Positions 1-57,021 of a stretch of 57,021 nt of DNA are shown piece by piece. This DNA comes from an uncultured Erysipelotrichaceae bacterium (lineage in GTDB: Bacteria > Bacillota_I > Bacilli_A > Erysipelotrichales > Erysipelotrichaceae), in assembly GCA_945877255.1 (NCBI GenBank), contig CAMCRE010000009.1, forward strand, positions 1 to 57,021. Direction: 5' to 3'. Under the pieces are notes generated by a model. It did not search any database. It had not been told where the DNA came from and worked only from the letters and a program-made list of their open reading frames with translations. Position 1 is the first letter of the stretch. Each line of letters starts with the position of its first letter. The position numbers were made by a program, and so were the translations under genes.

Positions 1-845
1 AAATATCAGAGTTCAAGGAAAAATATCATTGTATTAAAGACAGTATGAAAATAGAACCTTTTATTGGAGGGGGTGCAGTTCTTTTTGATGTTTTAAGCAA
101 CTATAATTTAGAAAAAATATATATAAGTGATATTAATGCTGAGCTGATTAATGCTTATTGTGTTGTTAGGGATAGTGTGGATAGTCTTATTTCATTATTG
201 AAAAGTATTCAAGATGAGTATTTACCATTATCTAACGATGAGCGTAAAATTTATTACAACATTAAAAGAGAACAATTTAACGATTTAAAAATTCATGATA
301 AAGAAATCTCAAACGTGGAGAAAGCGGCACTTATGATTTTTTTAAATAAGACATGTTTTAATGGATTGTATCGGGTGAATAAAAAAGGTTTATTTAATGT
401 TCCTATGGGTGTATATAAAAAACCTGTTATTTGTGATGAGAATAATCTTAGACTAATATCAAAAAAATTGCAAAATGTAACGATCGTATGTGGCGATTAT
501 AGATTGTCAAAGAAGTTTATTGATGAAAAAACTTTCGTTTATTTTGATCCGCCATATCGACCACTTACACATACAGCTAGTTTTACTTCGTATAATGAAA
601 ATGATTTTGATGATAATAGTCAAAAAGAGTTAGCGAATTATGTTGATGAAATAAGTAAAAAAGGTGCAAAGATAGTTATAAGTAATTCGGATCCTAAAAA
701 TTCAAACAAAGATGATGATTTTTTTGATGATATTTATTCTTCGCATATAATAAAAAGAGTTGAAGCATCTAGAATGATTAACTGTGATGGAAAATCACGA
801 GGAAAAATTAAAGAATTATTGATTTCTAATTTTGAAAGTGAATAA
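1..845 (+). CDS. D12-class adenine-specific DNA methyltransferase (Dam/DpnM-like), 5' end cut by the window
   Basis: Transfers a methyl group from S-adenosylmethionine to adenine, very probably in GATC, protecting host DNA from the adjacent endonuclease. The SAM-binding motif reads EPFIGGGAVLFDVL and the catalytic motif is FDPPY, near residue 170 of the visible part, the order expected of the D12/alpha class. The reading frame stays open upstream of the first ATG (position 45) to the window edge, and the usual N-terminal WxGGK segment is absent. The true start therefore lies outside the window and ATG 45 is probably internal. It is the first gene of a restriction-modification locus with the DpnII-like gene that follows. 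Confidence 0.85.
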   Translation, partial: ISEFKEKYHCIKDSMKIEPFIGGGAVLFDVLSNYNLEKIYISDINAELINAYCVVRDSVDSLISLLKSIQDEYLPLSNDERKIYYNIKREQFNDLKIHDKEISNVEKAALMIFLNKTCFNGLYRVNKKGLFNVPMGVYKKPVICDENNLRLISKKLQNVTIVCGDYRLSKKFIDEKTFVYFDPPYRPLTHTASFTSYNENDFDDNSQKELANYVDEISKKGAKIVISNSDPKNSNKDDDFFDDIYSSHIIKRVEASRMINCDGKSRGKIKELLISNFESE

Positions 846-992
846 AATTTAGGAAAAATCAAAAATTAAAATTACTTTAATAATGAGTATATATTAAAAT
901 GATTATGAAATAAATCCAATTTGAATATTAAAAACATATGAAAGTCTATGAGAATATTCGGTATTTAGATTTTTTGGAAAGGAGATAGAAAA

Positions 993-1856
993 TTGAAAAA
1001 AAGAAATTTTAATAAATGGTTGACAACTTTTAGGAATAGTATTGCTGATTATGGGTATTATGTTGATTTTGAAAAAGTACATAAAAATGTAGAAAAAGTT
1101 AAAATTGAATTAAATATATTAAATTCACTTATAGGTTCAAAAGATATCGAGAATGATTTTATATCTCTTATTGAAAAATATCCAAAAGTTTTAGAGTGTA
1201 TCCCTATACTTTTAGCAGTTAGAACAACTGAAATTTACGCTATGGATAATGAAGGAGCATTTATTTATGATTTCAAAAACAGAACATTATCTATCAATCA
1301 AATTAAAATATTTATGATAAAAACAGGTTTATTTGACTTGATAGAAAATCGTATTGTTAGTAATCTTGTGGATTATGTTACAGGTATTGAAACAGGATTA
1401 GATTCAAATGGTAGAAAAAATCGAGGCGGTCATTTAATAGAGAATCTAGTAGAAAATTTTATACAACAAGCGGGTTTTATAAAAGGGGAGTCATATTTTA
1501 AAGAAATGTATATACATCAAATTACTCAGAAATGGGGTATTGATTTATCGTGTATATCTAACCAAGGAAAATCGGAAAAACGATTTGATTTTGTGGTTGA
1601 GACAACTGATATGATTTATGGTATAGAAACAAATTTTTATGATCATGGAGGAAGTAAATTAAATGAAACAGCCCGAAGCTACAAGACTCTTGCTTTAGAA
1701 ACCAATAAAATAGACGGTTTTACATTTGTTTGGATTACAGATGGGAATGGATGGGTTAAAGCACGTAATAACCTTGAAGAGACTTTTGATATTATGCAAC
1801 ACATTTATAATATTAATGATTTAGAAACAGGGATAATAACTGAGGTGTTTAAATAG
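993..1856 (+). CDS. DpnII/MboI-family type II restriction endonuclease
   Basis: Predicted to cleave unmethylated GATC. The 287-residue protein matches the family length and recalled DpnII sequence along its whole extent, including NSLIGSK near residue 45, VSNLVDYVTGIE near 125, GRKNRGG, KRFDFVVET and GSKLNETARSYK near 225. The start is TTG at 993, supported by a strong GGAAAGGAG ribosome-binding site about 7 bases upstream. It lies downstream of the D12 methylase and ends 2 bases before the GTG of a second methylase, so the three probably form one locus. Function is by family resemblance; specificity is inferred. Confidence 0.88.
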   Translation: MKKRNFNKWLTTFRNSIADYGYYVDFEKVHKNVEKVKIELNILNSLIGSKDIENDFISLIEKYPKVLECIPILLAVRTTEIYAMDNEGAFIYDFKNRTLSINQIKIFMIKTGLFDLIENRIVSNLVDYVTGIETGLDSNGRKNRGGHLIENLVENFIQQAGFIKGESYFKEMYIHQITQKWGIDLSCISNQGKSEKRFDFVVETTDMIYGIETNFYDHGGSKLNETARSYKTLALETNKIDGFTFVWITDGNGWVKARNNLEETFDIMQHIYNINDLETGIITEVFK

Positions 1857-1858
1857 TG

Positions 1859-2601
1859 GTGAAAAAAATTACCAAATGGGAACCAGACGATTTTGAATTA
1901 GAAATGACCACACATTGGTCTTTTCCAAACGTGGCAATTGGGCGACACACGATGCTAAGTGGCGTGGCAATTGGTCTCCTTATATCCCGCGTAATATCTT
2001 GCTACGGTATTCAAAAGAAAAAGATTTAGTTCTGGATCAATTTGCTGGTGGAGGAACGACTCTGGTCGAAGCAAAATTACTTAATAGAAATATTATAGGA
2101 GTAGATGTAAATGATATAGCATTAGAGAGATGTAAAGAAAAAGTTCAATTTGATTTTTCTGGTGCTGACGGAGAAGTGAGATTGTATAAAGGTGATGCAC
2201 GAAAATTAAATTTTATTGAAAATGCGAGCGTTGATTTGATATGTACACACCCTCCTTATTCTGATATCATAAAATACAGCGAAGATATCGAGGAAGATTT
2301 ATCTCATTTAAATGTTACGGATTTTCTTGAAGAAATGAAACTAGTTGCGGCTGAATGTTATCGAGTTTTAAAAAAAGACAAATTTTGTGTTATTCTTATG
2401 GGGGATATACGTAAAAAAGGTCATATGATACCAATGTCATTTGAAGTTATGCGCATTTTTGAAAATTCAGGATTTAAATTAAAAGAGTTAATAATTAAGG
2501 AACAACACAATTGTAAGGCTACCGGATATTGGAAAACAAACAGTGCGAAATTTAATTTTTTGTTGATAGCACATGAATATTTATTTGTATTCAAAAAATA
2601 A
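1859..2601 (+). CDS. DNA methyltransferase (RGNWSPYIPRN family), apparently frameshifted near its N terminus
   Basis: A second SAM-dependent DNA methylase of the type often paired with restriction enzymes. The main frame has RGNWSPYIPRN, the SAM motif DQFAGGGTTLVEAK and a catalytic motif THPPYSD. It lacks the family's first residues, but those are encoded one frame away: from GTG 1859 (MKKITKWEPDDFELEM then TTHWSFP) the frame runs to about 1927. One extra A in the AAA at 1927-1929 would join the halves as SFPKRGNW. The gene is either a recent pseudogene or a sequencing or assembly error. Translation could restart at TTG 1915, leaving most of the enzyme. A GAGGTG ribosome site at 1842-1847 serves GTG 1859. 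Confidence 0.72.
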
Positions 2602-2638
2602 AACCATGATTATTAACACGACTTTGCTAATATTAATT

Positions 2639-2678
2639 AAAAATACTTACTTTTATTTTCCCGGAAGTGAGTATTTTT
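2639..2678. terminator. Intrinsic terminator after the restriction-modification locus
   Basis: Twelve-base arms (AAAAATACTTAC at 2639-2650 and GTGAGTATTTTT at 2667-2678) pair with one G-T wobble around a 16-base loop. The 3' arm ends in five T, giving a terminator for the plus-strand methylase. Confidence 0.7.
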
Positions 2679-2949
2679 AAATTGACATTAATAATAGCGA
2701 TACATCAAAAGAATCTTTTCATCAATATTACTTACTCCCACAATCGTTTCTCAGATTTATCGCACTCCTTAAATTTTCTGTTCATTTTAGTGTCCCCATT
2801 TCTTTAGCAGCTGGATCATGTAGGCGCTTTTTTCCATAACAAAAACATATCCCCAGAAACTAAACACATCTACAGTTATGTATCTAGTTTCTGGGGATAT
2901 GTATAACTATTTTAAAAGCTTAATAATTTTCATGATACTAAATTTAATA
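2679..2949. other. 271-bp gene-free spacer with a long hairpin
   Basis: No convincing gene is visible on either strand; short frames on the minus strand are broken by stops. The region separates the restriction-modification locus from the minus-strand genes and contains the 18-bp inverted repeat listed separately. It may hold remnants of an older insertion, but none could be identified. Confidence 0.5.
2845..2902. repeat. Perfect 18-bp inverted repeat
   Basis: ACATATCCCCAGAAACTA at 2845-2862 is exactly reverse-complemented at 2885-2902, with a 22-base spacer. It lacks an adjoining T tract, so it is not a classical terminator. It sits just past the 3' end of the minus-strand membrane protein gene and could act as an mRNA 3' end structure or be a mobile-element remnant. 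Confidence 0.75.
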
Positions 2950-3327
2950 TTACATTTTAATGAATCGACTTATAATTTTATTAACTAGCCAAAATACTAT
3001 GCCATACACTAAAAACCCATATATTACGATAAACATCCAATCAAAAATGTGTGAATGTAGTTCGTCAGTAAAAATTGCAAAGATTAAAGATAATGCAGCA
3101 CCAATTACAGCAAATAAATTTAATGTTAGTAAAAATGTCCGACTTTTTCCGATTTGGGGTAATAACCAACCACTATAAAAATACTGTATCAGTGCAATAA
3201 TAGACGTTGTAGAAATAATCCACAAAAAACCTGTTAGAGGTGGGAAATCTGCACCAGAAAACGCAATAAAATTTGAGATGAGGAAAAATAATCCAGCTAT
3301 ACATAATTGAAATTTTTTGATATTCAT
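2950..3327 (-). CDS. Hypothetical four-helix membrane protein
   Basis: Unrecognised 125-residue protein with four predicted membrane helices: residues about 5-25, 30-55, 62-85 and 92-118. It ends in a short basic tail. The start at 3327 (MNIKKFQLC) is preferred because GGAGG (plus-strand 3333-3337) lies 5 bases upstream; an ORF extending to 3345 has no such site. It follows the DUF1846 gene on the same strand and may be read from it by readthrough. No catalytic motif is visible, so no function is proposed. Confidence 0.7.
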   Translation of the reverse strand: MNIKKFQLCIAGLFFLISNFIAFSGADFPPLTGFLWIISTTSIIALIQYFYSGWLLPQIGKSRTFLLTLNLFAVIGAALSLIFAIFTDELHSHIFDWMFIVIYGFLVYGIVFWLVNKIISRFIKM

Positions 3328-3342
3328 AGTAACCTCCATTAA

Positions 3343-3375
3343 CAAAACATGCCAGAAGTTTATTAGACATGTTTT
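3343..3375 (-). terminator. Possible terminator of the DUF1846 gene
   Basis: AAAACATG and CATGTTTT form an 8-bp stem just downstream of the DUF1846 stop on the minus strand. The following T run is short, so termination is likely partial, letting some transcripts continue into the 125-aa membrane protein gene. Confidence 0.45.
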
Positions 3376-3383
3376 ATTCGTTA

Positions 3384-4871
3384 TTATTTTTTGTGATATA
3401 GTTTTTTAGTACGGAAAATAGGTTCTGATGTACAATTTAATTTTAATTTTTTTATAGTATTTCTATCAACTGCATCTAACATCACAGTAGAATGACACTC
3501 ACAATTTTTTAATTTAGAAAGTTGTTGCATCGCAACACTTGCAAGAGGATTCGTTAATGCAGAAATTGAAAGCGCAAGCAATACTTCTTCAATGTGTAAA
3601 CGAGGGCTAGAATGACCTAACGTATTTATTTTTAAATCATTAATTGGTTCAATAAAGTTTTTAGAAATTAACGGCATGGCATCATCAATGTTACCTAATT
3701 TCTTTAAAGCATTAATTAATGCAGCAGCAGGTGCACCTAATAGCGGCGTTCTTCTACCAACAGCAATTTCTCCGTTAGGAAGTTGTATTGCAAAGGCTGT
3801 TTCATTAGATTGTTTTGATTTTTTGGTTGCGGCCTCAACAACAACACGATCTTCAGGTTTTGTTTTTGCGAGTGCCATTAAATTTCTAGCTTTTTCAACC
3901 ATTGAATCATTAGCTTTACCTGTTTTTAAGTCACAAAGTGTGTGATAATATCTTCTAACGATTTCTTCTTTTCCGGCTAGTTGTGCTGCTTCATCATCAA
4001 TAATGCAGTGACCAGCCATATTTACTCCCATATCTGTTGGTGAATAATATGGAGATTTTCCTAAAATGTTTTCCAATATTGTACTTAATAACGGGAATAC
4101 CTCAACATCTCTATTATAATTTACAACGATTTCATTGTATTTTTGAAGGTGAAAAGGGTCTATCATGTTAATATCATTTAAATCAACAGTGGCTGCTTCA
4201 TAAGCCAGATTAACGGGATGTTGTAATGGGATATTCCATATTGGGAAAGTTTCAAATTTTGCATATCCTGCCATAATTCCACGTTTATTATCATGATACA
4301 TTTGAGACAGACAAGTTGCCATTTTCCCACTTCCAGGTCCTGGTGCAGTAACAACGATAATAGATTTTTCTGTTTCGATATATTCATTACGGCCTAATCC
4401 ATCTTCACTCACAACAGTATTTAAGTCATGTGGATAACCCGCAATAGGATAGTGTAAATAAACTTTAACACCTAAGCGTTGCAGTTTTTCTTTGAAAACT
4501 ACAGCCGAAGGTTGATTTTCATATCTAGTGATGACAACACTACCAACTAATAAGTTTACACTTCTAAATGCATCAATTAATCTTAGAACTTCTAAATCAT
4601 ATCCGATTTCTAAGTCACCACGTTGTTTATTATTTTCAATATCTTTCGCATGAATTGCAATGACGATTTCTACAGCATCTTTCATCTGCAACAACATTTT
4701 TAATTTACTATCTGGTAAAAAACCAGGCAATACACGAGATGCGTGTTCATCATCAAAAAGTTTGCCACCAAATTCAAGGTAAAGTTTCCCTTCGAATTGA
4801 GAAGCACGTTTTAAAATATGTTCTGATTGAATCCGAATATATTTATCATTATCAAAAGCAATTTTTTTCAT
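3384..4871 (-). CDS. DUF1846 family protein
   Basis: A 495-residue cytosolic protein of the DUF1846 family, close to the family's usual 500 residues. The biochemical role is not established. Family-like segments include MKKIAFDNDKYI at the N terminus, LYLEFGGKLFDD, VTAPGPGSGKMATCLSQMYHD near 190-210 (a phosphate-binding-like glycine loop) and a glycine- and alanine-rich LLGAPAAALINAL stretch near 390. The start at 4871 is chosen for the GGAGG 4 bases upstream; an upstream ATG at 4904 has no ribosome site. It is divergent from the DUF1576 gene and has its own sigma-A promoter at 4895-4923. Confidence 0.88.
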   Translation of the reverse strand: MKKIAFDNDKYIRIQSEHILKRASQFEGKLYLEFGGKLFDDEHASRVLPGFLPDSKLKMLLQMKDAVEIVIAIHAKDIENNKQRGDLEIGYDLEVLRLIDAFRSVNLLVGSVVITRYENQPSAVVFKEKLQRLGVKVYLHYPIAGYPHDLNTVVSEDGLGRNEYIETEKSIIVVTAPGPGSGKMATCLSQMYHDNKRGIMAGYAKFETFPIWNIPLQHPVNLAYEAATVDLNDINMIDPFHLQKYNEIVVNYNRDVEVFPLLSTILENILGKSPYYSPTDMGVNMAGHCIIDDEAAQLAGKEEIVRRYYHTLCDLKTGKANDSMVEKARNLMALAKTKPEDRVVVEAATKKSKQSNETAFAIQLPNGEIAVGRRTPLLGAPAAALINALKKLGNIDDAMPLISKNFIEPINDLKINTLGHSSPRLHIEEVLLALSISALTNPLASVAMQQLSKLKNCECHSTVMLDAVDRNTIKKLKLNCTSEPIFRTKKLYHKK

Positions 4872-4894
4872 ATACCCTCCTAATCCATTTTTGA

Positions 4895-4923
4895 ATTGTA
4901 GCATATTTTAGAAAAAGCGTCAA
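4895..4923 (-). promoter_or_regulatory. Sigma-A promoter of the DUF1846 gene
   Basis: On the minus strand TTGACG is followed after exactly 17 bases by TACAAT, placed 24-52 bases upstream of the chosen start. Confidence 0.7.
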
Positions 4924-4997
4924 ATTTTTCAATGATAAATACGTCTTTTTAATGATTGTAATATTGTTTTATGTTACAATAAATAAGGAGGAATAAC

Positions 4998-6230
4998 ATG
5001 AATAAAAAAGAAGTTTTAAGTAAATCCCACCAACAATTAATATTGTTTATTATGCCAACTATATTAATAATAATGTCTTTTTACTACGGGAACATCACAA
5101 AAATAATACATGGCATGTTATGGAATAATCGCTTAATATCTGATTCTTTTGAAATAATGGGGATTGGGGCAACATTGTTGAATGCTGGGATAGTAGGATT
5201 GGCAAGTGCAATAATTATTAAATTATTAGACATGAAACCAACTGGTGTGATTTTTGCGGGGACAATGTTAATGATGGGATTTTCTTTTTTAGGGAAAAAC
5301 ATCGTTAATGTTATCCCAATATTTATAGGCGGCTTTTTATACGCAAAATATCAAAAAGTGACGTTCAAAAGTGTTGTAATTACAACGATGTTAACGACAA
5401 CGATTGCGCCAATAGTTTCTAGTTTAGTACATATTCATGCTAATTTATTAGTAGGGATAATAATAAGTGTAACTGTGGGGATAGCGATTGGTTTTTTTCT
5501 GCCTGCAATTTCTTCACAAGTAGTAGTGGCGCATCACGGGTATTCGTTGTATAATGTCGGATTCTCCGCAGGATTAGTTGGCATGGTTTTATACGGTATT
5601 TTAAAAAGTATTGGAATAGAATTTACAACACACACATTTATTTATCGTAATTTTCCAATTGGTGTGTGGATAATGTTTTTAATAATATTTATCATATATA
5701 TTGTAATCGGAATAATTGGACATGCGAATGTAAAACAATTTATTCAACTGCAAAAAAGCAGTGGTAAGTTAGTAAGTGATTTTACAAGAATGTTTGGATT
5801 TAGTACGAGCTTAATTAATATCGGAATATTGGGTATCGTTGGATTAGGAATTGCGTTTTATTTCAAAACTTTAAATGGTGCTGTGATTAGTGGATTATTA
5901 TCGGTAGTAGCTTTTGGTGGTTTTGGAAAACATTTAAGAAATACGATTCCTATTCAAATAGGTGTTGGTATAGCGGCAATGTTTTTAGCTAAAAACATTG
6001 ATATTAGTTTAATATTAATGACAGTATTTTTAGCAACATCTTTAGCACCTGTAGCAGGTGAATTTGGAATAGGTTGGGGAATATTGACAGGAATATTACA
6101 TATGTTTTTAGTGTGGAATTTTGCTAGTTTACATGGTGGTATTAGTTTATATAATAATGGTTTAAGTGCCGGAATTTTAGCGATGGTGTTAATTCCATGT
6201 ATACAGTTATTAAAAGGAGAAATAGAATGA
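4998..6230 (+). CDS. DUF1576 family multi-pass membrane protein
   Basis: A 410-residue integral membrane protein matching the DUF1576 family. About ten to twelve hydrophobic helices are arranged as two similar halves: both contain a histidine-glycine segment followed by SLYN, HHGYSLYNVGFSAGLVGMV near 180 and LHGGISLYNNGLSAGILAMV near 380. This internal repeat resembles transporters, but no substrate is known. AAGGAGG precedes ATG 4998. The stop overlaps the start of the 112-aa gene downstream in ATGA, so the two are translationally coupled. An ATTGTAA/TTACAAT inverted repeat at 4955-4980 lies in the divergent promoter region and could be an operator. Confidence 0.85.
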   Translation: MNKKEVLSKSHQQLILFIMPTILIIMSFYYGNITKIIHGMLWNNRLISDSFEIMGIGATLLNAGIVGLASAIIIKLLDMKPTGVIFAGTMLMMGFSFLGKNIVNVIPIFIGGFLYAKYQKVTFKSVVITTMLTTTIAPIVSSLVHIHANLLVGIIISVTVGIAIGFFLPAISSQVVVAHHGYSLYNVGFSAGLVGMVLYGILKSIGIEFTTHTFIYRNFPIGVWIMFLIIFIIYIVIGIIGHANVKQFIQLQKSSGKLVSDFTRMFGFSTSLINIGILGIVGLGIAFYFKTLNGAVISGLLSVVAFGGFGKHLRNTIPIQIGVGIAAMFLAKNIDISLILMTVFLATSLAPVAGEFGIGWGILTGILHMFLVWNFASLHGGISLYNNGLSAGILAMVLIPCIQLLKGEIE

Positions 6231-6565
6231 AACATAAAGGTGTTCGTCGTGCAGCGCACATTTTAAATGAAATAAATTTGTATTTACTAGAAAAAAATGC
6301 AACAAGAATTGTGAATGAAATAATAGAATTACCTGATAAAACCGCAATTTCCGCAGTCGGAAAAGTTACATTAAACGAAGATGAATTACAACTTATAAAA
6401 ATGGCATTAGAAGCACATCATGAGTATGAATATGACCAATATTGGGGACTAGTTGGTGAAGGAACACATTGTGATGAAATTCCAATATTAGGTAGTTTGA
6501 TCGATTATTCTGAAGTTGAATACAACGAAGGTGTGCTACGCATTTACTGTGAGAGAAAGCAATAG
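6227..6565 (+). CDS. Conserved hypothetical protein coupled to the DUF1576 gene
   Basis: A 112-residue soluble protein, not recognised as a named family. It starts at ATG 6227, overlapping the DUF1576 stop as ATGA, with AAAGGAG upstream; the longer frame from 6197 lies wholly inside the previous gene. The N terminus is basic (MKHKGVRRAAHILNEINLYL). The C-terminal half is acidic with a YWGLVGEGTHCDEIPILG segment. Tight coupling to a membrane transporter-like protein suggests a cytosolic partner or regulator, which is only inference. Confidence 0.75.
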   Translation: MKHKGVRRAAHILNEINLYLLEKNATRIVNEIIELPDKTAISAVGKVTLNEDELQLIKMALEAHHEYEYDQYWGLVGEGTHCDEIPILGSLIDYSEVEYNEGVLRIYCERKQ

Positions 6566-6568
6566 GAC

Positions 6569-6598
6569 TTGCTAATCAAAAAGGTATGGTGGTATAAT
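6569..6598 (+). promoter_or_regulatory. Sigma-A promoter of the ftsE cluster
   Basis: TTGCTA and TATAAT are 18 bases apart, ending 26 bases before the ftsE start. Confidence 0.65.
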
Positions 6599-6624
6599 GT
6601 AATATATAGAATGAGGTATGTATT

Positions 6625-7314
6625 ATGATTTTTTTAAAAAATATTTCTAAAGAATATAAGAATGGTGTGCGTGCATTAAATGGCATTAATCTCCATATTG
6701 AAAAAGGTGAATTTATTTATATTATTGGACCCACAGGAAGTGGAAAATCAACGTTAATAAAAATTTTAGATGGTGAAGAAATACCAGACTCTGGTGAAGT
6801 AGAGGTTGCGGGTGTCAATGTTGGGAAGTTAAAACATCGACAAGTACCTTATTACCGTCGAAAAATTGGTGTTGTATTCCAAGATTTCCGTTTATTGCCT
6901 AAACTAACGATTTTTGAAAATATTGCATTTGCGTTAGAAGTAGTAGGAAAAAATAAAAGGGAAATTAGAAAACGTGTTCGAGAAGTTTTAAAATTAGTAG
7001 ATTTAGAAGAAAAAGCAAAATCTTTTCCACACGAGCTTTCAGGAGGACAACAACAACGTGCAGTAATTGGGCGTGCGATTGCCAATTCGCCAAAAGTATT
7101 GATTGCGGATGAGCCAACAGGAAACTTAGATCCAGATAAATCACGTGAAATTATTCAATTATTAGAAAAAATTAATGAAGAAGAAGAAACAACTATTTTA
7201 ATGGTTACCCACGATAGTGAAATCGTTAATACGGTTAAAAAGCGAACAGTAGCGTTAGAACAAGGATATATTGTTGCTGATATTATGAAAGGTGGTTATA
7301 TAAAACATGATTAG
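6625..7314 (+). CDS. ftsE: FtsE, cell-division ABC transporter ATPase
   Basis: Cytosolic ATPase of the FtsEX complex, which controls septal or lateral wall hydrolases rather than moving a solute. All nucleotide-binding motifs are intact: Walker A GPTGSGKST at residues 35-43, signature LSGGQQQR near 138, Walker B VLIADEPTGNLD near 158 and the switch histidine in MVTHDSE. The 229-residue length is normal. The C terminus overlaps the start of ftsX by 8 bases, so the products are made together. A dedicated promoter lies just upstream. Confidence 0.95.
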   Translation: MIFLKNISKEYKNGVRALNGINLHIEKGEFIYIIGPTGSGKSTLIKILDGEEIPDSGEVEVAGVNVGKLKHRQVPYYRRKIGVVFQDFRLLPKLTIFENIAFALEVVGKNKREIRKRVREVLKLVDLEEKAKSFPHELSGGQQQRAVIGRAIANSPKVLIADEPTGNLDPDKSREIIQLLEKINEEEETTILMVTHDSEIVNTVKKRTVALEQGYIVADIMKGGYIKHD

Positions 7315-8239
7315 ATCATTAAGTTTTCATTTTAAATCAGCGATTAAAAATTTATTTCGTCATTTTGGAATGACATTATTATCGCTGACTGGAATAACGA
7401 TTATCTTAACATTAATCGCAACTTTTGTAGTTTCATCAGTTAATATTGGTGCGATCACAAACGGTATTACTAAAAATATTAAGATCCAAGCGTTAGTAGA
7501 TCCAGTTGTCACATCTGAAGAAATTAAAACTTTGCAAAGTGCTATCCAAACAATAGATGGTGTAGAGTCGGTAGTGCATAAGACGAAACATGATGAATTA
7601 GAATCGTTTATTAAAAATACATCAACAGGAGATCAAGAATCTGCGTTTGCACAATATCGTGGGGCAGAAAATCCATTAAAAGATGCATTTTATGTAACAT
7701 TAAAAAATCAAGATTCTTTAATTGGATCAACAGATCAAGCACAAAAACAACGACTACAAACTATTCGTCAAAAAATTAGCGAAATAAAAGGTATCACAAA
7801 TGTATTTTATGGTGGTTCTTCAGTTGAAAAATTAATTGTGTTACTTTCAAATATTAAAATTATTGGATATGTGATTACTGGAATTTTAGGAATATTATCG
7901 ATTTTCTTAATTCAAAATACGATTAAATCCACAATTTATGCAAGACAAGAAGAAATTGCGATTATGCGTAACGTAGGTGCAAGTAATGGATTTATTAAAG
8001 TTCCGTTTATGATTGAAGGAATTATTATTGGATTAATCGGCAGTATTATTCCAAGTACGATAGTTATTTTAGGTTATCCGTCATTATATAAAGTCGTTAA
8101 TGCGGTTAAAGTCGTTAAATTGATTGAAGTACAACCATTTGTGTATCAAGTTGCATTAATTTTAGCAGGAATAGGAATGGTTATCGGTTTAATTGGTGCG
8201 TTTTTATCTACAACTAAATACTTGAGGTTCAAACGATGA
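7307..8239 (+). CDS. ftsX: FtsX, cell-division ABC transporter permease
   Basis: Membrane partner of FtsE. The 310-residue protein has one N-terminal helix (about 22-45), an extracellular domain of about 120 residues that would bind the wall hydrolase, and three C-terminal helices in the usual FtsX fold. The conserved RQEEIAIMRNVGASNGFI loop near residue 215-232 is the coupling helix that contacts FtsE. It overlaps ftsE by 8 bases and the M23 hydrolase gene by 4 bases (ATGA), so all three are co-translated and probably form one complex. Confidence 0.94.
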   Translation: MIRSLSFHFKSAIKNLFRHFGMTLLSLTGITIILTLIATFVVSSVNIGAITNGITKNIKIQALVDPVVTSEEIKTLQSAIQTIDGVESVVHKTKHDELESFIKNTSTGDQESAFAQYRGAENPLKDAFYVTLKNQDSLIGSTDQAQKQRLQTIRQKISEIKGITNVFYGGSSVEKLIVLLSNIKIIGYVITGILGILSIFLIQNTIKSTIYARQEEIAIMRNVGASNGFIKVPFMIEGIIIGLIGSIIPSTIVILGYPSLYKVVNAVKVVKLIEVQPFVYQVALILAGIGMVIGLIGAFLSTTKYLRFKR

Positions 8240-9660
8240 AACGTAAAATTATTAATATATTGATGAGTTTAGTTTTAGTAGCAAGTTTTTTTGTGGTTGA
8301 ACATGATCCAATAATTGTTGCTAATGAGAAGTTTAAAGGAAAAGAAAGCGAGTATTTAGTTAAATGTGCACAGCGATTAAATGCAACACAAGCAGCAGAA
8401 TGTGCAGAATTTAAAACATATTATCAATCATTAGGTAAAGCAATATTAACAGGTTCAAGTGATTTAAAAAAAGAAGTTGAATCATTAAAATCAAATATTG
8501 AACAATTATTAGTAAAAAGTGAGCAATTAACGAAGGAAATTGAATCACTTAAAAATCAACAAGTAACTATCAACAACAATTTAAAAGTAACAGAAAACAA
8601 TATTAAAGCAATTCAAAACGACATAGCAGATTTAAAATTAAAAATTGAAAAAAGAAAAGAAGATATTAAAAAAAGAATGCGAGATTCACAGTTAGATGTG
8701 AATGGTGATCGTAAGTTTGCGTTTGTGTTAGACGCCAGTGATTTTGATGATTTATTAAGAAGAATCTCTGTCTTAGAACAAATTGCACGTTATGACGAAG
8801 AAAGAATTTTGTTGTTGCGTCAAGATCAAGAAAAATTATTAGATGAAGAGCGTGAATTAAATCGTCAAAAAGAAGAATTAATTTCACAAAAAAATGAAGT
8901 TATTGAAAAAGAAAAACAAATTGCTGTATTGAAAGACGCTAATCAAGTGTTAGTTAATCAATACCGCACAAAACAAAATGAAATAGAGGCAAAAATAAGA
9001 GAAGCAGAATCTAACTATGCAACAATTATGGCTAACGCTTCTAAAATTAATACGACTGCAACACCAGAATCAATTAATCAAATATCAGATTCCAACAAAA
9101 CAATTAGTGGATTTGGTCCGGTAATGCGTGGTTCCTGGTATCGTAGTGCTGGAACATGGTACTATCCTGCATCATTTGGTGGGGGTGTACATTTAGGATT
9201 AGATATGGCAGGTCGTGAAGGAGTTGGACAGCAACTGCTTGCACCAGCTAACAGTATCGTTTTAATGACAAAAAGTGGTTGTCCAGATTATGGTTCACTT
9301 GGTAATAGATGTGGTGCACCAATATCTAGTGCTGGAAATTGGGTTGCTTTAATGACGGAATTAAAAGGCACAACTTACGTGTTTTTATATTTCCATTTAG
9401 CGAATAGAGGAATAACAACGAAAGATTTTGTTGCTAAAGGAGAAGTAATTGGACTTCAAGGAAGTAGTGGAAGTTCGACAGGACCACACCTTCACTTAGA
9501 AATTATTAAAGTAGGAGATTTCCCAATTCAACAAGGTTACCAAATGTTTAAAGATCGCGGATATGATCCAGCATTAAAAGCAGGATGGGGATTACAAACG
9601 AGATGTGAAGTTAAATCACCACCTTGTCGTCTAAGACCAGAATCGTTTTATTCGTCTTAG
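8236..9660 (+). CDS. Secreted coiled-coil M23 peptidase, probable FtsEX-activated wall hydrolase
   Basis: A 474-residue exported murein hydrolase. A signal peptide (about 1-30) is followed by a long lysine- and glutamate-rich coiled coil (about 75-265), a linker, then a LytM/M23 zinc endopeptidase domain. The metal and catalytic motifs HLGLD (near 319), YFHL and GPHLHLE (near 417) are all present, so the domain should be active. A cysteine-bearing insertion (GCPDYGSLGNRCG) lies between them and could form a disulfide. The EnvC/PcsB-like layout plus overlap with ftsX argue that FtsEX gates it. Note the partner here is M23, not CHAP (PcsB) or NlpC/P60 (CwlO). Confidence 0.9.
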   Translation: MKRKIINILMSLVLVASFFVVEHDPIIVANEKFKGKESEYLVKCAQRLNATQAAECAEFKTYYQSLGKAILTGSSDLKKEVESLKSNIEQLLVKSEQLTKEIESLKNQQVTINNNLKVTENNIKAIQNDIADLKLKIEKRKEDIKKRMRDSQLDVNGDRKFAFVLDASDFDDLLRRISVLEQIARYDEERILLLRQDQEKLLDEERELNRQKEELISQKNEVIEKEKQIAVLKDANQVLVNQYRTKQNEIEAKIREAESNYATIMANASKINTTATPESINQISDSNKTISGFGPVMRGSWYRSAGTWYYPASFGGGVHLGLDMAGREGVGQQLLAPANSIVLMTKSGCPDYGSLGNRCGAPISSAGNWVALMTELKGTTYVFLYFHLANRGITTKDFVAKGEVIGLQGSSGSSTGPHLHLEIIKVGDFPIQQGYQMFKDRGYDPALKAGWGLQTRCEVKSPPCRLRPESFYSS

Positions 9661-9668
9661 GAGAAATT

Positions 9669-9752
9669 ATGAAAAAATTAATTTTTATTAGTGTGTTTAT
9701 TGTTGTGTTTATTCTTATAGGCGTGATATTCACGGCACTGCATTTATTGTAA
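9669..9752 (+). CDS. 27-residue single-helix membrane peptide
   Basis: A very short gene with a GGAG ribosome-binding site formed by the hydrolase stop region, starting at ATG 9669. The product begins MKKL and is then one hydrophobic helix to its end (FISVFIVVFILIGVIF). It lies 8 bases after the M23 hydrolase stop and 1 base before tilS, filling the gap exactly. It is probably a real membrane microprotein of the FtsEX-hydrolase operon. It could instead serve only to couple translation into tilS, which has no clear ribosome site of its own. Confidence 0.55.
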   Translation: MKKLIFISVFIVVFILIGVIFTALHLL

Positions 9753-9753
9753 T

Positions 9754-10842
9754 ATGAAAATTATCGGTGTTTCAGGTGGTTGTGATTCAATGTATTTGCT
9801 GTCGCAATTATTTCCTAGTGAAAAAATTGTTGTTGCACATGTCAATTATGGTGTGCGAGAAGAAGCTATTTTAGAAACACAACTTGTACAAAAATATTGT
9901 GAAAAAAACGGTATTTTGTGTGAAGTTTTATATGCTCCTAAGCATGAAAAAGGTAATTTTCAGTCATGGGCAAGAAAAATACGATTCGATTTTTTCAAAC
10001 AGTTATGTGAAAAATATCAAACAAAAACGATTGTTCTAGCACATCATCAAGATGATGTGCTAGAAACATACTTATTACAAAAAAAACGCGGTTCAATACC
10101 GACTTATTACGGTATTCAATCAATTGTTGAGATAGAAGGCTATGTGGTTGAGCGACCATTATTATCGTTATCTAAAAAAGAAATTGTAAATATGTGTCAT
10201 CTTAAAAACATCCCATATTTAGAAGATGGTAGTAATTATAGTTTAAAATATCAAAGAAATATTATTCGTAAGCAACTATTAAATATCAGTGATGAAGAAA
10301 GAGTGCGACTTTTATCTGAAATTCATAAATTAAACAATGAAAAAAAAGATGAATTTGTAGCTATTAGGGAATTGTTGTTTCAACATAATATTTATCATAC
10401 ATCTAATAAAGCACTTAAAAATATTCAGTTGTTTTTAAAAAAAGGTAAAGGAAAGTTTAAATTAAGTAATCAGCTATGGCTATATCCTGATGGAAGCATA
10501 TTGCCTGATGAAAGTTATGCTTATACTTTTGATCGTATTTATCAGTTTAAAACAGATCATTTTGAATTGAGTGATAAAGGGACTGTAGGTGGATTTTATG
10601 TTAGTGAAACTGATTTTCCGATTACGATTCGCAATTATTTCCCAGGTGATAAAATAACTTTACCCTTTGGCACAAAAAAACTTTCTCGTTTTTTTATTGA
10701 TAAAAAAATACCGTTATCAAAACGAAAAACATGGCCAGTTGTTGTAAATTGTAGCGGCGAAATTATTTTTGTGCCGAAATTAGGAAGCAAAAATAAGTGT
10801 TTAAATGCAAATTATAATGCATATGTGTTAAAATATAAATAG
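9754..10842 (+). CDS. tilS: tRNA(Ile)-lysidine synthase TilS
   Basis: Modifies the CAU anticodon of a minor isoleucine tRNA with lysine, using ATP, so that it reads AUA; an essential enzyme. The PP-loop ATP motif SGGCDS is at residues 7-12. Other N-terminal family segments are HVNYGVRE and LAHHQDDVLETYLL. The C-terminal part carries the substrate-binding TilS-C region (RNYFPGDKI and the terminal FVPKLG). The 362 residues are slightly short for the family. Order tilS-hpt-ftsH-hslO is classic for Bacillota. Confidence 0.93.
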   Translation: MKIIGVSGGCDSMYLLSQLFPSEKIVVAHVNYGVREEAILETQLVQKYCEKNGILCEVLYAPKHEKGNFQSWARKIRFDFFKQLCEKYQTKTIVLAHHQDDVLETYLLQKKRGSIPTYYGIQSIVEIEGYVVERPLLSLSKKEIVNMCHLKNIPYLEDGSNYSLKYQRNIIRKQLLNISDEERVRLLSEIHKLNNEKKDEFVAIRELLFQHNIYHTSNKALKNIQLFLKKGKGKFKLSNQLWLYPDGSILPDESYAYTFDRIYQFKTDHFELSDKGTVGGFYVSETDFPITIRNYFPGDKITLPFGTKKLSRFFIDKKIPLSKRKTWPVVVNCSGEIIFVPKLGSKNKCLNANYNAYVLKYK

Positions 10843-10853
10843 TGGAGGAATTT

Positions 10854-11399
10854 ATGGAATCAAACATTAAAGAAATTTTAGTAACAGAAGCAGAAATTAA
10901 AGCACGTTGTGTGGAATTAGGAAAACAAATTTCAGACGACTATAAAGGTAAAGAAGCACCACTTTTTGTGGGATTATTAAAGGGATCAGTGCCTTTTTTA
11001 GCCGAACTTATTAAAAACATTGATTTAGATATGCAATATGATTTTATGTGTGTGTCTAGTTATGGGAATTCTACGGTAAGTGCAGGTGATGTAAAAATTA
11101 TTATGGACTTAAATGTTTCAATTAAAAATCGTCCGATTTTATTAGTTGAGGATATTGTGGATACTGGAAAAACGATTCATGCTGTAAAAGAATTATTATT
11201 CAATAAAGGTGCAACAGAAGTAAAAGTTGTTTCATTGTTAGATAAACCAGATCGTCGAATTGTGGATGAAAAAGCAGAATACGTAGGATTTGTGATTCCA
11301 GATAAATTTGTAGTGGGGTTTGGATTAGACTTTGCTGAAAGATATCGCCAATTACCTTTTATTGGTGTATTAAAAGAAGAATGTTATAAAGGAGAATAA
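10854..11399 (+). CDS. hpt: Hypoxanthine phosphoribosyltransferase
   Basis: Purine salvage enzyme converting hypoxanthine or guanine plus PRPP to IMP or GMP. The PRPP-binding signature LLVEDIVDTGKT is near residue 98-109, and GLLKGSVPF near 42 is the loop contacting pyrophosphate. The start is ATG 10854 because GTGGAGG lies 5 bases upstream; an in-frame GTG at 10842 overlaps that site. The protein has 181 residues, normal for the family. It sits between tilS and ftsH, the usual location. Confidence 0.94.
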   Translation: MESNIKEILVTEAEIKARCVELGKQISDDYKGKEAPLFVGLLKGSVPFLAELIKNIDLDMQYDFMCVSSYGNSTVSAGDVKIIMDLNVSIKNRPILLVEDIVDTGKTIHAVKELLFNKGATEVKVVSLLDKPDRRIVDEKAEYVGFVIPDKFVVGFGLDFAERYRQLPFIGVLKEECYKGE

Positions 11400-11401
11400 A
11401 A

Positions 11402-13249
11402 ATGAATAAAAGAAAAGGAATTTTATCTTTTCTTCCATATTTAATTGTAGTAGGAATTTTATCTTTTCTTTTTGGAACAAGTTTGTTTTCAAAAGGTGCA
11501 TCTATTAAAACGTATCAAGATTTAAAAACGAAATTACCTACATTAACGATAACAGATGTTGAAATAGAAACGTATCACACTGTTTATGATGTTAAAGGAA
11601 CGGCACGCAATGATAAAAATGAAAAAGTGAGTATTGCCGTTACAGTTCCTTATACACAAGACCAAATTAAAGATTTATATGCAATTTTAGAAGAAAAAAA
11701 AGTAAATATCATTACAGTTGATGGTACACAAAAAATCACGTTTGGTGCAGTTTTAAGTACGTTAATTACACCTGTATTAATGATCGGGTTAATGATGTTT
11801 TTAATGTCTCGTATGTCTGGTGGAAATCAAGCAATGGAGATTACAAAATCTAAAGCACGTCGTGAAGAAAATGTGAAAACACGATTTAATGATGTAGCAG
11901 GAATTGATGAAGAAATTGAAGAAGTTAAAGAAGTTGTAGATTATTTAAAAAATTCTGGCAAATATCGCAAGATGGGTGCAAGAATTCCAAAAGGTATTTT
12001 ATTAGTAGGGCCGCCAGGAACAGGGAAAACGTTGATTGCTAAAGCAGTTGCTGGTGAAAGTAATGTTCCATTTTATTCAATCTCTGGTTCTGATTTTTCA
12101 GAAATGTTTGTAGGGGTTGGAGCAGGTCGTGTTCGTTCAATGTTCAAGCAAGCAAAAGCAACAGCACCTTGTATTATTTTTATTGATGAAATAGATGCTG
12201 TTGGTTTAAAACGTGGCATGAAAATTAGTGGTAGTGAAGATCAAACACTTAACCAAATTTTAGTTGAAATGGATGGTATGGATGAAAATAATGGTGTTGT
12301 TATTATGGCAGCAACAAACCGTGCTGATGTATTAGATCCAGCATTACTTCGCTCAGGACGCTTTGATCGTCAAATTAAAGTATCATTACCTGATAAAAAA
12401 GGTCGTCATGAGATTTTACAAGTTCATGCTAAAAACAAAAATATCGATGAAAAAGTAGATTTAGAATATATTGCAAAACGTACACCAGGTTTTTCTGGTG
12501 CTGATTTAGAAAATGTTTTAAATGAAAGTGCTATTTTAGCGATTCGTGAAGATCGTGCTGTAATTGAGTCTAAAGATATTGATGAAGCAATTGATCGTGT
12601 GATGATGGGGCCAGCTAAAAAATCACGTAAATATTCCGATGAAGAGAAGAAATTAGTTGCATATCATGAAGCAGGGCATGCGATTATTGGTCTTAAATTA
12701 CCAGATGCACCTAAAGTTCGCAAAATTACAATTATTCCACGTGGAGATGCAGGTGGATATAATTTAATGTTACCGGAAGAAGAAAAATATTTAGCTACTA
12801 AGAAATCACTAGAGGCAAACATTGTAAGTTTCATGGGTGGACGTATTGCAGAAGAATTAATTTTTGATGATATTTCTGCTGGTGCAAGTGGTGATATTCA
12901 AGAAGCAACACGTATCGCTAAATATATGGTTACATTGTATGGAATGAGTAGTTTAGGACCAATTCAATACGTTGATACAAGCAATATGTATACAACGATG
13001 GGCGATTCTTCATTAAGCGGTTATTCTGAATCAACTGCACGTGTAATTGATGAAGAAGTAAGAAAAATTATTCAGTCGTCGTTGGAAAAAGCACGAACAG
13101 TTATTTCTGAAAATATGGCGTTATTGCATTTAATCGCCAATACTTTAATTGAAGAAGAAACGATTACGGAAGAAGAAATTGAAAATCTTGTGAAGTATGG
13201 AAATATTCGTGGTGAAACAATAAGTGAAACAGAAAACCAACAAGCATAG
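11402..13249 (+). CDS. ftsH: ATP-dependent zinc metalloprotease FtsH
   Basis: Membrane-bound AAA protease that degrades misassembled membrane proteins and some regulators. Two N-terminal helices (about 8-30 and 112-132) flank a small external domain. The AAA module has Walker A GPPGTGKT near 203, Walker [12 protein letters not shown] and the second region of homology RPGRFDRQ-like (RSGRFDRQ). The zinc site HEAGH is near 422 with a third ligand in the following [14 protein letters not shown] segment. All 615 residues are intact. It starts 2 bases after hpt, with AAGGAG before the ATG. Confidence 0.96.
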
Positions 13250-13263
13250 CGTTTGTTGGTTTT
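13233..13263 (+). terminator. Hairpin over the ftsH stop codon
   Basis: AAAACCAACAA and TTGTTGGTTTT pair perfectly around a 9-base loop that contains the ftsH stop. The T run is only four bases, so this is probably an attenuating terminator between ftsH and hslO. Confidence 0.6.
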
Positions 13264-13280
13264 GTATTAAAGGAGAAAAT

Positions 13281-14165
13281 ATGAAAAACAAGTTAATACG
13301 AGGATTAGCGTGTAATGGTAGAGTGAATGTTTTTGTTGTGGATACAACGCAACTTTCAAACGAAGCACAAAAAAAACATGATATGTGGCCTACTGCTACA
13401 GCAACATTATCAAGAGTAATGTCAATGGCAGCAATGATGGGTTCACAACTTAAAAATAAAAAAGAAAAAATTTCAATTCAAATTCAAGGTAATGGTGAAA
13501 TTGGTTCGATATTTGTGGATGTTAATGGTAATGGTGAAGTAAGAGGTTTTGTGGGAAATCCACATGTGCATTACCAATATAATGATACAGGAAAACTTGC
13601 AGTAGGTATTGCAGTTGGTAATCAAGGAATGTTGTCAGTCACAAAAGATTTAGGATTAAAAGAAAAATTCACGGGACAAGTTGCATTACAAACAGGTGAA
13701 ATAGGAGAGGATTTTGCATATTATTATGCTGTAAGTGAGCAAATTCCTTCGTTAGTTGCTTTAGGCTGTTTAGTTGACACGGATAACACAGTGATTTCAA
13801 GTGGTGGGGTTTTAATTCAATTATTACCAGGTGCTTTAGAGGAAGATATTGTTAAGTGTGAAGCATTAGCACAGCCACTTGCGCGTGTTTCTTCGATGTT
13901 TAAAAATCAGACAGTTGAAGAAATCGCAAATTCATTATTTTCGGATTTTGAAAAATTAGCTGAACATGAAGTAATTTTTAGTTGTCAGTGTGATAAATCA
14001 ACGATGAAAAGAGCATTATTAACGTTGAGCAAAGAAGAAAGAAACACTTTAATTGAAGAAGATCATGGTGCGGAGTTAACTTGTCATTGGTGTAATACAC
14101 AATATCATTTTAGTGAAGATGAATTAATTGAGTTGGAACGTTTCGTGGAGCAGTTTGCTAGATGA
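13281..14165 (+). CDS. hslO: Hsp33 redox-regulated chaperonin
   Basis: Holdase chaperone switched on by oxidation, when its zinc is released and disulfides form. The four zinc cysteines are present in the C-terminal CQC and CHWC motifs (near residues 235 and 270). The N-terminal fold shows the typical RGLACNGRVNVFVVDTT and the glycine-rich GNPHVHYQ segments. ATG 13281 follows AAAGGAG; a longer frame from 13224 overlaps ftsH and has no ribosome site. It has 294 residues and overlaps dusB by 4 bases (ATGA). Confidence 0.94.
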   Translation: MKNKLIRGLACNGRVNVFVVDTTQLSNEAQKKHDMWPTATATLSRVMSMAAMMGSQLKNKKEKISIQIQGNGEIGSIFVDVNGNGEVRGFVGNPHVHYQYNDTGKLAVGIAVGNQGMLSVTKDLGLKEKFTGQVALQTGEIGEDFAYYYAVSEQIPSLVALGCLVDTDNTVISSGGVLIQLLPGALEEDIVKCEALAQPLARVSSMFKNQTVEEIANSLFSDFEKLAEHEVIFSCQCDKSTMKRALLTLSKEERNTLIEEDHGAELTCHWCNTQYHFSEDELIELERFVEQFAR

Positions 14166-15139
14166 AATGGAAAATAGGTGATATTGAAATAGCGAATCAA
14201 ATTGTGGTTGCACCAATGGCAGGCATTAGTAATCAAGCGTTTCGTCTGATTTGTAAAGCGTTTGGTGCAGGATTAATTTATACTGAGATGTTAAGTGATA
14301 AAGCGTTATTTTACGATAATATCAAAACATTAGAAATGGCACAAATTAATGATGAAGAACAGCCGATTTCCATGCAATTGTTCGGTAGTGATATTCAAAG
14401 TATGGTGCATGCAGCTAAAAAATTAGATCAAGCAACAAATTGTAAAATTATTGATATCAATATGGGGTGTCCGGCACCAAAAATTATTAAAACTAACGCT
14501 GGCAGTTCATTAATGAAAAATATCGATGAAGCATATCAGTTAGTAAAAGCAGTAGTAGACAATGTATCAAAACCAGTTACTGTTAAAATGCGTCTTGGTT
14601 GGGATGATGATAGCATTAACTGTGTTGAAATGGCAAAGAAAATGGAAGAGGCTGGTGTTAGTGCCATTGCACTACATGGTAGAACGCGCCAACAAATGTA
14701 TGAAGGAAAAGCGAATTGGGAATATATTAAATTAGTGAAAGAAGCAGTTAGTATACCTGTCATTGGTAACGGGGATGTTAGAACACCACAAGACGCAAAA
14801 AAAATGCTTGCAGAAACAAATTGTGATGCAGTGATGATTGGACGTGCTATTTTAGGTGATCCATGGTTAATTAAAAGATGTGTTAATTATTTAGATAATA
14901 ACATTTATGAAGAAGAAATCACAATTAATGATAAATTTGCAATGGCAAAATTACATGCCCAACGTTTAATTGAAATTAAAGGTGAAAAAACTGCAATGAA
15001 AGAAATGCGTGGTCATGCTGTTTGGTATATTAAAGGACTGCGATTTGCAAGTCAATATAAAGATCGTTTATCTAAAGTTTCAACTTATAGTGAATTATGC
15101 GAAATTTTAGATGATTATTTAATACAATTAGAAAAATAA
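14162..15139 (+). CDS. dusB: tRNA-dihydrouridine synthase, DusB type
   Basis: FMN-dependent reductase that makes dihydrouridine in tRNA. The 325-residue TIM-barrel protein begins with APMAGISNQAFR. The catalytic cysteine lies in NMGCPAPKI near 100. Substrate and flavin segments VKMRLGWDD, ALHGRTRQQMYEGKANW and GNGDV follow. The order hslO-dusB-lysS, with an ATGA overlap to hslO, is the usual Bacillota arrangement. Confidence 0.94.
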   Translation: MKWKIGDIEIANQIVVAPMAGISNQAFRLICKAFGAGLIYTEMLSDKALFYDNIKTLEMAQINDEEQPISMQLFGSDIQSMVHAAKKLDQATNCKIIDINMGCPAPKIIKTNAGSSLMKNIDEAYQLVKAVVDNVSKPVTVKMRLGWDDDSINCVEMAKKMEEAGVSAIALHGRTRQQMYEGKANWEYIKLVKEAVSIPVIGNGDVRTPQDAKKMLAETNCDAVMIGRAILGDPWLIKRCVNYLDNNIYEEEITINDKFAMAKLHAQRLIEIKGEKTAMKEMRGHAVWYIKGLRFASQYKDRLSKVSTYSELCEILDDYLIQLEK

Positions 15140-15180
15140 GTTAAAATGTGTTAAAATAATTTAGAAGTATATTTAATAGA

Positions 15181-16927
<1,747 letters not shown>

Positions 16928-16938
<11 letters not shown>

Positions 16939-16958
16939 TTAGAGAATACTATCCTTTT
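16928..16958. terminator. Bidirectional terminator between converging genes
   Basis: AAAAGGATAGT and ACTATCCTTTT pair around an 8-base loop, with A and T runs on both sides. It closes both the lysS operon and the minus-strand CapA-like gene, whose stop lies inside the 3' arm. Confidence 0.85.
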
Positions 16959-18132
16959 ATCGTTTTGCGATACTGCTCGGTAATTTTAAGTGTGATAATA
17001 CTTCTTTATGCGTATTAATAACGCGTTGTTTTTCATTAGCAGTTAATTCGTTTGTGTTATTTAAATAGTCTTTTGTCATGAGTACAGTATGTTTTGCAGC
17101 ACCATTCACAAATCTTTTTAACACCCAAGTTGGATGAAGTTCAACGAAATCAATTTTAGTTTGATTATTTTCTTTACTAATTTGCATTTCAATAATTACA
17201 CCACGCTCAGTCCATTTAACGTTTTGAATACCAGGTAATGTTTCAATACGTTGATTTGAAAGTAAATTTCCCATTGAATAAATAATAAATTTTTTAAGTC
17301 CGTTTTTCTCTACAACTTCAGTTGGTTGTAAAACGTGTGGATGATTTCCGAATACTGCATCAGCACCCCAGTTAACCATTTTATGGTACAACTCTTTTTG
17401 ACGAGGAGTAGGTGTTAATTGGTATTCAACCCCCATATGTGGATAAACAATTGTAAAATCAGCTAATTTTTCTGCTTCTTCAATATCTTTTTTTACTTTA
17501 GATTCATTTAAATAAGGTAATAAATATTGTTGATTAGATGGAACGCTACTTTCAAGTCCATTAAAATTTTCAGTATAAGCTAATAATGCTATTTTAATAC
17601 CATTCACAACTTTAATCGGAATATTGTTTTTGTGGTAACCAGAAACTAAAAATCCACTTTTATTAAAAACATTATATGTAGAATGCATACCAGCAAGACC
17701 AAAGTCAATCGTATGATTATTAGCCATGGTAATAGCGTCATAACCAGCGTTTTTAATTGCGTCTACTACTTGAACAGGTGCATTAAATCTAGGGTATCCA
17801 TCATATGGTTTGCCAACAGTCACTGTTCCTTCAAAATTTGCGATTGCAAAATCAACACTAGAAATAAAGTTTTTGATTTTTTCATAGTTAAAATTGAAAT
17901 CATAACCAGAGCTTGTTTTTGCACCATGAATTAAAGGTAAGTGGTAAAGCAAATCACCGTTGGCAGATATTTTTGCAGTAATTTTTTCGCTAGCTTTAGG
18001 TGTTTGTGTGGTAGTTTCTTTAGTTGTAGTTTGTGTTACTGTTTTAGTTTGTTCGGTAGTGTTAGTTTTTGGTTGTTCAGTAGTTTTTGTACATCCTGCT
18101 AAAAGAACTAAAAATATTAATAATTTTTTCAT
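16957..18132 (-). CDS. CapA-family lipoprotein (PGA_cap metallophosphatase-like)
   Basis: A surface lipoprotein of the CapA/poly-gamma-glutamate biosynthesis family. The signal is short with lipobox LLAGC (Cys14), followed by a threonine-, glutamine- and lysine-rich linker to about 50. The metallophosphatase-like domain has GDLLYHLPL, NFEGTV, MANNHTIDFG and GNHPHVLQ, the likely metal-binding residues. No capBC ligase genes are nearby, so a capsule role is not implied. The start at 18132 follows GGAGG by 4 bases; that site overlaps the rarA stop, so the two genes are likely co-transcribed. Confidence 0.88.
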   Translation of the reverse strand: MKKLLIFLVLLAGCTKTTEQPKTNTTEQTKTVTQTTTKETTTQTPKASEKITAKISANGDLLYHLPLIHGAKTSSGYDFNFNYEKIKNFISSVDFAIANFEGTVTVGKPYDGYPRFNAPVQVVDAIKNAGYDAITMANNHTIDFGLAGMHSTYNVFNKSGFLVSGYHKNNIPIKVVNGIKIALLAYTENFNGLESSVPSNQQYLLPYLNESKVKKDIEEAEKLADFTIVYPHMGVEYQLTPTPRQKELYHKMVNWGADAVFGNHPHVLQPTEVVEKNGLKKFIIYSMGNLLSNQRIETLPGIQNVKWTERGVIIEMQISKENNQTKIDFVELHPTWVLKRFVNGAAKHTVLMTKDYLNNTNELTANEKQRVINTHKEVLSHLKLPSSIAKR

Positions 18133-18133
18133 G

Positions 18134-19354
18134 TTACCTCCTAATTTTTGATAAGTCATTTGTTCGTTTGTATTTTAATTTAACATAATTTTCTTTTAAA
18201 ATATTTTCATATTGATTATTACCTGGAAAATAAAATTGCGCATTTTTAATTTTATCTGGTAAATATTGGATGTATCGCCATGAATGCGAATTGGTGTAGT
18301 CGTATTTTTCTTCGATATTAATGGGATTCAATTTTAAATAATCAGGAATAATTAACCCAACTTCATGTAATTTTTTAAAGGCGTTATCAATTGCTTGTTC
18401 ACCACTTTTACTTTTAGGTGAAAGACATAATTCAATAACTGCATTTGCCAGCAATATTCTTCCTTCATGTAAACCAATTTTTTGAACTTGTTCAATTATA
18501 TGGGATACTCTTTGTGTTAATTGTGGATTTGCTAATCCGATATCTTCATATGCACATACGATTAAACGACGATAAATAGCATCATGATCATTACTAGTAA
18601 TTAGAGCAGCTAAATAATATAACGCAGCATCAACATCACTACCACGAATTGATTTTTGAAATGCACTGATTAAATTGTAATGATTGTCGCCGTTTTTATC
18701 TACTACTAAGTTAGGGATAGCGATAAGAGAGCGGAAATTTTGGAGTGAAACGCTGTTTTCAAACCGTACACTTACCAATTCTAAAATATTTAGAGCATAG
18801 CGAATATCACCATTCACATGATTGGAAATTGCTTCAAAAACATCATCTTCGATTAAAAGTTTTGGAAATTCTATTTGTGCAATCGTTTTTAATTTATTTT
18901 TTAATGTTTGTGCATCTATTTTTTTTACTTCAAATAAATGTGTCCGCGATCTTAAAGCAGGGTTAATAGAAAACAACGGATTACTTGTTGTCGCACCTAT
19001 TAAAATAATCTTTCCTTCTTCAACTTGCTGTAGTAATAAATCTTGTTTATCTTTATTCAGTCGATGAATTTCATCAATAATCACAATAATTTGTGGATAA
19101 AATTTTGTTTCTTCTAAAATAGTATCAATATCTTTTTTAGCTAAATTAGTAGCATTTAAAATATGATATTTTATTTTAAGTGATTCTGCAAAGATTTTTG
19201 CGATAGTTGTTTTTCCAGAACCTGGATCACCGAATAAAATAAAAGAAAGTGGTTTATTTTTTTCAATCATTTTTTTAAGTGTTGCAATTAAAGTTTCCTG
19301 CGACAATAAATCATCTAATGAAGTTGGTCGATATTTTGTGGCTAGCGTATACAT
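18134..19354 (-). CDS. rarA: Replication-associated recombination protein RarA (MgsA)
   Basis: AAA ATPase acting at stalled replication forks, related to clamp-loader subunits. Residues 1-406 show the N-terminal YRPTSLDDLLSQ, Walker A GDPGSGKTT near 42-50, Walker B IVIIDEIHRLNK near 88-98 and sensor 1 GATTSNP. The C-terminal MgsA domain (RGSDVDAALYYLAAL, then YEDIGLANP) is present. GAGGTG precedes the ATG. The CapA-like gene begins right at its stop. Confidence 0.93.
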   Translation of the reverse strand: MYTLATKYRPTSLDDLLSQETLIATLKKMIEKNKPLSFILFGDPGSGKTTIAKIFAESLKIKYHILNATNLAKKDIDTILEETKFYPQIIVIIDEIHRLNKDKQDLLLQQVEEGKIILIGATTSNPLFSINPALRSRTHLFEVKKIDAQTLKNKLKTIAQIEFPKLLIEDDVFEAISNHVNGDIRYALNILELVSVRFENSVSLQNFRSLIAIPNLVVDKNGDNHYNLISAFQKSIRGSDVDAALYYLAALITSNDHDAIYRRLIVCAYEDIGLANPQLTQRVSHIIEQVQKIGLHEGRILLANAVIELCLSPKSKSGEQAIDNAFKKLHEVGLIIPDYLKLNPINIEEKYDYTNSHSWRYIQYLPDKIKNAQFYFPGNNQYENILKENYVKLKYKRTNDLSKIRR

Positions 19355-19407
19355 ATTTCACCTCGATGATATTATAGCATATTTCAATACATAGTTAAAA
19401 TTATTGT

Positions 19408-19436
19408 TTGCAAGATATGACGTATAATGCTATAAT
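19408..19436 (+). promoter_or_regulatory. Sigma-A promoter of the D-hydroxyacid dehydrogenase gene
   Basis: TTGCAA and TATAAT with a 17-base spacer end 22 bases before the start codon. Confidence 0.75.
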
Positions 19437-19458
19437 AAATGTGTAAAGGAGAATGATT

Positions 19459-20463
19459 ATGGCATTTAAAGTAACATGTTATGGTGTTCGCCCAAATGAA
19501 GTGGCGTTTTTCCATAAATTTAATAAATATAACTATGAATTAAACTTAGTAGAAAGTTTATGTACACACGAAAATGCAGAACAAGCAAAAGGAAGTGATG
19601 CAGTTATTTTACGTGGTAATTGTAAAGGAGATAAAACTAACTTAGAAAAATTTGCGAGTTGGGGAATAAAATATGTATTTACTAGAACAGTAGGATTTAA
19701 TCATATTGATTTAGAAGCAGCGAAACAACTAGGAATTAGTGTAGCACGTGTTCCGTCTTATTCACCAAATGCAATTGCTGAATTAGCGTTGACACTTGCA
19801 ATGAGCTTATTAAGACATACAGCACACACGCTAAATAAAACAAGTAATTTAGATTTCAGAGTTGATCCAATCATGTTTAGTAAAGAAATTCGTAACTGTA
19901 AAGTGGGAATTATTGGGACAGGTAAAATTGGATTAACTGAAGCAGGTTTATTCAAAGGATTAGGTGCAGATGTTTATGGGTATGATGTATTCCAGTCTGA
20001 TGCAGCTAAAGAAGTTGTTAAGTTTGTAGAATTAGACGAATTATTAAATACTTGTGATGTTGTGAGTATTCATGTACCGTATTTCCCAGGACAAAACGAT
20101 AAAATGATTAATGATGAATTTTTAGGGAAAATGAAAGATGGTGCGATATTAATTAATACTGCTCGTGGAGAGCTACAAGACAATGAAGCAATTTTACGTG
20201 CTGTTAAATCAGGTAAATTAGATGGTTTTGGTACAGATGTATTACCAGAAGAAACGAAATTCTTCTTTAAAGCATTTAATAGTATTGATGAAATTCCTGA
20301 TCCAGTTGTACAAGAATTAGTAAGTTTATATCCAAAAGTATTAATTACACCACATGTTGGTTCAAATACTGATGAAGCATTATCTAATATGATAGAAACA
20401 AGTTTCGATAATTTAGATGAAATTTTAAAAACAGGATCAACTAAAAATTCAGTAATTAAATAA
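19459..20463 (+). CDS. D-2-hydroxyacid dehydrogenase, probably D-lactate dehydrogenase
   Basis: NAD-dependent cytosolic enzyme reducing a 2-oxoacid, most likely pyruvate, to the D-hydroxy acid. The Rossmann motif GIIGTGKIGLTEAG is near 150-163 with acidic YDVF after it. The catalytic arginine is in NTARGELQD near 234, the glutamate in DVLPEE near 263 and the histidine in TPHVGS near 295. The start 19459 is 7 bases from AAAGGAG; an ATG at 19453 would be only 1 base away. It is monocistronic, with its own promoter and terminator. Substrate is inferred. Confidence 0.88.
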   Translation: MAFKVTCYGVRPNEVAFFHKFNKYNYELNLVESLCTHENAEQAKGSDAVILRGNCKGDKTNLEKFASWGIKYVFTRTVGFNHIDLEAAKQLGISVARVPSYSPNAIAELALTLAMSLLRHTAHTLNKTSNLDFRVDPIMFSKEIRNCKVGIIGTGKIGLTEAGLFKGLGADVYGYDVFQSDAAKEVVKFVELDELLNTCDVVSIHVPYFPGQNDKMINDEFLGKMKDGAILINTARGELQDNEAILRAVKSGKLDGFGTDVLPEETKFFFKAFNSIDEIPDPVVQELVSLYPKVLITPHVGSNTDEALSNMIETSFDNLDEILKTGSTKNSVIK

Positions 20464-20465
20464 GG

Positions 20466-20495
20466 AAATGCACTTACAAATTAAGTGCATTTTTA
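20466..20495 (+). terminator. Intrinsic terminator of the dehydrogenase gene
   Basis: AAATGCACTT and AAGTGCATTT pair around a 7-base loop, followed by T residues. Confidence 0.85.
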
Positions 20496-20507
20496 TCCTT
20501 TTTTACG

Positions 20508-20534
20508 TTATATCGTAACGATATAAAATATAAT
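20508..20534 (+). promoter_or_regulatory. Operator-like palindrome and -10 box before the mvaA operon
   Basis: TTATATCGT-A-ACGATATAA (20508-20526) is a perfect 9+1+9 palindrome lying where the -35 region should be. The -10 box TATAAT is at 20529-20534. No good -35 is seen, so the site could bind a dimeric repressor or an activator. Confidence 0.55.
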
Positions 20535-20553
20535 ATGTGTAAAGGAGGTACTT

Positions 20554-20688
20554 ATGGGTAAAATATTAGCTGAAATTATTGAGAAAAACATTCAAGAATT
20601 ACAAAATATTACAGCAACAGATGATGAAATGCTGGAAGTTGAAGTAATTTTGGATTTAAAAAATGAGAAAATACATATTGTGAGGTAA
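20554..20688 (+). CDS. 44-residue hypothetical protein upstream of mvaA
   Basis: A short gene with a strong AAAGGAGG site 6 bases before ATG 20554. The product (MGKILAEIIEKNIQEL at the N terminus) looks like an amphipathic helix followed by an acidic segment and a strand-like VEVILDL. It ends 2 bases before mvaA, and its last codons carry the mvaA ribosome site GAGGT. No family was recognised. It may be a small regulator or partner in the mevalonate operon. Confidence 0.6.
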   Translation: MGKILAEIIEKNIQELQNITATDDEMLEVEVILDLKNEKIHIVR

Positions 20689-20690
20689 TT

Positions 20691-21911
20691 ATGTTTAAGA
20701 AATATTACGAAAAAACACCAACGCAAAGAATAGAAATTTTAAAAAACAATAAAAATTTATCAGAAACAACGTATAATTTATTAATAAATGGTCAATTACA
20801 GCTTTCTAACGCAAATCAACTAATTGAAAATCAAATCACAACATTAGAAATTCCATTAGGAATTGCACCAGGTTTTTACATTAATGGAGAATTTTATGAA
20901 GTTCCGATGGCGACTGAAGAAGCGTCAGTAATAGCTGCGGCATCACTCTCTGCAAAAACGATTAGTGAATATGGTGGATTTCAAGCAATTCAGCACCAAA
21001 AAAGAATTGTGGGGGAAATTGTGTTTGATGTGTTTGATCAATCTTATTTAGATAATATTGATGTGGAAACATGGATTGCTTACGCTCGTGAGGTTTACCC
21101 TTCTATTTATGAGCGTGGTGGTGGAATCACAAATATGTATGTTAAATATTTTCATTCTTTTGCCACATTGTATGTTGAATTGGATAGTTGTGATGCCATG
21201 GGAGCAAACATGATGAACACAATCTTAGAGGCAATAGCTAATAAGTTGGAAGAAAAAGGTTTTAATAAATTAATGGCAATACTTTCTAATTATAACGAAA
21301 GTTCATTAGTTCATGCTTGTTTTAAATTACCGCTTGAAGCACTTTCCAAAAATGGATTTGAGGGTAAATTAATAGGAGAAAAAATCGTTAAGGCTAATAC
21401 ATACGCAAAACTAGATAAATATCGTAGTACAACACATAATAAAGGTATCATGAATGGTGTAACGGCTGTTGCTTTAGCTTGTGGCAATGACACACGAGCA
21501 TTAGAAGCAAGTGTACATAGTTATGCACAATTACAACCTTTAACCGAATATCGTATTGAAGATAGTTTTTTAGTTGGTGAAATTAAAATTCCGCTTAATT
21601 TAGGTGTTGTAGGTGGTGGGATATCTACTAATCCAATAGCAAAATTATCATTGGAAATTTTAAAATATCCTGATGCTAATAAACTTTGTGAAATAGTAGC
21701 TTGTGTCGGATTAGCACAAAATTTTGCTGCTTTAAGAGCACTTGTTAGTAGTGGAATACAAAAAGGGCATATGAAATTACATTATCGTGCAATGATATTA
21801 GCTGCAGGTGGTGATGAATCACAAATATCGCAAATTTTAGAGCAATTAGAAAAACAACCAATTAAAAACGAAGCAACCATTCGTAATATTATTAATCAAT
21901 TAAAAAAATGA
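20691..21911 (+). CDS. mvaA: Hydroxymethylglutaryl-CoA reductase, class II (degradative type)
   Basis: Interconverts HMG-CoA and mevalonate with NAD(P)H; in Gram-positive bacteria it feeds isoprenoid synthesis. The 406-residue protein shows ENQI, PLGIAPGFYINGEFYEVP, the glutamate-containing MATEEASV near 83, the cofactor segment DAMGANMMNT near 165 and the lysine in NNKG-like HNKGIMNGV near 250. The aspartate GNDTRALEAS and a C-terminal GHMKLH histidine follow. All expected catalytic residues are seen. It is transcribed with the 44-residue gene before it from a promoter overlapped by a palindrome. No other mevalonate gene is in the window. Confidence 0.92.
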   Translation: MFKKYYEKTPTQRIEILKNNKNLSETTYNLLINGQLQLSNANQLIENQITTLEIPLGIAPGFYINGEFYEVPMATEEASVIAAASLSAKTISEYGGFQAIQHQKRIVGEIVFDVFDQSYLDNIDVETWIAYAREVYPSIYERGGGITNMYVKYFHSFATLYVELDSCDAMGANMMNTILEAIANKLEEKGFNKLMAILSNYNESSLVHACFKLPLEALSKNGFEGKLIGEKIVKANTYAKLDKYRSTTHNKGIMNGVTAVALACGNDTRALEASVHSYAQLQPLTEYRIEDSFLVGEIKIPLNLGVVGGGISTNPIAKLSLEILKYPDANKLCEIVACVGLAQNFAALRALVSSGIQKGHMKLHYRAMILAAGGDESQISQILEQLEKQPIKNEATIRNIINQLKK

Positions 21912-21940
21912 GATACACGTTATGTAATGTGTATCTCATT
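21907..21940 (-). terminator. Terminator between mvaA and the ABC-F gene
   Basis: AATGAGATACAC and GTGTATCTCATT form a 12-bp perfect stem around a 10-base loop. On the minus strand it is followed by seven T, so it mainly ends the ABC-F transcript; on the plus strand the T run is poor. Confidence 0.75.
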
Positions 21941-23519
21941 CTATAATACCTAATTCAAGTTCTAAGTATTCGTCGTATGACATTCTTTTATCAATAATAC
22001 CATTTTCAGTAATATGTATAATTCTATTTGCGACTGTTTGAATAAACTGATGATCACTTGAAGTAAAAATCATTTCACCTTTAAAATTAATCATGGCATT
22101 ATTTAATGAAGTAATTGATTCTAAATCTAAATGGTTTGTGGGGTCATCTAATAATAGTAAGTTAGGTGCTTCTAACATTGATTTAGAAAGCATACAGCGT
22201 GCTTTTTCTCCCCCAGATAATACATCAACGTTTTTCAATGCTTCTTCTTTTGAAAATAGCATACGACCTAAAAAACCACGAATAAAATTCATGTCTTCAA
22301 TCGCTGTATATTGACTTAACCAGTCTGTGATCGGAATAGATTGATTAAAGTAATGGCTATTATCATCAGGAATATAAGATAATGTAATGGTTTGTCCTAT
22401 TTCTAAGTTACCATTAGTAATTGCTTTTTCTTTAGCAATTATTTTTAATAATAAAGAGCATTTTAAAGGATCACCTAATAAAACGACTTTGTCGTTTTTT
22501 AATAATGAAAAAGAAATATTTTTAATGGATGTTTCATTATCTGATGCATCAACATCTTCCAAAAACAATATTGAGCGACCAGATTCACGATCTGGTTTAA
22601 ATTCAATAAATGGATATTTTCGATTACTTGGTGTTAGTTCATCTAAAACGATTTTATCTAATATTTTTTTACGTGATGTTGCTTGTTTACTTTTAGATGC
22701 ATTTGCGGAGAAACGCGCGATAAATTCTTCTAATTCTTTAATTTTATCTTCTTTTTTCTTATTTGCATCTTTTAATTGCTTAGCTAATAATTGACTAGAT
22801 TCATACCAAAAATCGTAGTTACCACTGTATACTTTAATTTGTCCGAAATCAATGTCCGCAATATGCGTACAAACTTTATTTAAAAAGTGGCGATCATGAC
22901 TAACAACGATAACAGTTTTGTCGTAGTTAATTAAAAAATGTTCTAACCATGCAATAGCTTTAATATCTAAGTGGTTAGTTGGCTCATCTAGTAATAAAGT
23001 ATCAGGATTGGCGAATAGTGCTTGTGCTAATAAAACTTTCACTTTATCACTAGCAATTAAATCTCGCATTAAAGCATAGTGATTATCAATTCCTAATCCA
23101 TTTAATAAACTAGCAGCATTACTTTCAGCATTCCATCCATCGAGTTCAGCAAATAATGCTTCTAATTCCCCAGCACGCTCACCATCAGCATCGCTAAAAT
23201 CTTCTTTAGCATATAAAGCGTCTTTTTCTTTTGAAATTTCATGTAATCGGATATTTCCCATTAATACAGTATCCATTACAGTATAATCATCAAATTCAAA
23301 ATGATTTTGTTTGAGGGTGAATAATGTTTCGTTTTTACCAAGTGTAATGACACCAGTTGTTGGTTCAATTTCGTTATTTAAAACTTTCAGAAAAGTTGAT
23401 TTACCAGCACCATTAGCACCAATAAGACCATAGCAATTTCCATTATTAAATGTGATATTAACATCTTTAAATAGTGTTCGACTACCAAATTGAACACTGA
23501 CGTTGTTTACTTCAATCAT
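21936..23519 (-). CDS. ABC-F family ATPase, YkpA/YbiT type
   Basis: A 527-residue soluble twin-ATPase that acts on the ribosome, not a transporter. The first cassette has Walker A GANGAGKST near 34 and LLLDEPTNHLD near 175, with a divergent signature (LIASDKVKVLL), which is usual for the YbiT/YkpA branch. A charged linker with many lysines lies around 240-300. The second cassette has signature LSGGEKAR near 425 and LLLLDDPTNHLD near 445; its Walker A (LGDPLKCS) is also divergent. It overlaps rqcP by 8 bases with GGAGG upstream. Confidence 0.9.
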   Translation of the reverse strand: MIEVNNVSVQFGSRTLFKDVNITFNNGNCYGLIGANGAGKSTFLKVLNNEIEPTTGVITLGKNETLFTLKQNHFEFDDYTVMDTVLMGNIRLHEISKEKDALYAKEDFSDADGERAGELEALFAELDGWNAESNAASLLNGLGIDNHYALMRDLIASDKVKVLLAQALFANPDTLLLDEPTNHLDIKAIAWLEHFLINYDKTVIVVSHDRHFLNKVCTHIADIDFGQIKVYSGNYDFWYESSQLLAKQLKDANKKKEDKIKELEEFIARFSANASKSKQATSRKKILDKIVLDELTPSNRKYPFIEFKPDRESGRSILFLEDVDASDNETSIKNISFSLLKNDKVVLLGDPLKCSLLLKIIAKEKAITNGNLEIGQTITLSYIPDDNSHYFNQSIPITDWLSQYTAIEDMNFIRGFLGRMLFSKEEALKNVDVLSGGEKARCMLSKSMLEAPNLLLLDDPTNHLDLESITSLNNAMINFKGEMIFTSSDHQFIQTVANRIIHITENGIIDKRMSYDEYLELELGIIE

Positions 23520-23772
23520 TAATTTTTTCCTCCGATATTATTTCATACATGACATCTACGTCATCTTTCTTAGCATAGGGTAATAAAGCACATACTTTAA
23601 CAACGATTTTTTTATTCCCAAAGAGTAACGTTAATGTGTCGTTAACTGCTACTTTTGAACTAGGTTTTGCAACGCGCTCATTAATTAGAACACGGCTAAA
23701 ATCGGCAAGTTCTTTTGCAACTTGTCTACGTTTGATAATACGTGAAATTTTTAAAAATTTATCTAATCGCAT
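23512..23772 (-). CDS. rqcP: RqcP (YabO), S4-domain ribosome quality control factor
   Basis: A 86-residue RNA-binding protein that works with RqcH to add C-terminal alanine tails on stalled 50S subunits. It starts MRLDKFLKISRIIKRRQVAKEL, the S4 domain, and includes the VLINERVAKPSSKV loop. GAGGT precedes the ATG. It is co-transcribed with the downstream ABC-F gene (8-base overlap) and divergent from rplK. Confidence 0.9.
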   Translation of the reverse strand: MRLDKFLKISRIIKRRQVAKELADFSRVLINERVAKPSSKVAVNDTLTLLFGNKKIVVKVCALLPYAKKDDVDVMYEIISEEKIND

Positions 23773-23806
23773 AACTACCTCACTCAGTAATATTATACCA
23801 TATTAC

Positions 23807-23835
23807 TTGCTAATAATTCACTTTTAGTGTACAAT
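23807..23835 (+). promoter_or_regulatory. Sigma-A promoter of rplKA
   Basis: TTGCTA and TACAAT separated by 17 bases, about 85 bases before the rplK start, leaving room for the leader hairpin. Confidence 0.7.
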
Positions 23836-23854
23836 AGTAATGTTACAACGTAAC

Positions 23855-23894
23855 ATGCGTGGGAGAGTGTGCAATCACTTGTTTACCACTGCAT
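23855..23894 (+). promoter_or_regulatory. L1-type autoregulatory leader of rplK-rplA
   Basis: ATGCGTGG (23855-23862) pairs with CCAC-T-GCAT (23886-23894, one bulge). Inside, AGTG and CACT close a six-base loop, leaving an asymmetric loop of GAG against TGTTTA. The GTGGGAG...TTTACCAC pattern is common before Gram-positive rplK and resembles the L1 site in 23S rRNA. L1 binding is inferred. Confidence 0.6.
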
Positions 23895-23919
23895 AAGGCA
23901 ATTAACAAGGAGGAGTCTT

Positions 23920-24339
23920 ATGAGTAAGAAAATTGCAAAAATTTCTAAATTGCAATTCCCAGCGGGAGGAGCAAAACCAGGACCTGCTTTAGCATCAGCT
24001 CAAATTAACATGCCACAATTTTGTACGCAGTTTAATGATGCTACTAAGGACCGTGCAGGAGATGTCGTTCCTGTAATTATTACAGCGTATGAAGATAAAT
24101 CATTTTCATTCGTTTTAAAAACGACACCAGCTTCAAATTTATTGAAAAAAGCAGCTGGCGTTTCAAAAGGTGCAACTAATGCAAAAACTGGAAAAGTTGG
24201 TAGCATTACAGTTGAGCAATTAAGAGAAATCGCTGAATACAAATTAGTAGATTTAAACGCTAATGATGTTGAAGGTGCAATGCGTATTATTGCTGGTACT
24301 GCTCGTAATATGGGTATCACAATTGAAGGATTTGAATAA
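23920..24339 (+). CDS. rplK: 50S ribosomal protein L11 with shortened N-terminal proline loop
   Basis: Large-subunit stalk-base protein at the GTPase centre. The 139-residue protein has the usual C-terminal RNA-binding domain ([19 protein letters not shown]). In the N-terminal domain the usual PAPPVGPALG segment is shortened to PGPALAS, losing about four residues that include prolines near the thiostrepton site. The start is ATG 23920 after AAGGAGGAG; the longer frame from 23869 runs through the leader hairpin. It is followed by rplA after 14 bases. Confidence 0.95.
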
Positions 24340-24353
24340 GGAGGATTATCAAC

Positions 24354-25031
24354 ATGGCAAAATTCGGAAAAAAATATTTAGAAGCTGCTAAATTAGTTGA
24401 TAAAAACACTGTTTATTCAATTAATGAAGCAGTAGAGTTAGCTAAAAAAGCTTGCTTTACAAAATTTGATTCTTCAGTAGAAGTTTCATTCAGATTAAAC
24501 GTGGATCCACGTCATGCAGACCAACAAATTCGTGGTGCGATTGTGTTACCACATGGTACAGGACGTAGTCAAAAAGTATGTGTTATTGCAACGGGAGATA
24601 AAGAAAAAGAAGCTTTAGATGCTGGGGCTGAATACGCAGGAGGAAAAGAATTATTAGATAAAATTGCTAAAGGATTCTTTGATTTTGATGTAATTATTGC
24701 AACACCTAATATGATGGGTGAGCTTGGTAAATTAGGACGTTTATTAGGACCTAAAGGTTTAATGCCAAACCCTAAAACAGGTACTGTTACAATGGATGTA
24801 GCAAAAGCTGTTGAAGACGTTAAAAAAGGTAAAGTTGAATATCGTGTTGATAAAGAAGGAAACATTAACGTGTTAATCGGTAAAGTTTCATTTGATAGCG
24901 ATAAATTAGTAGATAACTTTAATGCAATTAAAGATGTTATTGTGAAAGCAAGACCTGCTGCTGTTAAAGGTACTTACATTAAAAACTTAACAATTTCAAC
25001 AACAATGGGACCTGGAATTAAAGTAAACTAA
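24354..25031 (+). CDS. rplA: 50S ribosomal protein L1
   Basis: Forms the L1 stalk over the E site and probably represses its own operon through the leader. The 225-residue protein has the conserved [20 protein letters not shown]-type start of domain [20 protein letters not shown] near 122-140 and the terminal [18 protein letters not shown] site precedes the ATG. Confidence 0.97.
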
Positions 25032-25033
25032 TT

Positions 25034-25056
25034 AAAACTGCGTAATGCAGTTTTTT
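25034..25056 (+). terminator. Intrinsic terminator of rplKA
   Basis: AAAACTGC and GCAGTTTT pair around a five-base loop, and the T run continues to six, directly after the rplA stop. Confidence 0.88.
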
Positions 25057-25078
25057 CTATTTTTAAGAAACAATATTT

Positions 25079-25107
25079 TTGCTTTTTAAACTTGATAGGC
25101 GTATAAT
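25079..25107 (+). promoter_or_regulatory. Sigma-A promoter of the antiporter gene
   Basis: TTGCTT and TATAAT are separated by 17 bases, 24 bases before the start codon. Confidence 0.65.
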
Positions 25108-25131
25108 ATAACTTGTGTTTTGGAGGTTTTT

Positions 25132-26319
25132 ATGGGAAGCTATCGTTTTTTATTAGATATTGGTATTATTTTATTGAGTACTAAAATATTTGGTATTATT
25201 ACACGCACAATGCGATTACCACAGGTTGTAGGTGCATTATTTGCGGGAATTATTTTAGGACCTTCAGCATTAAATTTAATACAAAGTAAAGAATTAATAC
25301 ATTTATTAGCAGAAATTGGTGTCGTAGTATTAATGTTTGAAGCTGGATTAGAAACAGACATTAATGAATTAAAGAAAACTGGTAAAGCTTCATTTGTGAT
25401 TGCGTTACTAGGTATACTTGTTCCAATATTAGGTGGATTAGCAGTATCATATTTTTATAATGGAACATCACTATTTACACAAGGTAATAATCAATTCCTA
25501 CAAAACATTTTCTTAGGTATTGTATTAACAGCGACGAGTGTTAGTATTAGTGTAGAAGTTTTAAAAGAAATGGGGAAATTATCTACTAGAGCAGGAAATA
25601 CGATTTTGGGTGCGGCATTAATCGATGACATTTTAGGTATTGTTGGGTTGACAGTTGTCATTTCTTTGGCAAATAAAAACGTTAACTTAGCAATCGTTTT
25701 ATTGAAAATTGTAGCTTTTTTAGTGTTTTCAGTTGTTATAGGTATTTTTGGTCATAAGCTATTTGAAAATTGGGTGAATAGTTACACTAAAGATTTAAGA
25801 AGATTCGTAGTGACGTCATTTGGGTTTTGTTTGATTATGGCATATATTGCAGAACATTATTTTGGCGTTAGTGATATTACGGGGGCTTTTGTAGCAGGAT
25901 TAGTGATTTCAAATACGAGCAAGACGCATTATATTTCTCGTCGATTTGAAACTTCATCATATATGTTGTTGTCGCCAATGTTTTTTGCGAGTATTGGATT
26001 AGGATTGACGATTACTACTATGAATACAACAATTTTAATATTTACGCTTGCATTAACGGTTGTTGCTATTATCACTAAAGTGATTGGTTGTGGTTTAGGA
26101 TCAAAATTAATGCGTTATTCCACTAAAGAATCAGTTCAAATTGGTGTTGGAATGATTTCAAGAGGTGAAGTAGCACTAATTATGGCTTCTAAAGGTTTAC
26201 CTTTAGGATTAATTGAACCAACAGCATTAGGTCCGATTATTATTATGATCGTTGTTACAACAGTCGTAACACCGATATTATTAAAATTAGTATTTAAAGA
26301 TGACGTACAGTTTTCGTAG
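25132..26319 (+). CDS. CPA2-type cation:proton antiporter
   Basis: A 395-residue membrane protein exchanging Na+ or K+ for protons. It has about 12-13 helices and lacks the C-terminal TrkA-N domain of KefB/C. Family markers are LPQVVGALFAGIILGPS near 27-45, the unwound-helix TATSVSISVEVLKE near 135 and the ion-binding LIDDILGIVGL near 165 with the paired aspartates. The start at ATG 25132 is preferred over the TTG at 25120 because TTGGAGG lies between them. It is monocistronic, with promoter and terminator. Ion specificity is unknown. Confidence 0.87.
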   Translation: MGSYRFLLDIGIILLSTKIFGIITRTMRLPQVVGALFAGIILGPSALNLIQSKELIHLLAEIGVVVLMFEAGLETDINELKKTGKASFVIALLGILVPILGGLAVSYFYNGTSLFTQGNNQFLQNIFLGIVLTATSVSISVEVLKEMGKLSTRAGNTILGAALIDDILGIVGLTVVISLANKNVNLAIVLLKIVAFLVFSVVIGIFGHKLFENWVNSYTKDLRRFVVTSFGFCLIMAYIAEHYFGVSDITGAFVAGLVISNTSKTHYISRRFETSSYMLLSPMFFASIGLGLTITTMNTTILIFTLALTVVAIITKVIGCGLGSKLMRYSTKESVQIGVGMISRGEVALIMASKGLPLGLIEPTALGPIIIMIVVTTVVTPILLKLVFKDDVQFS

Positions 26320-26331
26320 TCATCTTTTTTT
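26296..26331 (+). terminator. Intrinsic terminator of the antiporter gene
   Basis: AAAGATGAC (within the last codons) and GTCATCTTT pair around a 14-base loop; seven or more T follow. Confidence 0.85.
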
Positions 26332-26344
26332 ATAAGCAGATAAA

Positions 26345-26373
26345 TTGACTTACTAAAAGTAACCAAATATAAT
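26345..26373 (+). promoter_or_regulatory. Sigma-A promoter of the LLM oxidoreductase gene
   Basis: TTGACT and TATAAT separated by 17 bases, close to consensus. Confidence 0.78.
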
Positions 26374-26390
26374 GTTGGTGAGGTGATATG

Positions 26391-27434
26391 ATGATAGAAT
26401 TAGGAATTAGTACATTTGGTGAAACAACACCATTAGAAAATGGAGAAGTTATTTCTCATGATGAGCGTATCAGACAATTAATTAAAGAAATTGAATTAGC
26501 AGATAAAGTAGGGTTAGATGTTTATGCGATTGGTGAACATCATCGTAGTGATTTTGCGGTCTCTAATCCAGAAACGATTTTAGCGGCTGGTGCTGTTAAT
26601 ACTAAAAAAATTCGTTTATCGAGTGCAGTAAATGTGTTATCTAGTGCGGATCCAATTAGATTGTATCAAAACTATGCTGTTGTTGATGCTTTATCGAATG
26701 GTCGTGCTGAAATAATGGTTGGAAGAGGGTCTTTTATCGAATCATTTCCATTATTTGGATATGAGTTGCGTGATTACGAAACATTATTTGACGAAAAGTT
26801 AGCGATGTTACGCAATATCAATGAAAATGAGTTTTTAACTTGGGAAGGAAAGCATACGCCTAAAGTAAGTAATAAAGGTGTTTATCCACGTGCCAAACAA
26901 TCTACATTACCAATTTGGGTGGCAACGGGAGGTAATTTTGAGTCAACAGTTAAAATAGCTAAACAAGGTTTACCAATTACATATGCAGTAATTGGTGGAA
27001 ATCCTAAAGATTTCGCACCTTTAGTAGAACTTTATAAAAAAATAGGAAAAGATAATGGTTTTAATGAGAGTTTAAAAGTATCTGCTCATTCTTGGGGATA
27101 TATTGCAAGTAATAAGGAAGAAGCTATTCGCGATTATTTTCATCCTACCAAAACAGTTGTAGATGCGATTGCAAAAGATCGACCACATTGGCATGAATTA
27201 GATTATCGACGATATTTAAGTATGGTTGGGGATAAAGGAGCAATGATTGTTGGGGATGTGGATACGGTAGTGCAAAAAATCATTTATATTGTGGAGACAT
27301 TAAAACTTGATCGTTTCTTATTACATTTACCAATTGGTAGTATGCCACATGAAAAAGTGCTAGAAGCAATTAGGTTATATGGTGAAGAAGTTGCACCTCG
27401 AGTGAGGGAGTATTTTAAAAACAAACAATTATAA
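26391..27434 (+). CDS. LLM-class flavin-dependent oxidoreductase
   Basis: A 347-residue TIM-barrel protein of the bacterial luciferase-like family. Segments include MIELGISTFGETT at the start, YAIGEHHRSDFAVSNP near 45-60, LSSAVNVLSSADPIRLYQ, GRAEIMVGRGSF near 105 and PIWVATGGNFEST near 178. Members use FMN or F420 for oxidation or reduction of varied substrates, so the reaction here cannot be named. Of the tandem ATGs at 26388 and 26391 the second is spaced better from GAGGTGA. It is monocistronic. Confidence 0.85.
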   Translation: MIELGISTFGETTPLENGEVISHDERIRQLIKEIELADKVGLDVYAIGEHHRSDFAVSNPETILAAGAVNTKKIRLSSAVNVLSSADPIRLYQNYAVVDALSNGRAEIMVGRGSFIESFPLFGYELRDYETLFDEKLAMLRNINENEFLTWEGKHTPKVSNKGVYPRAKQSTLPIWVATGGNFESTVKIAKQGLPITYAVIGGNPKDFAPLVELYKKIGKDNGFNESLKVSAHSWGYIASNKEEAIRDYFHPTKTVVDAIAKDRPHWHELDYRRYLSMVGDKGAMIVGDVDTVVQKIIYIVETLKLDRFLLHLPIGSMPHEKVLEAIRLYGEEVAPRVREYFKNKQL

Positions 27435-27558
27435 AATATTATTTGTGTAAAGTTGTATTTTATATAGTGATTTATTTAAAATTTAGTAGTTAATTTAGTC
27501 TCAATAATATTGCGGGTAAAAACATGTCAATATTAGTTAATCGGTGTATAAATAATAA
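27435..27558. other. AT-rich spacer before gpmA
   Basis: No gene is visible. The stretch separates the oxidoreductase gene from the gpmA promoter and shows no clear terminator hairpin. Confidence 0.4.
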
Positions 27559-27587
27559 TTGCAATGCGATACAAAAAACAGTATAAT
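27559..27587 (+). promoter_or_regulatory. Sigma-A promoter of gpmA
   Basis: TTGCAA and TATAAT are separated by 17 bases, 22 bases before the ATG. Confidence 0.78.
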
Positions 27588-27609
27588 ATTAATGAATAGG
27601 AGGATACAT

Positions 27610-28356
27610 ATGAAATTAGTATTAGTTAGACATGGTGAAAGTGAATGGAATAAATTAAACTTATTCACTGGATGGAAAGATGTTGATTTAAGTGATAAAG
27701 GAAGAGAAGAAGCTCGTGAAGGGGGTAAATTATTAAAAGAAGCTGGGTTTGATTTTGATGTTTGTTACACGAGTTATTTAAAAAGAGCTATTCACACATT
27801 AAATTATATTTTAGAAGAATTAGATCGTGAGTGGTTACCAGTTACAAAAAGCTGGAAATTAAATGAGAGACACTATGGTGCATTACAAGGGTTAAATAAA
27901 GCTGAAACAGCTGCTAAATATGGTGAAGATCAAGTTAAAATTTGGAGAAGATCATTTGATGTTACGCCGCCTGCGCTTGAAGAAACAGATGAAAGAAATC
28001 CAAGATTACAAGATCAATATCGTCAAGAAGAAGATAAATCAGTTTTACCATTAACTGAAAGTTTAAAAATTACAATTGAAAGAGCAGTACCATATTTTGA
28101 AGAAGTAATTAAAAAAGATATGTTAGCTGGAAAACGTGTTTTAATTACAGCACATGGTAATTCATTAAGATCATTAGTGAAATATTTTGATAACTTAACA
28201 GAAGATGAAATTATGGAAGTTAATATTCCTACAGGTGTACCTTTAGTATACGAGTTTGATGAAAATTTCAATGTTGTTAAAAAATATTATTTAGGTGATC
28301 AAGAAGCATTAAAAGCTAAGATGGAAAGCGTTGCTAACCAAGGAAAAACTAAATAA
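27610..28356 (+). CDS. gpmA: 2,3-bisphosphoglycerate-dependent phosphoglycerate mutase
   Basis: Glycolytic enzyme interconverting 3- and 2-phosphoglycerate. The phosphohistidine motif [10 protein letters not shown] is at residues 4-14, followed by [18 protein letters not shown] and [11 protein letters not shown] near 85-98 and the second catalytic histidine TAHGNSLR near 180 are intact. It has 248 residues, the normal length. ATG 27610 follows AGGAGG; the frame extending to 27559 lies over the promoter. It is monocistronic with a compound terminator, part of which is duplicated 0.95 kb downstream. Confidence 0.96.
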
Positions 28357-28358
28357 AC

Positions 28359-28405
28359 AAAAACACATGTCAATAGTAGAAAATTCTACTAAGACATGTG
28401 TTTTT
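28359..28405 (+). terminator. Strong nested-hairpin terminator of gpmA
   Basis: AAAACACATGTC and GACATGTGTTTT form a 12-bp outer stem. An inner AGTAGA/TCTACT hairpin sits in the loop, and T residues follow. The whole element recurs at about 29316-29362. Confidence 0.88.
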
Positions 28406-28452
28406 ATTTATTCGTAAGCTTTTATAAATTTCATGTATTGCGTAAATTAAGA
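28406..28452 (-). pseudogene. Remnant of the 76-aa membrane protein gene (C-terminal end)
   Basis: On the minus strand this encodes LIYAIHEIYKS, identical to the C terminus of the intact gene at 29360-29590. A one-base deletion then shifts the frame, and upstream sequence is unrelated. It is a truncated duplicate. Confidence 0.75.
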
Positions 28453-28529
28453 GCAGTAATTAAATTATTTCATTTCAAACCTAAATGATGATTGGCTAGT
28501 GTAATATTTTATTGGGTGATTAATTCATA

Positions 28530-28552
28530 AAAAAGACATCCTAGTGGATGTC
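28530..28552 (-). terminator. Terminator of the 129-aa membrane protein gene
   Basis: On the minus strand AGACATCC-acta-GGATGTCT is followed by six T. The gene's stop codon lies in the loop. Confidence 0.85.
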
Positions 28553-28930
28553 TGATGATTGTTCATGTATGTTTTTGACACCAAAGTATATCGAAAACAT
28601 AAATAATATAAACGATATTATTATCAAAACATGCGATCCTATACTGAAATCATTAGCTGTAAGAGGAAAATATATTTTCATCTCAAATAATAAGCGATAT
28701 AACAACATTCCAAATATCGTAATACTAGATATGAGATTAATAATTTTAGCTGTTGTACTTTTTTGAATAGCAGTAATACACCATATTATACCTAATATAA
28801 CTGTTAATAATGGATGACGGTTCAATATTGATACTGGTGCACGATCCCATGTATTTTTCACATTTATAAAAATACCGATAGATAAAAACGCACAAATTTT
28901 TGAAATTTTATCATTGTCTAACAATCTCAT
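28541..28930 (-). CDS. Hypothetical multi-helix membrane protein in the accessory patch
   Basis: An unrecognised 129-residue protein with three to four hydrophobic segments (about 10-25, 43-60, 65-85 and 100-118) and a charged C terminus. The start at 28930 has GGAGG 5 bases upstream; the frame to 28942 would begin inside that site. It lies just downstream, on the same strand, of a decayed amidase-like gene and may belong to the same former operon. It is flanked by the two direct-repeat copies, suggesting acquisition or duplication with them. Confidence 0.65.
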   Translation of the reverse strand: MRLLDNDKISKICAFLSIGIFINVKNTWDRAPVSILNRHPLLTVILGIIWCITAIQKSTTAKIINLISSITIFGMLLYRLLFEMKIYFPLTANDFSIGSHVLIIISFILFMFSIYFGVKNIHEQSSDIH

Positions 28931-28974
28931 GTCTTCCTCCAATATTCTCCCAACCGTTTTTTGTCGAACTTGTC

Positions 28975-29164
28975 TACTCTAAATAATTACTTGTGTGTTG
29001 GGCCACTTTATAATCAAAAAATCTTTTTCCATGATAGTTAGCTGGGTAATTATCTGATGCTACTACAAATGCAACATGATCCCAGTCGTCATCATTTTCA
29101 TTATTTGAAGCAATAATTGTACCTTTATTTAATTGTGCTTCATTTGATAATTATATTTCTGTTA
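28975..29164 (-). pseudogene. Remnant of an amidase_6-like (cell-wall hydrolase) gene
   Basis: The minus strand encodes LNKGTIIASNN, DDDWDHVAFVV and a terminal VAQHTSNYLE before a stop. The WDHVxxV and QHTS patterns are typical of the C-terminal part of the putative amidase domain (PF12671). No start codon or N-terminal catalytic half is present in this frame; a TAA precedes it. It is a 3' fragment of a broken gene. The family call rests on recalled motifs only. Confidence 0.5.
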
Positions 29165-29218
29165 TTACATACTGAGAAAAAAATCACCGTTCTTATACCT
29201 AGATAGATTTAATTTCAT
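29165..29218 (-). CDS. 17-codon ORF with SRYxNGDxF motif (copy 1)
   Basis: A tiny frame (MKLNLSRYKNGDFFLSM) with GGAGG 4-5 bases before its ATG. A promoter-like TTGCGT-N17-TAGAAT lies further upstream on the minus strand. Ten of its residues parallel another 17-codon ORF at 37580-37633. It could be a true peptide, or the N-terminal scrap of the broken amidase-like gene that follows. Confidence 0.35.
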   Translation of the reverse strand: MKLNLSRYKNGDFFLSM

Positions 29219-29306
29219 AATACCTCCTTTACAATATTTCTATCTATATCCTACTACACTGTCATTCTAACATTATTGATTTGAAAACGCAATCAAAATT
29301 ATATAG

Positions 29307-29409
29307 AAACTAAATAAAACACATGTCAATAGTAGAAGATTCTACTAAGACATGTGTTTTTATTTATTCGTAACGCTTTTATAAATTTCATGTATTGCGT
29401 AAATTAAGA
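29307..29409 (+). repeat. Direct repeat, copy B
   Basis: Second copy of the gpmA terminator region, starting with AAACTAAATA, which matches the last gpmA codons although no gpmA precedes it. Its right part is the intact 3' end of the 76-aa membrane protein gene. Its nested hairpin serves as that gene's terminator on the minus strand. Confidence 0.85.
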
Positions 29410-29590
29410 AAAAAGGAAAAATAATTAAACTGTTTCTAATTCCAAAATCAACAATATATGCTGAATTATTTAATCCGTTATCTGCTAGTTCAATCCCAAG
29501 TGTGAATATTGTTGAGAAATTTAAAAACATCCAAATAAGCATAATGACTAAAAATCCAATTTTAAGTATTTTATATATTTTAGTTTTCAT
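29360..29590 (-). CDS. Hypothetical 76-residue membrane protein
   Basis: Unrecognised protein with two hydrophobic helices (about 9-32 and 50-66), basic N terminus (MKTKIYKILK) and basic C terminus (YKSVTNK). GGAGGAAGAAATC precedes the ATG at 29590. The promoter TTGACT-N17-TATAAT is inside a near-palindrome of 75 bases just upstream. A frameshifted partial copy of its 3' end follows gpmA. No function can be assigned. Confidence 0.65.
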   Translation of the reverse strand: MKTKIYKILKIGFLVIMLIWMFLNFSTIFTLGIELADNGLNNSAYIVDFGIRNSLIIFPFFLIYAIHEIYKSVTNK

Positions 29591-29665
29591 GATTTCTTCC
29601 TCCGATTAGTTGGCTTTATTATAGCAATATAATATAATAAAGTCAACTAATCGGAGGAAGAAATC
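29591..29665. repeat. 75-bp near-perfect palindrome carrying a promoter and RBS on each strand
   Basis: GATTTCTTCCTCCGATTAGT and its following TG (29591-29612) are exactly reverse-complemented at 29644-29665, and the inner bases also largely pair. Minus strand: TTGACT-N17-TATAAT then GGAGGAAG for the 76-aa gene. Plus strand: TTGGCT-N17-TATAAT then the same GGAGGAAG, but no start codon follows (AAATCAAACC). Confidence 0.85.
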
Positions 29666-29908
29666 AAACCGCTATTTACGCTGACCGCTGTAACACAAAT
29701 AAATGGATTGATACAATAAACTATCCAATATTTAAGATTTGTGTAGGAAATACATTTAGTGTCAGAAGAGTAAATCTATTGAAATTTTATATTAAAAACA
29801 TAATTATGAGAAATAAGAACATATCCTCAAAAATAAACTAATGTTTAGTAAAATGAGAATACGTTCTTATTTTTTATTCATTATTGTATATCATCACTAT
29901 ATAAATAA
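29666..29908. other. Gene-free spacer with a long hairpin
   Basis: The plus strand is open for about 50 codons after the palindrome (NTNKWIDTINYPIF, then FKICVGNTF) without a start codon, so it may be a gene remnant; it was not recognised. The end holds the long hairpin at 29811-29876. Confidence 0.4.
29811..29876. terminator. Long hairpin, probable terminator beyond mfd
   Basis: AAATAAGAACATATCCTCA (29811-29829) pairs with TGAGAATACGTTCTTATTT (29854-29872) with two mismatches, and an inner ACTAA/TTAGT adds to it. A T run follows on the plus strand. On the minus strand it lies 33 bases after the mfd stop. Confidence 0.65.
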
Positions 29909-32900
29909 TCATTGTTTTAAATTAATACATTGAATAAGTAATTGCGTTAAGATCGGTAAATAATCTTTAAATTTTCTAAAAGTAAGGTGAATACTTTGGT
30001 TAGAATAAGATATTTTTACGTCATTACTGTATTCATTAGTTAGTGTAAATATTGCTTCACCATTAATGCGATAAGAATAATCTTTAGTAAACACAATAGC
30101 GATTAGTTGCTCACTATCACTATATGATTGAATATCTTGATGACTTAATAAAATATCTAATTTTCTTTTTTCGATAATGTTTATCACAGATTGTGGTAAT
30201 TTACCAAAATTATCAATTAAATCATCTGCATATACATTTAATTGTTCTAGTTTATTTATTTTATTAATAGTTTGGTAGATTTGTAGTTTTTCCATATCAT
30301 TATCAGTAAATGATTGTGGGATATAGCTATCTATAGCAATGTTTGTGGCATTTATTTTATTCTCATTTATTTGAATACCTTTTTTTTCTTGCAACGTGCT
30401 TGACAGCATATCTATATACATATCCATACCAACGGAATCAATAAAACCAGCTTGTTTTCCTCCGAGCATATCTCCAGCACCACGAATACTTAAATCACGC
30501 ATAGCGATTTTATACCCTGAACCAAGTGTTGCAAATTCTTTGATTGCTTGAAGTCTAGCAATAGCTTCTTGTGTAAGTTGTTTTCCACGTTGATACATTA
30601 AATACGCATAGGCAATTTTATCGCCACGTCCAACACGTCCTCTTATTTGATAAAGTTGAGCTAGTCCAAATTTATCAGCATCATGAATAATAATTGTATT
30701 GGCGTTTGGAATATCTATTCCTGTTTCAATAATTGTGGTACAGATTAAGACGTTAAATTCATGTTCAATAAATTGAATCATAACATCTTCTATTTCGTTT
30801 TTAGACATTTTACCGTGTCCAATTGCAACTTTAGCGTGGGGGATGGCATTTTGAATTTGATTTGCGATCTCATAAATATCTTCGATATTATTATGTAAAT
30901 AAAAAACTTGACCATTGCGAGCTATTTCACGTTCGATAATATTTTTAATACTATGTTCGTTTTCTTCTAAAATGTATGTTTGAACACTGTAACGATTTTT
31001 TGGCGGGGTATTAATTTGAGATAATCCACGAATACCAATTAACGACATTTGAAGCGTACGAGGGATAGGTGTTGCAGATAATGAAAGTACATCAACAGTA
31101 TTTTTAAGTTGTTTGATTTTTTCTTTTTGGGTAACACCAAAGCGTTGTTCTTCATCAATAATTAATAATCCTAAATTTTTAAAAGCAACATCTTTTGATA
31201 GTATACGATGTGTACCAATCACTATATCCACAAAACCATTTTTCGTTTGATCGATAATATTTTTAGTTTCTTTTGTAGAAGTAAAACGATTTAATAGTTG
31301 GATATTGACAGGGAAGTTTTTAAAACGCTTTTTAAATGTGTGATAATGTTGGTTACTGAGTATTGTGGTCGGACAAAGATAAGCTACTTGTTTTCCATTT
31401 GCGACTGCTTTAAATGCACTTACTGCAGCCACTTCTGTTTTACCAAATCCAACATCACCACATAATAAGCGATCCATAATTTTATCACTTTCCATATCTT
31501 TTTTAATTTCATTAATAGCTGTTCGTTGATCAAACGTTAATTCATGTTGAAAGTCATTTTCAAATTTTTCTTGTAGTAAATCATCTTGTGCGTATTTAAA
31601 GCCTACTTTAGTGTTTCGATAAGTATAAAGTTCTAGTAATTGATTAGCTAATTCTTCGATGCCTTTTTGGATTTTTTCTTTTTCTTTTGACCACTGTGTT
31701 GTACCGATAGTGCTTAATTTAACCGTTAATGCATCTTTTGATAAATATTTTCTTACGAGTTGAAATTGTTCAACAGGTATAAAAAGTTTTGTGGCATTGC
31801 CGTATTCAACTGATAAGTAATCTTTATTCACGTTATTTTGCATTTTAGTAACGATTCCTAAATATTTTCCAATACCATATTTTTCATGTACGATATAATC
31901 ATTGATTGATAATTCTTGATAATTTTTTAATATTAGTGCATCTTTAAATTTGTTGTGTTTTTTATATGGCTTAACTTTTTCATTAAATAATTCTTTAGCT
32001 GTATAAATATAGGTGTTTCCGATTATAAAGCCTTCAGGTAATGGTTTGTTGGTGAATTGTATTTTATGGGGAGTAGAAATGCGGTCTTTTAGTAATTCGA
32101 TTTGAAAATCGTTTACTGCTACAACAACAGATGATTCATTTGAGCGTCGGATCATTTCTGTTAATACTGCATCTTTATCTAAAGATGCAGTAAGTAGTGG
32201 TTGAATCGTTGATTCGATTGCGTGTTCATGAAATTGATAAATGTTGAAGTCATAATTAAGGTCATCAATATTAAAGTAGTAGTTTATATCTTTAATTGCT
32301 TCATTTTGCATGCTTAATTCATTTATAAATTGATTAGTTTCTTTAACCATTTCATCGTATGCGTAGCTTAACTGTGTTGCAGATGAATAAATTATTTTTC
32401 CATTTAGGTAGTCATTTAAATGGGTATGATTGTTTAACAGTGAATAAAATCGATAATATTTTAAGTCGGTGTGATGTTGTTTTAAAAAATCTAACTCAGC
32501 AGCAAGATTGTTTTGCAATTGAGGGTTGGTGATATTTGTGATTTTTGATTGTATTTCATTAATTTCATCATCGCTAAATAGTATTGTTGTAGCAGGTAAA
32601 ATAGTAACATCATTAATCATATTAATCGTTTTTTGTGTTTCAACATTAAAAAAACGTATATTTTCAATTTCGATATCAAAAAATTCAATTCTGATTGGAT
32701 CATCATGTTGAATAGAAAAAATATCTATAATCGATCCTCTGCTCGCAAAAGTTAATGGGCGATCAACACGTGAAACTTTTTGATATCCTGCTTGGATTAA
32801 AAAAGTTTCCAGTGTTTGTTTTGAGATTGTTTGGTTACATGTTAAAGATAAACAATATTTATTAAAAACATTTTTATTTGGTAAAAACCTTAAATATGCT

Positions 32901-33232
32901 TGAAGATGTGTAACAATAATTTTAACTTCTTTTTGTTGGAGGTGGTAGAGGTTTTCTATCATAGATGCAGTTGTTTCGTAAGATGCAGCAATTGATTCAA
33001 ATCTTAATGATTCATCACTTTGAAATAATAATGCATCATCTTTTATTAATGCGTATAGTGCATGATATAGTTGTTGAGCTGCATATAGAGTTGGTTTAAC
33101 GACGATTAATGAAGTATGTTGACTAGCTGCTAAATACAAGGCTTCTTGTTGTGGGGATAAGTTAGCAATAACCCCATCAAAGTTGTTAAGTGCGTTTGTG
33201 ATAGGTGCTTCTTTTAATAGTTCAATAATCAT
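29909..33232 (-). CDS. mfd: Transcription-repair coupling factor Mfd
   Basis: A DNA translocase that removes RNA polymerase stalled at lesions and recruits UvrA. The 1107-residue protein has the UvrB-like N-terminal half ([11 protein letters not shown] near 165), an RNA polymerase interaction domain ([17 protein letters not shown] near 440) and a RecG-like motor with Walker [10 protein letters not shown] near 595 and DEEQ near 694. Motif [11 protein letters not shown] and the C-terminal D7 region follow. ATG overlaps the pth stop as ATGA. The length is slightly short of the usual 1150-1180. Confidence 0.96.
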
Positions 33233-33789
33233 TTTTTATTATACCTATTCATAATGTAATCAACATCTTTTGTGATAAAATCATGTATGATTAATTCTAT
33301 TGTTGATAGTGCAGGATTGATTGCTTGTAGTTCATTTTGGGTAAATTTTCCTAACACATAATCTTTTGTGGGGATAAGTGGATTTTTAGATATTCCGATT
33401 CTAATTCGTGCGATGTTTTCTGTTTTCGTGTGTTGGATAATATTTTTCATTCCATTTTGTCCACCTGCAGATCCAGATTTTCGGATTCTAATTTTACCTG
33501 TATCTAAATCTAAGTCATCATAAATTACTAATACATCTTTAATATTTATTTGGTAAAATTTCATAATTAATGATAAGGCTTCTCCTGATAAGTTCATATA
33601 TGTTGTTGGTTTTGCGATAATAACGTCTTCATTAGCGATCTTACCTTTACTAATCATTGCTTTTAATTTTGTGTTTTTAAATTCTAATTTATTTTTATCA
33701 GCAAAGTAATCTACCGCCATAAATCCAACATTATGACGTGTATTTTGATATTCGTTTCCGATATTTCCTAATCCTATTATTAATTTCAT
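33229..33789 (-). CDS. pth: Peptidyl-tRNA hydrolase
   Basis: Releases peptides from dropped-off peptidyl-tRNA. The 186-residue enzyme has the conserved GLGNIGNEYQNTRHNVGF start, with catalytic His20, and TYMNLSGEAL, the DDLDLDTGKIRIRKSGSAGG region near 92-110 and NGMKNI. AGGAG precedes the ATG. A terminator separates it from the upstream khpB gene, while mfd follows with an ATGA overlap. Confidence 0.96.
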   Translation of the reverse strand: MKLIIGLGNIGNEYQNTRHNVGFMAVDYFADKNKLEFKNTKLKAMISKGKIANEDVIIAKPTTYMNLSGEALSLIMKFYQINIKDVLVIYDDLDLDTGKIRIRKSGSAGGQNGMKNIIQHTKTENIARIRIGISKNPLIPTKDYVLGKFTQNELQAINPALSTIELIIHDFITKDVDYIMNRYNKK

Positions 33790-33803
33790 AATTACTCCTA
33801 TTT

Positions 33804-33831
33804 AAAAAGATGTGTATTTTACTACACATCG
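33804..33831 (-). terminator. Terminator between khpB and pth
   Basis: On the minus strand GATGTGTA-gtaaaa-TACACATC is followed by five T, directly after the khpB stop. It probably attenuates readthrough from the rpmH cluster into pth-mfd. Confidence 0.8.
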
Positions 33832-34446
33832 TTATTTTTTGTTTTCGTCATAAACGATAGTTAAGTATCGTTTATGTGCTTCACCTTCACTAATAGTGCG
33901 GATATATGGTAAATTAGTTAGATAATGGTGAATAGCTTTTCTTTCATCATTTGGCATTGGGTCTAATTTTGCGGCAATTTTTGTGCGTTGTACTTCTTTT
34001 GCTATGCGGTATGCCATTTTTTGAATTCGGATATATTTATCTTCTTTATAGCCATTAACATCAATAAATAAATTGTTGATGTATTTTTTATATGTTGTGG
34101 ATAAATGTGTTTTACATAACGTTGTTAATGAAACGAGTGTTTGGCCGTTTTTACCGATTAGCACAGCGTTGTTATCGCTGTTTAATAATACTGTGTATTT
34201 ATTGTCGTTGTATGTTACTTCAATTGTATGATTAATATTTAAGTGGTTTAAGTAATTGTTTAAGTAAAGCTTAATTGATTCAATAATGTCTTTATAGCAG
34301 TAAGCTTTAATTTCTACTTTTGAGCCTAATCCTAAAAATCCTGTTTTTTCTTCAATAATTTGATAAGTAATTTCATCTAAAGTAACGTTGTGTTTTTCGA
34401 TAACTTTAGATAATGCCTCTTCTAAGTTTTTACCCGTATAAAACAT
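33832..34446 (-). CDS. khpB: KhpB/Jag RNA-binding protein
   Basis: A 204-residue RNA-binding regulator linked to cell elongation in other Bacillota. Domains in order: Jag-N (about 1-50, with EEKTGFLGLGSK), a KH domain (about 60-135, with LIGKNGQTL as the GXXG loop) and the R3H domain (about 140-200, with NDERKAIHHYL and SEGEAHKRYLTI). It follows yidC on the minus strand after 9 bases and is preceded by an AGGAGG site, the standard rnpA-yidC-jag order. Confidence 0.94.
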   Translation of the reverse strand: MFYTGKNLEEALSKVIEKHNVTLDEITYQIIEEKTGFLGLGSKVEIKAYCYKDIIESIKLYLNNYLNHLNINHTIEVTYNDNKYTVLLNSDNNAVLIGKNGQTLVSLTTLCKTHLSTTYKKYINNLFIDVNGYKEDKYIRIQKMAYRIAKEVQRTKIAAKLDPMPNDERKAIHHYLTNLPYIRTISEGEAHKRYLTIVYDENKK

Positions 34447-34455
34447 CGTTTCCTC

Positions 34456-35352
34456 CTAATTTTTCATTGAGTGGTATTTGTATATGTAGTATGACTGAGC
34501 AATTCTACAAATTGAACCAACTGCCCAATATAAACTCATTCCGATTGGCCAAATCCAAGATATGGCACTTGTTAGTAGTAGCATAAACATCATTGTAGTA
34601 TTAAGTGTTGCTTCTGGGTTTGGTGCATTTTTATCTTGTGCGTATTTTTTGTCTTTAATACCTTCTTCTTTTTTCTTTTTATTTGTTAGGTATTGTGGTA
34701 TTTTGAATGCTGCAAAGTTTGTTACAACCATTAATCCAAAAATAAGCAAGTATGCCCAAGCATTTGGGAAGTTAATCGCGTTTGATGCTAATTCTGATAA
34801 ACGAACACCAAAGAAATCACCATTAATAATGTTGTATGATCTTTGGATTGCACCATACATTGCAAACATAAATGGCATTTGAATAAACAGTGGTAAAATA
34901 CTTGCAAAAGGGTTAATGCCATGTTTTTCATAAATTGCTTGAATTTCTTGATTTTTTCTAATAGTAGATTGTTGGTCTGTTTTACCTTCATATTTTGCAT
35001 TAATACGTGCTAATTCTGGTTGGATTAGTGATTGTTTTTGCGTCATCATTTGTTGTTTGATTTGTGATTTTGTAAGTAGTGCATTGTAAATAACAGTTGT
35101 GATAATAATCGACCCACCGGCACCAATAAAATCAATTGTTGCTAAGAAGTTCACGACTAGTGATATTGGATATACAAATAGTGCAGTGAATAATCCGTCT
35201 TTCCATGCTACTGAAAATGGTGTATCAAGTCTTAAGATATATTGTTCTAATACTTGTGAGTTGTTGTCGGTAATTCTTCTACAAGCAGTTAGTAAGAATA
35301 TTAAACTTAAAGACAAGATTAATAATTTATGTTTTTTAAAAAAGTTAGTCAT
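34456..35352 (-). CDS. yidC: Membrane protein insertase YidC (OxaA/SpoIIIJ)
   Basis: Inserts membrane proteins with or without SecYEG. The 298-residue lipoprotein has lipobox LLTAC (Cys24), five core helices and the conserved cytosolic hairpin between the first two. Segments SLVVNFLATIDFIGAGGSII, QSLIQPELARINAKYEGK and PFASILPLFIQMPF are typical. The helix containing the basic pore residue lies near 60-80. It overlaps rnpA by 8 bases. Confidence 0.95.
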   Translation of the reverse strand: MTNFFKKHKLLILSLSLIFLLTACRRITDNNSQVLEQYILRLDTPFSVAWKDGLFTALFVYPISLVVNFLATIDFIGAGGSIIITTVIYNALLTKSQIKQQMMTQKQSLIQPELARINAKYEGKTDQQSTIRKNQEIQAIYEKHGINPFASILPLFIQMPFMFAMYGAIQRSYNIINGDFFGVRLSELASNAINFPNAWAYLLIFGLMVVTNFAAFKIPQYLTNKKKKEEGIKDKKYAQDKNAPNPEATLNTTMMFMLLLTSAISWIWPIGMSLYWAVGSICRIAQSYYIYKYHSMKN

Positions 35353-35680
35353 ATTTTCTCCTCGCTTTCAAATAAGTATACTGTAAGTTTTTTTCGTTAT
35401 CAGAGTAATGGTGTTCAGTATACGCATTCCTAACAAATATTATTGTATCAAAAATTTCATCAAATGTATAGACTTTTTGTACCATCATGCGAATTTGTCG
35501 TTTAATTTTATTACGAACAACGGCATTTCCTAATTTTTTACTAACAGAAATTGCGATACGGGCATGCTCTAAATTTCGTGGTTTTGTGTAGAGTGTGAGA
35601 GTTTTACTACTAAAAAAATTTTTGTTGTCTAAAATTTTTTTAATTTCACGGCTATCTTTAATGCGATATTTTTTTTTCAT
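35345..35680 (-). CDS. rnpA: Ribonuclease P protein component
   Basis: Protein subunit of RNase P, which trims tRNA 5' leaders. The 111-residue protein begins MKKKYRIKDSREI and has the RNR motif near 52-70 (SKKLGNAVVRNKIKRQIR). ATG 35680 is used; the frame to 35698 begins at a GTG inside a terminator hairpin. Its only SD-like sequence is the GGTGA in that hairpin's 3' arm, 14 bases upstream. It is located directly after rpmH. Confidence 0.93.
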   Translation of the reverse strand: MKKKYRIKDSREIKKILDNKNFFSSKTLTLYTKPRNLEHARIAISVSKKLGNAVVRNKIKRQIRMMVQKVYTFDEIFDTIIFVRNAYTEHHYSDNEKNLQYTYLKARRKYD

Positions 35681-35689
35681 ATATTTAAA

Positions 35690-35711
35690 AAAAATCACCG
35701 TGAGGTGATTT
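35690..35711 (-). terminator. Attenuating terminator between rpmH and rnpA
   Basis: On the minus strand AAATCACC-tcac-GGTGATTT is followed by T residues (eight in a row). Its 3' arm GGTGA is also the only candidate ribosome-binding site of rnpA. Confidence 0.82.
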
Positions 35712-35844
35712 ATGCTGATAAAACTTTTCTACCACGTGCTCTACGACGTGCTAAAACTTTACGCCCACCAACAGTTTTCATACGGGCTCTAAATCCGTGT
35801 GTTTTTTGATGTTTTCTTTTACTTGGTTGATATGTTCTTTTCAT
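35710..35844 (-). CDS. rpmH: 50S ribosomal protein L34
   Basis: A 44-residue, very basic protein ([20 protein letters not shown], then [15 protein letters not shown]), exactly the family pattern. GGAGG lies before the ATG at 35844. It heads the rpmH-rnpA-yidC-khpB cluster with a consensus promoter, but dnaA and oriC, its usual neighbours, are absent here. Confidence 0.96.
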
Positions 35845-35890
35845 ATGTTTTCCTCCATTTCTTTTGTCATTTTATGAGCATTGCCTTATT

Positions 35891-35919
35891 ATTATAGCGA
35901 AATATGAAACATATGTCAA
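35891..35919 (-). promoter_or_regulatory. Consensus sigma-A promoter of rpmH
   Basis: On the minus strand TTGACA-N17-TATAAT, a perfect consensus pair, 47 bases before the start. Confidence 0.88.
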
Positions 35920-35937
35920 ACAATATGGTCAATAATG

Positions 35938-36645
35938 TTAGCTACTTCTGTTTGGAATAAAAGGTAAAATAGCTTGTGCGAAGTTTTGTAGGTTAAGTGT
36001 TTGAATATAAATCGTTCCTGTTCCGTGGAATGTGTTAACTAATCCTTCGTTAGTTCCCATTGATTGGAAAAACCCTGTTTCAAAATGGAGATTATAACTT
36101 AATGAACTATCCCATGCTACAACATGACCGTTATCAATTGTGATTGATTCGTTGTTTAGTTCGATTTTTTGGATATCTCCAAAAGCATTAATTAAGACAC
36201 GTCCTTCGCCTTCAGTTGTCATCACAAATAATGAACCTGTACCTGAAAACAATGCTTTTTCAATATGTTGGCGTTTCATTTTATAACGACATGCACCGTC
36301 TAATGCTAAGAAAGCACCGTCATTTAAACAGTATTGTGTTTCACCGATATCAAGTGTTGCTATTTTTCCAGGGTATTTTGGTGCAATCATAACATATCCT
36401 GCTTCATTAGCAGTTACTTTTGTAATGAATACATTTTCGCCTGATACGATACTTCTTGCAGTTGCTTTTACTAATCTACCCAACATACTCGATCCTTCAG
36501 CGTTTAAGTGTGCTTTTAATTCTAAACCAGCTGTTCTTGAAATCATTGATCCACTTTCGATATAACAGCTTTCACCTTTTTCTAATACAATTTTTGCACT
36601 TGGAAAACTTGTATTACTAATTTCTACTTGAATTTTATTGTCCAT
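35938..36645 (-). CDS. AIM24 family protein
   Basis: A 235-residue beta-rich protein of the AIM24 (TIGR00266) family; its bacterial role is not established. Family features include the IESGSMISRT segment near 32, repeated glycine turns, NDGAFLALDG near 108, FSGTGSLFVMT near 132 and a C-terminal FHGTGTIYIQTL. AGGAGG precedes the ATG, with its own promoter. It is monocistronic and ends 18 bases before the rpmH promoter region. Confidence 0.88.
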   Translation of the reverse strand: MDNKIQVEISNTSFPSAKIVLEKGESCYIESGSMISRTAGLELKAHLNAEGSSMLGRLVKATARSIVSGENVFITKVTANEAGYVMIAPKYPGKIATLDIGETQYCLNDGAFLALDGACRYKMKRQHIEKALFSGTGSLFVMTTEGEGRVLINAFGDIQKIELNNESITIDNGHVVAWDSSLSYNLHFETGFFQSMGTNEGLVNTFHGTGTIYIQTLNLQNFAQAILPFIPNRSS

Positions 36646-36667
36646 AAATTCCTCCTTATTTAATTAT

Positions 36668-36696
36668 ATTATATAAAATAATTGATAAAATTGCAA
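36668..36696 (-). promoter_or_regulatory. Sigma-A promoter of the AIM24 gene
   Basis: On the minus strand TTGCAA-N17-TATAAT, 23 bases before the start codon. Confidence 0.75.
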
Positions 36697-36716
36697 TAGT
36701 ATAAGGTAAGTTTATA

Positions 36717-36755
36717 AAAGCATCACACCTAATAAAAATAGGTGCAATGCTTTTT
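36717..36755 (-). terminator. Terminator of the DUF2599 cluster
   Basis: AAAAGCAT and ATGCTTTT pair, with CACCTA/TAGGTG inside, giving a long stem downstream of the 79-aa gene on the minus strand. Confidence 0.8.
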
Positions 36756-36777
36756 AATAATTATTTGTGATTTAATG

Positions 36778-37017
36778 TCATTTCTTGCTTAGCAACATTT
36801 TTAAATATAGTATAGTTAGTAGTAAAGATAGAAATACGACGATGAGAAATATTACTATACCATTTTGAACAAAGAACTCACCGCAAAAAATATTAAAGTG
36901 GCGGTCATCGGCACAATATCCTGAAAAATATGCTATTCCAGCACTTTGGAGAATAAGAAGTGTGTTTAGTCCTAGTATTAAAATTGTAACGATGTATTTA
37001 ATATATTTTTTTATCAT
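36778..37017 (-). CDS. Hypothetical two-helix membrane protein next to the DUF2599 gene
   Basis: Unrecognised 79-residue protein with helices at about 6-30 and 50-74. A short loop between them holds two cysteines (GYCADDRHFNIFCGEF), which could form a disulfide outside the membrane. It starts with an ATGA overlap on the DUF2599 stop, so the two are co-translated and probably act together. A terminator closes the cluster. Confidence 0.62.
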   Translation of the reverse strand: MIKKYIKYIVTILILGLNTLLILQSAGIAYFSGYCADDRHFNIFCGEFFVQNGIVIFLIVVFLSLLLTILYLKMLLSKK

Positions 37018-37544
37018 GGGTTACACCCCTTAATCCTCATCTCAAACCAACTTACAACTTTTCTGTTGGCTTCTAAGTTCCATTTGTCTTTGAATTTCGC
37101 AAGTTCAAAATGACAATAATATTGGTTTTTTAATGAAGTGTAGTTTGAAAATCCAGGATGATATCCTAAACCGTTTTTAGAATCGGAAATCAATTTCCAA
37201 GCAGCATCTGCGTTTGATCTGTTGTAACGAACGTGATCTGTAGGTTTTAAACTTAATGTATCTACACCATCTCGTTTTATCCAAGCTGCGTATTCGAAAT
37301 AATAGTCGTATCCACCAAAATAGCGTGGTTCTATTTTTGGTTTACTTTTTTCAACAATTTCTATGTTGTTTTTCACATCTGAAAGACGTGTTCCGTCATC
37401 GAGAACAACATTATTAATTACTGTCTCTGGGGATCCAACTAATATATCCACAGTTATTTTTTTATTAGCAGCTTTAAAATTAGAGGATGAGAACAATAAA
37501 CATATAACTAAAATTGATGTAATGCATAAAAAAATTTTTTTCAT
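37014..37544 (-). CDS. Secreted DUF2599-domain protein
   Basis: A 176-residue exported protein. The signal peptide covers about 1-26 (IFLCITSILVICLLFSSS); a linker follows to about 70. The rest resembles the DUF2599 domain: YFEYAAWIKRDGVDTLSLKP, NADAAWKLISDSKNG and YYCHFELAKFKDKWNLEANR, with one cysteine at YYCH and one near the end. The domain's function is unknown; in other bacteria it often occurs with putative amidases. AGAAAGGAG precedes the start. It is coupled to a membrane protein downstream and a 17-codon ORF upstream. Confidence 0.75.
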   Translation of the reverse strand: MKKIFLCITSILVICLLFSSSNFKAANKKITVDILVGSPETVINNVVLDDGTRLSDVKNNIEIVEKSKPKIEPRYFGGYDYYFEYAAWIKRDGVDTLSLKPTDHVRYNRSNADAAWKLISDSKNGLGYHPGFSNYTSLKNQYYCHFELAKFKDKWNLEANRKVVSWFEMRIKGCNP

Positions 37545-37579
37545 ATTTTTCTCCTTTCTGTTTTATAAAATTTTTATGC

Positions 37580-37633
37580 TTAAAATAAATCTCCGTTCGT
37601 ATACCTTGAAACATTAATTACCCACATATTCAT
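37580..37633 (-). CDS. 17-codon ORF with SRYxNGDxF motif (copy 2)
   Basis: MNMWVINVSRYTNGDLF, starting 2 bases after AAAGGAGAG and 34 bases downstream of a promoter. It lies 35 bases before the DUF2599 start. Its NVSRYTNGDLF matches NLSRYKNGDFF of the 17-codon ORF at 29165-29218. It could be a peptide or a fragment of a once larger gene. Confidence 0.4.
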   Translation of the reverse strand: MNMWVINVSRYTNGDLF

Positions 37634-37666
37634 CTCTCCTTTCAACAATTAATGTTTTACACTCTT

Positions 37667-37696
37667 ATTATAGCATCTTATGTGTTTTTTTTGCAA
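37667..37696 (-). promoter_or_regulatory. Sigma-A promoter of the DUF2599 cluster
   Basis: On the minus strand TTGCAA-N18-TATAAT, upstream of the 17-codon ORF. Confidence 0.7.
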
Positions 37697-37780
37697 TCAC
37701 TTTCATACGAAAATAGTTCACATTTAAAAATTTATAATCATCAAGTAAAGTATCCAATAGTGAAAATAATATTTAACATC

Positions 37781-37803
37781 AAAAAAATGCCACAATAGTG
37801 GCA
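37781..37803 (-). terminator. Terminator of ctlX
   Basis: On the minus strand TGCCAC-tatt-GTGGCA is followed by seven T, just after the ctlX stop. Confidence 0.82.
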
Positions 37804-37808
37804 ATTAA

Positions 37809-38681
37809 TTAAAATATTTCAGCAATCATACAACGTGCAGAACCACCACCAATAGTTTCAATTGTGGGGATGGCTACAGTAACGATACGTGTTTTATTTG
37901 TAATTTGTGTAATTTGATCTTGTGTTAAAGATTGATAAACCGTTTCAGACATGACGATAAAGTTACCGTTTTCCCCTTTTAACTCTAAACAATTACCCGC
38001 AAATTTCAATATTTGGTCTTGGGTTAATGTAATTATTTCATGATGCTGTTTGATTTGTGTGCGGACACGTTGTCTATCGTTTTCAGCAATGAGTGCATCA
38101 CAAATAAAAACAAAGTGTGTGGTAACAGCCATCAGTACGTTTGTGTGGTAAATTTCTTTATCGTTTTGATACGCATTAAATAGTATTTTTTTATAATTTA
38201 AAGTTTGTAATATTTCATCTAATGTTGTTTCATTAGCTCTTTGTGATGCCACGCAATAACAAATTTTATTGACACGATCTAATACCATTGCACCTGTTCC
38301 TTCGAGTGGTTTTAAATGGGTGTAATCATTAATGATTTGCGGTTGATAAAAATCAACCACGTTTTGTTTAAACTTAGTGATCTCGCATTTTCTGTTATCG
38401 GTGTACATTGGATAAATATTTAACGTGCCATTGTGTGTTGAAAACCAATTATTTGGGAACACACTATCGGGTGTAGGTGGTGTTGCCGTATCTTCAATGA
38501 CATGTACCACGACGCCTTCTTGTTGGAGTGTGTTGACGAAATTGTTGAATTCAGAAACGGCTTTCCTCGAAACATTATCAATAGTAATTTTGTGTTGATA
38601 AGTGTTATCTTTAGCAGTTTCTTCATTAAACTGAAAAAAATTCGGTTTAATCATAATAATTTTATTCGTTGATTGTTGCAT
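37809..38681 (-). CDS. ctlX: CtlX-like citrulline/arginine hydrolase (amidinotransferase fold)
   Basis: A 290-residue guanidino-group-modifying enzyme of the arginine deiminase/DDAH superfamily, resembling citrulline utilisation hydrolase CtlX. Recognisable parts are TPDSVFPNNWFSTH near 68-82, LEGTGAMVLDR near 120, the catalytic-histidine segment EIYHTNVLMAV near 165 and the C-terminal cysteine loop GGGSARCMIAEIF. No arginine catabolism genes surround it, so the physiological substrate is uncertain. It lies just downstream of rodA on the same strand (9-base gap). Confidence 0.85.
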   Translation of the reverse strand: MQQSTNKIIMIKPNFFQFNEETAKDNTYQHKITIDNVSRKAVSEFNNFVNTLQQEGVVVHVIEDTATPPTPDSVFPNNWFSTHNGTLNIYPMYTDNRKCEITKFKQNVVDFYQPQIINDYTHLKPLEGTGAMVLDRVNKICYCVASQRANETTLDEILQTLNYKKILFNAYQNDKEIYHTNVLMAVTTHFVFICDALIAENDRQRVRTQIKQHHEIITLTQDQILKFAGNCLELKGENGNFIVMSETVYQSLTQDQITQITNKTRIVTVAIPTIETIGGGSARCMIAEIF

Positions 38682-38690
38682 AAAAGCTCC

Positions 38691-39938
38691 TTAATAATTT
38701 TGTATTGAGTTTTTTGTATTGGCGTAAATATTCATCGTTATGCCAAATAGTAAGAAATAAGATATAAGTGATGATCCACCGTATGAAACAAGTGGTAATG
38801 TAATGCCGGTAATTGGTAAAATGTTAAGTACCATGCCCATATTTTGAATTTGTTGGTAGAAAATAATACCAATTGTTCCGATCATAAAATATTTTTCAAA
38901 CAATTGCTTTGCTTTTATGGCGGTTGTCATTAAATGTGTCGTCAACGCAAATTGTAGTCCAAATACTATAAGCATACCAATACCACCAAAAATAGTTCCG
39001 GTCATCGCAAATATAAAGTCGGTGTGTGCTTCGGAAATATGTAGTGCAGCAGGTATAGCATTATTAATTCCATAACCATTTAATCCAGCAGATCCCATTG
39101 CGATGATTGATTGTGTAGCTTGGTAAGAATAAGCAGGGTATTGATCAGGATAAATCCAACCATATATTCGTGATAATCTTACTTGCGAAATAAATTGATG
39201 CAGTATACTTGGTTGAAAGAAAAATAAAATAAAAAACACACTGATTGTAATAACAATAACGGAAAATATCGTGATAAGCCAGCCTTTATTAATACTCGCA
39301 CTACAAACCATAAAAAACAATGAAATAATAATAATAAACACTAACCCAGTATCTGGTTGTAAAAATATTAATAGCATTGGAGGCAGTGATATTTTAGCCA
39401 TTTTTAATAGTAAACGAAAATCGTCTTGATATGTTGATGTATCTTTGTTTTCATTATGTTCCGCAATAATATTGGCATTCAGCACAATCAAACAAATTTT
39501 CATAAATTCACTAGGTTGAAAACTACCAATACCTGGAATGTTATACCAGCTTGTTGCACCATTCACAAATAAAATAGGATCATATGAACCAAACGTTAAT
39601 CCGCGTATCGGCCATATCTTTTGAAATATGATGCTGTCGATACATAAAAATATTAATAAAACCATTAAAATGATGTATAACAATTTAAAAAACGGCACAA
39701 CAAATTCATTGCCGTTATACATAAAAAACATTAAAACAACGCTTCCAATGCAAAACCACATTAATTGTTTGATAAGTAATGATTTCACAGAAAAATTAGA
39801 TGCGATATATGGTGCTGATGAATATAACAGCAATAATGAAGCACACATTAAGAATACTAAAATAACAATTAACTTTTTATCCACAAAATTAATGATATTT
39901 GGTTTTTCTTTTTTAAGTCTTAGTTTATTCATCTTCAT
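38691..39938 (-). CDS. rodA: RodA/FtsW-family peptidoglycan glycosyltransferase
   Basis: SEDS-family lipid II polymerase with about ten helices. The 415 residues include the family's FQPSEFMKICLIV near 145 and QPDTGLVFIII near 195. The QATQSIIAMGSAGLNGYG loop is near 275, the catalytic aspartate region EAHTDFIFAMTGTIFGG near 305 and the terminal LPLVSYGGSSLISYFL near 385. RodA is preferred over FtsW from NILPITGITLPLVSYGG, but this is not certain. The start overlaps the ArsC-like gene by about 14 bases; a second ATG at 39932 is possible. Confidence 0.88.
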   Translation of the reverse strand: MKMNKLRLKKEKPNIINFVDKKLIVILVFLMCASLLLLYSSAPYIASNFSVKSLLIKQLMWFCIGSVVLMFFMYNGNEFVVPFFKLLYIILMVLLIFLCIDSIIFQKIWPIRGLTFGSYDPILFVNGATSWYNIPGIGSFQPSEFMKICLIVLNANIIAEHNENKDTSTYQDDFRLLLKMAKISLPPMLLIFLQPDTGLVFIIIISLFFMVCSASINKGWLITIFSVIVITISVFFILFFFQPSILHQFISQVRLSRIYGWIYPDQYPAYSYQATQSIIAMGSAGLNGYGINNAIPAALHISEAHTDFIFAMTGTIFGGIGMLIVFGLQFALTTHLMTTAIKAKQLFEKYFMIGTIGIIFYQQIQNMGMVLNILPITGITLPLVSYGGSSLISYFLLFGITMNIYANTKNSIQNY

Positions 39939-40269
39939 ATATGGTGTGTTTTGTTCCGACTAAAATTTCATTTTCTGTGATCAGTAATGGTCTTTTTAGC
40001 AACATTCCGTCATTTGATAATAATTCATAAAGTTGATCATTAGTGTAATTTTCAAACGTATTTTTTAAGTTTAATGCTTTATAAGATTGTCCACTGGTAT
40101 TGAAAAAATGTTTAATTGGCAAATTGCTTTTCATGTGCCACATTTCAAGCTCTTCTTTTGAAGGCGTATTATTTTTAATGTCTCTTAATTTAATGTTGTT
40201 GTATTTTTTTTGTAACACTTTTAATGCTTTGGTGCATGTAGAACATTTAGGGTAATATATAAATTCCAT
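39925..40269 (-). CDS. ArsC/Spx-family thioredoxin-fold protein
   Basis: A 114-residue protein with the N-terminal CSTC redox motif (residues 9-12) in MEFIYYPKCSTCTKAL. The rest fits the ArsC/YffB/Spx family (LRDIKNNTPSKEEL, FNTSGQSYKAL, LLKRPLLITENEILVG). Members include arsenate reductase-like proteins and RNA polymerase regulators. The CxxC and lack of ars genes favour a Spx/MgsR- or YffB-like role, unresolved. GGAGG precedes the start; it overlaps rodA. Confidence 0.85.
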   Translation of the reverse strand: MEFIYYPKCSTCTKALKVLQKKYNNIKLRDIKNNTPSKEELEMWHMKSNLPIKHFFNTSGQSYKALNLKNTFENYTNDQLYELLSNDGMLLKRPLLITENEILVGTKHTIYEDE

Positions 40270-40310
40270 AAAAACCTCCTATGTAAAGTATAGCATAGTT
40301 AAAAGTAAAA

Positions 40311-40437
40311 TTGTATTTTTTTAGTTAATATGCTATACTGAATTTGAAACAGTTTAAATAAGTGGGTAAAATACCCAAATTACGCCTGTGAGATAGCAGA
40401 AAAATAAAAATCTCATTTTAAAAAGAGCGTTTTACAT
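40311..40437 (+). promoter_or_regulatory. Promoter and structured leader of the CapD-like operon
   Basis: TTGTAT-N17-TATACT (40311-40339) is followed by about 100 untranslated bases. These hold two hairpins: GGGTA-aaa-TACCC, then TGAGAT/ATCTCA with a 15-base loop and a TTTT tail. The second looks like a weak terminator, suggesting attenuation. It matches no riboswitch I could recognise. Confidence 0.45.
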
Positions 40438-40452
40438 ATGAAAGAGGTATTT

Positions 40453-42327
40453 ATGTTAAGTAAGATTACGCATAATCGTTTGTTTGTTAAGCATCGATCC
40501 ATTGTGTTATTAGTAGCTGATTTAATTGTAGTTGGTTTTTCATATATTTTGGCATTGATTTTCACACATGATTTTAGTGTAAAACAAGTCGTAAGTAATT
40601 ATTCATTTTCAATGCCTGTAATACTACTAGCAATTGCATTATTAATTATTTATACAACATTATTTGTAGTGTATAAAGTTAATAAAAGTTTATGGGAATA
40701 TATTGGTGAAAAAGAATTATGGAATATATTAGTTACACTTGTTATTGCATTTATTATTTGTGGCCTGTTATTTTTTATATTACATTTTAGAATTGTATTT
40801 TATTTGATATTGATTATTGCGACTGTTCTAAGTTCATTTTTCATGTTCGGTATTCGATTAGGATATCGTGCTTATCGTGAGTCAGTGTTAAATGCACATT
40901 TAAAATTTAAAGGTCGTCGCTCATTAATTGTGGGGGCAGGTAGTGCCGGATATATTTTAATGAAAGAACTGCAAAAAAATATAAAGTTAAACGCAAAATT
41001 AGTTGGCTTTATTGATGACTTTCAAGATGGAATGGTTGTAGGTGGTTATGCTGTTTTAGGTAAAATAAAAGATCTTCCAAAAATCATTACTAAAAAAGAA
41101 ATAGATTTAGTATTTATTGCGATGCCAAGTGCTGATAAAAAAACGATACAAAAAGTCGTTGATTTATGTAAAATTTTAAACGTTGAGATTAAAATTATGG
41201 CACCGGGTGAAACGTTATTTATGAATAATACTAGCAATCAAATACGTAGCGTTACAATTGAAGATTTATTAGGTCGTGAAGAAGCTAAATTATCTAGCGA
41301 AGAAATTAGTGAATATATTAAAGGGGAAGTTGTTTTAGTAACAGGTGCTGCTGGTTCTATTGGAAGCCAATTAGTAATGGAAATTTTTAAATTTCAGCCC
41401 CAACATTTACTATTATTAGATGTAAATGAAAATGGTTTATATATGTTGGAGCAAGAATTGTCTTGTTTAAAACGTCAAAACGCATCATATGAAAACATTA
41501 AAATAACGAGTTTAATAGCATCAATTCGTGAAGTAGCTGCACTTGAAAATATTTTTAGTGAGTATAACATTGATATTGTGTATCATGCTGCGGCGCACAA
41601 ACATGTGCCATTGATGGAAACTAGACCACAAGAAGCAATTAAAAATAATATCGTGGGGACGCGAAATGTGATTGATGTTGCGATTAAGCATTGTGCTAAA
41701 AGAGTGATTATGATTTCAACTGATAAAGCTGTTAATCCAACGAATGTCATGGGAGCGAGTAAACGTATGACAGAACTTATTTTACAATCAAGAGGATTAC
41801 AAAAAAACACAAAAATTGCAGCGGTGCGTTTTGGTAACGTGTTGGGGTCTAATGGTTCTGTTATTCCTATTTTTAAAAATCAAATTGAAAAAGGTGGTCC
41901 AATAACGTTGACGAGTAAAAAAATTATTCGCTATTTTATGACGATTCCAGAAGCAGCACAATTAGTGTTACAAGCGGGTTATTATGCCGATCGAGGTGAA
42001 ATATTTATTTTAGATATGGGAGAACCCGTAAAAATATTAGATTTAGCAGAAAACTTAATTCGTTTATCAGGGTTAAGACCATACAAAGATATCGACATTA
42101 TTGAAATTGGGTTAAGACCAGGTGAGAAAATGTTTGAAGAGTTGCAATATTCTGAAGAAAAAACACATTCAACCGCAAATCCAATGATTATGGTTAATGA
42201 AATCATTGATGTTGATGCAACAAAAGTTGATCATAAAGTTGATGAATTATTAGCGTTATGTCAAGAACCAGTTGATAAAACGTTATTGAAAAAGAAACTT
42301 TTTGAAGCAATTAAAGAGGTTATTTAG
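40453..42327 (+). CDS. CapD-like membrane-bound nucleotide-sugar 4,6-dehydratase
   Basis: A 624-residue enzyme of the long UDP-GlcNAc 4,6-dehydratase family (PglF/CapD-like), making precursors of modified glycans. Four N-terminal helices (about 15-135) are followed by a CoA-binding-like Rossmann domain with GAGSAGYILM near 162. The catalytic extended-SDR domain follows: VTGAAGSIGSQLV near 295, HAAAHKHVPLME near 378 and STDKAVNPTNVMGASKRM near 425. ATG 40453 is chosen because AAAGAGGT precedes it; the ATG at 40438 lacks a site. It heads an operon with an LCP-like gene. Confidence 0.92.
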   Translation: MLSKITHNRLFVKHRSIVLLVADLIVVGFSYILALIFTHDFSVKQVVSNYSFSMPVILLAIALLIIYTTLFVVYKVNKSLWEYIGEKELWNILVTLVIAFIICGLLFFILHFRIVFYLILIIATVLSSFFMFGIRLGYRAYRESVLNAHLKFKGRRSLIVGAGSAGYILMKELQKNIKLNAKLVGFIDDFQDGMVVGGYAVLGKIKDLPKIITKKEIDLVFIAMPSADKKTIQKVVDLCKILNVEIKIMAPGETLFMNNTSNQIRSVTIEDLLGREEAKLSSEEISEYIKGEVVLVTGAAGSIGSQLVMEIFKFQPQHLLLLDVNENGLYMLEQELSCLKRQNASYENIKITSLIASIREVAALENIFSEYNIDIVYHAAAHKHVPLMETRPQEAIKNNIVGTRNVIDVAIKHCAKRVIMISTDKAVNPTNVMGASKRMTELILQSRGLQKNTKIAAVRFGNVLGSNGSVIPIFKNQIEKGGPITLTSKKIIRYFMTIPEAAQLVLQAGYYADRGEIFILDMGEPVKILDLAENLIRLSGLRPYKDIDIIEIGLRPGEKMFEELQYSEEKTHSTANPMIMVNEIIDVDATKVDHKVDELLALCQEPVDKTLLKKKLFEAIKEVI

Positions 42328-43568
42328 TGAAAAAAATATTTTCAAATTGCGTATTTAGTTTTATTTGTCTTTGTGCGTATGTGTGTTTATTTACGGTTTT
42401 GTTGCATCAAACTTTTAATGTGTTTCACAAAATAGTTGCATGTTCATTTGTGGTAGTGTTAATTACAGTATTGTATATTTTAAAGAAAAAACAGTTGTTT
42501 AACATATTTTTAAGCGGTGTTATAATTGTATTAAGTTGTGTGTTTATTGCGATAACAGGATATTTACAAGGTATTAATCGTGTTGTAGATGTTGCAAAAA
42601 AAGATTCACTACAAAACGTATTAGTTTACACACAGCAAAATACAGAAATAGCACAGTTAAAAGATAAAAAGCTTGGTGTGATATTACAAGGCAATGATGA
42701 TAGTGCACCGTATTTTTTAACGAATAAAGAAATTAATAGTGATATTGTGATTTATTATGATTTTAATAAAATGTTTCAAGATTTTAACAATAATGAAATT
42801 AGTGCAGTCATGATTATGGAAAAGTATCAGAACACTGTTCGCTCAAAATATACGCAGTTTAGTGATAAAATGAAGTTGTTGAAGTCGTATGCTATTAATC
42901 ACCAAACAAAAAAAGATTTTAAAAATAAACCAGTTTCAGTGTATTTTAATATTACTAATAAAGTAGGGAATCAAATACTAGATAGTTCACATATTATACT
43001 AAGTGTTCATCCTGTTTCAAAAAAAATATTAATAACGAGTATTCCTAGTGCGGTAGTAATCAAAAACAGTTGTCGCAATTTTCAAAGAGATACGTTGAAA
43101 CATATTAATGAAGATGGTGTATATTGTAGTTGGTTAGCAATTAATAAATTACTAGAAAATGATATAGATTACTATATTCAAGGTACACCAGAAACGATGC
43201 TTAAAATGTATGATTTAGTGATTACTTCTAAAAACGAACAAAAAAGCTTTCCAAAACAAGAATTTTTAGACATGTATTTAAATATTTTAAGACATGATGA
43301 ATTATTTAATGTTGTTTCAGAAAAGTTTAAAGCAGAAAAGTTTTTGAAAAATTTAGAAACAGTTAGTTATATTGTTGGGGATACAATGAAGTTTAATTTT
43401 ACTGCTGATAAATTACATTATTTTATAACAGAATATTTAATTTCAACTACGAATTGGCAAGTAACACATCAAATATTAGAAGGTAATTTAATTAATGAGC
43501 AGCATTTAGAAATTTACCAAAGTTCATTGGAAAATATCCAAGACCAAATAAGAAATATTCAAGAATAG
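42327..43568 (+). CDS. Degenerate LytR-CpsA-Psr-like membrane protein
   Basis: A 413-residue membrane protein with three N-terminal helices (about 7-30, 35-50 and 58-80) and a large external domain. The stretch IILSVHPVSKKILITSIPS near 222-242 matches the LCP (wall-polymer ligase) core. The conserved arginine and aspartate of the DSRSD-type motif are replaced by LDSSH, and SIPRD is replaced by SIPSA. It is probably not active as a ligase, though it may still bind lipid carriers. It starts at GTG 42327, one base overlapping the dehydratase stop, with AAAGAGGT upstream. Confidence 0.65.
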   Translation: MKKIFSNCVFSFICLCAYVCLFTVLLHQTFNVFHKIVACSFVVVLITVLYILKKKQLFNIFLSGVIIVLSCVFIAITGYLQGINRVVDVAKKDSLQNVLVYTQQNTEIAQLKDKKLGVILQGNDDSAPYFLTNKEINSDIVIYYDFNKMFQDFNNNEISAVMIMEKYQNTVRSKYTQFSDKMKLLKSYAINHQTKKDFKNKPVSVYFNITNKVGNQILDSSHIILSVHPVSKKILITSIPSAVVIKNSCRNFQRDTLKHINEDGVYCSWLAINKLLENDIDYYIQGTPETMLKMYDLVITSKNEQKSFPKQEFLDMYLNILRHDELFNVVSEKFKAEKFLKNLETVSYIVGDTMKFNFTADKLHYFITEYLISTTNWQVTHQILEGNLINEQHLEIYQSSLENIQDQIRNIQE

Positions 43569-43600
43569 CGTTATACTGTATTTTGTATGACGCTTTTATA
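43567..43600 (+). terminator. Terminator of the CapD-like operon
   Basis: AGCGTTATAC and GTATGACGCT pair with one mismatch around an eight-base loop, followed by TTTT. Confidence 0.72.
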
Positions 43601-43657
43601 GTTAATCTCTATGAAAAAGTTTACTTTTTTGTTATAATATATGAAGGTGGTGAAACG

Positions 43658-43843
43658 ATGGATTATACATTAAATGATATTGTAGAATTAAAAAAAGAAC
43701 ATCCTTGTTATAAAAGCAAGCAATGGCGTATTACTAGATTAGGTGCCGATATTCGTTTGAAATGTTTAGGATGTGGAAGTAGTGTTTTATTACCACGATC
43801 ACAATTTAATAAAAAGTTAAAAAAAGTTATAAAGGAGGAGTAG
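43658..43843 (+). CDS. DUF951 family protein
   Basis: A 61-residue protein of the DUF951 family, a putative nucleic-acid-binding strand-rich fold. Typical pieces are VELKKEHPC, WRITRLGADIRLKCLGCGS (with a CxxC) and PRSQFNKKLKKVI. ATG 43658 follows AAGGTGGTG; the frame extending to 43583 crosses the promoter. It ends 1 base before ychF, where DUF951 genes are commonly found. Confidence 0.88.
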   Translation: MDYTLNDIVELKKEHPCYKSKQWRITRLGADIRLKCLGCGSSVLLPRSQFNKKLKKVIKEE

Positions 43844-43844
43844 T

Positions 43845-44945
43845 ATGGCATTAACAGCTGGAATAGTAGGGTTGCCAAATGTAGGAAAGTCGACATTGTT
43901 TAATGCGATTACAAAATCACAGGTAGAAGCTGCGAATTATCCCTTCGCAACAATTCAACCAAATAAAGGAATTGTGGAGGTTCCGGATAAACGTGTTGAT
44001 CGTTTAGTGGAATTAATGACACCGCATAAAACAGTTTATACAACGTTTGAATTTACTGATATTGCAGGATTAGTGAAAGGTGCAAGTAAAGGCGAAGGAT
44101 TAGGTAATCAATTTTTATCACATATTCGTTTAGTTGATGCGATTTGTCATGTTGTGCGTTGCTTTAGTGATGACGATATTACACATGTTGAAGGCAGTGT
44201 TGATCCGATTCGTGATATTGAAATTATTAATTTTGAATTAATCATGGCAGATTTAAGCACGATTGAAAACAGATTATCAAAAGTTATTAGAAAAGCGAAG
44301 TCTAATGATAAAGCGGCGATTAAAGAGCATGCAGTATTAGTTAAAATTGAAGAAGCGTTAAAAAATGCTAAACCGGCACGTAGTGTTGATTTAGATAAAG
44401 AAGAAAAAGAGTTAGTTGCTTCATTTAATTTATTAACGATGAAACCTGTTATTTATATTGCGAATTTATCTGAAGATGAAATTATTGATCCGAGTGCAAA
44501 CGATAATTATAATAAAGTAGTTAATTATGCTACAAGTGAAAATAACCAAGTTGTGCCTATTTGTGCTAAGATTGAAGAAGAATTGTCATCGTTAGATAAA
44601 GAAGAAAAAACCGCCTTTTTAAATGAATTAGGTATAGCAGAAAGTGGATTAGACATCGTCATTAAAAAAGCATACGCCATTTTAAATTTATGTACATACT
44701 TTACAGCAGGCGTACAGGAAGTGCGAGCTTGGACGTTTGTGAATGGAATGACGGCACCGGAGTGTGCTGGAATTATTCACACTGATTTCCAAAGAGGATT
44801 CATTAGAGCAGCAACGTTTTCTTTTGATGACATTAACGAGTTAGGAAGTGAACAAGCAGTTAAAGAAGCTGGTAAATTACGTTTAGAAGGTAAGGAATAT
44901 AAAGTGCAAGACGGAGATGTTATGCATTTTAGGTTTAATGTATAA
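43845..44945 (+). CDS. ychF: Redox-regulated ATPase YchF
   Basis: Obg-family P-loop protein that prefers ATP and binds ribosomes. The 366 residues have G1 GLPNVGKST near 8-16, G3 DIAGLVKGASKGEGLGNQFL near 68-87, the G4 equivalent NLSED in place of NKxD, and a C-terminal TGS domain (LCTYFTAG, then DFQRGFIRA and QDGDVMHFRFNV). AAAGGAGGAG precedes the ATG. The stop overlaps the next membrane protein gene as TAATG. Confidence 0.96.
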   Translation: MALTAGIVGLPNVGKSTLFNAITKSQVEAANYPFATIQPNKGIVEVPDKRVDRLVELMTPHKTVYTTFEFTDIAGLVKGASKGEGLGNQFLSHIRLVDAICHVVRCFSDDDITHVEGSVDPIRDIEIINFELIMADLSTIENRLSKVIRKAKSNDKAAIKEHAVLVKIEEALKNAKPARSVDLDKEEKELVASFNLLTMKPVIYIANLSEDEIIDPSANDNYNKVVNYATSENNQVVPICAKIEEELSSLDKEEKTAFLNELGIAESGLDIVIKKAYAILNLCTYFTAGVQEVRAWTFVNGMTAPECAGIIHTDFQRGFIRAATFSFDDINELGSEQAVKEAGKLRLEGKEYKVQDGDVMHFRFNV

Positions 44946-45646
44946 TGCGTTTATTTAAGAATGCAATAACGCATTTACGTGTTAAATGGCATTATATAGT
45001 TGGGCTTTTATTAATTGCGATTATGCTAGAGATGTTATATAGTGTCGCAACAATAAGTGTTTCGTTTCATGATAATTTTATTTATCAACTTATTTTACTT
45101 GGTATTAAATTATTTTTAGAATCAATCGTGTTTTGTGGTATTTATCGTATTGCCTTTGAAAATAGAAAATTATTTTCGGCTTTAAGGTTTGAAAGCAACA
45201 ATTTAATTGTAATGGATGCATTTTTAATTATCTTAATTTTAACGAATATTGTGTTACGCATTTATTACCAATTTGGTTATATTGCATTAATTTTAATGAT
45301 ACCTGTTCAGTGCATAGTGATATTTTTACCTGCACTTGCATTAAGAGGTTATCGTGGTTTAATTGGATTGAAACAAGCTTTTGAAATAATTAAATCAGAT
45401 TATAAACAGTTTGTGATTTTGTTTTTAGTACAAGCTGTTTCAGTCGTGAGTATGATCTTAATTCAAATATTGATAATAGAATTTTCATTGTTTACGCATG
45501 TTTTATTTGTAATGTCATTTGATATAGCGGTGTTACTGTCCTTTGTGGGTAGTGTTGTAGTGCCATTGATTTTATTAATGATGTTACAAGGTGTATTAAA
45601 AGTATTATCGGCAGTTATGACGATAAAATACACACAATTTTTATAA
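44945..45646 (+). CDS. Hypothetical multi-pass membrane protein
   Basis: A 233-residue protein with five to six predicted helices (about 17-35, 45-65, 92-130, 155-178 and 185-222). A cytosolic basic segment RGYRGLIGLKQAFEIIKSDYKQF near 138-160 recalls membrane proteins with DUF-type permease or glycerophosphodiester phosphodiesterase-like membrane domains, but no family is certain. It is translationally coupled to ychF through TAATG and ends before the csp promoter. Confidence 0.7.
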   Translation: MRLFKNAITHLRVKWHYIVGLLLIAIMLEMLYSVATISVSFHDNFIYQLILLGIKLFLESIVFCGIYRIAFENRKLFSALRFESNNLIVMDAFLIILILTNIVLRIYYQFGYIALILMIPVQCIVIFLPALALRGYRGLIGLKQAFEIIKSDYKQFVILFLVQAVSVVSMILIQILIIEFSLFTHVLFVMSFDIAVLLSFVGSVVVPLILLMMLQGVLKVLSAVMTIKYTQFL

Positions 45647-45693
45647 AAAAAGGTAAAAAGTTTATAGTTATTAACGTAAACTCAAATGTGGTA

Positions 45694-45722
45694 TTGCTTT
45701 TTAAGCATTTAGCCTATATAAT
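45694..45722 (+). promoter_or_regulatory. Sigma-A promoter of the cold-shock gene
   Basis: TTGCTT-N17-TATAAT, with a roughly 40-base untranslated leader. Confidence 0.72.
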
Positions 45723-45767
45723 GTAACTATGTAGTGTGACAGCAGCATAGAAAGGTCTGGGAAATAA

Positions 45768-45968
45768 ATGCAAGGAAAAGTTAAAATGTTTAACGAAGAG
45801 AAAGGTTACGGTTTCATTACTTTAGAAGATGGTCGTGATGTGTTTTTCCATTATTCACAATTATTAATGGAAGGATTTAAAACTGTAAAAACTGATGATG
45901 TGTTGAAGTTTGAATTAACTGAAACAGAACGTGGTTTACAGGCTTTAAATATTGAAGTAGTTAAATAA
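45768..45968 (+). CDS. Cold-shock domain protein
   Basis: A 66-residue OB-fold RNA chaperone. RNP1 is KGYGFIT (residues 12-18) and RNP2 is VFFHYSQL (26-33, where VFVH is usual). It lacks a strong SD: the leader ends TCTGGGAAATAA before ATG, unlike most genes here, which may reflect post-transcriptional control typical of csp genes. A terminator follows immediately. Confidence 0.92.
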   Translation: MQGKVKMFNEEKGYGFITLEDGRDVFFHYSQLLMEGFKTVKTDDVLKFELTETERGLQALNIEVVK

Positions 45969-45971
45969 CAC

Positions 45972-45996
45972 AAAAGAGTGGTTACCCACTCTTTTA
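45972..45996 (+). terminator. Intrinsic terminator of the cold-shock gene
   Basis: AAAAGAGTGG-ttac-CCACTCTTTT, a 10-bp perfect stem with T run. Confidence 0.88.
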
Positions 45997-46016
45997 TGTT
46001 ATAGGAAGGAGAAAAT

Positions 46017-48335
46017 ATGGGGTTTTTAAAAAATTTGTTTTCGTCAGAAGCTAAAACAGTTAAAAAGATTAGACAGAAAGCTTTAGAAATAGATGCGTTA
46101 AAAGATGTTTATCGTCAGTTAAGTGATGAGGAATTAAAAGCTAAAACAAGTTATTTCAAAGCACAATTAGCAAATGGTAAAACGTTAGATGATATTTTAG
46201 TTGAAGCATTTGCAGTAAGTAGAGAGGCGTGTTATCGTGTTCGTAATGAGTTTCCTTATCTTGTACAGTTAATGGGAGCGTTAGTATTGCATGGTGGAGA
46301 TATTGCCGAAATGAAAACAGGGGAAGGTAAAACATTAACTTCTGTTATGTGTGTGTATTTAAATGCGTTGGAAGGCAGAGGGGTACATGTTGTTACTGTA
46401 AACGAATATCTTGCACAACGTGATGCTGAGCAAATGGGACAAATTCATGAATTTTTAGGCTTAACAACTGCGGTTAATTTACGTCAATTAACGACTGCTG
46501 GAAAAAGAAACGCTTATGCACAAGATATTACTTACACAACAAACTCAGAGTTAGGGTTTGATTATTTACGTGATAATATGGTTACAGATGTTAAAGATCG
46601 TGTTATGCGTGGATTAAATTATGCAATTATTGATGAGGCAGATTCAATTTTAATTGATGAATCAAGAACACCATTGATTATTTCTGGAGGGCAACGTCAA
46701 ACAGCGAATTTATATTTATCAGTTGATCGTTTTGCGAAAACATTAAAAGATTATGATTATGAAGTAGATGTTAAAACGAAACAAATTTTATTAACTTCGA
46801 GTGGTATTAGTAAAGCTGAAAAAGTGTTTAAAGTAGATAATTTATTTGATTTAGAGCATACGAATTTAGTCCATCACATTAATAAAGCGTTATACGCAAA
46901 CTATATTATGTCAAACAATGTAGAATATGTTGTACAAGATGACGAAATTGTGATTGTTGATACATTTACAGGTCGTACAATGCCAGGGCGTGCTTTTTCT
47001 GATGGATTACATCAAGCGTTAGAAGCTAAAGAAGGTGTAACGATTAAAGAAGAAACGAGTACATTAGCTACAATTACATACCAAAACTTTTTCCGTTTAT
47101 ATGAAAAATTATCAGGTATGACCGGTACCGCTAAAACTGAAGAAGAAGAATTTTTATCTATTTACAACATGCGTGTACTAGAAATAGAAACTAACGTTCC
47201 TATTGCTCGTGTTGATTTACCGGATTATGTTTATGGTACACAAGCAGCGAAATATAATGCAATCGTTGAAGAAATTAAACGTATTCATGCAACAGGACAG
47301 CCTATTTTAGTTGGTACGATTTCTGTTGAAGTATCGGAATTAATTAGTGAGCTATTACAACGTGCAAAAATTAGACATGAAGTTTTAAATGCTAAAAACC
47401 ATGCGAGAGAAGCTGAAATTATTGCAAAAGCAGGACAAGTGAACGCTGTTACTATCGCAACGAATATGGCAGGACGTGGTACCGACATTAAATTATCTAG
47501 TGAATCTAGAGAGTTGGGCGGACTAGCAGTTATTGGTACTGAGCGTCATGAATCACGTCGTATTGATAATCAGTTGCGTGGTCGATCTGGTCGTCAAGGT
47601 GATCCAGGGTTTTCAAGATTTTTTGTGTCTTGTGAAGACGAATTATTAGTTCGTTTTGGTGCTGATCGTTTGAAATCAATGTTTAAAGATGATGCGTTAA
47701 TTGAATCAAAAATTATAGCTTCACAAATTACTTCCGCACAGAAAAAAGTAGAAGGTCAAAACTTCGATATTCGTAAAACATTAATTGATTATGATGATGT
47801 TTTAAGAAGACAAAGGGAAGTAGTGTACGAATTAAGAAATCAAATTTTAGAAAATGAAAATAATGATGATATTTTAAGAACAATGTATAGTCGTGTTAGT
47901 GCAGATATCGTTAATGCCAACACACAAAATAAATCTTTAGATATTGCTGGGATAGCACATGCTGCTGAATTTTTCGGGTTAGATAAAGAAACAACTGAAA
48001 AAGTAATTGTCGCTATGAATGAAGAAGAAATTCAAAATTATTTAGTGGAAGCAGGTTTAAAATCGTTAGCAGATCGTACTGAGGTAGTTAAAGAGCATTT
48101 TGAGCCGTATAAAAAATCAATTACATTACAAAACATTGATCGTAATTGGATGGAGCATATCGACACGATGACTAAATTAAGAGAAGGTATTCATTTACGC
48201 TCTTATGCTCAAAATAATCCATTACAAATGTATGTTCAAGAAGGATATGAATTATTTGAGAATATGATTCAAACGATTGACAAAGATGTTGTAGGTATTT
48301 TTGGTAGAATCCAGATTAAGGAAGAAACGCAATAA
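46017..48335 (+). CDS. secA: Preprotein translocase ATPase SecA
   Basis: Motor that pushes preproteins through SecYEG. The 772-residue protein has Walker A MKTGEGKT near 100, DEAD-like IIDEADSILIDESRTPLI near 203, the second NBD (TIATNMAGRGTDIKL near 482 and RIDNQLRGRSGRQGD near 520) and the helical scaffold domain. It ends at RIQIKEE without the C-terminal linker and zinc finger, so it is a short-form SecA. The stop overlaps prfB (TAATG). Confidence 0.97.
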   Translation: MGFLKNLFSSEAKTVKKIRQKALEIDALKDVYRQLSDEELKAKTSYFKAQLANGKTLDDILVEAFAVSREACYRVRNEFPYLVQLMGALVLHGGDIAEMKTGEGKTLTSVMCVYLNALEGRGVHVVTVNEYLAQRDAEQMGQIHEFLGLTTAVNLRQLTTAGKRNAYAQDITYTTNSELGFDYLRDNMVTDVKDRVMRGLNYAIIDEADSILIDESRTPLIISGGQRQTANLYLSVDRFAKTLKDYDYEVDVKTKQILLTSSGISKAEKVFKVDNLFDLEHTNLVHHINKALYANYIMSNNVEYVVQDDEIVIVDTFTGRTMPGRAFSDGLHQALEAKEGVTIKEETSTLATITYQNFFRLYEKLSGMTGTAKTEEEEFLSIYNMRVLEIETNVPIARVDLPDYVYGTQAAKYNAIVEEIKRIHATGQPILVGTISVEVSELISELLQRAKIRHEVLNAKNHAREAEIIAKAGQVNAVTIATNMAGRGTDIKLSSESRELGGLAVIGTERHESRRIDNQLRGRSGRQGDPGFSRFFVSCEDELLVRFGADRLKSMFKDDALIESKIIASQITSAQKKVEGQNFDIRKTLIDYDDVLRRQREVVYELRNQILENENNDDILRTMYSRVSADIVNANTQNKSLDIAGIAHAAEFFGLDKETTEKVIVAMNEEEIQNYLVEAGLKSLADRTEVVKEHFEPYKKSITLQNIDRNWMEHIDTMTKLREGIHLRSYAQNNPLQMYVQEGYELFENMIQTIDKDVVGIFGRIQIKEETQ

Positions 48336-49433
48336 TGTTAGAGTTTTTTGAAATTAAACAAGGTTTAGATGATATTAAAAATAAATTAGAACAGTTAAAG
48401 GAGTCTCTTTGACTTAAGTAGTCGACAAAGTCAATTAGAACTTTTAGTCCAAGAAAGCGAACAAGATAATTTTTGGGATGATTATCAAAATGCACAAAAA
48501 CACATTCAATTACTCAATAGCGTTAAGAGAGTAGTAGAAGGTTATTATGATTTGCAACATAAAGTAGTCGCATTATCAGAAGTGTTAGAACTTTATAAAA
48601 CTGATAATGAGATGCAAGAATTAATTAATTTAGAGTTTAATGAATTAAAGTCAAATTTTGACAAATATGAGATTGAGATATTACTAGCTAAACCTTATGA
48701 TGATTCAGCAGCAATTTTAGAAATTCACCCTGGAGCAGGTGGTGTAGAATCTTGTGATTGGAGTGAAATGCTTTATCGAATGTATGTGCGTTGGGGAAAT
48801 CAAAAAAATATGAAAGTTACTGTTATGGATTATTTACCTGGCGAAGAAGCGGGAATTAAGTCTGTGAGTATATTATTTGAAGGTGAAAAAGCTTACGGTT
48901 ACTTAAAATGTGAAAAAGGTGTACATCGACTAGTTCGAATTTCGCCTTTTGATTCACAGTCTCGTCGTCATACATCTTTTGCTTCTGTTGATGTTATTCC
49001 ACAAATTCAAGATGATATTAAAGTAGAAATTAATCCAAGTGATTTAGAAATTGAGACTTTGCGTGCTTCTGGTGCTGGAGGACAACATGTGAATAAAACA
49101 GATTCTGCTGTTAGAATTACACATTTACCTACAGGCATAACAGTTAAATGCCAAAGTGGAAGAAGTCAACACGACAACAAAGATAAAGCATTAATGATGT
49201 TAAAATCTCGTTTATATCAATTAATGCATCAAGAACATTTAGATAAAATCTCGGCGTTAAAAGGTGAACAAAAACGTATTGAATGGGGAAGTCAAATTCG
49301 CTCATATGTGATGCACCCATATTCATTAGTTAAAGATGCACGCTCCAACTATGAAGTAGGAAATGTACATGCTGTATTAGATGGAGATCTTGATGAATTA
49401 ATGTACAGTGTACTGAAATTAGGGGTAGAATAA
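48335..49433 (+). CDS. prfB: Peptide chain release factor 2, with programmed +1 frameshift
   Basis: Terminates at UGA and UAA. Translation starts at ATG 48335, overlapping the secA stop, and runs 25 codons to CTT followed by the in-frame TGA at 48410-48412. A +1 shift continues with GAC at 48411, giving DLSSRQSQLELL. The second part has the SPF stop-recognition motif (RISPFD) and the GGQ loop GAGGQHVNKTDSA. The joined protein has about 365 residues. A track reporting only 48552-49433 misses the first third. Confidence 0.95.
48398..48413 (+). promoter_or_regulatory. prfB programmed frameshift site
   Basis: AAGGAG then TCT then CTT TGA C: an SD-like stimulator three bases before the slippery CTT and the in-frame UGA. 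Low RF2 levels pause at UGA and favour the +1 shift, an autoregulatory loop known from most bacteria. Confidence 0.93.
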
Positions 49434-49434
49434 T

Positions 49435-50283
49435 ATGAAACAAAAAATATTAGATTATTCATTTATTGTTTTAGGGAATTTAGTTTTAGCGTTAGCCGTC
49501 GGAACCATTATTGTACCAGGGAATATTTTAAGTGGTGGAGTAAGTGGAATTGCAATTGCACTATTTCCAATAATTAAAGTAAAGGTTGAATACGTTGTTT
49601 ATTTTCTGCAAATTGTGTTGTTTTTATTAGGGACAGTTTTTTTAGGAAAACAATTTGTGCAGAAAACACTGTTATCCACAATTTTATACCCAGTGTTTTT
49701 GTGGGTGATATTACGCTATAATTTAGATTTAAAAATCGAGAATCCACTTATTGCATCTATATACGGCGGAATAGGTGTTGGTGTCGGTTTAGGATTAGCA
49801 TTCCGTGCTAATGCGAGTACGGGAGGTGTAGATATTTTAGCTTTTATTGGAGCAAAATATACATCAATTCAATTATCAGTATGGGTAATGATAATTGATG
49901 TGTTGACGATTTTACTAGGAATTGCAACTTATGGTGTTGAAAAATCATTGGTAGGAATTGTTTCTGTTTATACGGCAACAGTCGCCATCAACAAAATATT
50001 GTTGTTGGGTGCACATGAATCAATTTCATTATTCGTGATTAGTGATGAATATAAAAAAATTATTAATGAAATTCATACAACATTTGATAGAGGATGTACG
50101 ATACTTAAAGGTATTGGTGCATATAGTCAAAAAGATCGACCGGTTGTATTAGTAGTTTTAAGTAAAAAAGAATATCCAAGAATGCAACGTATTATTAAAG
50201 ATATTGATCCAAACAGTTTTACAATCGTTAATGATACAAAAGAAGTTCATGGAGAAGGGTTTTTACAAGAATTTTCACAATAA
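49435..50283 (+). CDS. YitT family membrane protein (DUF161 with DUF2179)
   Basis: A 282-residue membrane protein. Five to six helices occupy about 1-190, with GNILSGGVSGIAIAL near 28-42 and the repeat FRANASTGGVDILAF near 122. A cytosolic DUF2179 domain follows (HTTFDRGCTILKGIGAYSQK near 218-237). The function is unproven. It starts 1 base after the prfB stop, with GGGGT as a weak site, so it is probably translated by coupling. Confidence 0.88.
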   Translation: MKQKILDYSFIVLGNLVLALAVGTIIVPGNILSGGVSGIAIALFPIIKVKVEYVVYFLQIVLFLLGTVFLGKQFVQKTLLSTILYPVFLWVILRYNLDLKIENPLIASIYGGIGVGVGLGLAFRANASTGGVDILAFIGAKYTSIQLSVWVMIIDVLTILLGIATYGVEKSLVGIVSVYTATVAINKILLLGAHESISLFVISDEYKKIINEIHTTFDRGCTILKGIGAYSQKDRPVVLVVLSKKEYPRMQRIIKDIDPNSFTIVNDTKEVHGEGFLQEFSQ

Positions 50284-50335
50284 ACTGTAGTAATGCAGTT
50301 TATTGTTTTAGTATATAGAAATTATTGGAGGTTTT

Positions 50336-51733
50336 ATGAAACAAATAGCAATAGTAGGTTTATCTGTGATGGGAAGTAATTTAGCATTAAACATAGCAGA
50401 TAATGGATTTAAAACAGCAGTATATAATCGTACTTCAGAAGTTACAAAAAAAATGATTGAAAATTATCCGCATCAAAATATTGAACCATTTTATGACTTA
50501 CCAAGTATGGTAAATAGCTTAGAAAAACCGCGTAAAATTTTATTAATGGTTAAAGCAGGTCATGCAGTAGATATGTTGGTGGAGCAGTTATTGCCTTTAA
50601 TTGATGAAGGCGATATTATTATTGATGGTGGAAATTCATATTTCCATGATACACAAAGAAGATATGATTACTTGAAAACTAAAAATATTCATTACTTTGG
50701 AATTGGTATTTCAGGTGGTGAAGAAGGTGCACGTAAAGGACCAGCAATTATGCCGGGTGGAGATGCAGAAGCATATCGCAAAATCCAACCAATTTTAGAA
50801 GCGATTGCAGCGAAAGTTAATAATGTGGCTTGCTGTAAATATACTTCTACAGGTGGTGCTGGACATTACGTTAAAATGGTACATAATGGAATTGAATATG
50901 GTGATATGCAATTAATAGCAGAATCATATAGTTTGTTGAAGCATATTGGTAAAAAAGATAATAGTAGTTTAGCGTGCATTTTCGATAAGTGGAATGAAGG
51001 AGAATTATCATCATATTTAATTGAGATTACCGCTAATATTTTTAAAGTTCAACAAGATGGTCAATATTTAATTGATGATATTTTAGATATTTCTAGTCAA
51101 AAAGGAACTGGTAAATGGACGAATTTAGAAGCGACTACATTAGGTGTAGACACCTCTGTTATTACTGCTGCATTAAATGCTCGTTTTGATTCGACATTAA
51201 AAGAAGAAAGAATAATCGCATCTGAAAAATTTTCTCGAAATAATATTGTGGAAGAGAAAGATATTGAATTATTAGTTGAGAAAAGTTTATATTTTGCGAA
51301 AGTTATTTCGTATGCACAAGGTTTTAAATTATTACAGACTGCTGAGCAAACTTATAACTGGCGTTTTAATTATGCTGAAATTGCTAAGATATTTAGAGGT
51401 GGATGTATTATTCAAGCGAAGTTGTTGCAAAATATAATTGATGCGTATGATAATGATCCAAATTTAATTAACTTAATGTTAGATGATTACTTTAGTTCAA
51501 AATTAAAAGAATATGAAAAATTTATACGTGAATTAGTTGTAATTGCAGTTCAAAACAAAATTAGTATTCCTGCTTTCCAAAATGCATTAGCCTACTTTGA
51601 CAGCTATTGTACTGCAAATAGTAACGCTAATTTAATTCAAGCCCAACGTGACTATTTTGGTGCGCACACATTTGAAAAAATTAGTGAACAAGGTGTATTC
51701 CACTTTGACTGGGTTTCGTATGCAAAAAAATAG
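50336..51733 (+). CDS. gnd: 6-phosphogluconate dehydrogenase (decarboxylating)
   Basis: Oxidises 6-phosphogluconate to ribulose 5-phosphate and CO2. The 465-residue enzyme has the Rossmann GLSVMGSNLALN near 8-19, with NRT after the second strand favouring NADP. Other conserved segments are IDGGNSYFHDT, the signature GISGGEEGARKGPAIMPGG near 128 and the catalytic lysine/asparagine KMVHNGIEYGDMQLIAE near 185. TTGGAGG precedes the ATG. Its last 14 bases overlap zwf. Confidence 0.96.
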   Translation: MKQIAIVGLSVMGSNLALNIADNGFKTAVYNRTSEVTKKMIENYPHQNIEPFYDLPSMVNSLEKPRKILLMVKAGHAVDMLVEQLLPLIDEGDIIIDGGNSYFHDTQRRYDYLKTKNIHYFGIGISGGEEGARKGPAIMPGGDAEAYRKIQPILEAIAAKVNNVACCKYTSTGGAGHYVKMVHNGIEYGDMQLIAESYSLLKHIGKKDNSSLACIFDKWNEGELSSYLIEITANIFKVQQDGQYLIDDILDISSQKGTGKWTNLEATTLGVDTSVITAALNARFDSTLKEERIIASEKFSRNNIVEEKDIELLVEKSLYFAKVISYAQGFKLLQTAEQTYNWRFNYAEIAKIFRGGCIIQAKLLQNIIDAYDNDPNLINLMLDDYFSSKLKEYEKFIRELVVIAVQNKISIPAFQNALAYFDSYCTANSNANLIQAQRDYFGAHTFEKISEQGVFHFDWVSYAKK

Positions 51734-53075
51734 TGCGATCACATTGTTTGGCGGAAGTGGAGATTTAACGTATCGTAAATTATTACCTGCATTATACAAT
51801 TTAGAATCAACAGGGAAATTAAGTGACGACTTTAAAATTATTGCTATTGGTAGAAGAGATTATTCATGTGACCAATATTTAGAAATTGCACAGCGTTGGA
51901 TTGAAACTTATGCTAGAAAAAAATTTGATTCTGTTGTGTTTAATAAATTTAAGAAGCGTGTCATATACTTTAAAATGGATGTTTCTGATGTAGAAGAATA
52001 TTATCGTCTACAACAATTTTACGATAATCAAGGAATCAATCATCACATTTATTATTATGCGGTTGCACCATCGTTATTTATTCCAATCACAAATGGTTTA
52101 AAAAAATATAGTGCTACTAATCAAGCTAAAGTCATTATTGAAAAACCTTTTGGAGAAGATTTAGCTTCTGCTACACAATTAAATACAACTTTAGCACAGT
52201 TTTTTGGACAAGATGAAATTTATCACATCGATCATTATTTAGGTAAGGAAATGATTCAGAACATTATTTCTTTGCGTGCCAACAATATTATTTTTAAAGA
52301 AATTTGGAATAACAAATGTATTGAAAGCATTCAAATTAGTGCTTCTGAAAGTGAAGGTGTTGGAACGCGTGCAGGATATTATGATAAAAGCGGTGCATTA
52401 AAAGACATGGTTCAAAACCACTTATTTCAGGTATTATCTATTGTGGTGATGGATAACCCTGAGGGTGATTTTGCGACAGAGCAACTTAAAGTGTTTAATA
52501 GATTGTGTGCAGTTAGCGATTATTCAAAAGAAGTAGTTCGAGGGCAATATGCAGGTTATTTAGCAGAGACCAATATTTCACCTCAGTCTCAAACAGAAAC
52601 TTTCGTGGCATTGAAATTGTTTGTGGAGAATGATAGATTTTCTGGTGTGCCAATATATATTAAAACTGGTAAAAAGCTTAAGCATCGTGAAACGCAACTC
52701 GCGATTAAGTTTCGTCAAGTTGGTAACAGTTTGCCAAATAGTTTAATTATTAAGATACAACCTGATGAAGGTGTAAACTTTAAATTCAATATAAAAAAAC
52801 CGGGTACGATTACTGAATTACAACAAGTTTCAATGGATTTTTGCCAAAGTTGTGTTTTAGAAAATAGAATTAATACCCCTGAAGCATATGAAAGATTGTT
52901 GTATGCTTGCATGAATGATGATCGAAGTTTATTTTCGAGATGGGACCAAATTGTGGCGTCTTGGAAATTTGCGAATGAAATTAGTGCGAAATTTGACCAA
53001 ATACCGCTTGAAGTATATGAACAAGGTAGTGAGGGACCTGAAAGTGCAATTGCGATGACGGAGTGGATAGTGTAA
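51720..53075 (+). CDS. zwf: Glucose-6-phosphate 1-dehydrogenase
   Basis: First step of the oxidative pentose phosphate pathway. The 451-residue protein begins with GGSGDLTYRKLLPALY. The signature RIDHYLGKE appears as HIDHYLGKE near 165-173, keeping the catalytic histidine and lysine but with His in place of Arg. EKPFGEDLA and KTGKKLKHRETQ are also present. ATG 51720 gives the family N terminus and overlaps gnd by 14 bases in another frame; no SD is evident, so coupling is likely. It is somewhat shorter than the usual 480-490. Confidence 0.95.
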   Translation: MQKNSAITLFGGSGDLTYRKLLPALYNLESTGKLSDDFKIIAIGRRDYSCDQYLEIAQRWIETYARKKFDSVVFNKFKKRVIYFKMDVSDVEEYYRLQQFYDNQGINHHIYYYAVAPSLFIPITNGLKKYSATNQAKVIIEKPFGEDLASATQLNTTLAQFFGQDEIYHIDHYLGKEMIQNIISLRANNIIFKEIWNNKCIESIQISASESEGVGTRAGYYDKSGALKDMVQNHLFQVLSIVVMDNPEGDFATEQLKVFNRLCAVSDYSKEVVRGQYAGYLAETNISPQSQTETFVALKLFVENDRFSGVPIYIKTGKKLKHRETQLAIKFRQVGNSLPNSLIIKIQPDEGVNFKFNIKKPGTITELQQVSMDFCQSCVLENRINTPEAYERLLYACMNDDRSLFSRWDQIVASWKFANEISAKFDQIPLEVYEQGSEGPESAIAMTEWIV

Positions 53076-53695
53076 TGAAAATATATGATATCAGTAAAGA
53101 AATTAGTGAAACAATGATCGTTTATAAAAATCGCGATAATAAAAAAATAGTACGAGAAATAGTTGCTAATCATAGCGATAATCATTTTCATGAATCGAAA
53201 ATCACATTAGACATGCATTGTGGCACGCATATTGATGCACCGTTACATATGGTTGAAAATGGTCATACAATCGAACAACTACCACTTGAAAATTATATGG
53301 GTACGTGTAAAGTTTTTGATTTAACAGCTGTTGAATCATTTATTCGTCAAAAAGATATTGTGCATTTACCTATTAATGAAAAAGATATTGTGCTATTTAA
53401 AACACGTAATTCATATTCTAAAGTGTATGATTTCAATTTTGTGTACATTGAGGAAGATGCAGCTACATATTTAGTTAATAAAAAAATTAGAACTGTCGGA
53501 ATTGACGCGATGAGTGTTGAAAGAGATAAACCAGGGCATCCTACGCATAAAATATTATTAGGGAATGGCGTAGCAGTTATTGAGGATCTACAATTAGCTG
53601 AGGTTAATGCAGGAGAATACGAATTAATTGCATTGCCACTAAAAATAAAAAATAGTGAAGCTAGTCCTATTAGAGCAATATTAATTGAAAAATAA
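53075..53695 (+). CDS. Cyclase-family metal hydrolase (kynurenine formamidase-like)
   Basis: A 206-residue protein of the cyclase/KynB family. The metal-binding motif HCGTHIDAPLH near 47-57 is complete, and IGIDAMSVER and GHPTHKILL near 145-162 are typical. Family members hydrolyse formamides or lactams; the substrate is unknown. Placement after zwf (TAATG overlap) and gnd does not match tryptophan catabolism, so a different substrate is possible. The start at 53075 fits the family better than 53063. Confidence 0.87.
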   Translation: MKIYDISKEISETMIVYKNRDNKKIVREIVANHSDNHFHESKITLDMHCGTHIDAPLHMVENGHTIEQLPLENYMGTCKVFDLTAVESFIRQKDIVHLPINEKDIVLFKTRNSYSKVYDFNFVYIEEDAATYLVNKKIRTVGIDAMSVERDKPGHPTHKILLGNGVAVIEDLQLAEVNAGEYELIALPLKIKNSEASPIRAILIEK

Positions 53696-53719
53696 CATAG
53701 TTGCGGCTATGTTATTTTT
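53690..53719 (+). terminator. Intrinsic terminator of the gnd-zwf-cyclase operon
   Basis: AAATAACATAG-ttgcgg-CTATGTTATTTTT, an 11-bp perfect stem with T run overlapping the stop codon. Confidence 0.9.
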
Positions 53720-53767
53720 ATTAAATAGGTGTATTGCATAAATGTGGTGTTTTTGGTGTAATATTAC

Positions 53768-53796
53768 TTGTATTTAGTCCAAAACTATGTTAAAAT
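53768..53796 (+). promoter_or_regulatory. Sigma-A promoter of uraA
   Basis: TTGTAT-N17-TAAAAT; transcription would start about 53803, right at the leader hairpin. Confidence 0.68.
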
Positions 53797-53803
53797 CATA
53801 CCA

Positions 53804-53847
53804 GCAAATCTTTAAACCAATCCGGGAGGTTGGAAAGATATTTTTTA
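53804..53847 (+). promoter_or_regulatory. PyrR-like binding hairpin with U-tract in the uraA leader
   Basis: Lower stem ATCTTT/AAAGAT, a 5'-side AAA bulge, then upper stem CCAA-U-CC closed by loop GGGA and GGTTGG. This resembles the PyrR consensus ARUCCNGNGAGGYU, one loop base short. TATTTTTTATT follows, so the same hairpin could terminate transcription. GCAAATCTT (53804-53812) could alternatively pair with AAGATTTGC at 53861-53869. Confidence 0.5.
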
Positions 53848-53887
53848 TTATACCTTTTATAAGATTTGCATGCTATAGGAGGGAAAG

Positions 53888-55198
53888 ATGGAAAAAGATA
53901 GCTTAGTTTTAGATGTGCATGAAAAACCAAATCCTGTTGTATGGTTTTTCTTGAGTTTTCAACACGTGTTTGCAATGTTTGGTGCAACGATTTTAGTACC
54001 AATATTAACAGGGTTTCCTGTATCGGTTGCATTATTTGCGTCTGGAGTAGGAACGATTATATATGCGATAATCACACGATTTAAAGTTCCGGTATACTTA
54101 GGAAGTTCATTCGCGTTCATTTCAGCAGTGCAATTAGCTGTAGCGAGTTATCATAAAAAACCTGATGCTGCATTAACAGGTTTGATGATGGTAGGGGTTA
54201 TTTATGTTATTGTTGGTTTAATTATTAAAGTAGCAGGAAAAGGGTGGATTGATAAATTATTACCACCAGTTGTAATTGGACCAATGATTGCAGTTATAGG
54301 ATTAGGATTAGCACCTGTTGCAGTACAAAGTGCTGGTTTAGTAAAAGGAGGAGATTATCGTAACATTATTGTTGCATTAATTACTTTCTTATTTTCGGCA
54401 TTTATTTCAAGTGTTGGAAAAGGTTTTTTCAAAATTATTCCGTTTTTAATCGCCATTGTATTTGGATATATTGTAGCAGTATTGTTTGGGATTGTGGATT
54501 TCTCGCCACTTCAAAACGCAAAATTTTTCTCAATTCCAGAGTTTTATTTACCATTTAGTACAGGAGGCGTATTTAAAGAGTACAGTTTATATTTTGGTCC
54601 AGAAATGTGGGCGATGCTGCCAGTGTCGATTATCACAATTAGTGAGCATATAGGTGACCATAGTGTGTTAAGTAAAATTTGTGGTCGTAATTTCTTAAAA
54701 GAACCTGGATTAGATAAAACATTGATGGGAGATGGAATTGCAACGAGTTTCAGTGCATTAATCGGCGGACCTGCAAACACTACTTATGGGGAAAACACTG
54801 GTGTAATAGGTATGACAAAAATTGCGTCAATATATGTGATTATGGGTGCTGCTGTTATTGCGATATTAGTATCAACTTTAGGATATATTACCGCTGCAAT
54901 TGCGACTATCCCATCTGCAGTATTGGGTGGAATGAGTATATTACTATATGGTGTAATTTCAAGTAATGGGTTACGTGTGTTAATTGATAATCAAGTGGAC
55001 TTTGGAAAACAAAAAAACTTAATTATTGCGAGTGCGATGTTAGTGATTGGATTAGGTGGTGCAATGGTTTCATTTAGTTTCGGAAACACAGCATTAACAT
55101 TAACAGGTACGGCGTTGGCTGCGGTAGTAGGTGTAATATTAAACTTAATTATTCCAGAAAGTAAGTCTGATGATAAAGAAGGATTAAATACGCTCTAA
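53888..55198 (+). CDS. uraA: UraA/PyrP-type uracil permease (NCS2 family)
   Basis: Proton-coupled uracil importer with 14 helices. The 436 residues include FLSFQHVFAMFGATILVP near 20-37, the ligand-binding GSSFAFISAV on the half-helix, SEHIGDHSVLSKICGR near 245-260 and GGPANTTYGENTGVIGMT near 288-305 with the second glutamate. Uracil rather than xanthine is favoured by SEHIGDH and by the PyrR-like leader. AGGAGGG precedes the ATG. Its 3' end overlaps the convergent prepilin peptidase gene by 15 bases. Confidence 0.9.
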   Translation: MEKDSLVLDVHEKPNPVVWFFLSFQHVFAMFGATILVPILTGFPVSVALFASGVGTIIYAIITRFKVPVYLGSSFAFISAVQLAVASYHKKPDAALTGLMMVGVIYVIVGLIIKVAGKGWIDKLLPPVVIGPMIAVIGLGLAPVAVQSAGLVKGGDYRNIIVALITFLFSAFISSVGKGFFKIIPFLIAIVFGYIVAVLFGIVDFSPLQNAKFFSIPEFYLPFSTGGVFKEYSLYFGPEMWAMLPVSIITISEHIGDHSVLSKICGRNFLKEPGLDKTLMGDGIATSFSALIGGPANTTYGENTGVIGMTKIASIYVIMGAAVIAILVSTLGYITAAIATIPSAVLGGMSILLYGVISSNGLRVLIDNQVDFGKQKNLIIASAMLVIGLGGAMVSFSFGNTALTLTGTALAAVVGVILNLIIPESKSDDKEGLNTL

Positions 55199-55789
55199 AA
55201 TTAGTAAAATTAAATAACTTAAACATAGTGAAGGAAGGAACGGTATTTTGTTGCTTCCTTTTAATTTCATATGCATGAGACCAATTATGCAACTTATTAA
55301 AATATATAGTGCGATATTGTGGATAAATAAACTTGTTGTAATGATGAACACAACGTCAGCGAATCCTAACTTATCAAAAAAAGTAAACACCAACAACAAA
55401 AACAATATAAAACAAATGTTTATAATTGGGAAAAACATAAATTGCAATATTAAAAATATGAAAAATAATGGATAATGGATCTCGTAAGTTTGAATATCAA
55501 AATCAGAAAGTATATAAAGGAAATAAAAAGTAATGACATATTTGAAAGAAAACGATGATAAAACAATACTGATTGTGAAAATTAATAGTTCTTTTATAGC
55601 ATAAGAAACAATTTTTTTCTTACAGCAAGTTGTTTTAAAAAAACCGCTTAAAATAGGGATTAATCGCCAAACGGAAATAACTTTATCACAAAAATCACAT
55701 TTCGATTTTTTGAAATAATTGCCATTAATTAAAATATTAGCCATATTTGCAACAAAAGAAGAAATAAAATAAAAAAACACATATTGCAT
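55184..55789 (-). CDS. Prepilin peptidase (A24 family, PilD/ComC-like)
   Basis: A membrane aspartyl protease that trims and often methylates type IV pilin or competence pseudopilins. The 201-residue protein has the N-terminal cysteine-rich loop (SKCDFCDKVISVWRLIPI, then TTCCKKKI) and helices. The catalytic aspartates lie in DFDIQTYEIHY near 97 and GFADVVF near 143. No pilin genes are nearby. The start is next to a terminator whose 3' arm GGTGA appears to be the ribosome site. The stop lies in the convergent uraA end. Confidence 0.86.
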   Translation of the reverse strand: MQYVFFYFISSFVANMANILINGNYFKKSKCDFCDKVISVWRLIPILSGFFKTTCCKKKIVSYAIKELLIFTISIVLSSFSFKYVITFYFLYILSDFDIQTYEIHYPLFFIFLILQFMFFPIINICFILFLLLVFTFFDKLGFADVVFIITTSLFIHNIALYILISCIIGLMHMKLKGSNKIPFLPSLCLSYLILLILERI

Positions 55790-55822
55790 AAAAAATCACC
55801 TACATGATATAGGTGACTTTTT
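55790..55822 (-). terminator. Terminator between the phosphatase and prepilin peptidase genes
   Basis: On the minus strand AAAAAGTCACCTA-tatcatg-TAGGTGATTTTTT is directly followed by the peptidase ATG. The 3' arm AGGTGA is the only SD candidate, so termination and translation initiation share one hairpin. Confidence 0.82.
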
Positions 55823-56282
55823 AGATTAATTCGTGTTTTTTTATTAAATATTCTAATAAAGCATGACAGCCTTCGTAAACTTCAGTATAAGTTGTATCAA
55901 AATCTTGTGTATACCACGGATCAGCGATGTCTTTTTCGGAATGCGTGTAATGTAGTAGTTTATTGATTTCAATAGATTTATTTTTGACAAAATTCATAAC
56001 ATTAGTATAATTATTTTGATCCATTGTGATAATGTAATCAGCATCTAAATCAGCAGTGTTTAATTGACGTGAATACGTTTCTTTGATAGGAATGTGATGT
56101 TTTTTAAGAACGTTTATCGTTCCAGGATAGATCGGGTTTCCGGATTCCCAATTACTTGTTGCAGCAGAATCGATAATAAAATGTTGTGATAAATTTTTTT
56201 CATTAACTAAGTGCGTGAAAACTGATTCAGCCATTGGCGAGCGACAAATATTACCTAAACACACAAAAACAATTTTAATCAT
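55821..56282 (-). CDS. Low-molecular-weight protein-tyrosine phosphatase
   Basis: Cytosolic phosphatase with the active-site loop CLGNICRSP (Cys7-Arg13, in IVFVCLGNICRSPMAE) and the catalytic aspartate in IADPWYTQDF near 116. The 153 residues are normal. The start at 56282 has AAGGAG 6 bases upstream; the longer frame to 56324 has none. It may act on bacterial tyrosine kinases or small phospho-compounds; no kinase is nearby. Confidence 0.92.
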   Translation of the reverse strand: MIKIVFVCLGNICRSPMAESVFTHLVNEKNLSQHFIIDSAATSNWESGNPIYPGTINVLKKHHIPIKETYSRQLNTADLDADYIITMDQNNYTNVMNFVKNKSIEINKLLHYTHSEKDIADPWYTQDFDTTYTEVYEGCHALLEYLIKKHELI

Positions 56283-56512
56283 ATCGTTCTCCTTATAAAA
56301 TAAGTATACTAAAGTTTTACGCATTAGTCAAAATGAATACTATAAACGATATATGTAAATGTAATGATATTGAAGTGAAATCATGTTAAAAAACAGTGCA
56401 TACAGTGCATAATATCGTATAATTTAACTAACAATATATTTTCATAAATATGCGGCATTTGATTTTGTAATTTACGAAATGAAAAAAATTAATATAAAAA
56501 AAGTAATTTTAG
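56283..56512. other. Gene-free AT-rich spacer before the tRNA cluster
   Basis: About 230 bases with no convincing gene. A tandem 9-base repeat CAGTGCATA occurs twice in a row near 56393-56410, followed by an AT-rich stretch with a possible -10 (TATAAT near 56417). Its purpose is unclear. Confidence 0.4.
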
Positions 56513-56541
56513 TTGACATAATATTTTTTATTTGGTAAGAT
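56513..56541 (+). promoter_or_regulatory. Sigma-A promoter of the tRNA cluster
   Basis: TTGACA-N17-TAAGAT, 19 bases before the first tRNA-Glu. Confidence 0.75.
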
Positions 56542-56560
56542 ATTTTGGCAGTTAATTGAT

Positions 56561-56637
56561 GGCTCGTTGGTGAAGTGGCTTAACACAGCGCCCTTTCACG
56601 GCGTCATTCACGGGTTCGAATCCCGTACGAGTCACCA
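56561..56637 (+). tRNA. tRNA-Glu (UUC), copy 1
   Basis: Acceptor arms GGCTCGT/ACGAGTC, anticodon loop CTTTCAC giving UUC, T-loop TTCGAAT and an encoded CCA. 77 bases. Confidence 0.95.
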
Positions 56638-56656
56638 TCTATATATAATTGCATAT

Positions 56657-56733
56657 GGCTCGTTGGTGAAGTGGCTTAACACAGCGCCCTTTCACGGCGT
56701 CATTCACGGGTTCGAATCCCGTACGAGTCACCA
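56657..56733 (+). tRNA. tRNA-Glu (UUC), copy 2
   Basis: Identical over all 77 bases to the preceding copy, after a 19-base spacer: a tandem duplication. CCA is encoded. Confidence 0.95.
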
Positions 56734-56747
56734 TTTTTTTTATATTT

Positions 56748-56823
56748 GACCCGTTAGCTCAGTCGGCAGAGCAACTGACTTTTAATCAGTGGGTCCGGCG
56801 TTCGAGTCGCCGACGGGTCACCA
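56748..56823 (+). tRNA. tRNA-Lys (UUU)
   Basis: Acceptor arms GACCCGT/ACGGGTC, anticodon loop CTTTTAA giving UUU, T-loop TTCGAGT, encoded CCA. 76 bases. Confidence 0.95.
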
Positions 56824-56828
56824 TTTAT

Positions 56829-56902
56829 GCGGATGTAGTTCAATGGTAGAACTTCAGCCTTCCAAGCTGACTACGTGGGTTCGATTCCCATCATCCGCTC
56901 CA
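56829..56902 (+). tRNA. tRNA-Gly (UCC)
   Basis: Acceptor arms GCGGATG/CATCCGC, anticodon loop CTTCCAA giving UCC, T-loop TTCGATT, encoded CCA. 74 bases. Confidence 0.95.
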
Positions 56903-56914
56903 TAATCAAAATCG

Positions 56915-57021
56915 TTGACAAACAAAATTGGTTATGCTATTATATTACAGCACTTACAAAGTAAGTTGCAAAGAAGCTCATTGAAAACTAAATAGGAAAT
57001 CGAAAAAAATTACAAGAACCT
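56915..57021 (+). promoter_or_regulatory. Ribosomal RNA operon promoter and 16S leader
   Basis: TTGACA (56915-56920), 17 bases, TATTAT (56938-56943), then GAAGCTCATTGAAAACTAAA, the kind of sequence that precedes 16S rRNA in Bacillota. The 16S gene itself would begin beyond the window. Confidence 0.75.

What the first reader, a model, noticed from the sequence alone, without database searches (positions are those of the whole stretch)
29591..29665. Palindrome with complete promoter and RBS on both strands
Each arm carries -35, -10 and GGAGGAAG. The minus side drives a 76-aa membrane gene, but the plus side drives nothing with a start codon. It may be an inverted duplication that once served two divergent genes, a switchable promoter, or a source of divergent RNA. 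Such palindromes can form cruciforms and are usually unstable.
Basis: seen in the sequence. Interest (0 to 1): 0.55.

Follow-up and report, generated by a model that had tools for sequence, protein, structure and literature searches.

The report
Mirror-image promoter before small membrane gene
A bacterial gene start (promoter plus ribosome-binding site) faces its own near-perfect mirror copy, which probably arose by a copying accident and may let the gene be translated only from its own promoter, not from RNA running in from a neighbouring gene.

Summary
The palindrome is real: arms 29590-29623 and 29633-29666, 34 nt, 33 of 34 paired, 9-nt loop, the strongest inverted repeat in 357 kb sampled from this genome (score 31, next 19). 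Each strand reads a -35, a perfect TATAAT and GGAGGAAG. The minus side fits a 76-aa orphan membrane ORF. The plus side has no recognisable gene: its open frame lacks a start codon, has non-coding codon usage and gave no credible homologue.
Best reading: an inverted copy of the 76-aa gene's promoter-leader, made or perfected by template switching. The only arm mismatch is position 4 of the -35, and only the minus side has a TGn extended -10, so the gene side looks stronger.
A predicted consequence resembles phage T4 gene e: RNA from the gene's own promoter keeps its ribosome site free (-0.5 kcal/mol), while RNA reading in from the mfd side folds it into a -47 kcal/mol hairpin, stronger than at any of 127 control gene starts.
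It cannot be an orientation switch: inversion restores nearly the same sequence. No SbcD was found, but half of the family members checked also lack a clear one. Conservation could not be tested.

The parts
29590..29623 (-). left palindrome arm: -10 and leader with GGAGGAAG of the 76-aa gene (minus sense); also holds the plus-side -35
29624..29632 (.). 9-nt asymmetric loop; supplies the TGn extended -10 on the minus strand only
29633..29666 (+). right palindrome arm: mirror copy with plus-side -10 and GGAGGAAG; also holds the minus-side -35
29618..29646 (-). promoter of the 76-aa gene: TTGACT, 17 nt, TATAAT, TGn extended -10; inferred start of transcription near 29611
   Evidence: 11 of 12 matches; start site inferred
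29610..29638 (+). mirror promoter: TTGGCT, 17 nt, TATAAT, no TGn; inferred start near 29645
   Evidence: 10 of 12 matches; start site inferred
29613..29643 (.). the single mismatched pair of the arms (29613 against 29643): position 4 of each -35, A on the minus side, G on the plus side
   Evidence: read from the sequence
29360..29590 (-). 76-aa small membrane ORF, orphan
   Evidence: codon score 0.139; one clear hydrophobic segment, 19-residue windows starting at residues 4-16; no accepted relative, one weak hit with stops in 271 other genomes
29641..29841 (+). open frame without start codon behind the mirror promoter (66 codons plus stop); looks non-coding
29806..29877 (.). inverted repeat downstream of the mfd-like gene, folds as a hairpin on both strands; would end mfd RNA and any plus-side RNA; not among the 3 terminator-like sites of the consensus scan
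   Evidence: scan
29311..29368 (.). inverted repeat at the end of the 76-aa gene, likely terminator
28351..28452 (.). second copy of the 76-aa gene's last codons and terminator (95% to 29307-29409), beside the phosphoglycerate-mutase-like gene, with a 1-nt deletion in the coding part

Best explanation
The palindrome is an inverted copy of the promoter and leader of the 76-aa membrane gene, created or perfected by DNA-polymerase template switching at a smaller inverted repeat around the AT-rich -10 region (inferred). The working direction is the minus strand. Its promoter has the better -35, the extended -10 and a proper start codon at the edge of the palindrome (shown in sequence; activity inferred). 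The mirror promoter is a by-product that may fire a short non-coding RNA ending near 29880 (inferred). Because transcription from the gene's own promoter should start near 29611, inside the left arm, that mRNA lacks the right arm and keeps its ribosome site open. RNA entering from the mfd side carries both arms and locks the ribosome site in a hairpin of 33 pairs and one mismatch (shown by folding prediction; effect in the cell inferred). The gene would then be translated only from its own promoter.
For: Arms 33 of 34, strongest of 70 inverted repeats in 357,021 sampled bases (31 against next 19), 10 Markov controls at most 15. Nothing else in the genome matches the arms at E<=0.001. The only arm mismatch and the loop asymmetry both favour the minus promoter. 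76-aa ORF codon score 0.139, between the 95th (0.07) and 99th (0.22) percentile of wrong frames and between the 5th and 25th percentile of genes; plus frame beyond the palindrome -0.27, below the 1st percentile of genes (-0.12). Own-start RNA 29611 to 29560: -0.5 kcal/mol, z 0.6; read-through RNA 29680 to 29560: -47.3 kcal/mol, z -10.6, with the Shine-Dalgarno and the A of AUG paired. Of 127 control gene starts, 0 fold as strongly (best -27.1, here -46.8) and 0 have the Shine-Dalgarno as fully paired. Template switching is documented to turn quasipalindromes into more perfect ones (PMC7202029, abstract and passages). The lock logic is documented for T4 gene e (PMC3014915, passages).
Against: No transcript data. 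No relative with the locus was found, so neither age nor selection can be tested: of 59 other genomes, 3 have matches, four in all, 29-49 bases long and outside the arms. The mfd-like gene is followed by its own hairpin (29806-29877), so read-through may be rare. One mismatch in 34 positions is too little to prove selection on the -35. Which arm is the original is unknown. The 76-aa ORF is an orphan with a modest codon score and could be fortuitous. Only the A of the AUG is paired (mean pairing of the AUG 0.27). A hairpin this strong gives a physical lock without having been selected for it, and inverted repeats are generally enriched near transcription starts in prokaryotes (PMC13155455, passages).
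Confidence: 0.5

Rival explanations
1. Neutral accident only: a recent template-switch palindrome with no selected role. The promoter works for the 76-aa gene, the mirror side and the RNA hairpin have no consequence, and the structure will decay or be deleted.
For: Orphan locus amid decay: an Amidase_6 remnant at 28941-29150 and a duplicated, frameshifted tail at 28351-28452. No SbcD detected, so a palindrome could linger. The mfd-like gene has its own hairpin downstream.
Against: The palindrome ends exactly at the start codon and covers exactly promoter plus leader, which makes the RNA consequence hard to avoid whenever read-through occurs.
Confidence: 0.33
2. Divergent regulatory unit: the plus promoter makes a functional small RNA of about 235 nt (about 29645-29880) that shares its first 22 nt with the 76-aa mRNA leader and could act as a decoy or regulator.
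For: Complete plus-side promoter and a terminator-like hairpin; shared leader by symmetry.
Against: The body of the RNA (29645-29800) folds no better than shuffles (z 0.61); the whole RNA scores z -2.45, which the terminator hairpin seems to account for. No Rfam family at gathering score (12 matches at E<=1, all below gathering; the top four are miRNA models lying on the hairpin). No conservation data. The divergent RNAs do not overlap, so no antisense pairing between their starts.
Confidence: 0.1
3. Broken divergent gene: the plus arm is the true leader of a former plus-strand gene whose 5' coding end was lost, leaving the open frame to 29841.
For: 66-codon open frame ending inside the loop of the terminator-like hairpin.
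Against: Codon score non-coding. Not Amidase_6 (-0.3 bits, 427 of 952 scored shuffles as good or better). No Pfam or NCBIfam hit, one 30-residue PHROGs hit at E 0.0029. 21 of 194 other family genomes gave 25 weak matches, best E 0.005, 14 of the 25 with stops inside; plasmids none, viral contigs none accepted.
Confidence: 0.05
4. Assembly or amplification artefact (fold-back chimera).
For: Near-perfect palindromes are typical of fold-back artefacts in general (recalled); no reads available.
Against: Flanks differ right outside 34-nt arms, one arm mismatch, asymmetric loop, mid-contig in a 57,021-base contig, and both directions hold good promoter parts.
Confidence: 0.02

Closest known systems
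Phage T4 gene e (also soc, 49, I-TevI) leader lock
   Same: Long RNAs from upstream fold the ribosome site into a helix; for gene e, RNAs started at late promoters next to the gene lack the 5' part of the helix and are translated (PMC3014915, passages read).
   Different: Here the helix is a 34-nt near-perfect palindrome that also carries a second complete promoter and Shine-Dalgarno; host chromosome gene, sigma-70-type promoter, no timing switch known; effect only predicted.
Protection of transposase genes from outside transcripts (IS200; IS10 and IS50 recalled)
   Same: A hairpin occludes the ribosome-binding site, another ends impinging RNAs (IS200: PMC3196728, passages).
   Different: The two nearest minus ORFs (76 and 133 aa) match no transposase family in Pfam; a target-site duplication was only looked for by eye and not seen.
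Bacterial bidirectional promoters with shared -10
   Same: Symmetric promoter DNA pointing both ways; -35 changes alter transcription in their own direction (PMC12825309, passages).
   Different: In PMC10268837 (passages) they are defined by divergent starts 7-25 bp apart, usually 18; here two separate -10s give predicted starts 34 bp apart, and the symmetry runs through the Shine-Dalgarno to the start codon.
Quasipalindrome template-switch mutations
   Same: Known process that makes an imperfect inverted repeat more perfect (PMC7202029, abstract and passages).
   Different: Here no parental sequence is available, so the event is inferred.

Membership tests
Bidirectional promoter (shared -10; divergent starts 7-25 bp apart) | Predicted divergent transcription starts 7-25 bp apart | tested here: not met
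   -10 hexamers at 29623-29618 (minus) and 29633-29638 (plus); starts 7 bases on at 29611 and 29645, 34 bp apart; definition from PMC10268837. With the overlapping plus TATAAT at 29628-29633 (read) the distance would be 29, still outside. Start sites are predictions.
Bidirectional promoter (shared -10; divergent starts 7-25 bp apart) | Both directions transcribed | not testable with these tools
   needs strand-specific start-site mapping
T4 gene e-type leader lock | Ribosome site paired in long RNA, free in own-promoter RNA | tested here: met
   prediction only: -47.3 against -0.5 kcal/mol; Shine-Dalgarno pairing 0.9996, 0 of 127 controls as high
T4 gene e-type leader lock | Own promoter overlaps the region encoding the 5' strand of the helix, so its RNA lacks that strand | tested here: met
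   minus promoter 29646-29618 overlaps the right arm 29633-29666; activity not shown
T4 gene e-type leader lock | Measured fall in translation of the long RNA | not testable with these tools
   needs a reporter
Invertible (phase-variable) promoter | Inversion between the repeats changes promoter direction | tested here: not met
   arms 33 of 34 and both directions already present; inversion of the 9-nt loop cannot redirect the promoter
Invertible (phase-variable) promoter | Dedicated recombinase gene nearby | not tested
   ORF list was not scanned for recombinase families
Quasipalindrome template-switch product | Parental less perfect sequence in a relative | not testable with these tools
   no relative with the locus found in 59 other genomes, 271 other family genomes or genome contigs
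Insertion-sequence end or MITE | Other copies in the genome | tested here: not met
   only the two arms themselves match at E<=0.001 in 1.26 Mb

The most novel reading that the evidence does not exclude
A chromosomal 'mirror leader': one template-switch event copied a gene's whole promoter and ribosome site into its own upstream region, and so built in one step a selected lock that makes translation depend on which promoter made the RNA, with a weaker divergent promoter as a lasting scar. If relatives show the fold kept by compensating changes, it would be a new route by which regulatory RNA structure arises.
Probability: 0.15. Interest if true: 0.55.

Novelty: new variant of a known kind. Interest (0 to 1): 0.3.

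Why it matters
If the lock is real, a single copying error can give a gene insulation from its neighbour's transcription at the level of translation, a simple and testable origin for leader structures of the T4 gene e kind. It also gives a natural case of a promoter doubled by symmetry whose two directions differ by one -35 base and the extended -10. If neutral, it is a nice but ordinary mutational scar.

Tried and rejected
1) Plus-side frame as the N-terminal half of a split Amidase_6 gene: my first idea by eye; rejected (Pfam none; local profile -0.3 bits and 427 of 952 scored shuffles as good or better; of 1000 shuffles made, 48 received no score).

2) Relatives of the plus-side frame: 22 of 195 family genomes listed at E<=0.1, one being the own genome; the other 21 hold 25 weak matches (best E 0.005, 14 of 25 with stops) and are judged noise.

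3) Conservation of the palindrome: of 59 other genomes, 3 have four short matches (29-49 bases) outside the arms; the exact 23-nt leader is absent from viral contigs. Nothing to compare.

4) 76-aa ORF homologues: no Pfam, NCBIfam or PHROGs hit better than E 0.19; 1 weak hit with stops (G260) among 271 other family genomes; none accepted in genome contigs or viral contigs.

The first five rows are four Erysipelotrichaceae titles and one Solobacterium, 41-47% identity; later rows from other groups reach 49% over shorter stretches, so the placement is tentative. Their neighbourhoods were not read.

6) Rfam: 12 matches at E<=1, all below gathering score; rejected as fits to any long hairpin.

7) Invertible promoter: rejected on symmetry.

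8) A first inverted-repeat census with strict limits found only 3 repeats, all in the window; repeated with looser limits (70 repeats), which is the count used.

9) SbcD absence as the reason the palindrome survives: weakened. In one search only 12 of 24 other family members exceed the curated cut-off (16 of 16 from the other family of the order do), the control genomes exceed it in only 8 of 14, and PMC4245961 passages say E. coli with SbcCD tolerates a 246-bp interrupted palindrome if recombination works.

10) Literature: no paper on a mirrored promoter plus Shine-Dalgarno showed in the listings (titles and abstract starts) (1 paper; 0; 4); these searches are narrow and the library holds open-licence papers only.

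Full report
Observation. The palindrome is in the sequence as described, with limits 29590-29666: two 34-nt arms, 33 pairs, 9-nt loop. In 357,021 bases of this genome (the window plus 15 stretches of 20 kb) a census of inverted repeats with loops up to 40 nt gave 70 repeats; this one scored 31 and the next 19. Ten first-order Markov resamplings of the window gave 15 at most. It lies in the middle of the 57,021-base contig that is the whole window, in a 1.26-Mb, 98% complete genome. The window is 31% GC. The first five Mfd relatives listed are four Erysipelotrichaceae titles and one Solobacterium (tentative placement), and no genome of the same genus is among those. The names mfd and phosphoglycerate mutase for the neighbouring genes were given by eye, not by a family search.

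Anatomy. On the minus strand TTGACT, 17 nt, TGC-TATAAT leads to an inferred start at 29611, then a leader with GGAGGAAG, then the ATG of a 76-aa ORF (29590-29360); the palindrome ends at the A of that ATG. On the plus strand TTGGCT, 17 nt, TATAAT leads to an inferred start at 29645 and the same leader, but the palindrome stops one base into what would be the start codon, and the sequence goes on without ATG, GTG or TTG there. The single mismatched pair (29613 against 29643) is position 4 of each -35. Together with the TGn that the loop gives to the minus side only, it makes the gene-side promoter the better one (11 against 10 of 12 matches). One mismatch is not proof of selection, and the scan finds no more promoter-like sites in the region than in shuffles (20 against 22.0).

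Plus side. A frame of 66 codons (29641-29838) is open to TAA 29839-29841, and a hairpin that could end transcription spans 29806-29877, though the consensus terminator scan does not list it. The frame's codon score is -0.19, and -0.27 beyond the palindrome; genes of the window have a 1st percentile of -0.12 and a median of 0.39 over 232 segments (these are the genes the score was trained on), and wrong frames a median of -0.42 over 1164 segments. Another plus frame of the same stretch scores 0.05 but has stops. Searches gave no Pfam, NCBIfam or plasmid match, one short weak PHROGs hit (E 0.0029), 25 weak matches in 21 of 194 other family genomes and no accepted match in viral contigs. The body of a plus RNA (29645-29800) folds no better than shuffles (z 0.61); with the terminator hairpin the z is -2.45. 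I read the plus side as non-coding.

Minus side. The 76-aa ORF scores 0.139, low for a gene but above 95% (not 99%) of wrong frames, with one clear hydrophobic segment. It has no accepted relative, so it is an orphan and could still be spurious. Its last codons and terminator are duplicated at 28351-28452 beside the phosphoglycerate-mutase-like gene (95%). Between the copies lies a remnant of an Amidase_6 gene (28941-29150; 18.2 bits, below the Pfam cut-off; 16.7 bits for the fragment alone; 20.8 bits with a local profile). The neighbourhood is one of duplication and decay.

Mechanism. Folding predicts that RNA from the gene's own start is open (-0.5 kcal/mol), while RNA entering from the mfd side forms the full hairpin (-47.3 kcal/mol, z -10.6) with the Shine-Dalgarno and the A of the AUG paired. 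Among 127 control starts of long ORFs with a Shine-Dalgarno, none folds as strongly (best -27.1) or has it as fully paired. This is the logic established for T4 gene e (PMC3014915, passages). The step shown is the fold prediction. The steps inferred are the start site, the presence of read-through RNA past the mfd hairpin, and any effect on translation or fitness.

Origin. Template switching is known to perfect quasipalindromes (PMC7202029, abstract and passages), and the AT-rich -10 region is a natural seed (inference). Nothing else in the genome matches the arms at E<=0.001, so the second arm was most likely copied from the first. No parental form is available, so direction and age are open. 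SbcD was not found in this genome at E<=0.01; 13 of 14 control genomes match, 8 over the cut-off. Of 41 genomes (own included), 35 match at E<=0.01 and 28 exceed the curated cut-off, but only 12 of the 24 other family members do, so the absence is not special to this genome. PMC4245961 (passages) reports that SbcCD cuts hairpins from palindromes above about 20-36 bp in vitro, yet that E. coli tolerates a 246-bp interrupted palindrome when recombination works; the absence of SbcD may help but is not needed. The SbcC-like hits (4, best E 1.8e-5, all far under the cut-off) are probably other ATPases (inference).

Comparison. By predicted starts it is not a bidirectional promoter in the published sense: 34 bp apart, not 7-25 (PMC10268837). 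It is not an invertible promoter, by symmetry. It is not an insertion-sequence end or MITE with other copies. It works like the T4 gene e lock on paper; the effect is untested. Inverted repeats as such are enriched near transcription starts in prokaryotes (PMC13155455, passages), so the kind is common; the length and the mirrored ribosome site are what stand out.

Verdict. A real and striking scar with a predictable RNA consequence; moderate interest because the function is untested and no relative was found to show selection.

Noticed in passing
28351-28452 and 29307-29409: 102-nt direct duplication (95%) of the 76-aa gene's last codons and terminator; the copy beside the phosphoglycerate-mutase-like gene has a 1-nt deletion. 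RNA of that gene's 3' end would be complementary to the 3' end of the 76-aa mRNA, a possible antisense contact.
   Followed up: partly
28941-29150 (minus): Remnant of the C-terminal part of an Amidase_6 (PF12671) gene, the only match to that family in the genome at E<=10 (below the curated cut-off); a Shine-Dalgarno and ATG for a short broken frame lie upstream near 29220.
   Followed up: partly
28541-28942 (minus): 133-aa predicted membrane ORF with no family match better than E 0.08 and a near-neutral codon score (0.04), followed by a terminator-like hairpin at 28534-28553.
   Followed up: no
2845-2902: Second clear inverted repeat of the window (18 of 18 inner pairs, 22-nt loop; 25-nt arms at 92%), between two ORFs of the >=120-aa list, perhaps a terminator.
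   Followed up: no
whole genome G000: No SbcD (TIGR00619) detected at E<=0.01 although the genome is 98% complete; 12 of 24 other family members also lack one over the curated cut-off.
   Followed up: partly
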